Source of the DNA: an uncultured Chloroflexota bacterium
Lineage (GTDB): Bacteria > Chloroflexota > Chloroflexia > Chloroflexales > Chloroflexaceae
Assembly (NCBI GenBank): GCA_937120965.1
Contig: CAKZKA010000118.1
Location: 1 to 44,453 of the forward strand
Length of the DNA stretch: 44,453 nt
Direction: 5' to 3'
Shown here one piece after another: positions 1-44,453 of this stretch. The position numbers and the translations under genes were made by a program. The notes beneath the pieces were generated by a model. The model did not search any database and was not told where the DNA came from. It saw only the letters and a program-made list of their open reading frames with translations. Numbering within the stretch: the first letter of the stretch is position 1; each line of letters opens with the position of its first letter.

Positions 1-327
1 GCCGCTGGCGGAAACGCGCAGCCGCGGCCCTACGCCTGCCGCCTGCTCAGTTCGGTGCGTGTGCTCTACGTTGATGAGTCGAGCGGAGTGGCCTATCTCG
101 AACTCACACCGTACCAGGCCCACACGATCTGGGCGCTTCAGGCCGCCGGGCTTGAACTGTGGGGCGAGCGCTACGGGGCAACCTCCACGCCGCTGAGCAC
201 GCTCGACCGGCTCGACATCGGTCAGGTCAGTGTCGAACAGCTTGACGCCCCGATTACAGCCGATCCTGCCGCGACCACGACGATCCCCGGCGCCACCAGC
301 CCTGTTCCTGGGAGCCGTCAACCATAG
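1..327 (+). CDS. CpaB/RcpC-like Flp pilus assembly protein, C-terminal end (partial)
   Basis: The frame is open from base 1 and ends at a TAG at 325-327, so the 5' part lies outside the window. The visible 108 residues include a valine-rich strand (VRVLYVD), then YLELTPYQAH and an Ala/Gly-rich helix ending in a Leu/Trp strand. This resembles the end of the CpaB/RcpC domain, where a TP-x-Q/E-A helix precedes a final beta strand. The last ~30 residues are Thr/Pro-rich and probably disordered. CpaB proteins are periplasmic or extracytoplasmic parts of the Tad pilus machine. The assignment rests partly on position, directly upstream of cpaF/cpaE/tadBC-like genes. A GTG at 55 is in frame but is most likely internal. 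Confidence 0.6.
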   Translation, partial: AAGGNAQPRPYACRLLSSVRVLYVDESSGVAYLELTPYQAHTIWALQAAGLELWGERYGATSTPLSTLDRLDIGQVSVEQLDAPITADPAATTTIPGATSPVPGSRQP

Positions 328-348
328 GAGGCTTGCGCGCTGCGCTTC

Positions 349-526
349 GCCCATGCGGCTGTGCCTCGTAACAACGCAATCTACAAGGTGGTCCCGGAAG
401 GGCTGTGCCCTCGGCTGTTTCCTGGGAGGGCTTCGCCCTCCCAAACCCTCCCGGTGGGGAGGGCTTGCCGCCCCCACAGGCAGGGGGACGGGGAAAACCG
501 GTTTCCCCATATGTTCACCTCAGGAG
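349..526 (+). repeat. Family C palindromic repeat element upstream of cpaF
   Basis: This fills the gap between the cpaB-like gene and the first ATPase. It starts with a degenerate form of the CATGCGGCTGCGCCGCACAACG end, continues with a GGGAGGGC-TTC-GCCCTCCC hairpin and a GGGGAAAACCGGTTTCCCC hairpin, and ends ATATGTTCACCTCAGG. The terminal AGG runs into the AGGAGG Shine-Dalgarno of the next gene. The remainder of the gap, 328-348, shows nothing else. Confidence 0.7.
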
Positions 527-533
527 GACCGTC

Positions 534-1769
534 ATGCACGCCGACGATTTTGACGACGAGATGCCCTTCCCTTCCTGGGAAACGCCCGACCACGATCCGG
601 GCATGGTCAGCGCCGTGGCCAATGAGTTGCGTAGCTTCGTGCGGAGTGGCCGCTTGCGCGATTGCTGGCACCTGCCGCCCGAGGAGGTGTTTGGCCTGGT
701 CGGTGTTGGCGGAGAACTGCTCGAACACGATTGGGTGCGCGTGGACTGGTACGGCCCGCTGGAGCTGTGGCGCGATCCCGAACACGAGGTCTCCGATATC
801 CTCTATAACGGCCCGCCCGGCGACCCCTTCTTCGTTGTCCAGCGTGGCGCCATGCTGAACACCGGCGTCACGGCGCACCCGCAGTGGATTGCCTGGACCC
901 AGCGCCAGTTGCTGCTGCGGAGCTTCCGCCTCCAACCCTACGAAGACTGGCCCGCGCCGATGATGCAGGGCGTGGCTGATGGCCTGCGCTTCGCCATCAC
1001 CCGGCCACCGGTGTCGCGTGACGGTGGCAGCCTGGCCATCCGTCTGCTCCCCGAGCGCTGGCGCACCCTCGACGATCTGGTGCAGGCCGGGATGCTCACC
1101 CGCGAGGCCAGCGACCTGTTGCTGGAGGCGCTCGCCGGTGGCGCCTCGGTGCTGGTTGCTGGACCGACCGGCTGTGGCAAGACGACGCTCACAGCGGGGT
1201 TCACCCAGGCGATTGGGCAGCGGATGCGCCTGGTGTTTGTCGAAGATGGCGGCGAACTGCCCCGCGGGCCGAACAGCCTGCACATCGAGGTGACTGAAGC
1301 GGCGGCGTTCAGTCAGGCAGTGAAGTTCGCCCTGCGGCAGAAGCCGGGCTACATCATCGTGGGCGAGGTGCGCGGGGGCGAGGCTATGGCTATGCTCCAG
1401 GCCGCGGCCACGGGCCACCCCGGCATTGGCACCATTCACGCCGGCAGTGTTCAGGGGGCGCTGCGTAACCTGGAGCGGATGGCCATGATCGGCCTGGCCG
1501 CCGAGGCCAGCGGCGGCGGGCAGGCGGCGGCCCAGATCGTGCGCGGGCTGATCACCTCGGATGTTGTCAGTTTGATTGTGGTGCAGATTGGCCGCACGCC
1601 CCGCGGACGTCGGGCGGTGGTCGCGATCGAAGAAGTGCTGCGCCAGGGCGCCCAGGGTCAGAGTGGCGACGTGTTTCCCACCAACCCGCTCTTCCGGTAC
1701 GACCCTCACACGGATTGCCTGCTGCGGGTCGGCAACGTCAACGGCGCCTGGGGCCTGGGGCGCCTGTAG
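534..1769 (+). CDS. Tad/Flp pilus assembly ATPase, CpaF/TadA-like (first copy)
   Basis: This is a 411-residue secretion ATPase of the type II/IV (VirB11/CpaF) superfamily, expected to form a cytoplasmic hexamer powering pilus assembly. Visible motifs are Walker A GPTGCGKT (about 210-217), an Asp box VFVEDGGEL (about 234-242), Walker B IIVGEVRGGEA (about 274-284) and a His box GHPGIGTIHAGS (about 294-305). The N-terminal 180 residues contain YNGPPGD near residue 92 where CpaF proteins carry their N-terminal domain, but are divergent. The ATG at 534 is chosen because CAGGAGG lies 8 bases upstream; the frame is open further 5' but only through the repeat element. It is slightly shorter than typical CpaF. 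A second, different TadA-like ATPase follows at 3671, so the locus has two motors. Confidence 0.88.
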   Translation: MHADDFDDEMPFPSWETPDHDPGMVSAVANELRSFVRSGRLRDCWHLPPEEVFGLVGVGGELLEHDWVRVDWYGPLELWRDPEHEVSDILYNGPPGDPFFVVQRGAMLNTGVTAHPQWIAWTQRQLLLRSFRLQPYEDWPAPMMQGVADGLRFAITRPPVSRDGGSLAIRLLPERWRTLDDLVQAGMLTREASDLLLEALAGGASVLVAGPTGCGKTTLTAGFTQAIGQRMRLVFVEDGGELPRGPNSLHIEVTEAAAFSQAVKFALRQKPGYIIVGEVRGGEAMAMLQAAATGHPGIGTIHAGSVQGALRNLERMAMIGLAAEASGGGQAAAQIVRGLITSDVVSLIVVQIGRTPRGRRAVVAIEEVLRQGAQGQSGDVFPTNPLFRYDPHTDCLLRVGNVNGAWGLGRL

Positions 1770-1809
1770 GCCCCGGTTCTTCCGCGCAAATCCCGACGCC
1801 CGTAGTGTA

Positions 1810-2053
1810 GGGGCGGACAGAACATCCGAGCCAACGTGGCCTGTACCGCATTGGAACGCCCTCGCGCGCCGCTCTGGTCTCCCCGCTTCGACAGGCTCAG
1901 CGCAGGCTGTCCAGCGAAGCTGGAGAGGCCCGCCCCTTCGGGCTGAGCCTCAGGGCGAAGCCTGAGCCTGTCGAAGGGAGCCGGGGGTGAGGACTAACCA
2001 GCGCATCCCAATGCCATAACGCTCGTCGGCGCTCATACGTTCTATCTGCCCCT
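1810..2053 (+). repeat. Family A long imperfect palindrome, copy 1
   Basis: The left end is GGGGCGGACAGAACATCC. The right end, read in reverse complement, is a degenerate match (GGGGCAGATAGAACGTATG). The interior carries GCTTCGACAGGCTCAGCGCA and its inverted partner CCTGAGCCTGTCGAAG. A second degenerate right-end-like sequence (ACATGTTCTGTTCGCTCC) lies at about 2127-2144. The rest of the 1770-2388 gap (2145-2388) has GC-rich inverted segments but no gene I can support. Confidence 0.75.
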
Positions 2054-2388
2054 GAACGCAGGCGGGAGGGGCCGGGGGTGAGGGCCTCCGGGGCGTCCCT
2101 ATACCCTATCTCCCGCATACGTCCACATGTTCTGTTCGCTCCTAAAGATGCCTGTAGCAGGGAAAGGAGAAAGGTTTTCGCTCTGGAAAAACCATGCGAA
2201 TAAACCTCGGATCGCCCTGTAGCCCGGCTGCGCGGGCCTCCGGCTCGCAAGCGGGCCACGCGGCAAGGCCCCGGGGGTTATTTGCGCTCACCAGCCTTTT
2301 GTTCCATACCGGCGCCGGACAGCGCAGCCCTGACCGGCACGCCATCAGGCCCATCGCTTCTATTCGGTCCATTCGCGGAGGATGCTAC

Positions 2389-3654
2389 ATGGAACTGGTG
2401 ATCTTTTCGGCCCTGGATGGATTACAGGCCCATCTCGAGCAGTACGGCGACCTGGCCATCCTGGCCCCCTCGCGGTTGGAGCAGGTCACTCGTGTGCTGG
2501 AGGACGCCCGGCCCCCTGAGGCGCTGTACCTCGACGATACGCGCCCTGCGGCGCTGCCCGATCTCTGGCGCGTTATCACCCTGGCGCGTCGGGTGGGAGT
2601 ACGCGTGCTGGTCAACTTTAGCGGGCCGACCCGCGGCGCCCTCAACGATGCGCAGGCCGCCGGCCTGCCAACTCTCAGCGAGCGCGACCCGGCCCGCGTC
2701 GCCGCCTGGCTCGGCGAACAGTTGCGTCTGGGACGCGCCGCGCCTCCACGCCTGGCGATGGTCGCCATCGGCGCGGCGAAGGGTGGTATTGGCAAGACCT
2801 TCGCCACCTGTGTGCTGGCCGAGGGCCTGCGTCGTCGCGGTCTGCGCGTGCTGGTCTGGGACAGCGACATCTCCAACCCGGGGCTGGTGCCGGCCTTTCG
2901 GATCCCTTCCAGCGCACCGTCGTACCTGCACTTGATCCAGCGCGGCCCGGCTCACTGGGGCCCCGACGGCATCCGGCCATTTATCTTCCAGCCTGAGCAC
3001 ACGCGCGGCAGCGCCAACGGCTGGGGCGGGATCGATTTTCTGATCGGCTCGCACGCCGTGGCGCGGGCCGAGAACGACGTCCGGCTCCCCGACTGGCAGG
3101 GTTTCTACGAGGGTGTCGCGCGTCTGGAGGGTTACGATCTGGTGCTGATTGATACGCCGCCCGATTATCTGCGCCGGCCGTATGCCACCCACGCGCTCCA
3201 GCGGGGCGGCGCGGTGGTGCTCCCGGCGCCGCCCGGCGCGCGCGAGCGAATGGGTGTCGGCCACCTGCTCGACCATTTGCGCGAGCACGCCCCGGAGCGC
3301 CTGGAGCAGTGCATGCTGCTCTTTATGGAGCCGGAACGGGGCGTGACGGCGACGGTCAAGGAGGTGGCGGTGCTGTTTGCCCGGCGCTACCCCCAGGTGA
3401 GCAGCCTGGGCGCCCTGCCCCGCGCTCCCCGGCTGGCCAGCCTGGCTGATGAGCACGACGGCTACATCTCGATGCTCGACCTGGGACCGCATGGCCCCTT
3501 CGCCGCCGCTGTGCATCAGGTGGTGGACGCTCTCTGCGGGCGGTTGGGGTTGACGCCGCCCCTGCCCATGCCGCGCTCGAGCCTCTGGGCGCGTCTCAAC
3601 GCGCGGCTGCGCGGCGAGGGCGCGCTCGCTGCCCGTTCACCCGCTGTCGCTTGA
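2389..3654 (+). CDS. CpaE/TadZ-like ParA-superfamily ATPase of the Tad locus
   Basis: 421 residues. The N-terminal 120 residues look like a receiver-like alpha/beta domain (LAILAPSRL, ALYLDD, VRVLVNF), as in CpaE/TadZ proteins. The C-terminal part is a MinD/ParA-type ATPase with deviant Walker A AAKGGIGKT (about 129-137), a switch region WDSDISNPG (about 158-165) and Walker B LVLIDTPPDY (about 251-260). CpaE/TadZ places the Tad secretion complex at a cell site or pole. The ATG at 2389 is preceded by GGAGG at 2378-2382 with a 6-base gap; the frame is open further 5' but that stretch is repeat-like. It sits between the two TadA-like ATPases and 16 bases before the second, suggesting co-transcription. 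Confidence 0.85.
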   Translation: MELVIFSALDGLQAHLEQYGDLAILAPSRLEQVTRVLEDARPPEALYLDDTRPAALPDLWRVITLARRVGVRVLVNFSGPTRGALNDAQAAGLPTLSERDPARVAAWLGEQLRLGRAAPPRLAMVAIGAAKGGIGKTFATCVLAEGLRRRGLRVLVWDSDISNPGLVPAFRIPSSAPSYLHLIQRGPAHWGPDGIRPFIFQPEHTRGSANGWGGIDFLIGSHAVARAENDVRLPDWQGFYEGVARLEGYDLVLIDTPPDYLRRPYATHALQRGGAVVLPAPPGARERMGVGHLLDHLREHAPERLEQCMLLFMEPERGVTATVKEVAVLFARRYPQVSSLGALPRAPRLASLADEHDGYISMLDLGPHGPFAAAVHQVVDALCGRLGLTPPLPMPRSSLWARLNARLRGEGALAARSPAVA

Positions 3655-3670
3655 AGTCAGGAGCGTTGCC

Positions 3671-5668
3671 ATGTCCACATCCGCACACCGGCCCCTGCTG
3701 GTGATCGAAGACGGCGGTCTCGCTGCCCTGGGTTCTGAACCGACCCGGGCGCGAGCCGCTGCGTCGATCGGTGACCCTGCCGTTCTCCAGGAGGTGCGCG
3801 AAGCCCTCCGCGACCGCATCAGCGCCGAATTGCTCGACCCGGTGGCGCCCGCGGCTACCCGTAACCCCGAGGTGCTGCGCGTGCTCCGGGCCGAGATCGG
3901 CGCGCAGATCGAACGGGGCTACGGTCCGCTGCGCGACCTGCCGACCGACGAGCGGAGCCTGCTGCGGCTCTTCCAGGACGCCCTGGGCTGGGGGCCGGCC
4001 CAGCCCTACCTCGACGATGAGCGCGTTCAAGAGGTGAAGATCGTCGGCGACGTGATTATGGTGCAGGAAGAAGGCGGCGATTTTGTGATCGCGCCCGAAC
4101 GCTTCCCCGACCCGCGGCAGGCCCTCGACCGGGCCTTGCTGCTCGCGGCGCGGCTCAACGTGCCCCTGGATCGTTCACATCCTCAGGACACGCTTCCACT
4201 GGCCCACGGCACGCGCATGCACATCACCATCCCGCCCTGCACGCCCGAAGACACGGCGTTGATCTGCATCCGACGGGGGCGCCGCCACGCCTGGCGCCTC
4301 GACGATGTGCTCCGGCGCGACGCCTGTAGCCCCGCGGTTGGCGAGTTGCTCCGGCTGCTCGTGCGCGCCCGTTGCTCCTTTCTCATCGCCGGGGAAACCG
4401 GCAGTGGCAAGACAGCTCTGCTGGAGGCGATTGTCAATTCCTGGCCCGGCGAACCGCACGTCATCACCATCGAGGATAACACCCTCGAGATCAACGTGCG
4501 CCATCAGGCCTGGACCCGCGAACTGGTGCAGACGGCGGTTGAGCGGGGGGCCTTTGGCCGCGCCGCGCGTGAGGTGCTGCGGCAGACGCCCTCGCTCGTT
4601 GCGCCGGGCGAAACGCGGGCCGAAGAAGCCGGGGCGATTCTCGCCGTGGCGGTGAGCGGGCACGCTGTGGTCACGACCATTCATGCTCGCTCTGCCGCCC
4701 GCGCGGCCCAGCGCTTTGCCGATTGCGCGGCCATGCCCGGCGCGTACATGTACGAGGGTCGCCGCGCCAGCGCGCTGGAGGATCTCTGCGACAACTTCCA
4801 CGTGATCATCCACCTGGAGAAAACCGCGGGTCGGCGCTACATCAGCGAGGTGGCGCTCCTCGACGGCGCCGACACCGACGGCGAGCGGCTGCGTCCGCGG
4901 CTGGTCGAACTGGCCCGCGCCGAGGTCGGTGACGACGGCCTCACCTGGCGCGTTGCTGCCCGTGTCGCGGGCCAGACCCTGGTCTGGGACGGCCCCGAGC
5001 GCACCCCCGCGGCGCTGCGGCGCCGGCTGGAGTTGCTGCGTCTCGAGGCGCCAGCACCCGCTACGGCCACCGGCCGGGAGGCGGTGGAGACCAGCGTCGC
5101 CCGCGCCGATACGGCGACCGGCGCCGGTGAGATCGACCGTGCCCTGGCGATCCTCGAACGGGCCTGGCGCGACCGGCGCGATGATCGGCTGGTGGCCGCA
5201 GCGCAACGCGCCATTCAGACTGACCTGAGCCTGGCGCAACGCCTGGCCGGGCAGGCCCGCGATGCCGAAGCGGCGGTGCGGAGCGCGCTGGCGGCTCGCG
5301 ACTGGCCGGAGGCGCGCGCCGCTTACTCGGCGCTTATCGCCAGCCTGCCGCGCTTCGCCGCCCACACGCCCCCCGGTGGCTGGGCGACCCTGGAAGCCCT
5401 GATCAGTGCGGGCGAGGAGCGCGACCGGCTGGCCGGCGAACGGATCGCGCAGGCCCGCGTGGCCCTGAACCGCTCCCGCCCCCGCGATGCCGCTGACCTG
5501 CTCGCCCCGCTCGACCCGGGGCAACTCTCGCCAGCGGTGGGTCTGGACCTGCTCCACGCCCGCCGCGCGGCCCTGCTGGCCCTGCAGGCCAGCGGCGAGG
5601 TTGGAGCAGCGGCCCTGGCTCCGGTTGAGGCAGCCATCAGCGCCCTTGAGCAGAGGAGGCACCCGTGA
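3671..5668 (+). CDS. Second TadA/CpaF-like ATPase with long C-terminal helical extension
   Basis: 665 residues, much longer than usual CpaF (about 400-500). The core has Walker A GETGSGKT (about 241-248), Asp box VITIEDNTLEI (about 264-274), a diverged Walker B region in which LVAPGETRAEEA replaces the usual IIVGEVRGAEA (the GE-x-R core is kept), and a His box GHAVVTTIHARSA (about 330-342). Residues ~460-665 form an Ala/Arg-rich, probably all-helical extension with a repeat-like pattern of paired helices, reminiscent of TPR-type scaffolds. I do not recognise it as a named domain. The start ATG has AGGAGC 7 bases upstream. The stop overlaps the tadB start by 4 bases (GTGA), so translation is probably coupled. 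It could drive retraction or assembly as the partner of the 534-1769 ATPase; that is inference. Confidence 0.82.
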   Translation: MSTSAHRPLLVIEDGGLAALGSEPTRARAAASIGDPAVLQEVREALRDRISAELLDPVAPAATRNPEVLRVLRAEIGAQIERGYGPLRDLPTDERSLLRLFQDALGWGPAQPYLDDERVQEVKIVGDVIMVQEEGGDFVIAPERFPDPRQALDRALLLAARLNVPLDRSHPQDTLPLAHGTRMHITIPPCTPEDTALICIRRGRRHAWRLDDVLRRDACSPAVGELLRLLVRARCSFLIAGETGSGKTALLEAIVNSWPGEPHVITIEDNTLEINVRHQAWTRELVQTAVERGAFGRAAREVLRQTPSLVAPGETRAEEAGAILAVAVSGHAVVTTIHARSAARAAQRFADCAAMPGAYMYEGRRASALEDLCDNFHVIIHLEKTAGRRYISEVALLDGADTDGERLRPRLVELARAEVGDDGLTWRVAARVAGQTLVWDGPERTPAALRRRLELLRLEAPAPATATGREAVETSVARADTATGAGEIDRALAILERAWRDRRDDRLVAAAQRAIQTDLSLAQRLAGQARDAEAAVRSALAARDWPEARAAYSALIASLPRFAAHTPPGGWATLEALISAGEERDRLAGERIAQARVALNRSRPRDAADLLAPLDPGQLSPAVGLDLLHARRAALLALQASGEVGAAALAPVEAAISALEQRRHP

Positions 5669-6594
5669 ACCCACCCACCACGCATCCTGAGTCGGCCTGG
5701 CTGGTGACGGCAACCGCGCCTGCCCTGGCGGCCGCAACGCTCCTGATCGTCGCCTTGCTGCTGCGTCGGCCTCTGGCGCTTCTCGTGGCTGTGGCGCGCA
5801 GCCGGCTCCGGCGACCGCCGACTCACCTGACCATCGCGCCGGCGCTGGTCTGGACGCCCGAGACCCTTGCCCCCGAGCGGCTGGTGGCCTGGTGCCTGGG
5901 TATCGCCCTGGTTCTCGCAGTGGCGCTTGCGCTGGTCGCGCCCCTGCACCTGGCCCTGCTGCTGGGGGCGCCTCTAACCGGCCTGGCCGGCTGGGGGCTG
6001 CTCATCGCAGCCGAACGGCGCTACGTGGCTCACCTGGAGACGGAACTGACCGCGGCGGTGGGGCGACTGGGCGCGCTGCTCAAAGGCGGGGCGAGCCTGC
6101 GTACCGCCCTTGAGCAGATTGTAGCCGAGTTGCCGACCGGCCCCTTGCGCGCCGAGTGGAGCTTCCTGCTCACGCGCCAGGGGGCGCCCCTGAACGACGG
6201 CATTGCCACCCCCCAGCAGGTGATTGCGGCCCTGGCCGATCAGACCCCCTCGCGTCGCCATGCGACCCTGCTCAACCACCTGGGGGCGGCGGCGGCTCAG
6301 CCCCTCGACGTGCTGACCCGGCGCTGTGAAGCGGCCTATGAGGCATTGCAGGCCATCGAGCGGCGCCGCGATGAGGTCGCTACCGAACTGGCTCAGGTGC
6401 GCTACAGTGGCGTGGCGGTTGGCCTGGCCGGCATCGGTATGGCCCTGTACCTGGTCTGGAGCCAGTGGGAGCGAGTGGTGCGGGCCTACTCGACCCCGGC
6501 GGGCATACTGGTGGGTCTGCTGGTCATCGGCGCCCTGTGCCTGCCGATCATCGGCGGGGTGCTGCTCGCCCGTTTCGAGGACATTGATTACTGA
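5665..6594 (+). CDS. TadB-like inner membrane protein (T2SS protein F domain)
   Basis: 309 residues. There are hydrophobic segments at about 13-35, 75-115 (two spans), 245-265 and 280-300, with a cytoplasmic helical domain between. That domain contains VGRLGALLKGGASLRTALEQI, the pattern of T2SSF/GspF domains in TadB. TadB and TadC form the membrane platform that the ATPase acts on. The GTG start overlaps the preceding stop (GTGA). The next gene follows after 18 bases with its own GGAGGA. Assignment as TadB rather than TadC is by order and by similarity to the usual tadA-tadB-tadC arrangement. Confidence 0.82.
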   Translation: MNPPTTHPESAWLVTATAPALAAATLLIVALLLRRPLALLVAVARSRLRRPPTHLTIAPALVWTPETLAPERLVAWCLGIALVLAVALALVAPLHLALLLGAPLTGLAGWGLLIAAERRYVAHLETELTAAVGRLGALLKGGASLRTALEQIVAELPTGPLRAEWSFLLTRQGAPLNDGIATPQQVIAALADQTPSRRHATLLNHLGAAAAQPLDVLTRRCEAAYEALQAIERRRDEVATELAQVRYSGVAVGLAGIGMALYLVWSQWERVVRAYSTPAGILVGLLVIGALCLPIIGGVLLARFEDIDY

Positions 6595-6612
6595 TCAGCC
6601 GGAGGAACCACC

Positions 6613-7413
6613 ATGCCCGATCTCCTGATCGTCCCCGGAGCGCCCTGCTGGCTGCTGTCGCTGGCCGGGGCGCTGCTGGCGCTGCTTGGTCTGACCCTCA
6701 GGCGGAACGCGCTGGCGCCTGGAGTCGCGCTCACACCTGGCCGCGTCGGGCGACTCGATGTGACGGGACGGCTCGTTGCCGGCCAGCTTGCCGGGGGCGC
6801 CGTAGCAACGCTGCTGCTCCTCGCCGCCGTGGTGGGTGGCGCACGCGACATGCCGCGCGCCCTGCTGCTCTGCGGCGCGCTGGGCGCCTATCTCGGCCTG
6901 GGCCTGCTGCTCCCCCGGTTGCCGGAGCGGCGCCGCGAGCGTGAAGCCGCGGCTCTACGCCGGCTCACGCCGGGCTTCGTCGCCTTCGTGCGTGTGGCTC
7001 TCGGGAGCTTCGAGGCCCCCATCGAGATCATGCGCCGCTACGTGGCGCGCCCGTACCCCCGCCTCGCGCCGATGCAGGCCCTCGTGAGCGAGGCCTTGCA
7101 ACTCAGCGCCGATCTGCGCCTGCGCCCCTTTGCCGCCCTGGCCCATGTCGCCCTCGACCGGGGGTGCCGTGAACTGCTCGATGTCGCCCGGGCGCTGGCC
7201 CAGGCCGAAGCCGAGGGCGGCTCGGTCGAGGGCGTGCTGGCAGCGCAACAGGCGACGTTGAGCCTGATCCTGCAAGGGGAGTTCAAACGCGCTGTGCGGC
7301 GACGCACGCTCTACCTGTTGCTGATGGTTGCGATCAGCCTGGTGGTGGGCATTCTGATCAACCTGCTGTACGTCATGACCGCTGGCGGCAGCCTGTTCAC
7401 CCGCCTGGGGTGA
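6613..7413 (+). CDS. TadC-like inner membrane protein (T2SS protein F domain)
   Basis: 266 residues. Two or three N-terminal transmembrane segments (about 8-28, 58-80, 82-100) are followed by a helical T2SSF-like domain (about 115-235, with LALAQAEAEGGSVEGVLAAQ-like periodicity) and a C-terminal span LLLMVAISLVVGILINLLYV (about 235-255). The Shine-Dalgarno GGAGGA is 7 bases upstream of the ATG. It is the last gene of the Tad cluster seen here. Its 3' end overlaps the 3' end of the convergent glycosyltransferase gene by 17 bases. No prepilin (flp), prepilin peptidase or secretin gene is visible in the window. Confidence 0.8.
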   Translation: MPDLLIVPGAPCWLLSLAGALLALLGLTLRRNALAPGVALTPGRVGRLDVTGRLVAGQLAGGAVATLLLLAAVVGGARDMPRALLLCGALGAYLGLGLLLPRLPERRREREAAALRRLTPGFVAFVRVALGSFEAPIEIMRRYVARPYPRLAPMQALVSEALQLSADLRLRPFAALAHVALDRGCRELLDVARALAQAEAEGGSVEGVLAAQQATLSLILQGEFKRAVRRRTLYLLLMVAISLVVGILINLLYVMTAGGSLFTRLG

Positions 7414-9667
7414 GGCCCACCGGCGCCTCACCGGTCGCGGCGGCCCGTTCAGCCGGAGCGGCGACCACGGGCCGTCGCGTTTCCAGGAGCGCCGCACCCG
7501 CCAGCAAGCCGAGGAGCGCCATGCCGTACAGCTTGTAGGAGATGCCCAGCAGGCTCAACACGCCGGTCACGGTTCCGTTGAAGAATGACCACTGGTTGCC
7601 GTAGGCGATCAAGGCGAAACTCACCCCCAGCGCCAGCAGGTAGCCCAGGGGCGCCTGCCGTCCCTGGAGGTACAACAACATGGCGGCGAAGGGGATCACC
7701 AGCAGCGTTTCGTAGTGCATCCAGGCCGCCGGGACGCACAGGACCATGAGGAGGAGAAACAGGCCGTATTGCAGCGCAAAGGCCGGGCTGCGCCGGTCGG
7801 TGGGGATCAGGGCCAGCCCGCACACCACCAGCGCCGTGGCCGCCGATAGCGCCATGCCCAGCAGCTGCAGCGGTTGATGCTGAAAAATCGTTGCCGACAT
7901 CGGCGATGCCGCCAGCCGCGCAATGAAGCCCGAAAGGGTCTGATTCTCGACCCAGGCCGTGGTGCCGCCGATCTTCGGGAGCACCTCGAACAGGTAGACC
8001 CGGTGCAACTCCCAGCCCATCGCCGCAATGGCCACACCATTGCACAGCAGCATGCCCAGGGCGAAGCCCCACAGCCCGGCCCAGCGACGTTTGAGCACAA
8101 AGAACGCCAGCAACACGACCGGGTAGAGTTTGAACAGGGCGCCGAGGGCCACGAGCGCCCCGGCAAGGCCGTCGCGCCCTTCGCGCAGCGCCCAGAGCGC
8201 CGCGGTCAGCACGAACAACAGCACCAGGTCGATCTGCCCGAAGGCAATCGTGTCGGCCAGCGGGCGAAAATTCATGACGATCAGCAGTGCCGCGGCGCTC
8301 GGGGAGATCAGGGGCAGGCGCCACATACGCAGCCACAGCAGAGCCGTGGCGATAATCAGGAAGACGTTCATGACCCGGTGGGCGGCCAGCACGCTCAGGC
8401 CGTCGAAGGCCCGCGCCAGCGGCACGAAGAACATCCCGTAGAACGGCGGCACCTTGAAGACATGGCCGAAATGGTTGGTCGCGACAGCCTCCAGATCGTA
8501 GAGGGAGCCGCTGTTTGCCCAGGCGCGGGCGCCGCGGAAGAGAATCCAGAAGTCGGGCGCCTGGCGAGTGAAGGCGTACCACAGGCTCCAGCCCAGGTGC
8601 ACGCCCGCGGCGAGCGCCAGCGTCACCAGGGCGATCTGCGCGCCCCGCGCTCGCCCTGCGCCCGGGGGCAGTCGGCGGCCCCGCAGCGCCCACCAGAGCG
8701 GCAAGCCGATACCCAGCGCGCCTGCCAGCCCCACCCCCACCCCGACCGTCCAGGGTGAGGGGCCAAGCGCCGTGGCTCCATCGAGGACCATGAAGCGCTG
8801 GTACAGCACAACCATCCAGTAGGCGATGGCCAGAACGATGGGGGCGTACTCGCCCGCAACCATCAACCGGGAGCCTGCTCCGCTGTGCTGCCTGAGAGCC
8901 AGCGGCACGATGAGACGGGCGAGCAGCACGCCCAGGCAGGCGATGGCTGCCGCAGCAGCGAAATGGCCGAGGTAGGGCAGCACCTCCAACGGGCGCATAA
9001 CGACGCCGAAGGCGATCAGCGCCGCGCTCACACCCGTGCTCGTCAGGGCCAGACGGCTGCCGGCCCCGGCGAGACGCAGCGCGGCATACGCCAGCGCGCC
9101 CCCGGTGAGGGCGCACAGAGCAAGCCACGGACCCGGCAGCAGCAGGGCGCTGCACTGGGGTGTGAGCGTCGCGTCGAAGACCACCACCCCCAGATGGCGC
9201 CCGTCGCTCGCAATGAGGGGTGCTTCACTCTGGAGGCGCACCTGCACCGTCCCACTGGCGGAGAGTCGCGGCGGGAGTAGCAGGCGGTAGTTCCGCGGGA
9301 AATAGCCGTGCAGGACGAGAGCGGTGACCTCGGCGCCGTTTATCCCGAGCCGGACGACCAGAGGTGTGGAACGTTCAGGGCGGCTGTCAAGCAACGCAAG
9401 TCCCAGGACGGAGGGCGCTCCGGCGGGTGGCTGGGGCAGGAGCAGGGTAGAGTCCCCATCGGTCCAGCGCATGGAACGCCCGCCCAACTGCTCCGGCTCG
9501 TGGAACCCTCGGGCAAACCGATGATCGTTTCCGCCCACATCAACGGTGAGGGGCCATGCGGCGAGAGAGGCCGGCCACAGGAGCGCCAGGACGACGGCAG
9601 CAGCCAGGAGCGTGCGGAGCGCCTCAGCCACCGGCCCGGCAGCTCTCCCAGGAATCTCTCTTAACAA
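7397..9667 (-). CDS. GT87-type polytopic membrane glycosyltransferase (DUF2029)
   Basis: About 756 residues with an N-terminal transmembrane helix, a beta-rich extracytoplasmic segment (about 40-170) and then roughly a dozen transmembrane helices. The segment FWILFRGARAWANSGSLYD followed by FKVPPFYGMFFVPLA matches the acidic first-loop and proline patterns of GT87 mannosyltransferase-like proteins, which use polyprenyl-phosphate sugars outside the membrane. Substrate is not inferable. The frame is open to 9688, but AAAGGAGG lies just inside it, so the TTG at 9667, five bases downstream of that motif, is the more likely start. The -35 hexamer of the divergent gene at 9741 overlaps this start. 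The 3' end overlaps tadC convergently. Confidence 0.75.
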   Translation of the reverse strand: MLREIPGRAAGPVAEALRTLLAAAVVLALLWPASLAAWPLTVDVGGNDHRFARGFHEPEQLGGRSMRWTDGDSTLLLPQPPAGAPSVLGLALLDSRPERSTPLVVRLGINGAEVTALVLHGYFPRNYRLLLPPRLSASGTVQVRLQSEAPLIASDGRHLGVVVFDATLTPQCSALLLPGPWLALCALTGGALAYAALRLAGAGSRLALTSTGVSAALIAFGVVMRPLEVLPYLGHFAAAAAIACLGVLLARLIVPLALRQHSGAGSRLMVAGEYAPIVLAIAYWMVVLYQRFMVLDGATALGPSPWTVGVGVGLAGALGIGLPLWWALRGRRLPPGAGRARGAQIALVTLALAAGVHLGWSLWYAFTRQAPDFWILFRGARAWANSGSLYDLEAVATNHFGHVFKVPPFYGMFFVPLARAFDGLSVLAAHRVMNVFLIIATALLWLRMWRLPLISPSAAALLIVMNFRPLADTIAFGQIDLVLLFVLTAALWALREGRDGLAGALVALGALFKLYPVVLLAFFVLKRRWAGLWGFALGMLLCNGVAIAAMGWELHRVYLFEVLPKIGGTTAWVENQTLSGFIARLAASPMSATIFQHQPLQLLGMALSAATALVVCGLALIPTDRRSPAFALQYGLFLLLMVLCVPAAWMHYETLLVIPFAAMLLYLQGRQAPLGYLLALGVSFALIAYGNQWSFFNGTVTGVLSLLGISYKLYGMALLGLLAGAALLETRRPVVAAPAERAAATGEAPVGLTPGG

Positions 9668-9689
9668 AAGCCCCTCCTTTCGGTACAAT
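9661..9689 (+). promoter_or_regulatory. Sigma70-type promoter for the GH5-like gene
   Basis: TTAACA (9661-9666), a 17-base spacer and TACAAT (9684-9689) match the consensus in 5 of 6 positions each. The predicted start near 9696 gives a 45-base leader to the ATG at 9741. The -35 overlaps the start region of the divergent glycosyltransferase gene. Confidence 0.6.
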
Positions 9690-9740
9690 GCCGGGGTTGC
9701 GCAAACGATGCCGCTTCAACGTAGACCACCGGAAGTACGA

Positions 9741-10880
9741 ATGACCCATCGAACCGCTCAACTCACCCGCCGGTTGATCTTCATCGCGCTTGTTGCCGCC
9801 CTGCTGCTCGTTGCTCTGCGTGCAGCCGCCCCTGGTGACGTCAGGGCCAATCCCTCCCGGCTACCCCTGCCGCGTGTTAGCGTCGAAGGAGGCAGGCTGG
9901 TCGCCGGTGGCGCACCCTTCGAGGTGCGCGGGGTCAACTACACCCATGCCACCACGACCCCGGCGGGTTGTCCTGAACTGCACTTCGGCGCGGATAGCCG
10001 CTGCCGATGGGACCAGGCCGCTATTGATGCCGACTTCGAGCGCATGCGCGCGTTGGGGGTGAACACGGTGCGGGTTTTCCTCAACTACTACGTCTTCGGC
10101 GGCGCCCGTGCCGACACGCCCGGCTACCGAATCACCCCGGCGCTTGACCATCTTGAGGCGCTGGTGGCAAGTGCTAACCGCCGCGGGATCTACGTCATAC
10201 CCGTGCTGCTGGCGAAGTATCCACAGGATCAGTTTACTCCGGAAGGCTTCGAACGCGCCCTGGACTGGCACGTGCGGCCCGTGGCGGGGCGCCTGGCCGG
10301 CAACAGCGGCATTCTGGCCTGGGACCTGTTCAACGAGCCTGACATCGGCAGCCCGATCGATCAGCGCTGCTGGGACTGGGACAACGGCGACTTTCCCCTG
10401 TGTCTTGAACTTGCCGAGGCGCGCATTGCCTTTCTCACTCGCCTCCACTATGAAGTGAAGTGGATCGATCCGGATCAAATGACCACCATTGGCATGGCCT
10501 TTGCCAAGAGCTACTTCCGCCCGGCTGCGGTACCGTCGCCGCTGGCCGGCCTGGTGGATTTCTACTCGTTTCACTACTACGACGACGCGCCCTATGACTC
10601 AGGGCGTTACAGCGCTCACTGGTACTACGGCGAAGGGTTGCCGGGCGACCTGCAACGCGGTATCGCCGAGCTGCGCGCGCTGCGCTGGGGCAAGCCGGTG
10701 GTCGTCAGCGAACTGGGCTTTCCCAGCGGCGAAGGGCACCGTCGCGATACAGCCGAACTGCGCCGCGATCTGCGGATCGGACTACAGACCAGCCGCGAGA
10801 CCGGGGCCACGGGTGTGATCCTCTGGCCCTTCCAACCCACCCCCGAGGAACTGGTCGGCGACCTGTTTACGGCACCGTAG
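9741..10880 (+). CDS. Secreted GH5-like (cellulase superfamily) glycoside hydrolase
   Basis: 379 residues. Residues 1-36 form a signal peptide or membrane anchor (basic start, LIFIALVAALLLVAL core). The mature part reads as a (beta/alpha)8 glycosidase of clan GH-A: VRGVNYTH near residue 63, a long helix with MRALGVNTVRVFLNYY, the acid/base segment WDLFNEPD (Glu near 199) and the nucleophile segment VVVSELGFPSGEG (Glu near 325). Family 5 versus the GH2 catalytic fold cannot be decided by eye. An upstream in-frame ATG at 9711 would add 10 residues before the signal peptide; 9741 is preferred because it puts the basic residues directly before the hydrophobic core. It is divergent from the GT87 gene. 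Confidence 0.78.
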   Translation: MTHRTAQLTRRLIFIALVAALLLVALRAAAPGDVRANPSRLPLPRVSVEGGRLVAGGAPFEVRGVNYTHATTTPAGCPELHFGADSRCRWDQAAIDADFERMRALGVNTVRVFLNYYVFGGARADTPGYRITPALDHLEALVASANRRGIYVIPVLLAKYPQDQFTPEGFERALDWHVRPVAGRLAGNSGILAWDLFNEPDIGSPIDQRCWDWDNGDFPLCLELAEARIAFLTRLHYEVKWIDPDQMTTIGMAFAKSYFRPAAVPSPLAGLVDFYSFHYYDDAPYDSGRYSAHWYYGEGLPGDLQRGIAELRALRWGKPVVVSELGFPSGEGHRRDTAELRRDLRIGLQTSRETGATGVILWPFQPTPEELVGDLFTAP

Positions 10881-10910
10881 TTATTCCGTGGAGCACGTGA
10901 TGCCAGATCT

Positions 10911-11139
10911 GCTTGATAGGCCCCATTCGCGGGGAGCACAATGATAGGATGAAAATACTTGTTCTTGGAAGGGCGAAGCAAACCCTCCCCACAGGGAGAG
11001 GCGCGGGGAAACCCGGTTTCCCCATCCTCTGACAGGATGAAGACAGGTTTTTTTCTTGGGAGGGCGAAGTCCTCCCAAACCCTCCCCCAGCGGGGGGAGG
11101 CTGGGAGGGGGATGGGGAACCTCCCCATCGCGGACATCA
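10911..11139. repeat. Two tandem Family C elements between the GH5-like and radical SAM genes
   Basis: The first runs from GGCCCCATTCGCGG (10919) through GCACAATGATAGGATGAAAATA and a GGGGAAACCCGGTTTCCCC palindrome (11008-11026). The second starts at GACAGGATGAAGACAG (11033), has GGGAGGGCGAAGTCCTCCC, and ends CCCCATCGCGGACATCA at 11139. The final TCA is the reverse complement of the radical SAM gene's TGA stop. Confidence 0.65.
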
Positions 11140-12189
11140 TAACCCCAGCACCTCCCGCACCAGCGGATACAACGAACTCTCGCGCAGCGCCACCGGATCG
11201 ATAGTGCCGGCATAGACCTGATCGGCCAGCGCGCGCTCCTTGATCGCGACCAGCTCGCGCCCCTGCACGCGATCGCGGAACGCGGCATGCTTGAGCAGCA
11301 GGGCCGCCTCGTTGCGCGGCGCAACCCGCCCAGCGAACATCCGGTGCGGCGCACGCGCCTCCAGGCCGAGACCGTCACAGCGATCGAGCAACTCGCGGTC
11401 AATTTCCTGGCGGTAGATCGGATTGACCGTCGGCTGATCGCGGTAGAGATCACGGTAGTAGCTAACCGGATAGTTGCCCACCCGGGCCAGCAGCTCGTGG
11501 ATGCGTACCCGGTGGTGCTCGTTCGGAATGTGCAGATACTCCCAGACCACAAAGTCAACCTGGGCATCGGCGCAGGCCCGCACCACCGAGCGCAGCGCCG
11601 TCTGGCGGTCGGTGACATAGGGGATAATCGGCACCAGCGCCACCCCGACCGGCACGCCTGCGCGCTTTAGCTCACGTAGCATCTCCAGGCGTAGCGCTGG
11701 CGAGGGGGCTTTGCCCTCCAGTCGTTCACTCAGATGCGGATCGGCCGTCACCAGCGTGGTCATCACCACTGCCAGGCTACGCTCGTTCATACGCTGGAGC
11801 AAGGATTTATCCTCCAGCACCATGGCGCTCTTGGTGAGCAGCAAGCAGGGCTGCTCCCGTTCGGCGAGCGCCTGTAACGTCTGGCGGGTGATGCGGTAGG
11901 TCTGCTCCGCGGGCTGGTAAGGATCGCTCAGGGCAGTGATGGCGATCAGGTCACCGCGGTCAACTCCCGTTAGCTCGGCAGCAAGACGCTGCGGCAGGTC
12001 GAGCGGCACATAGATCTGCTCGTTCAGCGGCCGTTCCTGGTAGATCCAGCTATCGCAGTAAGGGCAGCCCAACTCGCAACCGGTGTAGATGCTGAGGGTG
12101 TAGCTGGAGAGGAAAAACTCGTTGATGGTTGGCCGGCGGGGACTCAGGGCCGGGCGCTCGGATAGGGTCTCGCGAATATAGTAGGCCAT
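11137..12189 (-). CDS. Radical SAM protein of the SPL-like/PA0069 group
   Basis: 350 residues. The cluster motif C-x3-C-x2-C is present as CELGCPYC (Cys38, 42, 45) after SIYTG. It is followed by TALSDPYQPAEQTYRITR, characteristic of a radical SAM group related to spore photoproduct lyase and of unknown substrate. Further conserved-looking segments are LLTKSAMVLED and VPIIPYVTD. The enzyme should bind a [4Fe-4S] cluster and cleave S-adenosylmethionine. The ATG at 12189 is the first in frame; only a weak AGGTG precedes it. The TGA stop (11137-11139) coincides with the end of a Family C repeat. A candidate promoter lies far upstream at 12534-12562, leaving a repeat-containing leader. Confidence 0.75.
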   Translation of the reverse strand: MAYYIRETLSERPALSPRRPTINEFFLSSYTLSIYTGCELGCPYCDSWIYQERPLNEQIYVPLDLPQRLAAELTGVDRGDLIAITALSDPYQPAEQTYRITRQTLQALAEREQPCLLLTKSAMVLEDKSLLQRMNERSLAVVMTTLVTADPHLSERLEGKAPSPALRLEMLRELKRAGVPVGVALVPIIPYVTDRQTALRSVVRACADAQVDFVVWEYLHIPNEHHRVRIHELLARVGNYPVSYYRDLYRDQPTVNPIYRQEIDRELLDRCDGLGLEARAPHRMFAGRVAPRNEAALLLKHAAFRDRVQGRELVAIKERALADQVYAGTIDPVALRESSLYPLVREVLGL

Positions 12190-12387
12190 AGGGCACCTGT
12201 AGTCACCCGCTGCACAGCCGGAGAGAGAGGATGTCTGGGAGGAAGCGGCGCTCGCCAGGCATTCCCCCGGGACTCTCAGAGGTAGAGTTTTTTGCGGGGC
12301 GCACCAGGACGCTATGGCTGCCGTGAGCCTTCACCCTCAGCCCCCCTCTGGCTACGCTCAGGGCAGGCCACTCCCGCTCAGGGAGTG

Positions 12388-12468
12388 TAAGGGCGGAGAG
12401 AACATCCGAGCCGACGTGGCTTGTACCGCATTGGAACGCCCCCACGCGCGGCTCTGGTCTCCCCTCCT
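12388..12468 (+). repeat. Family A half element
   Basis: Only the left half of a Family A palindrome is present: AGGGCGGAGAGAACATCCG, then the GTACCGCATTGGAACGCC segment and CTCTGGTCTCCCC. The right half is missing and is replaced by unrelated sequence at 12469. The remaining stretch 12190-12387 contains no supported gene. Confidence 0.6.
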
Positions 12469-12533
12469 TGTGTATCAGCGCGACGCGGATCGCGTTCGGA
12501 TGCGCCGCGCCCTCTGCAATTGCGCTACGGTGG

Positions 12534-12562
12534 ATTGTACCAGCATCCGCGCAAACCGCAAA
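12534..12562 (-). promoter_or_regulatory. Candidate minus-strand promoter upstream of the radical SAM gene
   Basis: On the minus strand TACAAT (12539-12534) is preceded, after 17 bases, by TTTGCG (12562-12557). The -10 is good and the -35 weak. It would give a leader of about 340 bases containing the half A repeat. It could be fortuitous. Confidence 0.3.
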
Positions 12563-12570
12563 GCCGCGTG

Positions 12571-12676
12571 CGTGTTCACATGTGGGGTAAGGCGTCACCC
12601 CGGGAGCGCGGGCGTCCCGCCCGCAAGGGCCTGGATGCGGGCAAGATGCCCGCGCACCCGGGAGAAGTGTGAACAC
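12571..12676 (+). repeat. Family B element, copy 1
   Basis: Starts TGCGTGTTCACATGTGG and ends AGTGTGAACAC, so the termini are inverted repeats (GTGTTCACA/TGTGAACAC). The interior holds nested inverted segments GGGAGCGCGGGCGTCCCGCC and GCGGGCAAGATGCCCGCG. A related hairpin (CCTGGGAGCG...CGCTCCCAGG) follows at 12713-12775. Confidence 0.75.
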
Positions 12677-12798
12677 TTACTACGTGTTTAGCGTTGGGGT
12701 AACCACGCAAGCCTGGGAGCGCGGGCGTCCCGCGTGCATCAGCGTTCGAGGGCAAGAAGCCCTCGCTCCCAGGACGGGTCTGAGCACAGACAGCCGCC

Positions 12799-12827
12799 TT
12801 GCATCCCCGGCGCTTCGGCGCTACAAT
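12799..12827 (+). promoter_or_regulatory. Promoter of the family 2 glycosyltransferase gene, probably leaderless
   Basis: TTGCAT (12799-12804), 17 bases, TACAAT (12822-12827). The ATG is at 12837, so transcription would begin within a few bases of the start codon. No Shine-Dalgarno is visible before that ATG. Confidence 0.55.
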
Positions 12828-12836
12828 CGCGCCGCT

Positions 12837-13901
12837 ATGAGCCACAGCCCGCCGCTCGTTGCCGCGATTGTCGTGAGCTACAATACCGCCGCCCTTCTGC
12901 GCGACTGCCTGGTTTCGCTGCGCGCCTGTACGGCGCCGCTGCGCGTGGTTGTGGTTGACAACGCCTCGCGCGACGGCAGTCCGGCCCTGGTGCGTCGCGA
13001 GTTCCCCGAGGTGGAACTGCTCGCGCTGGAACACAACCGCGGGTTTGCGGGGGGCGTCGCCGCCGGTCTGGCCCATCTTGAAGGTCGGACACTCGATGCC
13101 CGCGCCCCGGACGCCGACGGCTCGTTCCTGGCCGCCCCTATCCCGCGTTTCTACCTCGCGATCCCCTACGTGCTCATCCTCAACCCCGACACCGTGGTGC
13201 ATCCGGGGGCGATTGAGCACATGGTTGCCTTTCTGGAGGCGCATCCGCGCGTCGGATTGGTGGGGCCGCGTCTGCTCAACCCCGATGGCACGCTGCAACC
13301 GGCAGCCTTTCGCTTCCCGACCCTGCTGATGACCGCGCTCGACCTGTTCCCGCCGGGCGAAGTCATGCCGGGGCGGCTGTACGGTTCCTGGTGGCACGGT
13401 CGCTACCCGCAGGAGCGCGACGACGTACCTTTCCCAATTGACCACCCCCTCGGCGCGTGCATGCTTACCCGCGCCGAGGTGCTGGCCACCGTTGGCGCCC
13501 TGGACGAAAGCTACTTTATGTACAACGAAGAGATCGAGTGGTGCTGGCGCATCCGGCAGGCTGGGTGGGCGATCTGGCAGGTGCCGGCGGCGCGGGTGAC
13601 CCACGTTGGCGGGGCGGCAACCGCCCAGGTGCGCTGGCCGATGCTGCTGGCACTCTGGCAGAGTCGTGACCGCTTTGCCGCTATGCGCGGCCCGACCTGG
13701 CGCCTTGCGGCCCATCGGGCCATTGTGCGCGCCGGCATGGTGCGTCTGACCCTGCGGGCCTGGCGCGCCCACCTGCGGGGGCAGATCGATCGTGATGAGT
13801 TGCGCGCGCGCCTGCTGGCCTACGGGCAGATCCTGCGGTTCTCGCAGCCAAACCCGATTGCCCCGCGCCCTTGCCCGCAGGGAGGGCTTGAGCAGGCGTA
13901 G
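12837..13901 (+). CDS. Family 2 (rhamnosyltransferase-like) glycosyltransferase
   Basis: 354 residues with a GT-A fold. Residues 6-40 read VAAIVVSYNTAALLRDCL, the nucleotide-binding start typical of WbbL-like family 2 enzymes. VVDNASRDGS (about 39-48) gives the first Asp motif and LILNPDTVVHPGAIE (about 113-127) the DxD-equivalent NPD. FMYNEEIEWCWRIRQAGW (about 223-240) is the usual E-(D/E)xxW-type acceptor motif. It likely transfers a sugar from a nucleotide donor during cell-surface polysaccharide synthesis on the cytoplasmic membrane face. The ATG at 12837 is preferred over earlier in-frame starts because the promoter lies immediately upstream. An insertion (about 80-105) between the beta strands is longer than in most homologues I know. 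Confidence 0.82.
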   Translation: MSHSPPLVAAIVVSYNTAALLRDCLVSLRACTAPLRVVVVDNASRDGSPALVRREFPEVELLALEHNRGFAGGVAAGLAHLEGRTLDARAPDADGSFLAAPIPRFYLAIPYVLILNPDTVVHPGAIEHMVAFLEAHPRVGLVGPRLLNPDGTLQPAAFRFPTLLMTALDLFPPGEVMPGRLYGSWWHGRYPQERDDVPFPIDHPLGACMLTRAEVLATVGALDESYFMYNEEIEWCWRIRQAGWAIWQVPAARVTHVGGAATAQVRWPMLLALWQSRDRFAAMRGPTWRLAAHRAIVRAGMVRLTLRAWRAHLRGQIDRDELRARLLAYGQILRFSQPNPIAPRPCPQGGLEQA

Positions 13902-14025
13902 CTCCGCCAGACACAGCAATCGCCCCTCGGGTCGGCACAACGAGCGCGGTGCCAGGACCAACGCAACGTCCGTGAGGGCCGAACGCGCCTGCTGTGTAGC
14001 AACCCTGAGCGCGCCGCGCAACTCC

Positions 14026-14054
14026 TTGCATCTGCGGCGTTCCGATGCTATAGT
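14026..14054 (+). promoter_or_regulatory. Promoter of the NYN-LOTUS gene
   Basis: TTGCAT (14026-14031), 17 bases, TATAGT (14049-14054). The predicted start near 14061 leaves a leader of about 343 bases. The -35 hexamer and spacing are identical to those at 12799. The stretch 13902-14025 between the two genes shows nothing else. Confidence 0.6.
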
Positions 14055-14293
14055 AGCAGTGAACCGGCAGCAACCGTTGAGTCGGCGGCCTCAAGGAACT
14101 GTCGGTCACTGAATGGAACTATCAGACGGATGAGGTGGATCCAGGGAGATTTCCCGGTGTTGCGCTTGTTCCGCTACCCCCTGGTCACCGGTAACGTGCG
14201 CCGATGGCACGATGCGATGACTGGCGCTGTTGAGCCAATCACCGCCACGCGCCCGCGTAGTCATCGCGCCCCGGCTCGCGTCCTGCGACTGCT

Positions 14294-14323
14294 GGCGCTG
14301 CATGGGTTGCCATGCGCAGCGCC
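14294..14323 (+). other. Strong hairpin in the long leader of the NYN-LOTUS gene
   Basis: GGCGCTGCATGG pairs with CCATGCGCAGCGCC across a short GTTG loop, with a 2-base bulge. It lies about 80 bases before the start codon. No U-tract follows, so it is not a classical terminator. The rest of the leader (14061-14403) has no gene I can support. Confidence 0.5.
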
Positions 14324-14403
14324 CCGATGGGTAGCCCCGCGTCAGCCCCGAAGTATCTCCTGCCTGCCTTACGACCTACAACACAGGAGCAGATCAACAA
14401 CCA

Positions 14404-16206
14404 ATGTACGAGCAACGGCGACCCGACGTCGCAGTCTTCATTGACTTCGAGAACGTCTACGTAAGTGTACGTGATAAGCTGAACGCAAATCCGAACTTTG
14501 AGGCAATTATGGACCGCTGCGGCGATCTTGGCCGCGTGGTCATTTCCCGGGCCTACGCCGACTGGTATCGCTATCCCCGCGTCACGAGCGCGCTCTATGC
14601 CAACGCTATCGAGCCGATCTACGTGGCGACTTACTACTACGACAAGGATATGGGGCGCACCGGTCGGGCAATTAAGAACAGCGTCGATATGAATCTGTGC
14701 ATCGACGCCATGAAGACGCTGTTCACCAATCCCAACATCAGCCGGTTCGTGCTGGTGACAGGCGACCGTGATTTCATTCCCCTGGTCAATAGCATTCGCC
14801 AGCAGGGGAAGGAAGTCTACATCATTGGTATCGGCGGGGCCGCGAGCACCCACCTGGCCCAGAGCGCCGATGAGTTTGTATTCTACGAGCAACTGGTTGG
14901 CAAGACGCCTGGCGGCACCGCCACCGCTGCGGCGATTGCCAGCCGCGCCACCGAACTGAGCCGGAGCCCCGAGCCTGTCCTCGAGCCGCCGCGCGAGCCG
15001 GCAGGTGAATCTCCCGCGGCGCCGGTCACGCCCGCCCCTGAACCCGATGTCTACGATGTGCTGGTGGAGGCGATCCACCTGGTACGCAAGCGCGGCTACG
15101 TCTCTACCCTTGGCTCGATCAAACTGGTGATGAAGGAGCTTATGGGCGGCGACTTCAAGGAGAGCCGCTACCGCGATCTGAACGGGCGTCCTTTCGCGAA
15201 GTTTAAGGACTTCGTGGTTGATGCCGAGAAGCGCGGGAAGGTGCAGATCTTTACCAACGGCACGGTGAACGAGGTGTTCCTGCCCGGTGAGGACCCGTAC
15301 AAGCTCTCGCAGTTTGCCGCTGCCCTCAGCGAAGAGCTGCCGGTCGAGCCGGTGGTGGATACGAGCGTCCTGACCAATGGGCGCAAGGAAACGTCGCGCA
15401 CGATCAGCGCCACGGTCGTGGTCGAGTCGGGCGCTGCGACGGGCGGGCGTCGCCGCCGACGGCGCTCCCGCCGCAGCCAGAACACCGGCGCCCCGGTCGA
15501 GCCGCTTGATGTCCAGGAGGTTGAGGCGGACCTCGATGAGCTTGAGTACACGCCGCCCGTCGAGGAAGAGCCGAAGCTGCTGGAGGAGGAACTCTTCGCC
15601 CTCGATGAATTCGCGCAGTCGGTCGAGGATGTCGTCTTCAGCGTTGAGCATCTGGCCGAAGAGATTGCCTTTACGGTCGAGCACCTGGCCGAGGATCTCG
15701 GCGATGTTGTCGAGGTCGCGTCACCTGAGGAGCCGGTGCTTACACTGGCGCCCGCCGAGGCCCCGGTGGAACCTGCCGGGGAGGCCGCGCCGGAAGTTTC
15801 GGCAGAGTTTGCCCCGGAGCCGGTCTCTGGAGCCGAGATGGTCGCCCAGGCCTTCGAGGAAGCGCCGGCTGCGCCACCAATGTCCGCCGAAACACCGGAG
15901 CCTGCGACTGAGGCGGTTGCCGAGGGCGCGCCTGAGGGCGATGAGGGCGGCGACACGTTCGAGGGGCTTGAGCCGATCGTGTTTAGCGATGAGGAGTGGG
16001 CGATCTTTCGTGAGATGATGAGCACTTTTACCCGGCCCGTCTCCTTCCAACAGATCTTCGACACGCTCCGCGAACGACGCAAGGAGCATAACCTGGCCCG
16101 TACCAATGAGCAGTTGCGCTCGATGGTCAAGCAGGCGATCAACGCGGGGATGCTCGAGCGCAGCGGACGCGGGAAACGGGTGTACTATACGCTGAAGACG
16201 GAGTAA
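14404..16206 (+). CDS. NYN-domain RNase-like protein with LOTUS/OST-HTH domain
   Basis: 600 residues. The N-terminal ~165 residues are a NYN (PIN-like, LabA/DUF88) domain with the expected acidic residues: VFIDFENVY (Asp14), KNSVDMNL (Asp95) and VLVTGDRDFIPLV (Asp121, Asp123). A Pro/Glu linker (about 185-213) follows, then a LOTUS/OST-HTH RNA-binding domain (about 215-293, DVYDVLVEAIHLVRKRGYV to VNEVFLPG). Residues ~330-525 are low-complexity: a basic patch GRRRRRRSRRSQ (about 355-366) and then a very acidic Ala/Glu/Pro region. The last ~70 residues form a second small winged-helix-like domain. Family knowledge predicts a metal-dependent RNase acting on RNA recognised through LOTUS. The target is unknown. 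trpF follows after 13 bases. Confidence 0.85.
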   Translation: MYEQRRPDVAVFIDFENVYVSVRDKLNANPNFEAIMDRCGDLGRVVISRAYADWYRYPRVTSALYANAIEPIYVATYYYDKDMGRTGRAIKNSVDMNLCIDAMKTLFTNPNISRFVLVTGDRDFIPLVNSIRQQGKEVYIIGIGGAASTHLAQSADEFVFYEQLVGKTPGGTATAAAIASRATELSRSPEPVLEPPREPAGESPAAPVTPAPEPDVYDVLVEAIHLVRKRGYVSTLGSIKLVMKELMGGDFKESRYRDLNGRPFAKFKDFVVDAEKRGKVQIFTNGTVNEVFLPGEDPYKLSQFAAALSEELPVEPVVDTSVLTNGRKETSRTISATVVVESGAATGGRRRRRRSRRSQNTGAPVEPLDVQEVEADLDELEYTPPVEEEPKLLEEELFALDEFAQSVEDVVFSVEHLAEEIAFTVEHLAEDLGDVVEVASPEEPVLTLAPAEAPVEPAGEAAPEVSAEFAPEPVSGAEMVAQAFEEAPAAPPMSAETPEPATEAVAEGAPEGDEGGDTFEGLEPIVFSDEEWAIFREMMSTFTRPVSFQQIFDTLRERRKEHNLARTNEQLRSMVKQAINAGMLERSGRGKRVYYTLKTE

Positions 16207-16219
16207 GCGCGCTGCTGGA

Positions 16220-16888
16220 GTGACCGTGATTGTGAAGATCTGCGGCCTGCGCCGCGCTGACCATGCCAGCGCGGCGGCTGCTGCCGGGGCCGATTGGATC
16301 GGTCTGGTCTTTGCGGCGAGCAAACGGCGGGTGAGTGTAGCTGAAGCGAGCGCGATTGCTGCGGCATTGCGCGAAGGCCCTGCACCTCCGCCCTTGCTCG
16401 CCGGTCTCTTTGTGAATGAAACTCCTGCCACTATCGCCGCAATCGCCGAGGCCGTGGGGCTTGACCTGATCCAGTTGAGTGGTGATGAGCCGGTCGATGA
16501 TGCCGATGCGTTGCCGTTGCCCGTGCTCAAGACCATCCGGCTTACCGGCACGCCCGCCGAGAGGGCCTGGATCGCGCGGGCGCAACGCGCGCAGGCAGAG
16601 AGCCAGGCGATCTCCGCCCGTACCCCGCCGCGTGTGGTGCTGCTGGTGGACGCCCACGTGCCCGGGGCCTACGGTGGCACTGGCACGCTGGCCGACTGGT
16701 CGCGGGCCGCGGCGCTGGCCGCCGAGGCGCCGCTGATCCTGGCAGGAGGGTTGCACCCCGCCAATGTGGCCCGGGCCATCGCCACCGTGCGCCCGATCGG
16801 TGTTGATGTCAGCAGCGGTGTTGAGACCGACGGCGTCAAGGATCCAGCCAGGATCGAGGCCTTCATTGCAGCAGTACGATCAGTCTAG
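16220..16888 (+). CDS. trpF: Phosphoribosylanthranilate isomerase
   Basis: 222 residues, normal length for a (beta/alpha)8 TrpF. VKICGLRRADHA (Cys7 as general base) starts the barrel. ADWIGLVFAASKRRVS, FVNETPATIAAIAE, IQLSGDE, VLLVDAHVPGAYGGTG (catalytic Asp) and LAGGLHPANV follow in the family's order. The end has VDVSSGVETDGVKDPARI, the phosphate-binding segment. It catalyses the Amadori rearrangement of PRA to CdRP in tryptophan synthesis. The start is GTG at 16220, with a second GTG at 16226 possible. trpB lies 2 kb downstream in the same direction, separated by a phosphoesterase and a small gene. No trpA is seen in the window. Confidence 0.93.
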   Translation: MTVIVKICGLRRADHASAAAAAGADWIGLVFAASKRRVSVAEASAIAAALREGPAPPPLLAGLFVNETPATIAAIAEAVGLDLIQLSGDEPVDDADALPLPVLKTIRLTGTPAERAWIARAQRAQAESQAISARTPPRVVLLVDAHVPGAYGGTGTLADWSRAAALAAEAPLILAGGLHPANVARAIATVRPIGVDVSSGVETDGVKDPARIEAFIAAVRSV

Positions 16889-18350
16889 AACACGCCGCCC
16901 GGCGCGGACGCTCATCCGCATCTTGCAGGTTATCGGCGGGCTGGCGCTCCTTGCGCTGGCCCTGCGCTGGGTCTTTCTCCGTCTGCGCCGGGTGGTGCTG
17001 CAGCCCACAGCCTACACCACGCCCCCGATTGGCCCGGAAGCGATCAACCCCCGGCAGCGCCGGATCGTGCTCAGCGACCTGCACCTCGGCGGCGGCGACC
17101 ATCTCGATGATTTCAACGACGACGCAGCGCTGATCGCCTTCCTCGACCACTACCTGGCCGGCGCGCCGACAGAACTCATCCTCGCCGGCGATACCATCGA
17201 GTTCTTACAGGTGCGCCTGCCTGATCTCGACGATGACGAGTACAGCGACGCGGCCGCCGCGCGCCGCATCGAGGCGGTGATTCGCGCCCACGCCGGGGTG
17301 TTCGAGGCCCTGGCGCGCTTCCTCGCCCGGCCCGGAGCGCAGCTCAGCGTGTTGATCGGCAATCACGATTTTGAACTGCACTACCCTGCCGCCAAGGCCC
17401 GTATGCGCGAGGCCCTGGGTCTCGCCCCCGACGACCCGCGTCTGCGCTTCGGAGTCAGTTACCACGGCGGCGGTCTGTACATCGTGCACGGCAACCAGTT
17501 TGACGGCTGGAATCGCTTCACCTGCTTTGAGGGGATTACCGAGCCGTTTGAGGTGGTGCGCGGCACCCAGATGGTCAAAGAGGTCATCAATGACCTGGAG
17601 GATGAGCCGCTGGCGATTGCGCCCTTGATTGACAACGTCAAACCCTCCTCGGCCCTCTTCTGGTACCTGCTGGCCCTTCCACAGCTTCGCACCCCGGCGG
17701 CGCGGCGCTTTCTGGCCCGTGGCGTCGCCGGCTTCCTGCAAGTCGTGGCCTGGCCCGAACCACACCAGATGCCCATCACTGGCGAGGGCCCCGGCGGGCT
17801 GCTCAGCGCTCCGGCTCTGCGCGGCTTCTGGCGCTGGGGGGCCAGCATCCGCCGAGGCCGCGTGGCCCGCCATCGCGAAGTGGCGCGCCAGGTCGGCATG
17901 GTTGCCAGTGCGGTGGAACCGCCCGACGATATGATCGATCAGGTGCAGAGCGAAGCCACCCGCCAGGTGGCCCGCGAAGTGCGCGCCTTCAACGATCGGT
18001 TCGCCCGTGAGATGTTGCAGATCGCCCGCAGCCCCGCCCATCGCGACGATACGCTGTTCATCTGCGGCCATACCCACCTGGCCCGGATTGTGCCCCTCGG
18101 TATGGGCCAGTACTACATCAATACCGGTACCTGGACCGAGATCATCTACGATATTGCCACCATGCGCCGCCAGGAACAGCGCTTCCCCTTTCTTGAGATC
18201 ACCTACCCCGATGGGCCGCAGCCCCGGGCGCGCCTGCTGGTCTGGATCGATCCAGAAACGCCGCCCCAACCCTGGCGCGAAGGCTCGGCATTGCGCTTGC
18301 CCCGGCAAGGCTCACGAACAGCCTCGCAGACTACCGCTGATCGGGTATAA
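16866..18350 (+). CDS. Membrane-anchored calcineurin-like metallophosphoesterase
   Basis: 494 residues from the TTG at 16866, chosen because GAGG lies 6 bases upstream and the next residues lead into an N-terminal membrane helix (LIRILQVIGGLALLALAL). It overlaps trpF by 23 bases. The phosphoesterase motifs are LSDLHLGG (D-x-H), LAGDTIEF (GD), IGNHDFE (GNHD), YIVHGNQFD and ICGHTHLA (GHTH), ending in YINTGTWTE. The family hydrolyses phosphoester or pyrophosphate bonds with a two-metal centre; a lipid-linked substrate (as for LpxH-like enzymes) is possible but unproven. The domain between GNHD and GHTH is long (about 230 residues). Its TAA stop is the last part of a TATAAT box for the next gene. 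Confidence 0.8.
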   Translation: MQQYDQSRTRRPARTLIRILQVIGGLALLALALRWVFLRLRRVVLQPTAYTTPPIGPEAINPRQRRIVLSDLHLGGGDHLDDFNDDAALIAFLDHYLAGAPTELILAGDTIEFLQVRLPDLDDDEYSDAAAARRIEAVIRAHAGVFEALARFLARPGAQLSVLIGNHDFELHYPAAKARMREALGLAPDDPRLRFGVSYHGGGLYIVHGNQFDGWNRFTCFEGITEPFEVVRGTQMVKEVINDLEDEPLAIAPLIDNVKPSSALFWYLLALPQLRTPAARRFLARGVAGFLQVVAWPEPHQMPITGEGPGGLLSAPALRGFWRWGASIRRGRVARHREVARQVGMVASAVEPPDDMIDQVQSEATRQVAREVRAFNDRFAREMLQIARSPAHRDDTLFICGHTHLARIVPLGMGQYYINTGTWTEIIYDIATMRRQEQRFPFLEITYPDGPQPRARLLVWIDPETPPQPWREGSALRLPRQGSRTASQTTADRV

Positions 18351-18351
18351 T
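18346..18351 (+). promoter_or_regulatory. -10 box (TATAAT) overlapping the preceding stop codon
   Basis: A perfect TATAAT sits at 18346-18351 and shares bases with the TAA stop at 18348-18350. The -35 at 17 bases (CTCGCA) is poor. It is a plausible promoter for the Trm112-like gene and trpB. Confidence 0.4.
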
Positions 18352-18436
18352 GAAGCACTATATTGCGCCTGCGCTTCCGGTCTCGGCTCGCGGGCGTGCC
18401 TGTGACGCCCGTTCCAGTCAGTCAGGAGGAAAGTGT

Positions 18437-18775
18437 ATGAAGGTCCTCGTTCGCATTCTCGGCGTTGCCGCTCTGGTTGCTCTGGCCGTGGTGATCATCC
18501 GCGCCATTCGCCAGTACCGCCAGGACAGCGTCTTTGATCTGGCTCCTGCTCCCGCCACCGGCGAAGGCCAGCGCCGGAGCATCAGCCCCGAATTGCTGAG
18601 CATTCTCGCCGATCCGGGCGACAAGGGGCCGGTCGAACTGATGACCGATAGCAGCGGCAAGGAGTGGCTGGTGAATCGTCGCAACGGCTATCGCTACCCG
18701 GTTGAGGACGGTATCCCCATTATGCTGCTCGAAGAGGGCGAGAAGAACAAGGACGAGAGCCTGATCCAGCGATAA
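18437..18775 (+). CDS. Membrane-anchored Trm112/YcaR-like protein lacking zinc cysteines
   Basis: 112 residues. An N-terminal transmembrane helix (about 4-26, VLVRILGVAALVALAVVIIRAI) is followed by a short linker and a domain from about 50 to 105. This domain follows the Trm112/UPF0434 plan: ELLSILADPGDKGPVEL, then EWLVNRRNGYRYPVEDGIPIML. In that family the segments normally read CPxCKG and a second Cys-containing strand before YPI-x-DGIP-x-ML. Here every cysteine is absent (CPxC becomes DPGD), so zinc binding is not expected. The start is decided by AGGAGGAAA 5 bases upstream of the ATG. Function unknown: perhaps an adaptor held at the membrane. It lies between the phosphoesterase and trpB. 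Confidence 0.7.
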   Translation: MKVLVRILGVAALVALAVVIIRAIRQYRQDSVFDLAPAPATGEGQRRSISPELLSILADPGDKGPVELMTDSSGKEWLVNRRNGYRYPVEDGIPIMLLEEGEKNKDESLIQR

Positions 18776-18917
18776 GGTGTGTTGCAGACCCGGGTGTTCC
18801 ACCTTGACCGTCGCTCCACGGCTGCGCGCAATCGCGGTGCAGGGGTGTGGAGATGGGAGGTGAAGGCCAGACGGTCAGACTCGCCTGAAACATCCCTGAG
18901 GAAGCGAGTTCCAGCCC

Positions 18918-20114
18918 ATGACAACCGTGCCCGAAAGCCCCTGGACGGGCCGCTTCGGTCCGTATGGCGGGCGGTATGTGCCCGAAACGTTGATGCCCGC
19001 CGTAACCGTCCTGGAGGCGGCTTACGCGGCGGCCTCCGCCGATCCGTCGTTCTGGGAGGAACTGGCCCACCTGCACCGCACCTACACCGGTCGCCCCACG
19101 CCGCTCAGCTACGCCGCGCGCCTCACCGCCCGCTGCGGTGGGGCGAAGATCTACCTCAAGCGCGAGGATCTGGCCCATACCGGCGCCCATAAGATCAACA
19201 ATGCCCTGGGTCAGGGCTTGCTCGCCCGGCGCATGGGCAAGCGCCGGGTGATCGCTGAGACGGGGGCCGGTCAGCACGGCGTTGCCACGGCGACGGTCTG
19301 TGCCTTGCTGGGCCTGGAGTGTGTGGTGTATATGGGCACCGAAGACATGGCCCGACAGCGGCCCAATGTCTTCCGGATGCGTCTGCTGGGGGCTGAGGTG
19401 CGCGGAGTGGATAGCGGCTCGCGCACCCTCAAGGATGCGATCAACGAGGCGATGCGCGACTGGGTGACCAATCCCGATAGCTACTACCTGCTCGGCTCGG
19501 CCCTCGGTCCGCATCCCTACCCGACCATGGTGCGCGATTTCCAGAGCGTGATCGGGCGCGAGGCCCGCGAGCAGATCCTGGCCGCCGAAGGGCGCCTCCC
19601 CGACGTGGTTGTGGCCTGTGTGGGCGGTGGCTCCAACGCTATCGGCATCTTCCACCCCTTCCTCAACGACGCGACAGTGGCGCTCCGCGGCGTCGAGGCG
19701 GGCGGACGCGGCCCGCGCCTCGGCGACCACGCTGCCCGCTTTCTCGCCGCCAGTCCCGGTGTGCTGCAAGGTACCTACTCCTACGTGTTGCAGGACGAGG
19801 CCGGCCAGATCGCCCTCACCCACTCGATCTCCGCAGGGTTGGACTACGCCAGCGTCGGCCCTGAACATGCCTGGCTCCACGATACCGGCCGCGCGACCTA
19901 TACCAGCGCCGATGACGAGGAGGCCCTCGACGCCTTCGAGACGTGCGCCCGCCTGGAGGGGATCATCCCTGCCCTCGAGAGTGCCCACGCCGTGGCTGAG
20001 GCCCTCAAGCTTGCCCCCCGGATGGCCCCTGACCGGATCATCCTCGTCAATATGTCCGGTCGTGGCGATAAGGACATTTTCACCGTCGCCGAGGCGCTGG
20101 GCGTGGCGATCTGA
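18918..20114 (+). CDS. trpB: Tryptophan synthase beta chain
   Basis: 398 residues, standard length for TrpB1. [16 protein letters not shown] marks the N-terminus. The PLP lysine is in [13 protein letters not shown] (Lys92), [13 protein letters not shown] gives the catalytic Glu region, and the phosphate-binding loop is [22 protein letters not shown] and MSGRGDKD complete the family pattern. It condenses indole (or indoleglycerol phosphate-derived indole from TrpA) with serine. The 142-base gap before it shows no clear gene; the ATG has a GAGGAAGCGAG stretch upstream. trpA is not adjacent downstream, where a lipid kinase gene follows. Confidence 0.95.
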
Positions 20115-20125
20115 GACTGTTGCAG

Positions 20126-20268
20126 AGTGCCGTGGGCGGGGAAACCGGGTTGCTCCGCTCCCCCTTCGCGGGAGACCTGGGAAGGTCACACCCGCCCCTC
20201 CAACCAGCGCTGAGGTCGCTTGCCGCGCCGAAGGGCAGGGGGACGGGGAAACCCGGCCTTCCTTTTTT
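20126..20268 (+). repeat. Family C element between trpB and the lipid kinase gene
   Basis: GTGGGCGGGGAAACCGGGTT at its start and ACGGGGAAACCCGGCCTTCC at its end frame a GC-rich centre. It fills the gap; the kinase ATG is at 20273. Confidence 0.55.
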
Positions 20269-20272
20269 ACCT

Positions 20273-21193
20273 ATGAAGACCTGTATCATCCTTAATCCCG
20301 CGGCGGGGCGGGGCGCCGCCGGTAAAGCCCGTGACGAACTGGAACAGGCCCTCCGCCGCGCCAGGGTGGATTACAGGCTCATCACCACCCACGCTCGCGG
20401 CGGAGGGATAGAACTGGCTGCGCAGGCGGTCGAGCAGGGCTTTACCTGTGTCGCTGCCGCCGGGGGCGATGGCACGGTCAACGAAGTGGCCAACGGCATT
20501 CTTGCCGCGCGCCAGGCGGGTGCTGGCGATGCCGCTCTCGGGCTCCTGCCGCTTGGCACCGGTTGCGACTTCGCGAAGATGTTTCCCGGCTTTGACACCA
20601 GCGGCCTGCCAGGCATGGCCTACCCCCTCGCCGCCGGAAGAATGACAACGATTGATGTCGGGAGCATCAGCGTTGAGAGTGGCGGCCTGGAAGTGCGCCG
20701 CGTCTTCGTGAATGGCCTCGGCGCGGGCATTGACGCCCAGGTCGCCGTTGAGGTTCAGAACCTGCCCCGCCTGACCGGTCTGGCCGCCTATATTGTCGCA
20801 TCGCTGCGCGCTCTGGCAACCTACAAGCCCGCCATGATGAGCGTGCGCTACGACGGCAAGAGTCTCTACAAACGGCTCTTCTTCGCTACCGTCGCCAACG
20901 GACGCTGGCAGGGCGGCGGTTTTCTCCTGACACCCTCGGCAAAACTCGATGACGCCCTGCTCGATCTGTGCATCGTTCCGAAACTGCGCCTCGATGAAGT
21001 GATCCGCTACTACCCCCGAATGTTCGACGGCAGCCACGTCGAACTCCGCCAGATCACCACCGCCACCGTTGAGCGTGTCGAAATCGCCTCTGCTGCACCC
21101 TTTCCCGTAGCCACCGATGGGGAGGTTCTTACCACCAACGCCCGGCGCGTATGCGTTGAGATCCTGCCGCGCGCCTTGCGCGTGGTGGTGTAG
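20273..21193 (+). CDS. Diacylglycerol/sphingosine kinase-family lipid kinase
   Basis: 306 residues, the usual size of YegS/DgkB-like kinases. CIILNPAAGRGAAGK (about 4-18) begins the catalytic domain. AAGGDGTVNEVANG (GGDGT at 64-68) is the nucleotide-binding motif and LGLLPLGTGCDFAK (about 89-102) the conserved G-T-x-N/C-D-F-A segment, with Cys replacing the more common Asn. The C-terminal beta-sandwich includes VATDGEVL. It phosphorylates a membrane lipid with ATP at the cytoplasmic face. The start ATG lies directly after the Family C repeat with no good Shine-Dalgarno, so initiation may be weak or the start slightly uncertain. Confidence 0.85.
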   Translation: MKTCIILNPAAGRGAAGKARDELEQALRRARVDYRLITTHARGGGIELAAQAVEQGFTCVAAAGGDGTVNEVANGILAARQAGAGDAALGLLPLGTGCDFAKMFPGFDTSGLPGMAYPLAAGRMTTIDVGSISVESGGLEVRRVFVNGLGAGIDAQVAVEVQNLPRLTGLAAYIVASLRALATYKPAMMSVRYDGKSLYKRLFFATVANGRWQGGGFLLTPSAKLDDALLDLCIVPKLRLDEVIRYYPRMFDGSHVELRQITTATVERVEIASAAPFPVATDGEVLTTNARRVCVEILPRALRVVV

Positions 21194-21196
21194 CAG

Positions 21197-21225
21197 TTGC
21201 CGCTCGCGGCCAGTTCTGCTATACT
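21197..21225 (+). promoter_or_regulatory. Promoter for the parB-like gene
   Basis: TTGCCG (21197-21202), 17 bases, TATACT (21220-21225). The predicted start near 21232 gives a leader of about 420 bases that contains a whole Family A element before the ATG at 21656. Confidence 0.5.
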
Positions 21226-21338
21226 CCGCTCTGGCACAAATGTTTTGCACCGGTCGTCGCGGGAGTTGCGCCGCCTTCCGCCAGGATGACAACGGGGCCG
21301 GTGGGCAGGCGCAGCCCTGCCCCGCCCCTGAGCCTTTA

Positions 21339-21583
21339 AGGGCAGACAGAACGTATGGGCGCCGACGGGCGTGATGGCGCGGGGAGGCGCTGGCTGGTCC
21401 TCACCCCCCCGCCCCCTTCGACAGGCTCAGGCTTCGCCCTGAGGCTCAGCCCGAAGGGGCGGGCCTCTCCAGCGAAGTTGGAGAGCCTGCGCTGAGCCTG
21501 TCGAAGCGGGGAGACCAGAGCCGCGCGCGAGGGCGTTCGAATGCGGTACACGCCACGTTGGCTCGAATGTTCTGTCCGCCCTT
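21339..21583 (-). repeat. Family A palindrome, copy in the parB leader (inverted orientation)
   Basis: Ends are AGGGCAGACAGAACGTATG (left) and, on the minus strand, AAGGGCGGACAGAACATTCG. The interior contains the CTTCGACAGGCTCAG motif in both orientations and long GC-rich arms. It lies between a promoter (21197-21225) and parB. Confidence 0.75.
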
Positions 21584-21655
21584 AGACCCTGAAGCCGGGG
21601 CGTGGAGAACTCCAATGCTCCCGCCATCGTATATGTTCAATGGAGAGACGCTCCT

Positions 21656-22720
21656 ATGCAGTTGCTCTACCTTGATCCCCGTCAGCTTGAGACCGATCCC
21701 GACGGGGTGCGCGAGGACCCGGGGGACATCTCCGGCCTGGCTGCCACCATCGCCGAGCGGGGTCTGCTCCAGCCCCTTGGCGTGGTCAGCGTGGGTGGCG
21801 GGCGCTACCGCGTTGTCTACGGCGGGCGGCGCCGGGCCGCCGCCGAGCGACTGGGTCTGGAGAAGGTGCCCTGCATTGTGCTCGACGCCGACGATCCCGA
21901 CCTGTTGCTACGCCAGTTGATCGAGAACGTGCAGCGCGAGGATCTGAACGATGTGGAGCAGGCGCGGGCCTTTGCCCGCCTGCGGGCGCGGATCGTTGAA
22001 GAACGGGGCAAGCTCGCGGACCACGAACTCGATGAGGCGGTCGGCATGGCCGTGGGCCTGAGCGGACGCACGGTGCGTCGCTATCTGGGGTTGCTCGAAC
22101 TCCCCGACGAGGTGCAACAGTTGATCCGCCGCCGCGAACTGAACGTCACCCAGGCCCAGCACCTGCGCCGCGTGTCCAGCCCCCGCACCCAGGTTGAACT
22201 GGCGCGCTTTGCGGTCGAGGAGGGGCTTTCGGCGGCTGAGTTGAGCCGGCTGGTGGCCTACTTCGCCGCCAATCCTCATCTGACCCTTGAGACGGCGCTG
22301 CAGGCGCTCGAGGCGGGCGAGCAACTACGCACCGCTCCCGCCGGGCCGGAGGTGCAGATCAGCGGTGGGCCGCTGGGGAGGACCAGCGTGAGCGCCGTGG
22401 ACCGGGAGGACAGCGATGCCGACCTGTGGGAAGACGAGGAGACCGGCGAGGACGACGGGCTTTACCTCGGCGTTGAGGACGAAACCATCGAGAACCAGCC
22501 GCGCAACAAGGCGCGCGTGTTCCGCATCCGCTCGCTGGACCAGATGGTGGATGAGACCGACCGGCTGACGCGCGCCTATGCTGAGGGTGACCTGATCAAG
22601 TGGGTCAAACACGACGAAGGCGCGCCGTTCAAGCTGCGGCTGCTGCTCAAGCAACTCGAGAACCTGACCCGTGGCCTGCGGGAACTGGCCCGCCAGCAGG
22701 GCTGGGAGGTAGAGGACTGA
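21656..22720 (+). CDS. ParB-like DNA-binding protein
   Basis: 354 residues. The N-terminal ParB/Sulfiredoxin (CTPase) domain shows YLDPRQLETDP, GLLQPLGVV, the nucleotide-binding loop YGGRRRAAAERLG in place of the common GERR motif, and LLRQLIENVQREDLN (box II). A helix-turn-helix (GMAVGLSGRTVRRYLGLLELPDEVQ, then NVTQAQHL) follows. The C-terminal ~110 residues are acidic and then end in a helical segment. No parA partner and no obvious parS is adjacent, so it may be a stand-alone nucleoid-occlusion or regulatory ParB rather than the segregation protein. GGAGAG precedes the ATG. The TGA stop lies within the end of a Family C element. Confidence 0.82.
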   Translation: MQLLYLDPRQLETDPDGVREDPGDISGLAATIAERGLLQPLGVVSVGGGRYRVVYGGRRRAAAERLGLEKVPCIVLDADDPDLLLRQLIENVQREDLNDVEQARAFARLRARIVEERGKLADHELDEAVGMAVGLSGRTVRRYLGLLELPDEVQQLIRRRELNVTQAQHLRRVSSPRTQVELARFAVEEGLSAAELSRLVAYFAANPHLTLETALQALEAGEQLRTAPAGPEVQISGGPLGRTSVSAVDREDSDADLWEDEETGEDDGLYLGVEDETIENQPRNKARVFRIRSLDQMVDETDRLTRAYAEGDLIKWVKHDEGAPFKLRLLLKQLENLTRGLRELARQQGWEVED

Positions 22721-22832
22721 GGTGAACATACGGGGAAACCGGGTTTCCCCATCCCTCTGCCTGTGGGGGCGGCAAGCCCTCCCCACCGGGAGGGTTTGGG
22801 AGGGCTGCGCCCTCCCGGGCGCATCGCTGTGC
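22717..22832 (-). repeat. Family C element whose end supplies the parB stop
   Basis: CTGAGGTGAACATACGGGG is the element terminus; its TGA is the parB stop. GGGGAAACCGGGTTTCCCC follows, then a GGGAGGGTTT and a GGGAGGGC-TGC-GCCCTCCC hairpin ending near 22820. Confidence 0.7.
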
Positions 22833-22842
22833 ATGCATCGCC

Positions 22843-23121
22843 CTAACCCTCGCGGGCCGGGCGGCGCTTCGCGGTGAGAAAGGCCTCGGCGCCGCAGGCC
22901 CGCGCGTAGGCAAGGGCCGCTTCGGCCAGGGGACCATCGTCGCCATTGAGATAGGCCCGCACAGCGGGAACGAGAGCCAGCGCCGGTTCAGCGATGGCGG
23001 GTTTCAGGCGCACCCCGGGGCGCTGCGCGGCCAGCACGGCGCCGTAGATCACCGCGCGGTCGGCTTCGCGCGCCAGGTCAGCCGGTGTTACCCTGGCGCG
23101 GCAGGGCGGTTCCTGGCTCAT
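22843..23121 (-). CDS. Small uncharacterised protein co-translated with the CsoR-family gene
   Basis: 92 residues that I do not recognise. The protein is Ala/Arg-rich and predicted mostly helical, with a single Cys near the start (PPCRAR) and another near residue 75 (ARACGAE). Its ATG overlaps the TGA of the CsoR-family gene (ATGA at 23118-23121), so it is almost certainly in the same transcript and translationally coupled. The name-worthy clue is only this linkage. A heterodisulfide or metal-related role would be guesswork. Confidence 0.6.
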   Translation of the reverse strand: MSQEPPCRARVTPADLAREADRAVIYGAVLAAQRPGVRLKPAIAEPALALVPAVRAYLNGDDGPLAEAALAYARACGAEAFLTAKRRPAREG

Positions 23122-23408
23122 CGCGCCCCCTGGAACAGCTCGATCAACTCGGCGATGACCTGATCCCGGGCAAGGTCATCGTCACCCAGACAGTTGCGGG
23201 CGTAGCACTGCAATACCTGGCTGCTGACGCTGGCCAGGGCCGACTTGATCGCCGCCACCTGGGTGACAATCTCGCGGCAATCGCGGCCCTCATCAACCAT
23301 GCGCTGCACACCGCGCACCTGGCCCTCGATACGGCGTAATCGAAGAAGAATGTCCTCGCGCCGCTCCGGCGAAAGGGTGCGCGCAGGATTAGCTTGCGGC
23401 TCAACCAT
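23118..23408 (-). CDS. CsoR/RcnR-family repressor with CstR-like ligand set
   Basis: 96 residues, all-helical DUF156 fold: RREDILLRLRRIEGQVRGVQRMVDEGRDC then VTQVAAIKSALASVSSQVL. In CsoR the copper ligands are Cys, then His 25 residues later and Cys 29 residues later. Here these positions are Cys44, Tyr69 and Cys73, with an extra Cys68. Loss of the His with retention of two Cys 29 residues apart is the fingerprint of CstR, which senses persulfides by di- or trisulfide bonding rather than copper. The start is set by AAGGAGGTCACC directly before the ATG. It lies downstream of thioredoxin, whose promoter has a TACCCC/GGGGTA inverted repeat. Metal sensing remains possible. Confidence 0.85.
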   Translation of the reverse strand: MVEPQANPARTLSPERREDILLRLRRIEGQVRGVQRMVDEGRDCREIVTQVAAIKSALASVSSQVLQCYARNCLGDDDLARDQVIAELIELFQGAR

Positions 23409-23438
23409 GGTGACCTCCTTGTCAACGTGCGGGGCTGA

Positions 23439-23461
23439 GCAGCAGCCCCGGGGGTGTCTGC
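23439..23461 (-). other. GC-rich hairpin in front of the csoR-like gene
   Basis: CGGGGCTG and CAGCCCCG pair across an AGCAG loop about 30 bases before the Shine-Dalgarno. It could be a leader hairpin or an operator; there is no following T-tract on the minus strand. Confidence 0.4.
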
Positions 23462-23495
23462 TCGTGCTGTCTGCCTCGAAACAGCCTCATACTAT

Positions 23496-23682
23496 GCCCG
23501 CGCGCGGGAGGGTTTGGGAGGGCGCAGCCCTCCCAGGAAAAACCCATTTTCAGCTTGTCGTTGTGCGGCGCAGCCGCATGGGCGCCTGATGTGAACATAT
23601 GGGGAAACCGGGTTTTCTCATCCCTCCTCACTACAGGCAGGGGGATGGGGAAAGCGGGTTTCCCCTATGTGCGCATCAGCCG
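23496..23682. repeat. Two Family C elements between the csoR-like gene and thioredoxin
   Basis: The first (about 23496-23584) is read on the minus strand from CATGCGGCTGCGCCGCACAACG. The second (23586-23682) has two recognisable termini, CTGATGTGAACATATGGGG and, at the right, CCCCTATGTGCGCATCAG. The TCA inside that right end is the reverse complement of the thioredoxin TGA stop. Confidence 0.7.
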
Positions 23683-24002
23683 AGCACCTTATTGAAGACT
23701 TCGCGATACTGGGCCTCAGAACGCGAACCAACCAGTCGCCCGACCTCCTGACCGTTCTTAAAGATGATGAGCGTCGGGATGCCCTGAATGCCCAGACGGC
23801 TGGCGTGCTGGATCTCCTCGTCGGTGTTCACCTTGGCGATGGTCAGACGCCCTTCGTACTCGGTGGCGAGCTTATCGAGGATGGGCGCAATGACCCGGCA
23901 GGGGGCGCACCAGGGCGCCCAGAAATCAACGACCACCGGCTTGTCGGCCTGGAGCACCTTCTCCTCGAAATCGGCGTCTGTTACTACAATCGGCTTCGCC
24001 AT
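23676..24002 (-). CDS. trxA: Thioredoxin
   Basis: 108 residues, normal size for a thioredoxin. The active site is WAPWCAPC, with Ala in place of the usual Gly in WCGPC. KVNTDEEIQHASRLGIQGIPTLIIF contains the cis-Pro76-type loop (GIPT) and FKNGQEVGRLVG the usual end. It reduces disulfides and, in sulfur-responsive systems, persulfides. The ATG at 24002 has GAGGAGGGTAC upstream. The promoter is a perfect TTGACA-16-TATAAT with a CsoR-like inverted repeat over the transcription start. Its stop codon lies in a Family C repeat end. Confidence 0.92.
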   Translation of the reverse strand: MAKPIVVTDADFEEKVLQADKPVVVDFWAPWCAPCRVIAPILDKLATEYEGRLTIAKVNTDEEIQHASRLGIQGIPTLIIFKNGQEVGRLVGSRSEAQYREVFNKVLG

Positions 24003-24062
24003 CCCCGTACCCTCCTCATGCGGGCCGCCCGCGGCCCGGAACACGTGTGTACAAATCTGTGG

Positions 24063-24109
24063 GTACCCCCACGGGGTACTCATTATACCCTGCCGTAGCG
24101 CGCTGTCAA
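24063..24109 (-). promoter_or_regulatory. Consensus promoter and CsoR-type operator of trxA
   Basis: On the minus strand TTGACA (24109-24104), 16 bases and TATAAT (24087-24082) both match the consensus exactly. Immediately downstream, over the predicted start near 24075, lies the inverted repeat GTACCCC-GTG-GGGGTAC (24079-24063). Operators of CsoR-family proteins are G/C-tract inverted repeats flanked by TA, of the type TACCCC...GGGGTA, so the csoR-like gene in this cluster is the natural candidate repressor. Confidence 0.7.
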
Positions 24110-24128
24110 TTGCCAGGGTTGCTTGTGC

Positions 24129-24134
24129 TATACT
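24129..24134 (+). promoter_or_regulatory. Candidate -10 for the divergent hydrolase gene
   Basis: TATACT on the plus strand, in the region just upstream of the trxA -35. The matching -35 is poor (TCAATT at 17 bases). It would place the two genes under a shared divergent control region. Confidence 0.3.
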
Positions 24135-24192
24135 GTTTTTGCTCGTGCTGGCCGGTTGCGCGCGCAGTTGCGCCGCGGCTCTGCCGGGATGC

Positions 24193-24296
24193 AACACATA
24201 GAGGCGCGGCGCCGCTGCGCCTCTACGCCCACGCTCTTCCTGGCGTGAAGGGCGCGGGGAAACCCGGTTTCCCCTGAGTTCATCATCAGTGTGTCG
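24193..24296 (+). repeat. Family C element before the metallo-hydrolase gene
   Basis: TAGAGGCGCGGCGCCGC-TGCGCCTCTA hairpin, then GGGGAAACCCGGTTTCCCC and the end GAGTTCATCATCAG. The gap 24135-24192 shows nothing else. Confidence 0.6.
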
Positions 24297-24310
24297 TCAA
24301 GGAGGCGGAC

Positions 24311-25042
24311 ATGACCACGATCGGCAAAGATGTCACGATCACCCGGGTCGGCCACGGCACGTTCCATATCACGACCCCTGAGGGCAAGGATATTCTGATC
24401 GACGCCTGGGTTGACGGCAATCCCGCCTGTCCTGAGCCGTTGAAGAGCCGCGTGCGCCAGAACCTGGCGGCAATCTTCATAACGCACGGCCATTTCGACC
24501 ACATCGGCGATGTGCAGGCCCTTGCGCAGGACACCGGCGCCACCGTTGTCTGCCAGTTTGATATGGTGCCCTATCTGGAAGCGAAGGGCATCGCAACAGA
24601 GAAACTGGTCGGCTTCAATATGGGCGGTACGGTGACGGTCGCCGGGGTGCGCGCCACGATGACCGCCGCGCACCATTCCAGCACGATCTACGAAAATGGT
24701 CAGATTATCAACCTGGGCGCCCCGGCGGGTTACGTGCTGCGCTTTAGCAATGACTTCACTATTTACCACACCGGCGATACCTGCGTAACGATGGATATGC
24801 AGATCATCGGTGAGCTGTACAAACCCGATCTGGTTATTTTGCCGATTGGCGATTACTTTACCATGGACCCACGCCAGGCGGCCTATGCGTTGAAGCTGAT
24901 CGGGGCGCGCTATGCCATTCCTGAACATTTCGCCACATTCCCGATCCTTACCGGCACCCCTGAGGCTCTGGCAGAAGCGTGTAAGGAGTTTGGCGTGACG
25001 ACGCAGATCATCGCCCTCAAACCGGGCGAGTCGGTCGCCTGA
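24311..25042 (+). CDS. Metallo-beta-lactamase-fold hydrolase (UPF0173-like)
   Basis: 243 residues, typical of UPF0173/RNase Z-like L-ascorbate-6-phosphate lactonase-related proteins. The zinc motif is ITHGHFDHIGD (His59, His61, Asp63, His64). AAHHSST, IYHTGDTCVTMDMQ (bridging Asp) and AIPEHFATFPIL (final His) provide the other ligands. The substrate of the family is unknown. CAAGGAGGCGG lies 3-4 bases before the ATG and fixes the start. It is divergent from thioredoxin; a functional link is possible but the Family C element between them complicates any shared promoter. Confidence 0.88.
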   Translation: MTTIGKDVTITRVGHGTFHITTPEGKDILIDAWVDGNPACPEPLKSRVRQNLAAIFITHGHFDHIGDVQALAQDTGATVVCQFDMVPYLEAKGIATEKLVGFNMGGTVTVAGVRATMTAAHHSSTIYENGQIINLGAPAGYVLRFSNDFTIYHTGDTCVTMDMQIIGELYKPDLVILPIGDYFTMDPRQAAYALKLIGARYAIPEHFATFPILTGTPEALAEACKEFGVTTQIIALKPGESVA

Positions 25043-25094
25043 GGGTGTTTCCATCGTGAAGCAGTTCACCAGCCCCGCGCGCCCATCGGTTACC

Positions 25095-25323
25095 CGTGGC
25101 GCTGCGTTGCCACCGCGGGGCGCGAGGGCGCAGCCCTCCCGGACCCGCCCCGCAGGGAGGGGCCCGGGGAAACCCGGTTTCCCCATCTGTTCACGTCAGG
25201 CCCCATGCGCAAGGCGCACAACGCCAGAATGAACATTTGTGCTTGGGAGGGTGTAGAGGCGCGGCGCCGCCGCGACTCTACGCCCAAATCCTTCCGCGCG
25301 CGGGCTATGTTCACATCAGCACG
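25095..25323 (+). repeat. Two adjacent Family C elements
   Basis: The first ends GGGGAAACCCGGTTTCCCC-ATCTGTTCACGTCAGG (about 25200). The second begins CCCATGCGCAAGGCGCACAACGCCAGAATGAACAT, contains the TAGAGGCGCGGCGCCGCCGCG module and ends GGGCTATGTTCACATCAG at about 25320. Together they show the complete left and right ends of the family best. Nothing else is seen in 25043-25355. Confidence 0.7.
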
Positions 25324-25355
25324 AGGGGCCCGCGCCGGCGCCGGACAGGAGAAGT

Positions 25356-26669
25356 ATGCGCCGCCTTCCAGTGTTGTTGTTGTTTGTTGTGGCCCTGGCG
25401 CTGGGTGGGTTGCCCGCGGTTAACCTTCAGGCGCAGGGCGAGCAACGCTGCTTCCGCGAAACCGGCCAGTGTATCAGCGGGGCGATCCGGCGCTACTGGG
25501 AACAGAATGGCGCCCTGGCGGTCTTCGGGTTTCCGATTTCGCCGCTGCGCCTCGAAACGGTCGAGAACTGGACCGGACCGGTTCAGTGGTTTGAACGGGA
25601 TCGTCTGGAGGATCACTCAGCCGAGGGTCAGGGGGTGCTGGCGGGGCGCCTCGGCGTCGAGTACCTGGCGCGGCAGGGTCGCCCGTGGCAGTTCCGGCCC
25701 GCAGGCGCGCCTCTCCCCGGGTGTCGGCTCTTCCCTGAAACAGGCTATTACCTCTGCGGCGGCTTTCGCGCCCATTGGGAACGCAATGGAGGACTGGAGC
25801 GCTTCGGCTTTCCGATCACCGATGAGATCACCGAAGTGATCGAAGGACGCGCGTTAGCTGTGCAGTACTTCGAGCGCCGGCGCATGGAGTACCATCCTGA
25901 GAACCGCCCGCCATTTGACATTCTGCTCGGGCTCCTCGGGCGAGAGTTGCTCCTCGGCGCTCCGCCGATCGCGCCAACACCGGCGCCGCCGACGCCAACG
26001 CCAGTGCCGCCCACGCCCGTCGTTCCCCAGATTCTGCTCGACGAGCCGGCTGAGGGTGCGACTGTCAGCAGTCCGGTGCGTTTGAGTGGCCGCACCACCC
26101 GCCCCCCTGCCGACGAGCGGTTGTTCTTCCGTTTCACCGAGCCGAACGGCGCCGAACTGGCGCGAGGCAGTTTCCCGGTGCGCGAGCAGCGCTTCTCCCA
26201 GCAGGTTGCCTACATCGCGCCCGTGGGCAACACGGTGATCATCGAGTTGAGCGATGTCGATCCGCGCAGCGGGGTGGTGATTGCCAGCACCCGGCGCAGC
26301 GTGCGCTACGCGCCGACGACCGCCCAGCAGATCACCATCGAGCAACCGGCGAGTGGCAGCACTGTCGGCACGCGGGTGCAGGTGCGTGGCCGCGCGGCGA
26401 TTTTTCCCTCTGAGGGCGATCTGTATATTACCGTCTTCGATACGCGCGGCGTGGTAGTTTACACGCTCATCGCAACGGTGCGCGGTATCCCCGGCCAGGC
26501 GGTTGATTTTGTGATAGACTTCGATCTGCCCGACCAGGGCGGTCGTCTGGTGACGATTGAAGTCGCCGACGTCAATGCGCGCGGCGATGTCCTTGCGCGG
26601 GCCAGTGTCAATGTTTTCGCCGGGACGGCCTACCCCGCTCCCCGTGCTTCGGCCGGGTCGGCGCCGTAA
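25356..26669 (+). CDS. Secreted protein with two LGFP-like motifs and two Ig-like domains
   Basis: 437 residues. Residues 1-27 are a signal peptide (RRLPVLLLFVVALALGG, cleavage near LQAQG). Two related units (about 40-85 and 135-180) share YWEQNGALAVFGFPIS / HWERNGGLERFGFPIT and a following QWFER/QYFERRRMEYH; each is preceded by a short Cys pair. This is an LGFP-like unit common in exported Chloroflexota proteins. A Pro/Thr linker (about 205-223) leads to two Ig-like (Gmad2-like) domains (about 225-315 and 325-420), with DEPAEGATVSSPVRLSG and EQPASGSTVGTRVQVRG as matching starts. A cell-surface role is likely, with no enzyme motif. ACAGGAGAAGT supports the ATG. Confidence 0.72.
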   Translation: MRRLPVLLLFVVALALGGLPAVNLQAQGEQRCFRETGQCISGAIRRYWEQNGALAVFGFPISPLRLETVENWTGPVQWFERDRLEDHSAEGQGVLAGRLGVEYLARQGRPWQFRPAGAPLPGCRLFPETGYYLCGGFRAHWERNGGLERFGFPITDEITEVIEGRALAVQYFERRRMEYHPENRPPFDILLGLLGRELLLGAPPIAPTPAPPTPTPVPPTPVVPQILLDEPAEGATVSSPVRLSGRTTRPPADERLFFRFTEPNGAELARGSFPVREQRFSQQVAYIAPVGNTVIIELSDVDPRSGVVIASTRRSVRYAPTTAQQITIEQPASGSTVGTRVQVRGRAAIFPSEGDLYITVFDTRGVVVYTLIATVRGIPGQAVDFVIDFDLPDQGGRLVTIEVADVNARGDVLARASVNVFAGTAYPAPRASAGSAP

Positions 26670-26696
26670 CCGCATCGTAGCATCGAAGGAGGAACC

Positions 26697-27950
26697 ATGC
26701 TTGAACACCTGCGGGCATCCGATCCTGCCATCGCCGAGGCCATCGAGCAAGAGGCGCGCCGCCAGCGCGAGGGATTGGAATTGATCGCCAGTGAAAACTA
26801 CACCAGTCTGGCGGTGATGGAGGCCCAGGGCTCGGTACTGACAAACAAGTACGCCGAGGGCCTGCCCGGAAAGCGCTACTACGGCGGTTGCGAGTACGTA
26901 GACATTGTGGAGCAACTGGCCATTGAGCGGGCCCTGAAGCTGTTTGGCGCACCGGCGGCCAATGTGCAGCCCCACAGTGGCGCCCAGGCCAATATCGCCG
27001 TCTTTACCGCGCTGCTGCAGCCGGGCGACCCGGTTCTCGGCATGCGCCTCGACCATGGTGGCCACCTGACCCACGGCAGCCCGGTGAATTTCTCCGGCAA
27101 GTGGTACAGCGTCCAGTTCTACGGGGTGGACCCGGCGAGCGGCCAGATTGACTACGACGATCTGTTACGCAAGGCGAAGGAGGTGCGCCCCCGGCTGATC
27201 ACCTCGGGGGCCAGCGCCTACCCGCGGATCATTGACTTCGCGCGCATGCGCCAGATCGCCGACGAGGTCGGCGCGCTACTCATGGCCGACATTGCCCACA
27301 TCGCCGGACTGGTGGCCGCGGGCGAGCATCCTACGCCTGTGGGTTACGCCCAGGTGATCACCACCACGACCCACAAGACCCTGCGCGGCCCCCGCGGTGG
27401 GCTGATCCTGATGGAGGAAGATCTGGCCAGAGCGATCAACTCGTCGGTCTTCCCTGGCACACAGGGCGGCCCGCTGATGCACGTGATCGCGGCCAAGGCA
27501 GTGGCCTTTGGCGAGGCCCTGCGTCCCGAGTTCAAAACCTACGCGGCGCAGATCCGCCGCAATGCGCGGGCGCTGGCCGAGGGTCTGACCCGCCGTGGCC
27601 TGAAGCTGGTCAGTGGCGGCACCGACAACCACCTGATGCTGGTTGACCTGACCGGCCTCGGGATTACCGGCGCCCAGGCCCAGAAGGCGCTCGATCGCGC
27701 CCATATCACCGTCAACAAGAACGCTATCCCCGACGACCCCCAGCCGCCGATGCGCACGTCGGGGATCCGCATTGGTACGCCTGCGGTTACCACGCGAGGC
27801 ATGCGCGAGCCGGAGATGGAGCGTATTGCCGGCTGGATCGTCGAGGTGCTGGAACGGATTGACGATACCGCCGTGCAGGAGCGTATCGCCGGCGAGGTAC
27901 AGGCGCTCTGCCAGGGCTTTCCGGTGCCGGCCGACGCGGTGCGGGTGTAG
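26697..27950 (+). CDS. glyA: Serine hydroxymethyltransferase
   Basis: 417 residues, standard SHMT length. [43 protein letters not shown] and the PLP lysine in [13 protein letters not shown] (Lys227) are all intact, with [16 protein letters not shown] next. It interconverts serine and glycine with tetrahydrofolate. CGAAGGAGGAACC sits directly before the ATG. It is monocistronic by appearance, 27 bases after the secreted protein gene and convergent with the peptidase gene. The 3' gap (27951-28040) is GC-rich with TCTCTCCACC/CCCCCTGGCCCCCT tracts and holds no gene. Confidence 0.96.
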
Positions 27951-28040
27951 CCGGGCAGAAGGCGGGGGGAGGGGTCCCTTTCACGGGTAGATGTTCTGGG
28001 GCTACGGCCTCTCTCCACCTCACCCCCTGGCCCCCTCTCC

Positions 28041-29456
28041 TTACCATACCTCTGACGGTGGTTTCAAGAGGCGCACGCCAAGGCTCAGCGCCACACCCAG
28101 GGCGCCAACCAGCACCAGGACCAGGCCGACCAGACGCTGCCGCTGGTCGAGGGTGGCGCGGAGGCTCAGAGCGTTGCCGTGGCGCACAGTGTCGCCAAGC
28201 GCGGCGAATTCGGCGGCGGCGCTGTCGGCGGCGGCGCGCGCCTCGGGGTACCGCAAGCCCTGCGCCAGCCGGCTGGCTGCGGCGAGCTGGGCGCTGGCCT
28301 GGAGGCCGCGGGTGGCCCGCTGTTCGTAGATAGCCAGCACCTCGGCCTGGCGCGTATCGTTGAGCTTGCCGTAGGCGGTGCGCGCCGCCTCGATCAGCAC
28401 CAGGGAGCGCTCGTAGTCGGCGGCTTCGAGAGCCGCGCGGGCGCGCTCAGCCAGTTCTTCGGCGCGCATCCCCGCCTGAGCGCGGGCCAGCAGCGCCTCG
28501 GCCTCATCCAGCACGTCGGGTGGCTGAGTGTCGGCCTGTCGCCGCAACCACTCCAGCGTCTGCTGCAACTCTTCCACTGCCGCGGCGTAGTTGCCCTGCG
28601 TTACCAGGTCACGCACCAGCGCCAGATCGTACCGCTCCACGGCATTGCGCCGGTACCCCCCGTCGAGGTACCCGGGCAGCCAGTCCAGCCACTCGGCTTC
28701 GAGTTCGGTGGGTGTGCGGGCATAGATCCGCTCCAGGGCCGAACGGTAGCCGCTGCTGCGCGCGCTGACGCGAAGGAACTCGCGGAACTGCGCGAAGCCG
28801 TTACGCTCGACCAGAAAGGCCACCACCGAGAGCGTCTGCGGGTAGGCCACCTCCGGGGCGCCGTAGATCTGGTCGCGGTGGTCGAAGGCGCTCCAGGGCA
28901 GCAGGCGGCCCTGATCACGCGCAACGCGCAGCATTGCCACCCGTCGCTCCAGTTCGCCAGACGCGTGCTCCATATACTGGGCCAGGCCCTCCTGAAAGCC
29001 GGTGTTCAGGCGGTTCTCGCTCAGATCGGCGGCAATAATGTGCGTCAGTTCGTGGCGCACATTGTTGCGCACCTCCACCTCGGTCTGCCGGGCGGTGCGC
29101 TCAATGATGACCACCAGTTCGCGCCGCCGGAAGTCAGCGTGGGCGATCACCCCCGGCACATTGCGCGCGGCAGGGTTCACCTGGTAGTAGTCCTCGCTGG
29201 TAGGATAGAGCCGCAGGGTCAGCGGGGTGGCAGTGCGGAAACCAAAGGCGGCGGCGAGTTCCGCGTAGATCTCGTCAACCCAGCCAGCGTAGCGCTCGGC
29301 CTCGGTCTCGCTGCCGAGGGCGTAGAGGATGGTGAAATGGGCTGTGGCGCGTTCGCGCCAGGGCAGGCCCGGCTGCGCCGCAGCCCGGCCCGGAACCAGG
29401 AGTATTGCGATCAGTGCCACGAGTAGCGGCACAAGCAGGTGTCGAAATCGCTCCAC
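28041..29456 (-). CDS. Peptidase MA-like gluzincin metalloprotease with membrane anchors
   Basis: 471 residues. There is an N-terminal signal/anchor (LLVPLLVALIAILLVPG, about 7-23) and a C-terminal transmembrane helix (VGLVLVLVGALGVALSLGV, about 444-462). The catalytic domain has the zinc motif HELTH (His135-His139) in VRNNVRHELTHIIA, followed by GFQEGLAQYMEH, whose Glu is the third ligand in gluzincins. Residues ~280-440 are Ala/Glu-rich helical repeats, TPR-like. The family acts on extracytoplasmic proteins, with no known substrate here. The start is GTG at 29456 with GGAAGG 4 bases upstream. Confidence 0.75.
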   Translation of the reverse strand: MERFRHLLVPLLVALIAILLVPGRAAAQPGLPWRERATAHFTILYALGSETEAERYAGWVDEIYAELAAAFGFRTATPLTLRLYPTSEDYYQVNPAARNVPGVIAHADFRRRELVVIIERTARQTEVEVRNNVRHELTHIIAADLSENRLNTGFQEGLAQYMEHASGELERRVAMLRVARDQGRLLPWSAFDHRDQIYGAPEVAYPQTLSVVAFLVERNGFAQFREFLRVSARSSGYRSALERIYARTPTELEAEWLDWLPGYLDGGYRRNAVERYDLALVRDLVTQGNYAAAVEELQQTLEWLRRQADTQPPDVLDEAEALLARAQAGMRAEELAERARAALEAADYERSLVLIEAARTAYGKLNDTRQAEVLAIYEQRATRGLQASAQLAAASRLAQGLRYPEARAAADSAAAEFAALGDTVRHGNALSLRATLDQRQRLVGLVLVLVGALGVALSLGVRLLKPPSEVW

Positions 29457-29600
29457 GGGACCTTCCTGACATTATGCGATGGGCGCCCGCGCGGCGCAAC
29501 CGCACGCCGACAAGATGAGAACAGGTTTATGTTTGAAAGAACACGGCTTCAAAGGGTTGCACCTGCTCCGGGATGGGCTTCCTGATGCGGCAAAACGTCT

Positions 29601-29690
29601 AAATGGGCCAACGAATAGGAGACGAATAAACGAATGGGAAACGAAATGGGCCAGCGAATGGGAAACGAATAAACGAATAAACGAATGCGA
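29601..29690 (+). repeat. Two-copy 43-bp direct repeat rich in CGAAT motifs
   Basis: AAATGGGCCA begins each copy (29601 and 29644), and both continue through GAATGGGAAACG and CGAATAAACGAAT. A CGAATAAACGAA motif is repeated further. Nothing else recognisable is seen in 29457-29848 apart from a degenerate Family C remnant near 29505-29540. Confidence 0.6.
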
Positions 29691-29848
29691 ATGGCGTGCA
29701 TGACTCTTCCGGGGATGGGCGCTAACCCATCAGCCGCGTGAGCACGAATGCCGCGATCCTCGTATGCCGTGAATGCGATGGTCTCGTGATACCCTGTGAA
29801 AGGGCGCGGCTCTTCCGCACCCGCGCCGTTGGAAGGAGTGCAGGGAGC

Positions 29849-29912
29849 CTGTGAGGGTGTGGGGGCGTGGAGATGAACGCAGGGATACGTTGTACATCTC
29901 CACACCTTCACA
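29849..29912. repeat. Inverted repeat CTGTGAGGGTGTGG ... CCACACCTTCACAG
   Basis: Left arm 29849-29862 and right arm 29899-29912 match in 13 of 14 positions; both arms are next to a TGGAGATG segment. It could be a hairpin or a remnant of a small mobile element. Confidence 0.45.
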
Positions 29913-29985
29913 GAGCGAACCCCGGGCTTCCTGCGCCTACATCAGTGTACCAGATCCTGCGGGGCTGCGCTGTCCGGGTCCGGGC

Positions 29986-30044
29986 TTGACCTGCCGGCCA
30001 ACCTGTGCTACAATCCAAACATCTGATCATCAGATGTTTGGATT
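29986..30044 (+). promoter_or_regulatory. Promoter with 33-bp perfect palindromic operator for the FadR-type gene
   Basis: TTGACC (29986-29991), 17 bases, TACAAT (30009-30014). Overlapping the -10 and covering the start point is a perfect inverted repeat, AATCCAAACATCTGAT-C-ATCAGATGTTTGGATT (30012-30044). FadR/FCD-type GntR regulators bind such short palindromes, and this position would block initiation. The gene itself begins at 30424, after a Family A insertion. Confidence 0.65.
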
Positions 30045-30046
30045 GG

Positions 30047-30417
30047 CAGGCGCCCTTTGCGGGACGCACAACGCCGCGATGACCATGGGGTATCTCTGGG
30101 AGGGCCGCCCCCTCCCTGGCCCTCCCCCGCTGGGGTTTAAGGGCGGACAGAACATCCGGGCTAACGTGGCTTATACCGCATTGGAACGCCCCCGCGCATG
30201 GCTCTGGTCTCCCCGCTTCGACAGGCTCAGCGCAGGCGCTCCAGCGAAGCTGGAGAGGGGGAGGGGGCGGGAGCCAGGCAGCGCATCCCAACGCCATACC
30301 GCCCGTCGGCGCTCATACGTTCTGTCCGCCCCTGAACCCAGCGGGGCAGGGAACCGGGCTTTTTCCCTCAGGGAGGGGGATGGGGAACCCCGGTTTCCCC
30401 ATATGTTCACATCAGGT
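30047..30417 (+). repeat. Family A element nested between Family C parts in the gntR leader
   Basis: A C left part (CGCACAACGCCGCGATGACC, then GGGAGGGCCGCCCCCTCCC) runs from about 30062 to 30135. The A element occupies 30140-30333 with ends AAGGGCGGACAGAACATCC and (minus strand) AGGGGCGGACAGAACGTATG. The C right part continues to GGGGAACCCCGGTTTCCCC and ATATGTTCACATCAGG at about 30417. The C sequence on both sides suggests the A element inserted into a C element. Confidence 0.6.
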
Positions 30418-30423
30418 ACACAC

Positions 30424-31107
30424 ATGATCCAGCGACAGCAATTGGTAGACCAGGTAATCGAGCGGTTACGAGCGCGGATTGACGCGGGCGAGTTCCCGCC
30501 AGGCTCGCGGCTGCCTCCCGAGCCGCACCTGATGGCCGAGCTGGGCGTGGGCCGTTCGACGGTGCGCGAGGCGGTGCGCGCTCTGGCCCACAGTGGCGTG
30601 CTCGAGGTGCGGCAGGGGGACGGCACCTACGTGCGGATGCCGGGGGTGGCCGATGAGCCGCTGGGGGTCCGCCTGCGGCGCGCGCAGGTCCACGAGGTGC
30701 ACGAGGTGCGTCGGGCCCTGGAGCTTGAGATCGCCCGCCTGGCGGCCCTGCGCCGTGACGAGGCCGACCTGGCGGCCCTGGGCGCGGCGCTGGCGGCGCG
30801 GGGCGAGGCCCTGGCCCGGGGCGAGCGCGATGCGGCCCTGACTGCCGATCTGGCGTTGCACGCCGCGCTTGCCGACGCCACGCACAACCGTGTCCTGGCC
30901 GATCTCTACCGCGCCTTTGCTCCGCCGATGCGCGAGGCCCTTGCTGCCCTCTGGGCAGCGCGGGAGAGCGGCGCGGCGACCCATCAGCTCCATGCCGATC
31001 TGGTCGCCGCTGTTGCCGCTGGCGATCCTGGCCGCGCCAGCGCCGCTGCCGCAGCGATTCTTGACCAGCACTCCGATCTGATGGAAGGCCCAGGGAGCGA
31101 CGTATGA
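30424..31107 (+). CDS. FadR/FCD-type GntR transcriptional regulator
   Basis: 227 residues. A winged helix-turn-helix (about 5-72: LVDQVIERLRARIDAGEFPPGSRLP, MAELGVGRSTVREAVRALAHSGVLEVRQG) is followed by an all-helical FCD effector domain (about 85-220, VHEVHEVRRALELEIARLAALR, and DLALHAALADATHN containing conserved metal-binding Asp/His positions). It probably represses its own promoter through the palindrome at 30012-30044 and responds to a small carboxylate. The ATG has only CAGG at the end of the Family C repeat as a possible ribosome site. The TGA overlaps the exporter gene's ATG (ATGA). Confidence 0.85.
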   Translation: MIQRQQLVDQVIERLRARIDAGEFPPGSRLPPEPHLMAELGVGRSTVREAVRALAHSGVLEVRQGDGTYVRMPGVADEPLGVRLRRAQVHEVHEVRRALELEIARLAALRRDEADLAALGAALAARGEALARGERDAALTADLALHAALADATHNRVLADLYRAFAPPMREALAALWAARESGAATHQLHADLVAAVAAGDPGRASAAAAAILDQHSDLMEGPGSDV

Positions 31108-31868
31108 CCTTTATCGAACTGAGCATGCTTTTTGCTGTTGCCGCGGCTGCGGGGGCGATCAACGCCGTGGCCGGAGGGGGCAGCTTCATCTCCTTTCCCG
31201 CGCTGGTGCTGGCGGGGGTGCCACCCATCAGCGCCAATGCCACCAACACCACGGCGCTCTGGCCGGGCAGCGCAGCGAGTGTAGGCGCCTACCGCCGCGA
31301 GCTGGCCCATCAGCGCAACGAGATCTTCCTGTTCAGCGGGTTGAGCCTCACAGGCGGCCTGCTGGGGGCCTTGTTGCTGCTCCGCACCCGTGAGGCGGTC
31401 TTTGCGCAGTTGATCCCCTACCTTCTGCTGCTTGCCACACTGGTCTTCGCGGCCAGTCCCTGGCTTACCCGCATGGCGCGGCAGCTCGGCGCCGATGGAG
31501 GCGGCTGGTTCCGGCGCGCCGGGATCCTCACCCTCTACCTGGGCATCGCGGTCTACGGCGGCTTCTTCGGCGCCGGGCTGGGTATTCTTACCCTGGCGGC
31601 CCTGGCGCTGCTGGGGCAGGAGAACATCCACGAGATGAACGCGCTCAAGACGTTGCAGGCGACCCTGGTCAATGGCGTGGCCGTGATGGCCTTCGTGCTG
31701 GCGGGGGTGGTGCAGTGGCCGGTGGCCCTGGTGATGACGGCGGGGGCCATTCTCGGCGGCTACGGGGGAGCGGCCGTCGCCCGGCGCATCGATCCGCGCC
31801 TGGTGCGCTACGCTGTGCTGGCCTTCAGTCTGGCGCTCACAGTCTACTTCTTTATGCGCACCGCGTAG
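31104..31868 (+). CDS. TauE/SafE (TSUP) family anion exporter
   Basis: 254 residues with about eight transmembrane segments. The duplicated TSUP signature is seen in the N-terminal half (AINAVAGGGSFISFPALVLAGVPPISANATNT) and the C-terminal half (GGFFGAGLGILTLAALALLG, then NALKTLQATLVNGVAVMAFV). Members export sulfite, sulfoacetate or other organic anions. Translation is coupled to the upstream FadR-type regulator (4-base overlap), so the regulator probably controls export of its own effector. Specific substrate cannot be read from sequence. Confidence 0.85.
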   Translation: MTFIELSMLFAVAAAAGAINAVAGGGSFISFPALVLAGVPPISANATNTTALWPGSAASVGAYRRELAHQRNEIFLFSGLSLTGGLLGALLLLRTREAVFAQLIPYLLLLATLVFAASPWLTRMARQLGADGGGWFRRAGILTLYLGIAVYGGFFGAGLGILTLAALALLGQENIHEMNALKTLQATLVNGVAVMAFVLAGVVQWPVALVMTAGAILGGYGGAAVARRIDPRLVRYAVLAFSLALTVYFFMRTA

Positions 31869-31897
31869 GCGCTCTGCCCACCCGCCCGCCCGGCCAT

Positions 31898-33229
31898 TCA
31901 GTACCCCTCCGGGGCGCGGTAGCGCTCCAGGTTCTGGAAGCGGGTGGTGCGCGGTTCGAACCGCAGGGGGATCACCCCCAGGGGGCCGTTGCGGTGCTTG
32001 GCGATGTGGATCTCGGCGATACCTTTTTTATCAGTGTCTTTGTCGTAGAGTTCTTCACGGTAGATGAACATCACGATGTCGGCGTCTTGTTCGATACTCC
32101 CGGACTCGCGCAGATCGCTCAGCATGGGCACGTGGCTCTGGCGTCCCTCGACGGCGCGGGAGAGCTGCGAGAGGGCGATCACCGGCACATTCAGTTCGCG
32201 GGCGAGCGATTTGAGGCCCCGGCTGATCTCGCTGACCTCCTGCACCCGGTTATCGTTGCGCCGGCCCGACATGAGTTGCAGGTAGTCGATCATCAACAGA
32301 TCAACGCCGACCTCGGCGGCCAGGCGGCGGGCCCTGGAGCGCACCTCGGTAATGCTCAGGCCGGGGGTGTCTTCGATGTAGATCGGCAATTCCGAGAGGA
32401 CGCCCATTCCCTCAAAGGCCAGGTTCAGCTCATCACCGCGCAGATTACCGGTCCGCAGGCGCTGCATATCAATACCCGTGTGCATTGCCAGCACCCGCTG
32501 CACGAGCTGATCGCGGCTCATCTCCAGGCTGAAAATGCCCACCGTGCCGTTGCTCAGAAAGGCCACGTTGTAGGCCAGCGAGAGGGCCAGGGACGTTTTG
32601 CCAACACTGGGCCGGGCCGCCAGGATGATCAGGTCACTCGGTTGCAGGCCGCCGGTAAGCCCATCGAGATCGGGGTAGCCGGTGGGAACGCCGGCCACCT
32701 CGCCGCGCCGTTCCTGGAGGCTCTCGATCTGCGTAAACAACTGGTTGACGACCTGGCCGATTGCCACGAAGTCCTGCGTGCTGCGGCGCTGCGAAACGTT
32801 GAACAGTTCCGCCTCGGCCCGATCCAGCGTCTCGTCCAGATCGGCAGACTCATCATAGCCTAGGGCGGCGATCTTGCCGCCGGCTTCGATCAGGCGGCGC
32901 AGCACAGCGGTGCGTTCGACGATGCGGGCGTAGTACTCGATGTGCACCGCAGTGGGCACTTCGGCGGCCAGGTCGCTCAGGTAGCTCAGGCCGCCCACCA
33001 GTTCCAGGCGCTCCTGGCGGCGCAACTCCGCCGCAACCGTGGCGAGGTCGGGCGGTTCGCGGCGGTTGTAGCAGGCCAGCATGGCCTCGTAGATCAGGGC
33101 GTGCTTTTCGAGGTAGAAGTACTCGGCTGGCAGCCATGGCGCGATGGTGATAATCGCATCCCGTTCCAGCAGGATGGCGCCGAGCGTGGCTCGTTCGGCG
33201 TGAAGGTCAAATGGCACGGAGCGATCCAT
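31898..33229 (-). CDS. dnaB: Replicative DNA helicase DnaB
   Basis: 443 residues. The N-terminal DnaB domain (about 7-110, DLHAERATLGAILLERDAI; YYARIVERTAVLRRLIEAG) is followed by the RecA-like helicase domain. That domain begins GVPTGYPDLDGLTGGLQPSDLIILAARPSVGKTSL (Walker A 205-212) and continues with SLEMSRDQLVQRVL, LMIDYLQLMSG (Walker B) and SQLSRAVEGR. It unwinds DNA at the fork as a hexamer. No intein is present. rplI lies upstream on the same strand, a common arrangement, but repeats and a possible separate promoter lie between. Confidence 0.95.
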   Translation of the reverse strand: MDRSVPFDLHAERATLGAILLERDAIITIAPWLPAEYFYLEKHALIYEAMLACYNRREPPDLATVAAELRRQERLELVGGLSYLSDLAAEVPTAVHIEYYARIVERTAVLRRLIEAGGKIAALGYDESADLDETLDRAEAELFNVSQRRSTQDFVAIGQVVNQLFTQIESLQERRGEVAGVPTGYPDLDGLTGGLQPSDLIILAARPSVGKTSLALSLAYNVAFLSNGTVGIFSLEMSRDQLVQRVLAMHTGIDMQRLRTGNLRGDELNLAFEGMGVLSELPIYIEDTPGLSITEVRSRARRLAAEVGVDLLMIDYLQLMSGRRNDNRVQEVSEISRGLKSLARELNVPVIALSQLSRAVEGRQSHVPMLSDLRESGSIEQDADIVMFIYREELYDKDTDKKGIAEIHIAKHRNGPLGVIPLRFEPRTTRFQNLERYRAPEGY

Positions 33230-33303
33230 AGCTTCGTCCCCTGCTTCTCCACCCCGTTCCCCGGTTTATCCAGAGCGTTTCCACAGTGGGTGTAGAAACG
33301 ACG

Positions 33304-33330
33304 ATGTGCCACGGCGCTGCCGCGGCACAT
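33304..33330 (-). other. Strong hairpin in the dnaB leader
   Basis: ATGTGCC-G-CGGC pairs with GCCG-T-GGCACAT around an AGC loop; on the minus strand the only non-Watson-Crick position becomes a G:U pair, suggesting an RNA structure of the dnaB transcript. No T-tract follows, so termination is not indicated. Confidence 0.5.
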
Positions 33331-33347
33331 CCTTGAACGGATGTTTA

Positions 33348-33375
33348 GTTGTATTTTAGTACGTATGTGTTACAA
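33348..33375 (-). promoter_or_regulatory. Candidate dnaB promoter
   Basis: Minus strand TTGTAA (33375-33370), 16 bases, TACAAC (33353-33348). This A+T-rich stretch stands out in GC-rich surroundings. Match is moderate. Confidence 0.35.
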
Positions 33376-33384
33376 CACGGTCAC

Positions 33385-33565
33385 AGGTGATATGAACCTG
33401 GGGAAACCCGGTTTCCCCAGGCCCCTACCCCCAGGGGAAACCCACCCTCCGCAGCGGGAGGGCGTAGCGCTGCCGGGAAACACACCGTGTTGATCTAATG
33501 TGAACCTGGGGAAACCCGGTTTCCCCACGCCCCTCCCTGCGGGGAGGGTTGGGAGGGCTACGCTG
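33385..33565 (-). repeat. Two Family C elements between rplI and dnaB
   Basis: GGTGATATGAACCTGGGGAAACCCGGTTTCCCC and TAATGTGAACCTGGGGAAACCCGGTTTCCCC begin two copies (about 33387 and 33496). The rplI TAG stop at 33558-33560 sits within the GGGAGGGCTACGC module of the second, so the element borders or has replaced the original 3' end of rplI. Confidence 0.65.
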
Positions 33566-34067
33566 CTGGATCGGCGAGTTCGGGCGAGGTGACTGAGGGT
33601 TCCTCCCGGCCCTCACCCGTGACGACCACGTTCACCGTCGGTTCGACGCCGCTCATCAGGCGCACGGTGACGGGATAGGTTCCGGTGCGCTTGATCGGCT
33701 CGTCAAGCTCGATCTTGCGACGATCCACCTCTACACCCAGTTGCGCGGCGATCTGCTCGGCAATGTCGCTGCTGGTGACCGAACCGTAGAGCCGGTCCTG
33801 CTCGCCTACTTTGACGATGAAGGTAACTGCGCGACCGTTGATACGCGCAGCGACCGCCTCGGCATCGCGGCGCACGGCCTCGGCGCGGCGCCGCTCGGCG
33901 GCAAGCCGCTGTTCGGCCTGCTTAATCTGGCCGCGGGTGGCAAGCACCGCGTAGCCCTTCGGGATCAAATAGTTACGTCCAAAGCCACCAGAAACGTCTT
34001 TGATTTCTCCGGCTTTGCCCAGGTGCTCAACATCCTGAACCAGGATGACCTTCATTTTGGCGCCCAC
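33558..34067 (-). CDS. rplI: 50S ribosomal protein L9
   Basis: 169 residues by the GTG start. KVILVQDVEHLGKAGEIKDVSGGFGRNYLIPKGYAVLAT is the conserved bL9 N-terminal domain; the central helix (EQRLAAERRRAEAVRRDAEAV) and the C-terminal domain to about residue 150 follow. The last ~25 residues (VVTGEGREEPSVTSPELADPAA) extend past the usual end and are acidic. GAGGAG lies 7 bases before the GTG at 34067 but about 19 before the ATG at 34055, so GTG with four extra residues before MKV is the likelier start. It binds 23S rRNA at the base of L1. The TAG stop falls in repeat sequence. Confidence 0.93.
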   Translation of the reverse strand: MGAKMKVILVQDVEHLGKAGEIKDVSGGFGRNYLIPKGYAVLATRGQIKQAEQRLAAERRRAEAVRRDAEAVAARINGRAVTFIVKVGEQDRLYGSVTSSDIAEQIAAQLGVEVDRRKIELDEPIKRTGTYPVTVRLMSGVEPTVNVVVTGEGREEPSVTSPELADPAA

Positions 34068-34110
34068 AATACCACTCCTCAAGGTTGTGCCCCGTAATAC
34101 AGCGTCGGCT

Positions 34111-34140
34111 ATGATACCACAGGGGGCGAAAGGGCGTCAA
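34111..34140 (-). promoter_or_regulatory. rplI promoter
   Basis: Minus strand TTGACG (34140-34135), 18 bases, TATCAT (34116-34111); each matches 5 of 6. The predicted start near 34104 gives a leader of about 37 bases to the GTG at 34067. Confidence 0.5.
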
Positions 34141-34150
34141 TCGGTAAGAG

Positions 34151-34263
34151 TGCGTGTTCACATGTGGGGGTAAGGCGCCACTCCGGGAGCGCGGGCGTCC
34201 CGCCCGCAAGGGTCTGGATGCGGGCAAGATGCCCGCGCTCCCAGGAGAAGTGTGAGTACTTAC
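34151..34263 (+). repeat. Family B element, copy 2
   Basis: TGCGTGTTCACATGTGGGGG to AGTGTGAGTACTTAC, with the same GGGAGCGCGGGCGTCCCGCC core as the copies at 12571 and 43612. The TAA stop of the GH13 gene (34260-34262, minus strand) lies in its right end. Confidence 0.75.
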
Positions 34264-36116
34264 TTAAGGGATATCTGGGCGTTCACCTGCCAGATCTGCG
34301 CCCCCACTGCCGGCAGGCCCGTAAGGGGCAGCCACCCGTCCTGCACCGTAGTCTCGACGCCGCTGAGGAGTTCGCGCAGGGGTGTGCCATCGGGCAGGCC
34401 GCCGTGGCGCACCGGCAGAGCCGCGAGGCCATCGTCGCCACGCCGGGCCACGACGATCAGGCGTTCGTCGGGGGTCTCGCGCAGGTAGGCCAGGGTATGC
34501 CCGGTGGCGTAGAGGAGTTGAAAGCCACCCTGGCGCAAGGCGGGCGACGCGCGCCGCAACCGCGCCAGGCGCTGGTAGAAGGCCCGCAGGTCGTGGTCCC
34601 ACTCGCCTTCATTCCATGGCATGGTGCGGCGGCTCTCAGGGTCGCCATTGCCCGACAGACCGACCTCATCGCCGTAGTAGATGCAGGGCACGCCCGGATA
34701 GGTAAAGAGCAGGACCACGGCTACCCGCAGGCGCCGCTGGTCGTGCTCGAGGACGCTGCGCACGCGGGCGGTGTCGTGGCTGCCGAGGAGATTGAACTGC
34801 TGAACGGCGATCTGCCAGGGCACCGCGGCGCGAAAGGCTGCCAACTGAGCGGCCATGGCCGCGGTTGGCAGAGGATGGGGATCGCTCCAGGGCTTCTGCG
34901 CGCCGCTGCCGCCGAGCCAGCTCCAGACGGGAAAGGTGAAGCCCTGATAGTTCATGGTAGCGTCGAGTTCATCGCCCTGGAGGTGGGGCGTTCCATCGAA
35001 GAAGTGTTCGCCGAGCAGGTAGGCGGCGGGGTTCTCGCTCTTGACGGCGCGGCGAATGCCCCGGCCCAGCTTGTGCCCCAGGTTCCAGGGACCCTGACGC
35101 CCGAGCATGTTGGCCACGTCGATGCGCCAGCCGTCGATGCGGTAAGGCGGGCGCATCCACTGGCGCATCAGCGCGTCGGGGCCGGCGTACATCAGGTCGC
35201 GCAGCCGCTCGCTGCGGTAATTGAGCTTCGGCAGGCTTCGCACGCCCAGCCAGCACTCGTAGTCGTCGGGATGGCGGTGGAAGGTGAAGAACTCCGCCTC
35301 GGGCGCCTGGGGGTCGGCCAGCGCCGCCTGGAACCAGGGATGGGTGCTGCCGCAGTGGTTGGGCGCAATGTCGAGCACCAGATGCATCTCGCGGGCGCTG
35401 AGGGCCTCCCGCAGGCGCGCCAGGGCCGCATTGCCGCCAAAGTGCGGGTCCACCTGGCTGTAATCGGCCACATCGTACTTGTGGCTGCTGGGGGCCACGA
35501 AGATCGGGTTGAGATAGAGCGCCGTAACGCCGAGATCCTGGAGGTAATCGAGGCGCTGCATGATCCCCTGCAAGTCGCCGCCGTAGAACTCGCAGGAGCC
35601 GTGGCCCTTGCGTGGCGGCGCGCCCCAGGGCCGGGCCGTCACCGGGCGCCCGTAGCAGAGGTACTCCCCGTCGCGCACGTTGTTGGTGGGGTCGCCGTCG
35701 GCAAAACGGTCGGGAAAAATCTGGTAGAACACGCTGTCGCGCACCCAGGCCGGCTCTTCGTAGCCGGCGAGCAGCACAAAGTCGTTCGCGTCGGTGGGGT
35801 TGTGCATCCAGACCCCGGCTGCGTTATACCAGCGGTTACCCTCGCGGGTGCGCAGCAGAAAGCGGTAGCCAGTGCGGCGCATCGTCAATCGCAGGCTGAC
35901 CTGCCACCAGCGACAGACGCCCTCGACGCCCACCGGCTCCATCGCCACGATCGCCTCTTCCCCATCGGGACAGGTGCGGAGGTAGACGCCCTCTACGGGC
36001 GCGTCAGCATCAACGCGCAGCCAGAGACGGGCGCTGTCGCCCACAGCCAGGCCTGCGCGCTGTACGTAGCGTGGCGAGCCGTCGTGATGGATGGAATGAG
36101 ACCAGTTTGGGAGCAT
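34260..36116 (-). CDS. GH13 alpha-glucosidase/neopullulanase-type glycoside hydrolase
   Basis: 618 residues. An N-terminal beta-sandwich (about 1-120, similar to CBM34 in cyclomaltodextrinases and MalZ) precedes the catalytic barrel, which starts WVRDSVFYQIFPDRFADGDP. Conserved GH13 regions are LDIAPNHCGS (region I), DGWRIDVANM (nucleophile Asp), LLGEHFFDG (acid/base Glu) and NLLGSHDTARV (region IV, HD). It hydrolyses maltodextrins or pullulan-type alpha-glucans in the cytoplasm; no signal peptide is seen. The ATG at 36116 is used; further in-frame codons upstream lie in Family C repeat sequence. No strong Shine-Dalgarno is visible. The stop lies in a Family B element end. Confidence 0.88.
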   Translation of the reverse strand: MLPNWSHSIHHDGSPRYVQRAGLAVGDSARLWLRVDADAPVEGVYLRTCPDGEEAIVAMEPVGVEGVCRWWQVSLRLTMRRTGYRFLLRTREGNRWYNAAGVWMHNPTDANDFVLLAGYEEPAWVRDSVFYQIFPDRFADGDPTNNVRDGEYLCYGRPVTARPWGAPPRKGHGSCEFYGGDLQGIMQRLDYLQDLGVTALYLNPIFVAPSSHKYDVADYSQVDPHFGGNAALARLREALSAREMHLVLDIAPNHCGSTHPWFQAALADPQAPEAEFFTFHRHPDDYECWLGVRSLPKLNYRSERLRDLMYAGPDALMRQWMRPPYRIDGWRIDVANMLGRQGPWNLGHKLGRGIRRAVKSENPAAYLLGEHFFDGTPHLQGDELDATMNYQGFTFPVWSWLGGSGAQKPWSDPHPLPTAAMAAQLAAFRAAVPWQIAVQQFNLLGSHDTARVRSVLEHDQRRLRVAVVLLFTYPGVPCIYYGDEVGLSGNGDPESRRTMPWNEGEWDHDLRAFYQRLARLRRASPALRQGGFQLLYATGHTLAYLRETPDERLIVVARRGDDGLAALPVRHGGLPDGTPLRELLSGVETTVQDGWLPLTGLPAVGAQIWQVNAQISLK

Positions 36117-36117
36117 T

Positions 36118-36268
36118 GAGCTATTCCCCGCTGGAAGGGGTGTGGGGAAACAATGAGTTTTTCTTGGGAGGGCGCAGCCCTCCCAAACCCTCCCCGCTGG
36201 CGGCTTGGTTCCTGGGAGGGTTACGCCCTCCCAAGCCCTCCCGTACACGGCCTATTTTCTCCTCAGAT
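36118..36268 (+). repeat. Family C element between gltX and the GH13 gene
   Basis: TGTGGGGAAACAATGAG, then two GGGAGGG(C/T)-(GCA/TAC)-GCCCTCCC hairpins (about 36167-36185 and 36215-36233) and CGGCCTATTTTCTCCTCAG at the right end. Confidence 0.6.
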
Positions 36269-36270
36269 GC

Positions 36271-37776
36271 TCACTCCAGGGCCGCAATGGCGGTGTCGAG
36301 GCGCGCGAGCACGCGGTCGCAACCGAGGGCGGCGAGCATGTCGAAGAGGGGCGGGGCTACGGTCCGCCCGGAGACGGCCACACGCAACGCGCCAAAGAGT
36401 TGGCCCGGCTTGCGCTCCAGACGCGTGCACAGGTCCCGCAGCGCCGCCTCCAGCGTCTCGGGGGTCCACGGTTCCACAGCGCTCAAGGTAGCGCGGGCTG
36501 CGCGCAGCATTGCCGCCGTCTGGGGAGCATCCAGCCCTCTGGGGATGAGCGCAGCGGGAGCATAGCCATCGGCGCCGGGCCGCGGCTCACGGAAGAAGAA
36601 CTCGAGCAGGCCAGGGGCCTCGCTCAGCTCCTCCAGCCGCTCGTGGATCATCGGCACGAGGCGCACGACGTAGGCGCGTTCGGCCGCGGTGGGCGGATCG
36701 CCGATCAGGCCGGCGGCGGCCAGAAAGGGCGCCAGGCGTTCCGCAAGTTCCTCGGAAGAAAGCTTGCGGATGTAGATGCCATTCATATCGCGCAGCTTCT
36801 CGGGGTTCCAGCGAGCGGGGCTGGCCTGCACCCGATCGATGGTGAACCGCTCGATCAGCTCCTCGTGGCTCATGATCTCGGTCTTATCGTCGTAGCTCCA
36901 GCCCTGCAAGGCCAGGTAGTTCAGCATAGCCTCGGGCAGATAGCCACGTTCCCAGAAGCGATTGGTCGCCACATCATCTTTGCGTTTGGAGAGCTTGCCC
37001 TTGCCGTCCTGGCGCAGAATCACCGGCAGGTGGGCAAAGACCGGCGGCTCCCAGCCGAAAGCCTGGTAGAGCAACACGTGATAGGGCGTTGAGGGCACCC
37101 ACTCCTCGGCCCGCAGCACGTGGGTGATCCGCATCAGATGATCATCCACCAGATGGGCGAAGTGATAGACCGGCATACCGCTGGCCTTGATCAGCACAAT
37201 ATCCTGGAGTTGATCGTTCTGCACACTGATCCCCTCGGCGCCACGGACCAGATCGCTGAATGTCGTCTGGCCCGTCAGGGGTGTTTTGAGGCGAATCGTG
37301 TAGGGTTTACCAGTGGCAGCCAGTTCGCGCTGCCGTTCGAGCGGCCAGTCGCGTTCGGGGCCGCGGAAGCGGAAGGCCTTGACCCCGCGGCTCTCGGCCT
37401 CGGCGCGGAGCCGGGCCAGTTCCTCCTCGGTGGTGAAGGACATATAGGCGTGGCCCGACTCGAGCAGTTGCTCACTATACACCCGGTAGATCCCCTGGTC
37501 GAAGCGCAGCGATTGCACATAGGGACCGTAAGGCCCGCCGATATCCGGGCCTTCGTCCCATTCGATACCGACCCAGCGCAGCGAGGCAATGATGTCATCG
37601 GCGGCGCCGGGAACGTAGCGTTTCTCGTCGGTGTCTTCGATGCGCAGGATGAACTGCCCGCCGTAGTGGCGCGCAAAGAGCCAGTTGAACAGGGCGGTGC
37701 GCACGCCACCAATGTGCAGGTAGCCAGTGGGGCTGGGCGCAAAACGCACCCGAACAGGGGGCGTAATCTCAATCAT
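36271..37776 (-). CDS. gltX: Glutamyl-tRNA synthetase
   Basis: 501 residues, usual class I GluRS length. VRVRFAPSPTGYLHIGGVRTALFNWLFAR contains the HIGH-type motif (HIGG, 21-24). FILRIEDTDEKR, YFAHLVDDHLMRITHVLRAEEWV-type adenylate residues and KLSKRKDDV (KMSKS-type motif) follow. The anticodon-binding domain fills the C-terminal 170 residues. It charges tRNA-Glu. Whether it is discriminating or also serves tRNA-Gln cannot be told here. A TATAAT lies about 40 bases upstream. Confidence 0.95.
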   Translation of the reverse strand: MIEITPPVRVRFAPSPTGYLHIGGVRTALFNWLFARHYGGQFILRIEDTDEKRYVPGAADDIIASLRWVGIEWDEGPDIGGPYGPYVQSLRFDQGIYRVYSEQLLESGHAYMSFTTEEELARLRAEAESRGVKAFRFRGPERDWPLERQRELAATGKPYTIRLKTPLTGQTTFSDLVRGAEGISVQNDQLQDIVLIKASGMPVYHFAHLVDDHLMRITHVLRAEEWVPSTPYHVLLYQAFGWEPPVFAHLPVILRQDGKGKLSKRKDDVATNRFWERGYLPEAMLNYLALQGWSYDDKTEIMSHEELIERFTIDRVQASPARWNPEKLRDMNGIYIRKLSSEELAERLAPFLAAAGLIGDPPTAAERAYVVRLVPMIHERLEELSEAPGLLEFFFREPRPGADGYAPAALIPRGLDAPQTAAMLRAARATLSAVEPWTPETLEAALRDLCTRLERKPGQLFGALRVAVSGRTVAPPLFDMLAALGCDRVLARLDTAIAALE

Positions 37777-37815
37777 GCACAGGCTCCGCTGCTGGAGGGT
37801 CCAGCCACTTCTGGC

Positions 37816-37821
37816 ATTATA
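37816..37821 (-). promoter_or_regulatory. gltX promoter -10
   Basis: A perfect minus-strand TATAAT stands at 37821-37816, 40 bases before the gltX ATG. The -35 at 17 bases (CTAAAA) is weak and lies inside the repeat that the IS interrupted. Confidence 0.45.
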
Positions 37822-37870
37822 CCATTTCAGATTGTAGATTTTAGATTGTAGATTGTCGCACGAGATGGTT

Positions 37871-39286
37871 ATCTCTACTTTGTCAGTTCCACCGACGGCC
37901 CATGAAAGAACCGTTCTGACCCTTTGGCAGCCCCCTAGCGGCGCTGCGGGCGGTAGTCGTCGAGGCGGCCATCGCGCAGGAGTTCCTCAATGGCCAGGAG
38001 CCGGAGCCAATCGAGAATCTGGCGATGGATCGCCGCCAGGGATTGGCGGCGGCGATCCGGCCGAGGGGGAAAACGCGCGGCGCCCAGGGGCGCCACGCGC
38101 CGGACGTTGCTGCCATTCATGCCAGACCAGGAAGCTGTAGGCCAGCATCTCCAGGATGGCATGGCGAGGGAAGCTGTCCCAGCGCCGGCCTTGATGCTGG
38201 TCCCAGCCCAACAGGGTCTTGGCATCCTGGTGGAACCGCTCGACCTGGCGGCGGCGATGGGCATACTCGACCATGGTGGTCAGGCGGGTGGTCGGCGGGA
38301 AGTTACTCCAATACCAGCGCGGGTCGCCGCGCTGCCCACGCGCCGGGGCCTCACCGATCAGCCAACCCTCCCGCCAGCGCAGCAGGTCATCCTGCCGCCA
38401 GCAGCGCACGGCCAGGAAGCGCGCCCGCAGCCGCCCTTGACTGCCCTCCCGCCAGCCAATCGTTTGCCAGGCACGCTGAGGGTAGGCGGCCAGCAACGCA
38501 TCGGCACGCTGGGAGGGCCCATCCAGACTCGCCCGCACCGTGAAGTCGCGGCGCACCGCCATCACGGATCGCAGCGACCGGCGGTCCATCTGATCGAGGA
38601 ACCAGGGTTGATCGCCGTAGTCCGCGTCGGCGACCACCGCAGCGAACGGCACGCCCTGCGCAATGGCCCAATCCGCCAGATCCCGCGCAATCTCCGCCTT
38701 GGTCTGAAAGACGATGGCGTCGGGCGCCTGGGCCTTGGCGCGGCGTTCCGGGTCGCTGGCCCACGCCTCCGGCAGGCACAACCGCGTCGTCAGCGGCCAG
38801 GCGACCGTGCGTTCCGCGTAGGTCAGGTTCACGGTGATCCGGCAGTTATCCGCTTTACCCAACGCGCCGGAGTATTGGCGGGCCACGCCCACCGAGGCTG
38901 TTCCTTGCTCAGGGAAGCCCATATCGTCAATCATCAGCACCCCATCGCCTTCGGTCGGCAACGTCTGGAGGCGCGCCACGCGCTGGGCGTTGAGCGCTGC
39001 TGCATCCCGGCGCATCGTGGTCAGCATCCCCTGGAGTGATTGCTCGGACGTTTGGGGCGCCACCTGCGCGATGGCGTCGCAGTTTTTGTTCGGATGTTCG
39101 GTCAGCAACCCGGTGAGGCGCCGTTCCATGGCGTGCCGACTTTCCCGGCGCGGAAAATGGACGGCCAAGGGTTCCAGAAAGGCGGCCAAATCATCGAGCG
39201 GCGCACTGGGCGCCTGCGGGAGGCGGGTGGTTGCACTTACCATAACGTGCAGTATGCCGCCTCCTCACCGAACTGACAAAGTAGAG
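37871..39286 (-). mobile_element. IS701-like insertion sequence with TTAT target duplication
   Basis: Terminal inverted repeats CTCTACTTTGTCAGTTC are exact at both ends (37871-37887 and the complement at 39270-39286). Direct duplications TTAT flank it (37867-37870 and 39287-39290). A single transposase occupies it. Length 1416 bp. Confidence 0.9.
37935..39243 (-). pseudogene. IS701-family DDE transposase, frameshifted near its C-terminus
   Basis: The main frame reads MVSATTRLPQ to HAILEMLAYSFLVWHEWQQ with DDE-type segments VLMIDDMGFPEQG (first Asp), AAVVADADYGDQ (second Asp) and QVERFHQDAKTLLGWDQHQGR (final Glu). After about residue 380 this frame continues into low-quality Pro/Ser/Arg sequence and stops at 37987. 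A second frame, one base on, reads PDRRRQSLAAIHRQILDWLR and ends at 37935; this looks like the true family C-terminus. The switch must lie in about 38065-38120, where the minus strand has the run TTTTCCCCC. It is either an inactivating +1 indel, a programmed frameshift or a sequence error. The ATG at 39243 is near the IS end, as usual. Confidence 0.75.
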
Positions 39287-39578
39287 TTATGCGCGCGGCG
39301 CGCAACGACAGTATGAACCACGCAGAGGCGCGTCGCCGCCGCACCTCTACGGTCTCCCCGATCGCATCTGATACCAAATTGAACAGGCCGCATTCGCACG
39401 CTCACCAGCGCGCATTGCAACGGCATTGCGGCAATCTGCAATCCGAAATCTGCAATCTGAAATGGTGTGAGCCTGCCTTCAAGGAGCCGCAGGAAAACCC
39501 GGCCTCGCCGCGTCCCTGGCTGGCGGGGGCGTTCGGCGGTGTGGCGTGGAGGTCGGGGGAAACCGGCTTTTGCGGGAG

Positions 39579-40124
39579 CTAGGCGCCGCGCTCGAGTAGT
39601 TCCATCAACTCCGGCACGCTTCTGGTCACGGTAAACAGGTGAAAATGATCCGGATGGATGAACCCGGAGGCCCGGGCGTGCTCAAAGAACTGGAGCAGGG
39701 GTTGGAAGAAGCCTGCGGTATCGAGCAGATAGATCGGCTTATTATGGTAGCGCAACTGGCGCAGGGTCAGTGTTTCGACCGTCTCCTCGAGAGTGCCAAA
39801 ACCGCCGGGCAGGGTGACAAAGGCATCGGAGCGTTCAAACATCAGCGCCTTACGTTCGCGCAGGGTTTCGGTGATGATCAATTCGCTCACCTCGGTGTAG
39901 CCCTGTTCGCGCTCGAGCAGGGCACGGGGAATGACCCCGATGACCTGACCGCCCACGGCGACGGCAGCGCGCGCCGCCACGCCCATCAAGCCTACGTTGC
40001 CGCCACCGTAGACCAGCCGCCACCCACGCGCTGCCACCGCCTGGCCGAGCGCCGCCGCATCGGCGGCAAAGGCCGGATTTGTGCCGGAATGGGAGCCACA
40101 GTACAGACAGATCGAGCACTTCAT
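39579..40124 (-). CDS. LOG-family (TIGR00730) nucleotide phosphoribohydrolase-like protein
   Basis: 181 residues, normal for the family. YGGGNVGLMG (about 39-48) and PGGFGTLEETVE (about 106-117) are the two signatures of LOG proteins, which cleave nucleoside 5'-monophosphates (cytokinin ribotides in plants). SDAFVTLPGG and RYHNKPIYLLD are also typical. Two ATGs are available: 40130 lies directly against GGAGG, while 40124 has that motif 6 bases upstream, so 40124 is chosen. The bacterial physiological substrate is unknown. Confidence 0.85.
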   Translation of the reverse strand: MKCSICLYCGSHSGTNPAFAADAAALGQAVAARGWRLVYGGGNVGLMGVAARAAVAVGGQVIGVIPRALLEREQGYTEVSELIITETLRERKALMFERSDAFVTLPGGFGTLEETVETLTLRQLRYHNKPIYLLDTAGFFQPLLQFFEHARASGFIHPDHFHLFTVTRSVPELMELLERGA

Positions 40125-40324
40125 AGACATCCTCCACTGCGGGGCGATGAAAGCCCCACACTCGCATGCAGGCAGGCGTGACAGACGTGCCGACCGTGGA
40201 GAAGTCCCTCAGGGCGGGCATGCCCTTCTGGTGACCCTCACCGCCGCAGCTTCGCGTTGGAAGCATTGAGTATTGTACACCAGGGTTGACGTAGGTCGGC
40301 GGGTTGTCTCGGCAGGGCTGATGC

Positions 40325-40905
40325 AACAGTCATCCATGCGGCTGCGCCGCACAACGACAAGATGAAAATGAGTTTTTCCTGGGAGGGCTGCGCCCTCCCA
40401 AACCCTCCCCGCGGGCGGGCTATGTTCACCTAAGTCATCCATGCGGCTGCGCCGCACAACGCCGGAATGAAAATATTATTGTTCTTGGGAGGGCTTCGCC
40501 CTCCCAAACCCTCGCCGCGGGCGGGTTGTTTCTGGGAGGGCGCAGGCGCGGCGCCGCCGCGCCTCTACGCCCAAACCCTCCCGCACGCGGGCTATTTTCA
40601 CATCAGATGGGTTATAATAGTCGGGCGACTCCCAGGAACTCTCCGAAGATGGGATGACTCAAGGTTTTTTCCCCGCCTCCGTCCCGCAGGACGGTGCGGG
40701 AGAGGTGGGTTATGCCGCCCTCAGGGAGGGGTGTAGGGAAACCTGCTTTCCCTATATGTCCCCATCAGCCGTTCATGCGCATGGCGCACAACGCTGGAAT
40801 GGACATAGTCGTTATTCCTGGGAGGGCGCAGCCCTCCCAGGCCCTCCCCGCGGGCGGGTTGTTTCTGGGAGGGCGCAGCCCTCGCCCATCTGCCCCAGCG
40901 GTTCG
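40325..40905 (+). repeat. Four consecutive Family C elements
   Basis: Copies start at CATGCGGCTGCGCCGCACAACG near 40335 and again at 40440, at CCCGCAGGACGGTGCGGG near 40682 (degenerate), and at CATGCGCATGGCGCACAACG near 40777. Ends are ATGTTCACCTAAG (about 40434), ATTTTCACATCAG (about 40606), TATATGTCCCCATCAG (about 40768) and about 40905. Each carries one or two GGGAGGGC...GCCCTCCC hairpins; the second also has the AGGCGCGGCGCCGCCGCGCCT module. The 40125-40324 stretch shows no gene. Confidence 0.65.
40613..40618 (+). promoter_or_regulatory. Candidate -10 at the edge of a Family C element
   Basis: TATAAT in GGGTTATAATAGTC lies a few bases after an element end. No good -35 is present at 17 bases. 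It may serve the DUF4242 gene through a 300-base leader. Confidence 0.3.
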
Positions 40906-40929
40906 CCATGGATGACAAGGAGGTCAACG

Positions 40930-41202
40930 ATGCCCAAGTACGTGATCGAGCGTGAGCTTCCCGGAGCAGGTAAGCTCTCGGCGCAGGAGTTGCAGGCCAT
41001 CTCGCAGAAGTCGTGTAACGTGTTGCAGAGTATGGGGCCACAGATCCAGTGGCTTCATAGCTATGTTACCGACGACAAAATCTACTGCGTGTATATTGCG
41101 CCGAACGAGGCGTTGATCCGGGAGCACGCGGAGAAAGGCGGCTTTCCGGCGAATCGCATCTCCGAGATCAGGACCGTGATTGACCCCACGACGGCGGAAT
41201 AG
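40930..41202 (+). CDS. DUF4242 (nickel-binding-like) small protein
   Basis: 90 residues. YVIERELPGAGKLSAQELQAISQKSC and IQWLHSYVTDDKIYCVYIAPNEALIREHAEKGGFP match the DUF4242/SCO4226 ferredoxin-like fold: conserved IER start, WxxSYV-T-D-K, and IREHA(E/R)-x-x-GFP. Relatives from Streptomyces bind nickel, although the function is unclear. ACAAGGAGGTCAACG lies directly before the ATG, and an upstream in-frame extension is all repeat. It stands alone between repeat clusters. Confidence 0.82.
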   Translation: MPKYVIERELPGAGKLSAQELQAISQKSCNVLQSMGPQIQWLHSYVTDDKIYCVYIAPNEALIREHAEKGGFPANRISEIRTVIDPTTAE

Positions 41203-41272
41203 GTTCGTCCTTGCCTCCTCCGGGGCAGGGCTCCGGGCAGGCGCAGCCCGCCCGGACCCGCCCCGCAGGTTC

Positions 41273-41419
41273 AGGGGCGGACAGAACCTGTGGGCGCCGA
41301 CGGGCGGTATGGCGTTGGGATGCGCTGGTTGGTCCTCACCCCCCGGCAGGCCAGAGTCGCGCGCGGGGGTATTCCAATGTGGTACACGCCACGTTAGCTC
41401 GGATGTTCTGTCGGCCCCT
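41273..41419 (-). repeat. Family A element, short copy
   Basis: Ends AGGGGCGGACAGAACCTGTG and, on the minus strand, AGGGGCCGACAGAACATCC. It is about 147 bp and lacks most of the CTTCGACAGGCTCAG centre. The 41203-41272 segment before it has Family C-like GC tracts only. Confidence 0.7.
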
Positions 41420-41448
41420 GAATGCCCCGCAGGCAGGGGCGCGCACTC

Positions 41449-41829
41449 TCACCCCAACCCGAAGGCATCAGGCAACAGGTCGGTGATGGGAACGGGTCGC
41501 CGGGGTTCAGCGTCACTGATGATCAACAGATGAGGGGCGAACTCGATGAGGGCCTGCAAGCAATCACCGCAGGGGTAGGGCATATCCGCGCCCGCACCGG
41601 CAACGGCCAGCGCGGTGAACCGGCGCGCCCCCCCGGCCCAGGCGCTGACCAGCGCCGCTTTGGCTGCGCAGACGCTCGATCCGTAGTTAGCGACTTCCAG
41701 GTTACCCGCAGCGAAGATTCTTCCATCGTCAGCCATAAGCGCTGCGCCGCACGGACGCCCCGTGCGCGGCGCGTGGGCCAGTGCTATCGCCTGGCGCGCT
41801 GCGTCGAGCAGGGCTGCGAGGTCGGTCAT
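41449..41829 (-). CDS. Cytidine deaminase-like protein lacking the catalytic glutamate
   Basis: 126 residues, the size of homotetrameric CDA. GRPCGAALMADDGRIFAAGNLEVANYGSSVCAAKAAL aligns with the family plan GAAL...NVENASYG...CAE-x-x-A. The Glu of CAE is Ala (Ala56, codon GCC at 41664-41662). Zinc ligands Cys54 and YPCGDC (Cys87, Cys90) and QALIEFAPHLL remain. A deaminase needs that Glu as proton shuttle, so normal cytidine deamination is unlikely; a nucleoside-binding or regulatory role is possible. The ATG overlaps the stop of the kinase-like gene (ATGA), indicating translational coupling. Confidence 0.82.
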   Translation of the reverse strand: MTDLAALLDAARQAIALAHAPRTGRPCGAALMADDGRIFAAGNLEVANYGSSVCAAKAALVSAWAGGARRFTALAVAGAGADMPYPCGDCLQALIEFAPHLLIISDAEPRRPVPITDLLPDAFGLG

Positions 41830-42383
41830 ACGCTGCGCTCCTGCATCAACTGCTCGAACAGCGCGTCCACTCGCGCGTTCAACGCCGCAAGATCGCCGTC
41901 GTTGAGGATGAGATAATCGGCCATGGCGATCGGCCCACCTTTCTCGATGTGCTCGATCTCGCGATAGTCGCGCGCTTCGGCCTCGAACGGCGTAAGCGGT
42001 CGCTCATCACGCATCGCCAGGCGGCGATAGCGCTCTGCCCGTGGCGTGTAGACTGCGACGACCACCAGTTCGTCGCCGAACTCGTCTTTCAGGGTTTTGT
42101 ACTCGCTAAAGCTGTACATCCCATCAATGATCACCGCCGGATGCCCGGCGAGCAGGGCGTGGATCTGCGGCAGGGCGAGCCGGGCGCATACGTCCATACC
42201 GTGAGTTGCCCGCAGTTCCTCGCGCACGGCACGCTCGTGCTCAGGGGTGATTGGCAGATTCCGGGCCTGCACCTCGCGGATGATGAATTCGCCAAAGCGG
42301 ATGGTCGGCAGGCCCTTCTCCGCCAGCCGCCGCGTCACCTGGCTCTTGCCCGAACCGGCCATCCCTACAATTGCCAGAACCAT
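41826..42383 (-). CDS. P-loop nucleotide kinase-like protein (dephospho-CoA kinase-like/AAA)
   Basis: 185 residues. The Walker A motif GMAGSGKS (7-14) starts the protein (MVLAIVGMAGSGKSQVTRRLAEKG). It is followed by FGEFIIREVQARNL, REELRATHGMDVCARLALPQI, VIIDGMYSFSEYKTL (Walker B-like D-G), VVAVYTPRAERYRRLAMRDE and ADYLILNDGDLAALNARVDALF. The order is that of archaeal-type dephospho-CoA kinase or adenylate kinase-like proteins of the DUF/AAA-ATPase group. AAGGAAG lies 6 bases before the ATG at 42383. The cytidine deaminase-like gene is coupled downstream. Confidence 0.78.
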   Translation of the reverse strand: MVLAIVGMAGSGKSQVTRRLAEKGLPTIRFGEFIIREVQARNLPITPEHERAVREELRATHGMDVCARLALPQIHALLAGHPAVIIDGMYSFSEYKTLKDEFGDELVVVAVYTPRAERYRRLAMRDERPLTPFEAEARDYREIEHIEKGGPIAMADYLILNDGDLAALNARVDALFEQLMQERSV

Positions 42384-42415
42384 TGCGCGCTTCCTTATGC
42401 CACAAATTACCCCAC

Positions 42416-42520
42416 CCTGATGCGAACGTATGGGGAAACCGGGTTTCCCCGCGCCCCTCCCTGACACCTGTTTTCATCGCGGCGTTGTGCGTTCCGCGAA
42501 AGGGGCCTATCGTCTGGACG
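42416..42520 (-). repeat. Family C element before the kinase-like gene
   Basis: CCTGATGCGAACGTATGGGGAAACCGGGTTTCCCC starts it, and on the minus strand CCCTTTCGCGGAACGCACAACGCCGCGATGAAAAC gives the other end (about 42470-42510). Nothing recognisable is seen in 42521-42679 apart from a GGGAGGGAGGG tract at the end. Confidence 0.65.
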
Positions 42521-42679
42521 CCAGTCTGCCACAGATTCGGATTCCAGACAAGGGCGCAGCGGTCTCTCGACCAGAGCGCACCCGGACGCGCCGGGTGCGC
42601 TGCGAGCCGACATGGTATCGCTACGCCCTTCCAAAGCCTCCGGGCGCGGAGGGTCTGTGACACCGGGAGGGAGGGCTGC

Positions 42680-43186
42680 TCAGGGCGAGTCTTCGGCCCA
42701 GAGCAGCGCGATGCGCCCGGCGCCAACGATGATCAGACCGTTGTCCAGCGGGGCCATGCTGATGGAACGCCAGCCGAGCACCTCCTGCCCATGAACGTCG
42801 TAGAGGGCGAAGTCGCCGCTGATGGCCCCGTTGGTGAAGTAGCGGGCCTCGCGCGGGACCAGGTCGAGCACACGATTGGCAAGATCCCGGGCCTGTGCGG
42901 GTGGCACAACCTGCGTAGGGTAGGCCAGTTCGCCGCCGATGAGATGGGTGAGGAGCTTCGCGGCAATGCGGCGAGGCAACTCGACCCAGTGTTCGCCGAG
43001 GCCCTGATAGCCCAGCTCTGCGGCCAGGGCATCGCAGGCGGCGGCGGGATGGGCCGGCGCGGCGCTCAGGCGACGCACGGCAAACGTCAGGGGATAACTC
43101 GACTCGCGGGCGCGGTCAAGGTCGCGCGCGAGGGCATCGATCGCGGGATCGTTGTCGGGCAGGAGCAGAGAAGCGGTCATAGTCAC
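42680..43186 (-). CDS. Uncharacterised protein
   Basis: 168 residues that I do not recognise. The N-terminal half is helical (AIDALARDLDRARESSYPLTF, then ACDALAAELGYQGL). The second half begins LANRVLDLVPREARYFTNGAISGDFALYDVHGQEVLGWRSISMAPLDNGLIIVGAGRIALLWAED, a beta-rich stretch with Gly/Asp turns. No transmembrane helix, no catalytic motif and no cysteine cluster is apparent (one Cys, near residue 51). The ATG at 43186 or the second ATG at 43180 may be used. It is monocistronic by context, set between repeats. Confidence 0.6.
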   Translation of the reverse strand: MTMTASLLLPDNDPAIDALARDLDRARESSYPLTFAVRRLSAAPAHPAAACDALAAELGYQGLGEHWVELPRRIAAKLLTHLIGGELAYPTQVVPPAQARDLANRVLDLVPREARYFTNGAISGDFALYDVHGQEVLGWRSISMAPLDNGLIIVGAGRIALLWAEDSP

Positions 43187-43326
43187 TGAGCGGCGCCGGT
43201 CGGGCGCCGGGCGATAGCGACGTCATTACAGGGTAGGGATTGGGCAGACCGCGCCTGCCCAACCCCTCTATAGGCCAGGGAGCCGGGGAGGGTTGCGCCC
43301 ATTCGGCCTCTCCGCCGGGCAGTTTA

Positions 43327-43520
43327 AGGGCGGACAGAACATCCGAGCCAACGTGGCGTGTACCGCATTGGAACGCCCCCGCGCACGGCTCTGGTCTCCC
43401 CGCTTCGACAGGCTCAGCGCAGGCTCTCCAGCGAAGCTGGATCGGGGGAGGGAGTGAGGACCAACCAGCGCACCCCAACGCCATACTGCCCGTCTGCGCC
43501 CATAGGTTCTGTCCGCCCCT
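43327..43520 (+). repeat. Family A element, copy 6
   Basis: AAGGGCGGACAGAACATCCG at the left, AGGGGCGGACAGAACCTATG (minus strand) at the right. The centre has GCTTCGACAGGCTCAGCGCA and CTCCAGCGAAGCTGGA. It is close to the 30140 copy in length and sequence. The flanks 43187-43326 and 43521-43611 show GC-rich tracts and no gene. Confidence 0.75.
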
Positions 43521-43611
43521 GAACCCTGGCAGGGAAGAGGGTAGGTGGGTGGGGTATGCGGGACCCGGGGGTTGCGCTCCCAAAAACTCTCCACTTGAGA
43601 GGGAGGCCGTA

Positions 43612-43722
43612 CGTGTTCACACTTCTCCGGGGAGCGCGGGCATCTTGCCCGCATCCAGGCCCTTGCGGGCGGGACGCCCGCGCTCCCAGGGTGACGTCTT
43701 ACCCCACATGTGAACACGCACA
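43612..43722 (-). repeat. Family B element, copy 3 (inverted)
   Basis: On the minus strand it reads TGCGTGTTCACATGTGGGG at its start and AGAAGTGTGAACACGTAC at its end, with the GGGAGCGCGGGCGTCCCGCC core. Ends are GTGTTCACA inverted repeats. Confidence 0.75.
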
Positions 43723-43726
43723 GGGA

Positions 43727-43768
43727 GGCCAGGGAGGGGGCAGCCCTCCCCCGCAATGTGCCCCTCAG
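43727..43768 (+). repeat. Family C fragment ending in the stop of the next gene
   Basis: GGGAGGGGGCAGCCCTCCC is followed by AATGTGCCCCTCAG. The TCA is the reverse complement of the TGA stop (43767-43765) of the minus-strand gene that begins at 44244. Confidence 0.55.
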
Positions 43769-44244
43769 ACCGTCAGACCAAGCGCCGCGGCCAGCTCGGC
43801 CAGGGCCTGGCGCTCGATATCACTGACGGCGGTACCGCCGAAGCCGAGAAAGCCGCCTTCCTTGCCCGCCTCGGCAGCCTTCTGCGCCGTGTCGTAGAGG
43901 AACTGCTTGAAGGCCTGGCCCTCCTCCGGCGACCGGCTCTCAACCAGGGCCACGGCCTGATTAACCGTATTCATTGCAAAGGTTCTGGCCTCTTCCTTAC
44001 TGGAGAACTTCGGCAGATCAGGCTTGAGGCTGCGGGCCTCCAGATCGGCGGCCAGATCTCTGACAATCTGAATCGAGGCCGCGTCTCTGGCGCCCTCGAT
44101 GATCCCGCTGACCGCGGCAAACATTTCCTTCATCAACCCGATCGGGCCGCTCGGATCGGCCATCGAGATGTACATTGCGGTAACGATTGGCGCAAGGCCG
44201 ATGGTTTGCCACTCTTCCGCGGTGAAGTCCGTCTTCGAGGCCAT
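43765..44244 (-). CDS. Uncharacterised helical protein
   Basis: 159 residues that I do not recognise. It is almost entirely helical: TAEEWQTIGLAPIVTAMYISMADPSGPIGLMKEMFAAVSGI, then RDLAADLEARSL and EEARTFAMNTVNQAVALVESRSPEEGQAFKQFLYDTAQKAAEAGKEGGFLGFGG. The last segment ends in DIERQALAELAAALGL. EEGxAFKxxLYDxAxKxAEAxKEGGFLGFGG suggests a conserved C-terminal motif found in small Chloroflexota/cyanobacterial hypothetical proteins, but I cannot name it. AGAAAGGAGAAAACC before the ATG supports the start. The stop lies in a Family C terminus. Confidence 0.65.
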   Translation of the reverse strand: MASKTDFTAEEWQTIGLAPIVTAMYISMADPSGPIGLMKEMFAAVSGIIEGARDAASIQIVRDLAADLEARSLKPDLPKFSSKEEARTFAMNTVNQAVALVESRSPEEGQAFKQFLYDTAQKAAEAGKEGGFLGFGGTAVSDIERQALAELAAALGLTV

Positions 44245-44324
44245 GGTTTTCTCCTTTCTGGTTATGACACCTTATCATATGCCCATGCGGCGGCGCCGCG
44301 CAACGCCAGAATGAACATATTATT

Positions 44325-44453
44325 GTTCCTGGGAGGGCTGCGCCCTCCCACACCCTCCCGCTGGCGGGTTGGTTCCTGGGAGGGCTGCGCCCTCCCACAC
44401 CCTCCCGCTGGCGGGTTGGTTCCTGGGAGGGCTGCGCCCTCCCACACCCTCCC
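44325..44453 (+). repeat. Tandem 47-bp unit made of Family C modules (reaches window end)
   Basis: The unit starting GTTCCTGGGAGGGCTGCGC recurs at 44325, 44372 and 44419 with a period of 47. Each holds GGGAGGGC-TGC-GCCCTCCC and CCCTCCCGCTGGCGGG. It follows a Family C left end (CATGCGGCGGCGCCGCGCAACGCCAGAATGAACATA) and continues past the end of the window. Confidence 0.8.

Follow-up and report, generated by a model that had tools for sequence, protein, structure and literature searches.

Repressors of the CsoR/RcnR family are known for the sensing of metals, formaldehyde and persulfide, and they leave DNA when an effector binds or modifies them. The locus described here raises the question of what a member of this family is doing behind a thioredoxin gene: which genes it might govern, and to what signal it might answer. 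The window, by which we mean the whole stretch of 44,453 nt that was analyzed, is one contig within a 5.18-Mb genome and has 66% G+C; on its minus strand it carries, in this order, a promoter, an inverted repeat, trxA, a csoR-like gene and an open reading frame for a protein of 92 residues. Its closest named loci belong to Chloroflexota, an Oscillochloris record among them, and it is placed on these in or near Chloroflexales; many bacteria of this group live with sulfide. Our reading, to which we give a probability of roughly 0.7 on the strength of the sequence, is that the thioredoxin system is repressed by the product of the csoR-like gene, a CstR-like protein with a thiol switch. Gene order, operator-like sites and their positions, residues and the predicted fold were read from the sequence, and from these we infer DNA binding, repression, a signal, the chemistry of the cysteines and feedback.

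Layout of the trxA-csoR locus

The features on which the argument draws are as follows.

24082..24109, minus strand: promoter of trxA, TTGACA-16-TATAAT, an exact consensus (12 of 12 matches)
24063..24079, minus strand: predicted operator, GTACCCC-GTG-GGGGTAC, an exact inverted repeat that begins 2 bp past the -10 hexamer
23676..24002, minus strand: trxA, a 108-residue thioredoxin (WCAPC); NCBIfam TIGR01068 at 122.4 bits, cut-off 96.8; Pfam Thioredoxin
23118..23408, minus strand: csoR-like gene for a 96-residue, His-less CsoR/RcnR-family protein; PF02583; Cys44, Cys68, Tyr69, Cys73
22843..23121, minus strand: conserved, uncharacterized protein of 92 residues, overlapping the csoR-like stop by 4 nt
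24311..25042, plus strand: UPF0173-type metal-dependent hydrolase, the divergent neighbor; NCBIfam NF001911 at 232 bits, cut-off 144

A preliminary description of this DNA had pointed to a perfect promoter with a CsoR-type repeat over the start point, and both elements stand. The promoter, at 24109-24082 on the minus strand, is exact, and it is the sole exact match in the window, for which the chance mean is 0.00; the inverted repeat at 24063-24079 is likewise exact and lies 2 bp beyond the -10, thus over the expected start point. The hydrolase gene, whose start (24311, plus strand) is 232 bp from the operator, with the operator upstream, is not claimed as a target. Between trxA and csoR the window has a gap of 267 nt with REP-like repeats inside, and the two genes are presumably co-transcribed.

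A CsoR-family protein without the ligand histidine

The 96-residue protein belongs to the CsoR/RcnR family (DUF156, PF02583) and has its three-helix fold. The Pfam model Trns_repr_metal (PF02583) scores 93.5 bits against a cut-off of 22.8, and the predicted structure, with a mean pLDDT of 82.4, consists of three helices. Its best PDB matches are copper CsoRs (Foldseek E 1.6e-4; VIA Z 11.3, rmsd 1.6, 84 aligned), a Z of about 11.3 being supportive only where helical bundles are concerned, and it also matches structures of FrmR, InrS and CstR. Taken from a model, these matches speak for a CsoR-family fold and not for any one signal. No NCBIfam cut-off is passed, the RicR, FrmR and RcnR models all falling far below theirs (FrmR 50.3 bits against an equivalog cut-off of 133, RcnR 33.1 against 138). 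Family ancestry and the copper CsoRs at the head of the PDB matches would nevertheless favor a metal, copper or another, as the signal despite the missing histidine, with thioredoxin induced in metal-thiol stress.

The residues argue against this. The two cysteines on which the preliminary description had remarked, Cys44 and Cys73 of the open reading frame at 23118-23408 on the minus strand, are where it placed them, 29 residues apart, and both align with cysteines of the copper CsoR of G. thermodenitrificans; the same alignment, checked for a histidine at the ligand position, has Tyr69 there and no histidine. Aligned with pneumococcal CstR (7mq3), both cysteines, at positions X and Z, match again, and CstR has alanine at position Y. 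The window protein has, then, two traits of the CstR subfamily, cysteines at X and Z and no metal-ligand histidine at Y. A third cysteine, Cys68, was overlooked in the preliminary description, and it is conserved in the window's family (f1): there is no variation at Cys44, Cys68, Tyr69 or Cys73 among the 32 aligned rows, two of which repeat sequences through another collection, and aspartate occupies position 43 in 26 of 26 rows. A further locus of the family (L188), beyond those 32 rows, has phenylalanine at position 69. The loss of the Y-position histidine from all 32 rows weighs against a metal signal, and the sister family f4 (11 rows) adds to this, since there Cys68 is absent, Cys75 is present in all, and 3 of the 11 rows have a cysteine at position 69 and have lost Cys73 too. 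This rearrangement among positions 69, 73 and 75 suggests that cysteines are retained while the metal site is not.

Moreover, the genome keeps a second CsoR-family gene, on contig C81, that adjoins copZ and has histidine at position 69. A copper CsoR identity was rejected for the window protein on both counts, the Cys-His-Cys site being absent (Tyr69) and a separate His-bearing, copZ-linked paralogue being at hand. A wider set of 78 loci points the same way. Among its 54 Cys-His-Cys loci, 18 have CopZ within 1.5 kb, against 0 of the 14 Cys-Tyr-Cys loci, which have OsmC in 4 cases and TrxA in 2; these counts used one CopZ query and two OsmC queries and may miss neighbors. In a tree of 91 rows, built from few columns for so many rows, 14 trxA-linked rows from the order group together (89/85) on a 32-row side (98/94), where histidine at position 69 occurs in 1 of 18 wider-set rows and 0 of 14 order rows. 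The opposite side has it in 53 of 58 rows, and the other five (Caloramator, Clostridium and a relative) have tyrosine. The histidine has thus been lost more than once, and its loss alone does not define function. In four Bacillota loci a csoR that keeps the histidine sits before trxA, and three of these loci have a TACCC...GGGTA site ahead of csoR, so that partnership with trxA is no proof of a non-metal signal; these His-bearing pairs count in favor of a metal.

Linkage and operator across the order

A search of the order found some CsoR-family match in 75 of 82 genomes, with 60 matches at E < 1e-15, and 49 of those 60 loci were read. In every one (30/30 and 19/19) the His-less csoR is preceded by trxA in the same orientation, with a gap of at most 137 nt in 46 of the 49 and of no more than 315 nt in the other three. 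One additionally fetched locus (L180) carries a copper-type gene without trxA.

The operator follows the gene pair. When the best match to TACCCCNNNGGGGTA was sought in the 180 bp before trxA in 48 of the 49 rows (L176, whose trxA runs off its contig, was dropped), 23 loci had no mismatch, 17 had one, 5 had two and 3 had three. The 40 of 48 loci with at most one mismatch, the window included, compare with 0.2% of dinucleotide shuffles, and the operator is not absent from orthologous loci. A TATAAT-like hexamer (at least 4 of 6 positions) overlaps the site or ends at most 12 nt from it in 43 of the 48, a count made without a control set. The proposal that thioredoxin is under the control of this repressor has accordingly gained a comparative footing: a His-less CsoR-family gene behind trxA, with the presumed operator conserved ahead of trxA across the order, and ahead of trxB in most of the family loci that were read.

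It could be argued that the operator belongs to another repressor and that the csoR-like gene is merely a neighbor. The linkage to trxA in 49 of 49 loci read speaks against this, as does the form of the site, palindromes with runs of at least four G or C being typical of the CsoR family. So does the distribution of exact sites among genomes. An unbiased scan over 41 family genomes, that of the window among them, returned 46 exact sites against 6 for a reversed control, with at least one in 27 genomes and none in 14. Nine genomes of the sister families f2 and f3 gave 0 exact sites (control, 1), and in the order search their csoR matches are either missing or, at best, comparable to the copper paralogue; exact sites are thus lacking in the nine genomes without a comparable csoR-like match. 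We regard a foreign repressor as very improbable.

In the window's own genome the exact form TACCCC-N3-GGGGTA occurs 3 times, against about 0.6 predicted from base composition (63% G+C assumed): before trxA, before trxB, and once inside an open frame of 526 codons. Sites with one mismatch are not enriched across that genome, at 13 against 17 for the reversed control. This counts against the proposed regulon, as do the 14 family genomes that have no exact site and the 8 of 48 trxA loci with two or three mismatches. The operator signal emerges with exact sites and with position.

Genes that carry the presumed operator

Sorted by downstream gene, the 46 exact sites of the family fall before trxA (18), trxB (18), a glutaredoxin gene (1), copZ (1) and a gene for a DsrK-like protein (1), with 7 inside open frames. 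The last were set aside as targets and read as coding coincidences:

own genome, contig C58: in the 526-codon open frame
G007: in a DsbA-like frame
G014 and G016: in an aminotransferase-like frame
G015: assigned by like flanks only
G001 and G034: in long frames

A one-mismatch site of the own genome (L006) was likewise rejected as coding coincidence.

The copZ gene that bears the same operator, in G029, makes it plain that the motif is not exclusive to the window-type repressor, and the sequences suggest that the two types of CsoR may share DNA specificity in places. This single copZ gene is a further point for a metal as the signal, a reading that we nonetheless consider improbable in view of the residues, the copZ-linked paralogue and the neighbor counts given above.

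The trxB gene of the own genome encodes a product that passes the NCBIfam cut-off for thioredoxin reductase, and it is the sole thioredoxin-reductase match at E 1e-60 or better in that genome; TrxA is accompanied there by five weaker thioredoxin-like matches. The palindrome before trxB extends to 23 bp (CACATACCCC-ATA-GGGGTATGTG). It is placed upstream of the likely -35 rather than over the start, which makes simple blockade less clear, and the action of a bound protein may differ there. Beside several trxB sites stands a second palindrome, TAATCTAGATTA-like, which is the one observation that would favor ownership of the operator by another repressor. Within one mismatch, the trxB site is found in 12 of 14 loci of f1, in 1 of 12 of f4 and in 0 of 4 of f2 and f3 together. 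The scarcity of the site in f4 is a further point against the proposed regulon. On this distribution, trxA-csoR would be the old core, with trxB as an addition that is widespread in f1.

Other candidate targets are more local. The glutaredoxin gene has a site within one mismatch, at a TATAAT-like -10, in 5 of 5 genomes of the window's genus and in G031, and in 0 of 8 genomes of genus g4; among the 30 glutaredoxin loci read, G070 also has a site with one mismatch and G061 one with two. The product matches Pfam Glutaredoxin, and its best NCBIfam model is mycoredoxin, below the cut-off, for a piece of 61 residues. The gene for the DsrK-like Fe-S protein has a site with 0 mismatches in G032, 1 in G034 and 3 in G001, and in the own genome it has none (28 loci compared). 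At 184 bits against a DsrK cut-off of 400, the protein can be called DsrK-like only. Finally, the promoter of an inositol-phosphate synthase gene has a site with 1-2 mismatches in the three genus genomes seen and with 1 in G031 and G029, which overlaps the -10 itself in the genus and in G031.

The 92-residue protein

The preliminary description had put the small protein encoded at 22843-23121 (minus strand) into the circuit as a third member. The open reading frame is there, with its 4-nt overlap, and membership in the circuit was an overstatement: of 82 genomes, 28 have a homologue, which adjoins csoR in 9 and lies elsewhere in 19, and 7 genomes of f2 and f3, which are without a comparable csoR-like match, also have one. 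An obligate third member was rejected on these grounds, the protein standing mostly apart from csoR and being present in f2/f3; it looks like an optional passenger of the operon. No Pfam or NCBIfam model matches it, and a two-cysteine motif is found in 6 of the 12 loci of its family that were fetched.

Proposed circuit and its signal

The simplest account of these observations is that the repressor would gauge the load on the thiol-reducing system and release trxA, trxB and, by lineage, grx. In the reduced state it would bind TACCCC-N3-GGGGTA just downstream of the trxA -10 and block transcription of trxA-csoR, which would amount to autoregulation; trxB would be another target, joined in the window's genus by the gene for the mycoredoxin-like glutaredoxin. 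Reactive sulfur species or disulfide stress would then join Cys44 to a cysteine in alpha-2 of another protomer, Cys73 or perhaps Cys68, and the bridged repressor would leave the DNA, so that thioredoxin and thioredoxin reductase would rise. These in turn would reduce persulfides, disulfides and, presumably, the bridge of the repressor itself, and the loop would be closed.

Two triggers of this switch suit the sequence: persulfide is a plausible signal, and disulfide stress would fit equally. With the regulon kept the same, the signal might be, as it is for CstR, reactive sulfur in particular (persulfide or polysulfide), with disulfide oxidation secondary. The cysteines at X and Z without a histidine at Y are in line with this, as are the operators with at most one mismatch before the DsrK-like gene in G032 and G034. 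Against it, no sulfurtransferase, persulfide dioxygenase or sulfide:quinone oxidoreductase was recognized beside 10 of the 13 own-genome sites (at most one mismatch), and since no such sulfide-detoxification target was seen at those sites, we use the name CstR-like and not CstR. Moreover, trxA, trxB and grx would be just as much at home in disulfide stress, of which they are the classic gene set. Findings in other bacteria are in favor of reactive sulfur: in E. coli, S. aureus and Streptomyces, sulfane sulfur or protein persulfides are reduced by thioredoxin, glutaredoxin and thioredoxin reductase. On balance we hold a specifically reactive-sulfur signal to be a serious candidate that falls somewhat short of an even chance.

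The same target set is the chief argument for general disulfide or oxidant stress as the signal, in which case the protein would be the counterpart, on a CsoR scaffold, of sigmaR-RsrA or Spx. In support, TTHA1953 of Thermus thermophilus, a CsoR-family protein that represses an operon with a thioredoxin gene at its head, ceases to bind DNA when it is oxidized, an effect that NaHS does not have; on the other side, HNO also cross-links CstR, so that the two classes of signal overlap. We treat this version as tentative, with odds well below even.

Comparison with known systems

The CstR proteins of S. aureus, E. faecalis and S. pneumoniae and YrkD of B. licheniformis are likewise CsoR-family repressors with two conserved cysteines. 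The pneumococcal protein, like that of the window, has no histidine at Y, with alanine in place of the tyrosine found here, and the window protein differs from CstR in its extra conserved Cys68. To the copper CsoRs it is linked by fold, family and type of operator, and it is set apart from them by the missing Y-position histidine. OxyR and AdpA, the other regulators that invite comparison, are activators of families unrelated to CsoR. Both likewise act on thiol reductants under sulfane-sulfur stress, OxyR of E. coli raising thioredoxin and glutaredoxin, and AdpA of Streptomyces raising thioredoxins and thioredoxin reductases.

The published record on CstR has the repressor released from DNA through bridges between its two cysteines, and has the studied regulons centered on sulfurtransferases, CoA-persulfide reductase, SQR and dioxygenases, in contrast to trxA-csoR and trxB here. 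The preliminary description had considered a thioredoxin to be an unusual target, and this was overstated, for there are two precedents: the CstR-like YrkD cluster of B. licheniformis includes a hypothetical thioredoxin, YdfQ, and TTHA1953, also CsoR-like with two cysteines and redox-switched binding, represses an operon led by the soxW thioredoxin. Other features set it apart from the window case: TTHA1953 governs the oxidation of sulfur by Sox, it acts on genes distant from the one that encodes it, and its DNA consensus, TACNNTACNNNNGTANNGTA, is without the long C-tracts of the window operator. It leaves DNA through a disulfide that forms with H2O2 or Cu(II) as well, its binding not being reduced by NaHS. 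In the literature searched, which lay mostly outside subscription papers and the RegPrecise entries for Chloroflexi, no CsoR-family regulon comprising trxA and trxB came to light. A thioredoxin within a CstR-like regulon being already known, what appears to be new, judging from the sequences, is the union of CstR-like residues and one more cysteine with a regulon made up of the thioredoxin system.

In its widest form the proposal is of a thiol-redox homeostat on a CsoR scaffold in Chloroflexales-type bacteria, in which one autoregulated, three-cysteine repressor would govern a thioredoxin gene together with the single close gene for thioredoxin reductase found in the genome and, depending on the lineage, the gene for a glutaredoxin or for a heterodisulfide-reductase-type protein that resembles DsrK, with its set of cysteines rewired between families (the extra Cys68 versus Cys75), and would fill the role that OxyR, sigmaR or Spx has elsewhere. 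To this whole we would give an even chance. If it is true, the CsoR/RcnR family would also run a central thiol-reducing system, and would do so through a small regulon, two to four genes under a near-palindromic operator, that lends itself to testing. The natural rearrangements of cysteines at positions 68, 69, 73 and 75 would, moreover, offer a way to ask which thiols a CstR-like switch needs.

The 92-residue protein and the csoR-like gene in other bacteria

22843-23121, minus strand: 92-residue protein of a conserved family, present in 28 genomes of the order, with no Pfam or NCBIfam match

A motif search found a cysteine pair, PC[RKHQ]...AC[GA], in 6 of the 12 loci of this family that were fetched. 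The intergenic DNA of this part of the window (22714-25204), including the gap between trxA and the csoR-like gene, carries several dispersed palindromic elements of two types, one of the GGGGAAACCSGGTTTCCCC type and the other of the GGGAGGGC-GCCCTCCC type.

Beyond the order, four Bacillota loci (L038, L040, L054 and L058, Syntrophomonas among them) place a csoR that retains the ligand His before trxA, and in 3 of these a TACCC...GGGTA site lies upstream of csoR. In Chloroflexota that likewise lie beyond the order, a His-less csoR-like gene is followed by an OsmC-family gene, assigned by Pfam, at loci L086 and L016, the order in L086 being csoR-like gene, OsmC-family gene, trxA; L023, judged by look only, perhaps has the same pair.

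Further operator-like sites and their genes

In the window's own genome, a site with one mismatch to the operator (locus L207:397-411, contig C247) lies 5.6 kb away from the site at the glutaredoxin gene and falls within the promoter of a gene resembling inositol-phosphate synthase; a similar site in two more genomes of the genus and in genome G031 overlaps the -10 element. An exact operator also stands 30 bp upstream of copZ in genome G029 (L273:1501), and the same DNA motif may be used by copper-type CsoR in some genomes.

A second, TAATCTAGATTACAG-like palindrome adjoins or neighbours the operator upstream of trxB at loci L130-L133 and L145, and recurs upstream of grx in two loci of sister-family genomes (L234 and L236). 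It possibly serves a different regulator acting on trxB and grx.

Finally, a gene for a DsrK-like Fe-S protein carries an upstream operator at no more than 1 mismatch in genomes G032 (L282:8887-10473) and G034 (L284). The next gene in G032 encodes a 278-residue protein with no Pfam or NCBIfam match. In these two genomes, the DsrK-like gene is a possible lineage-specific target linked to sulfur or disulfide chemistry.
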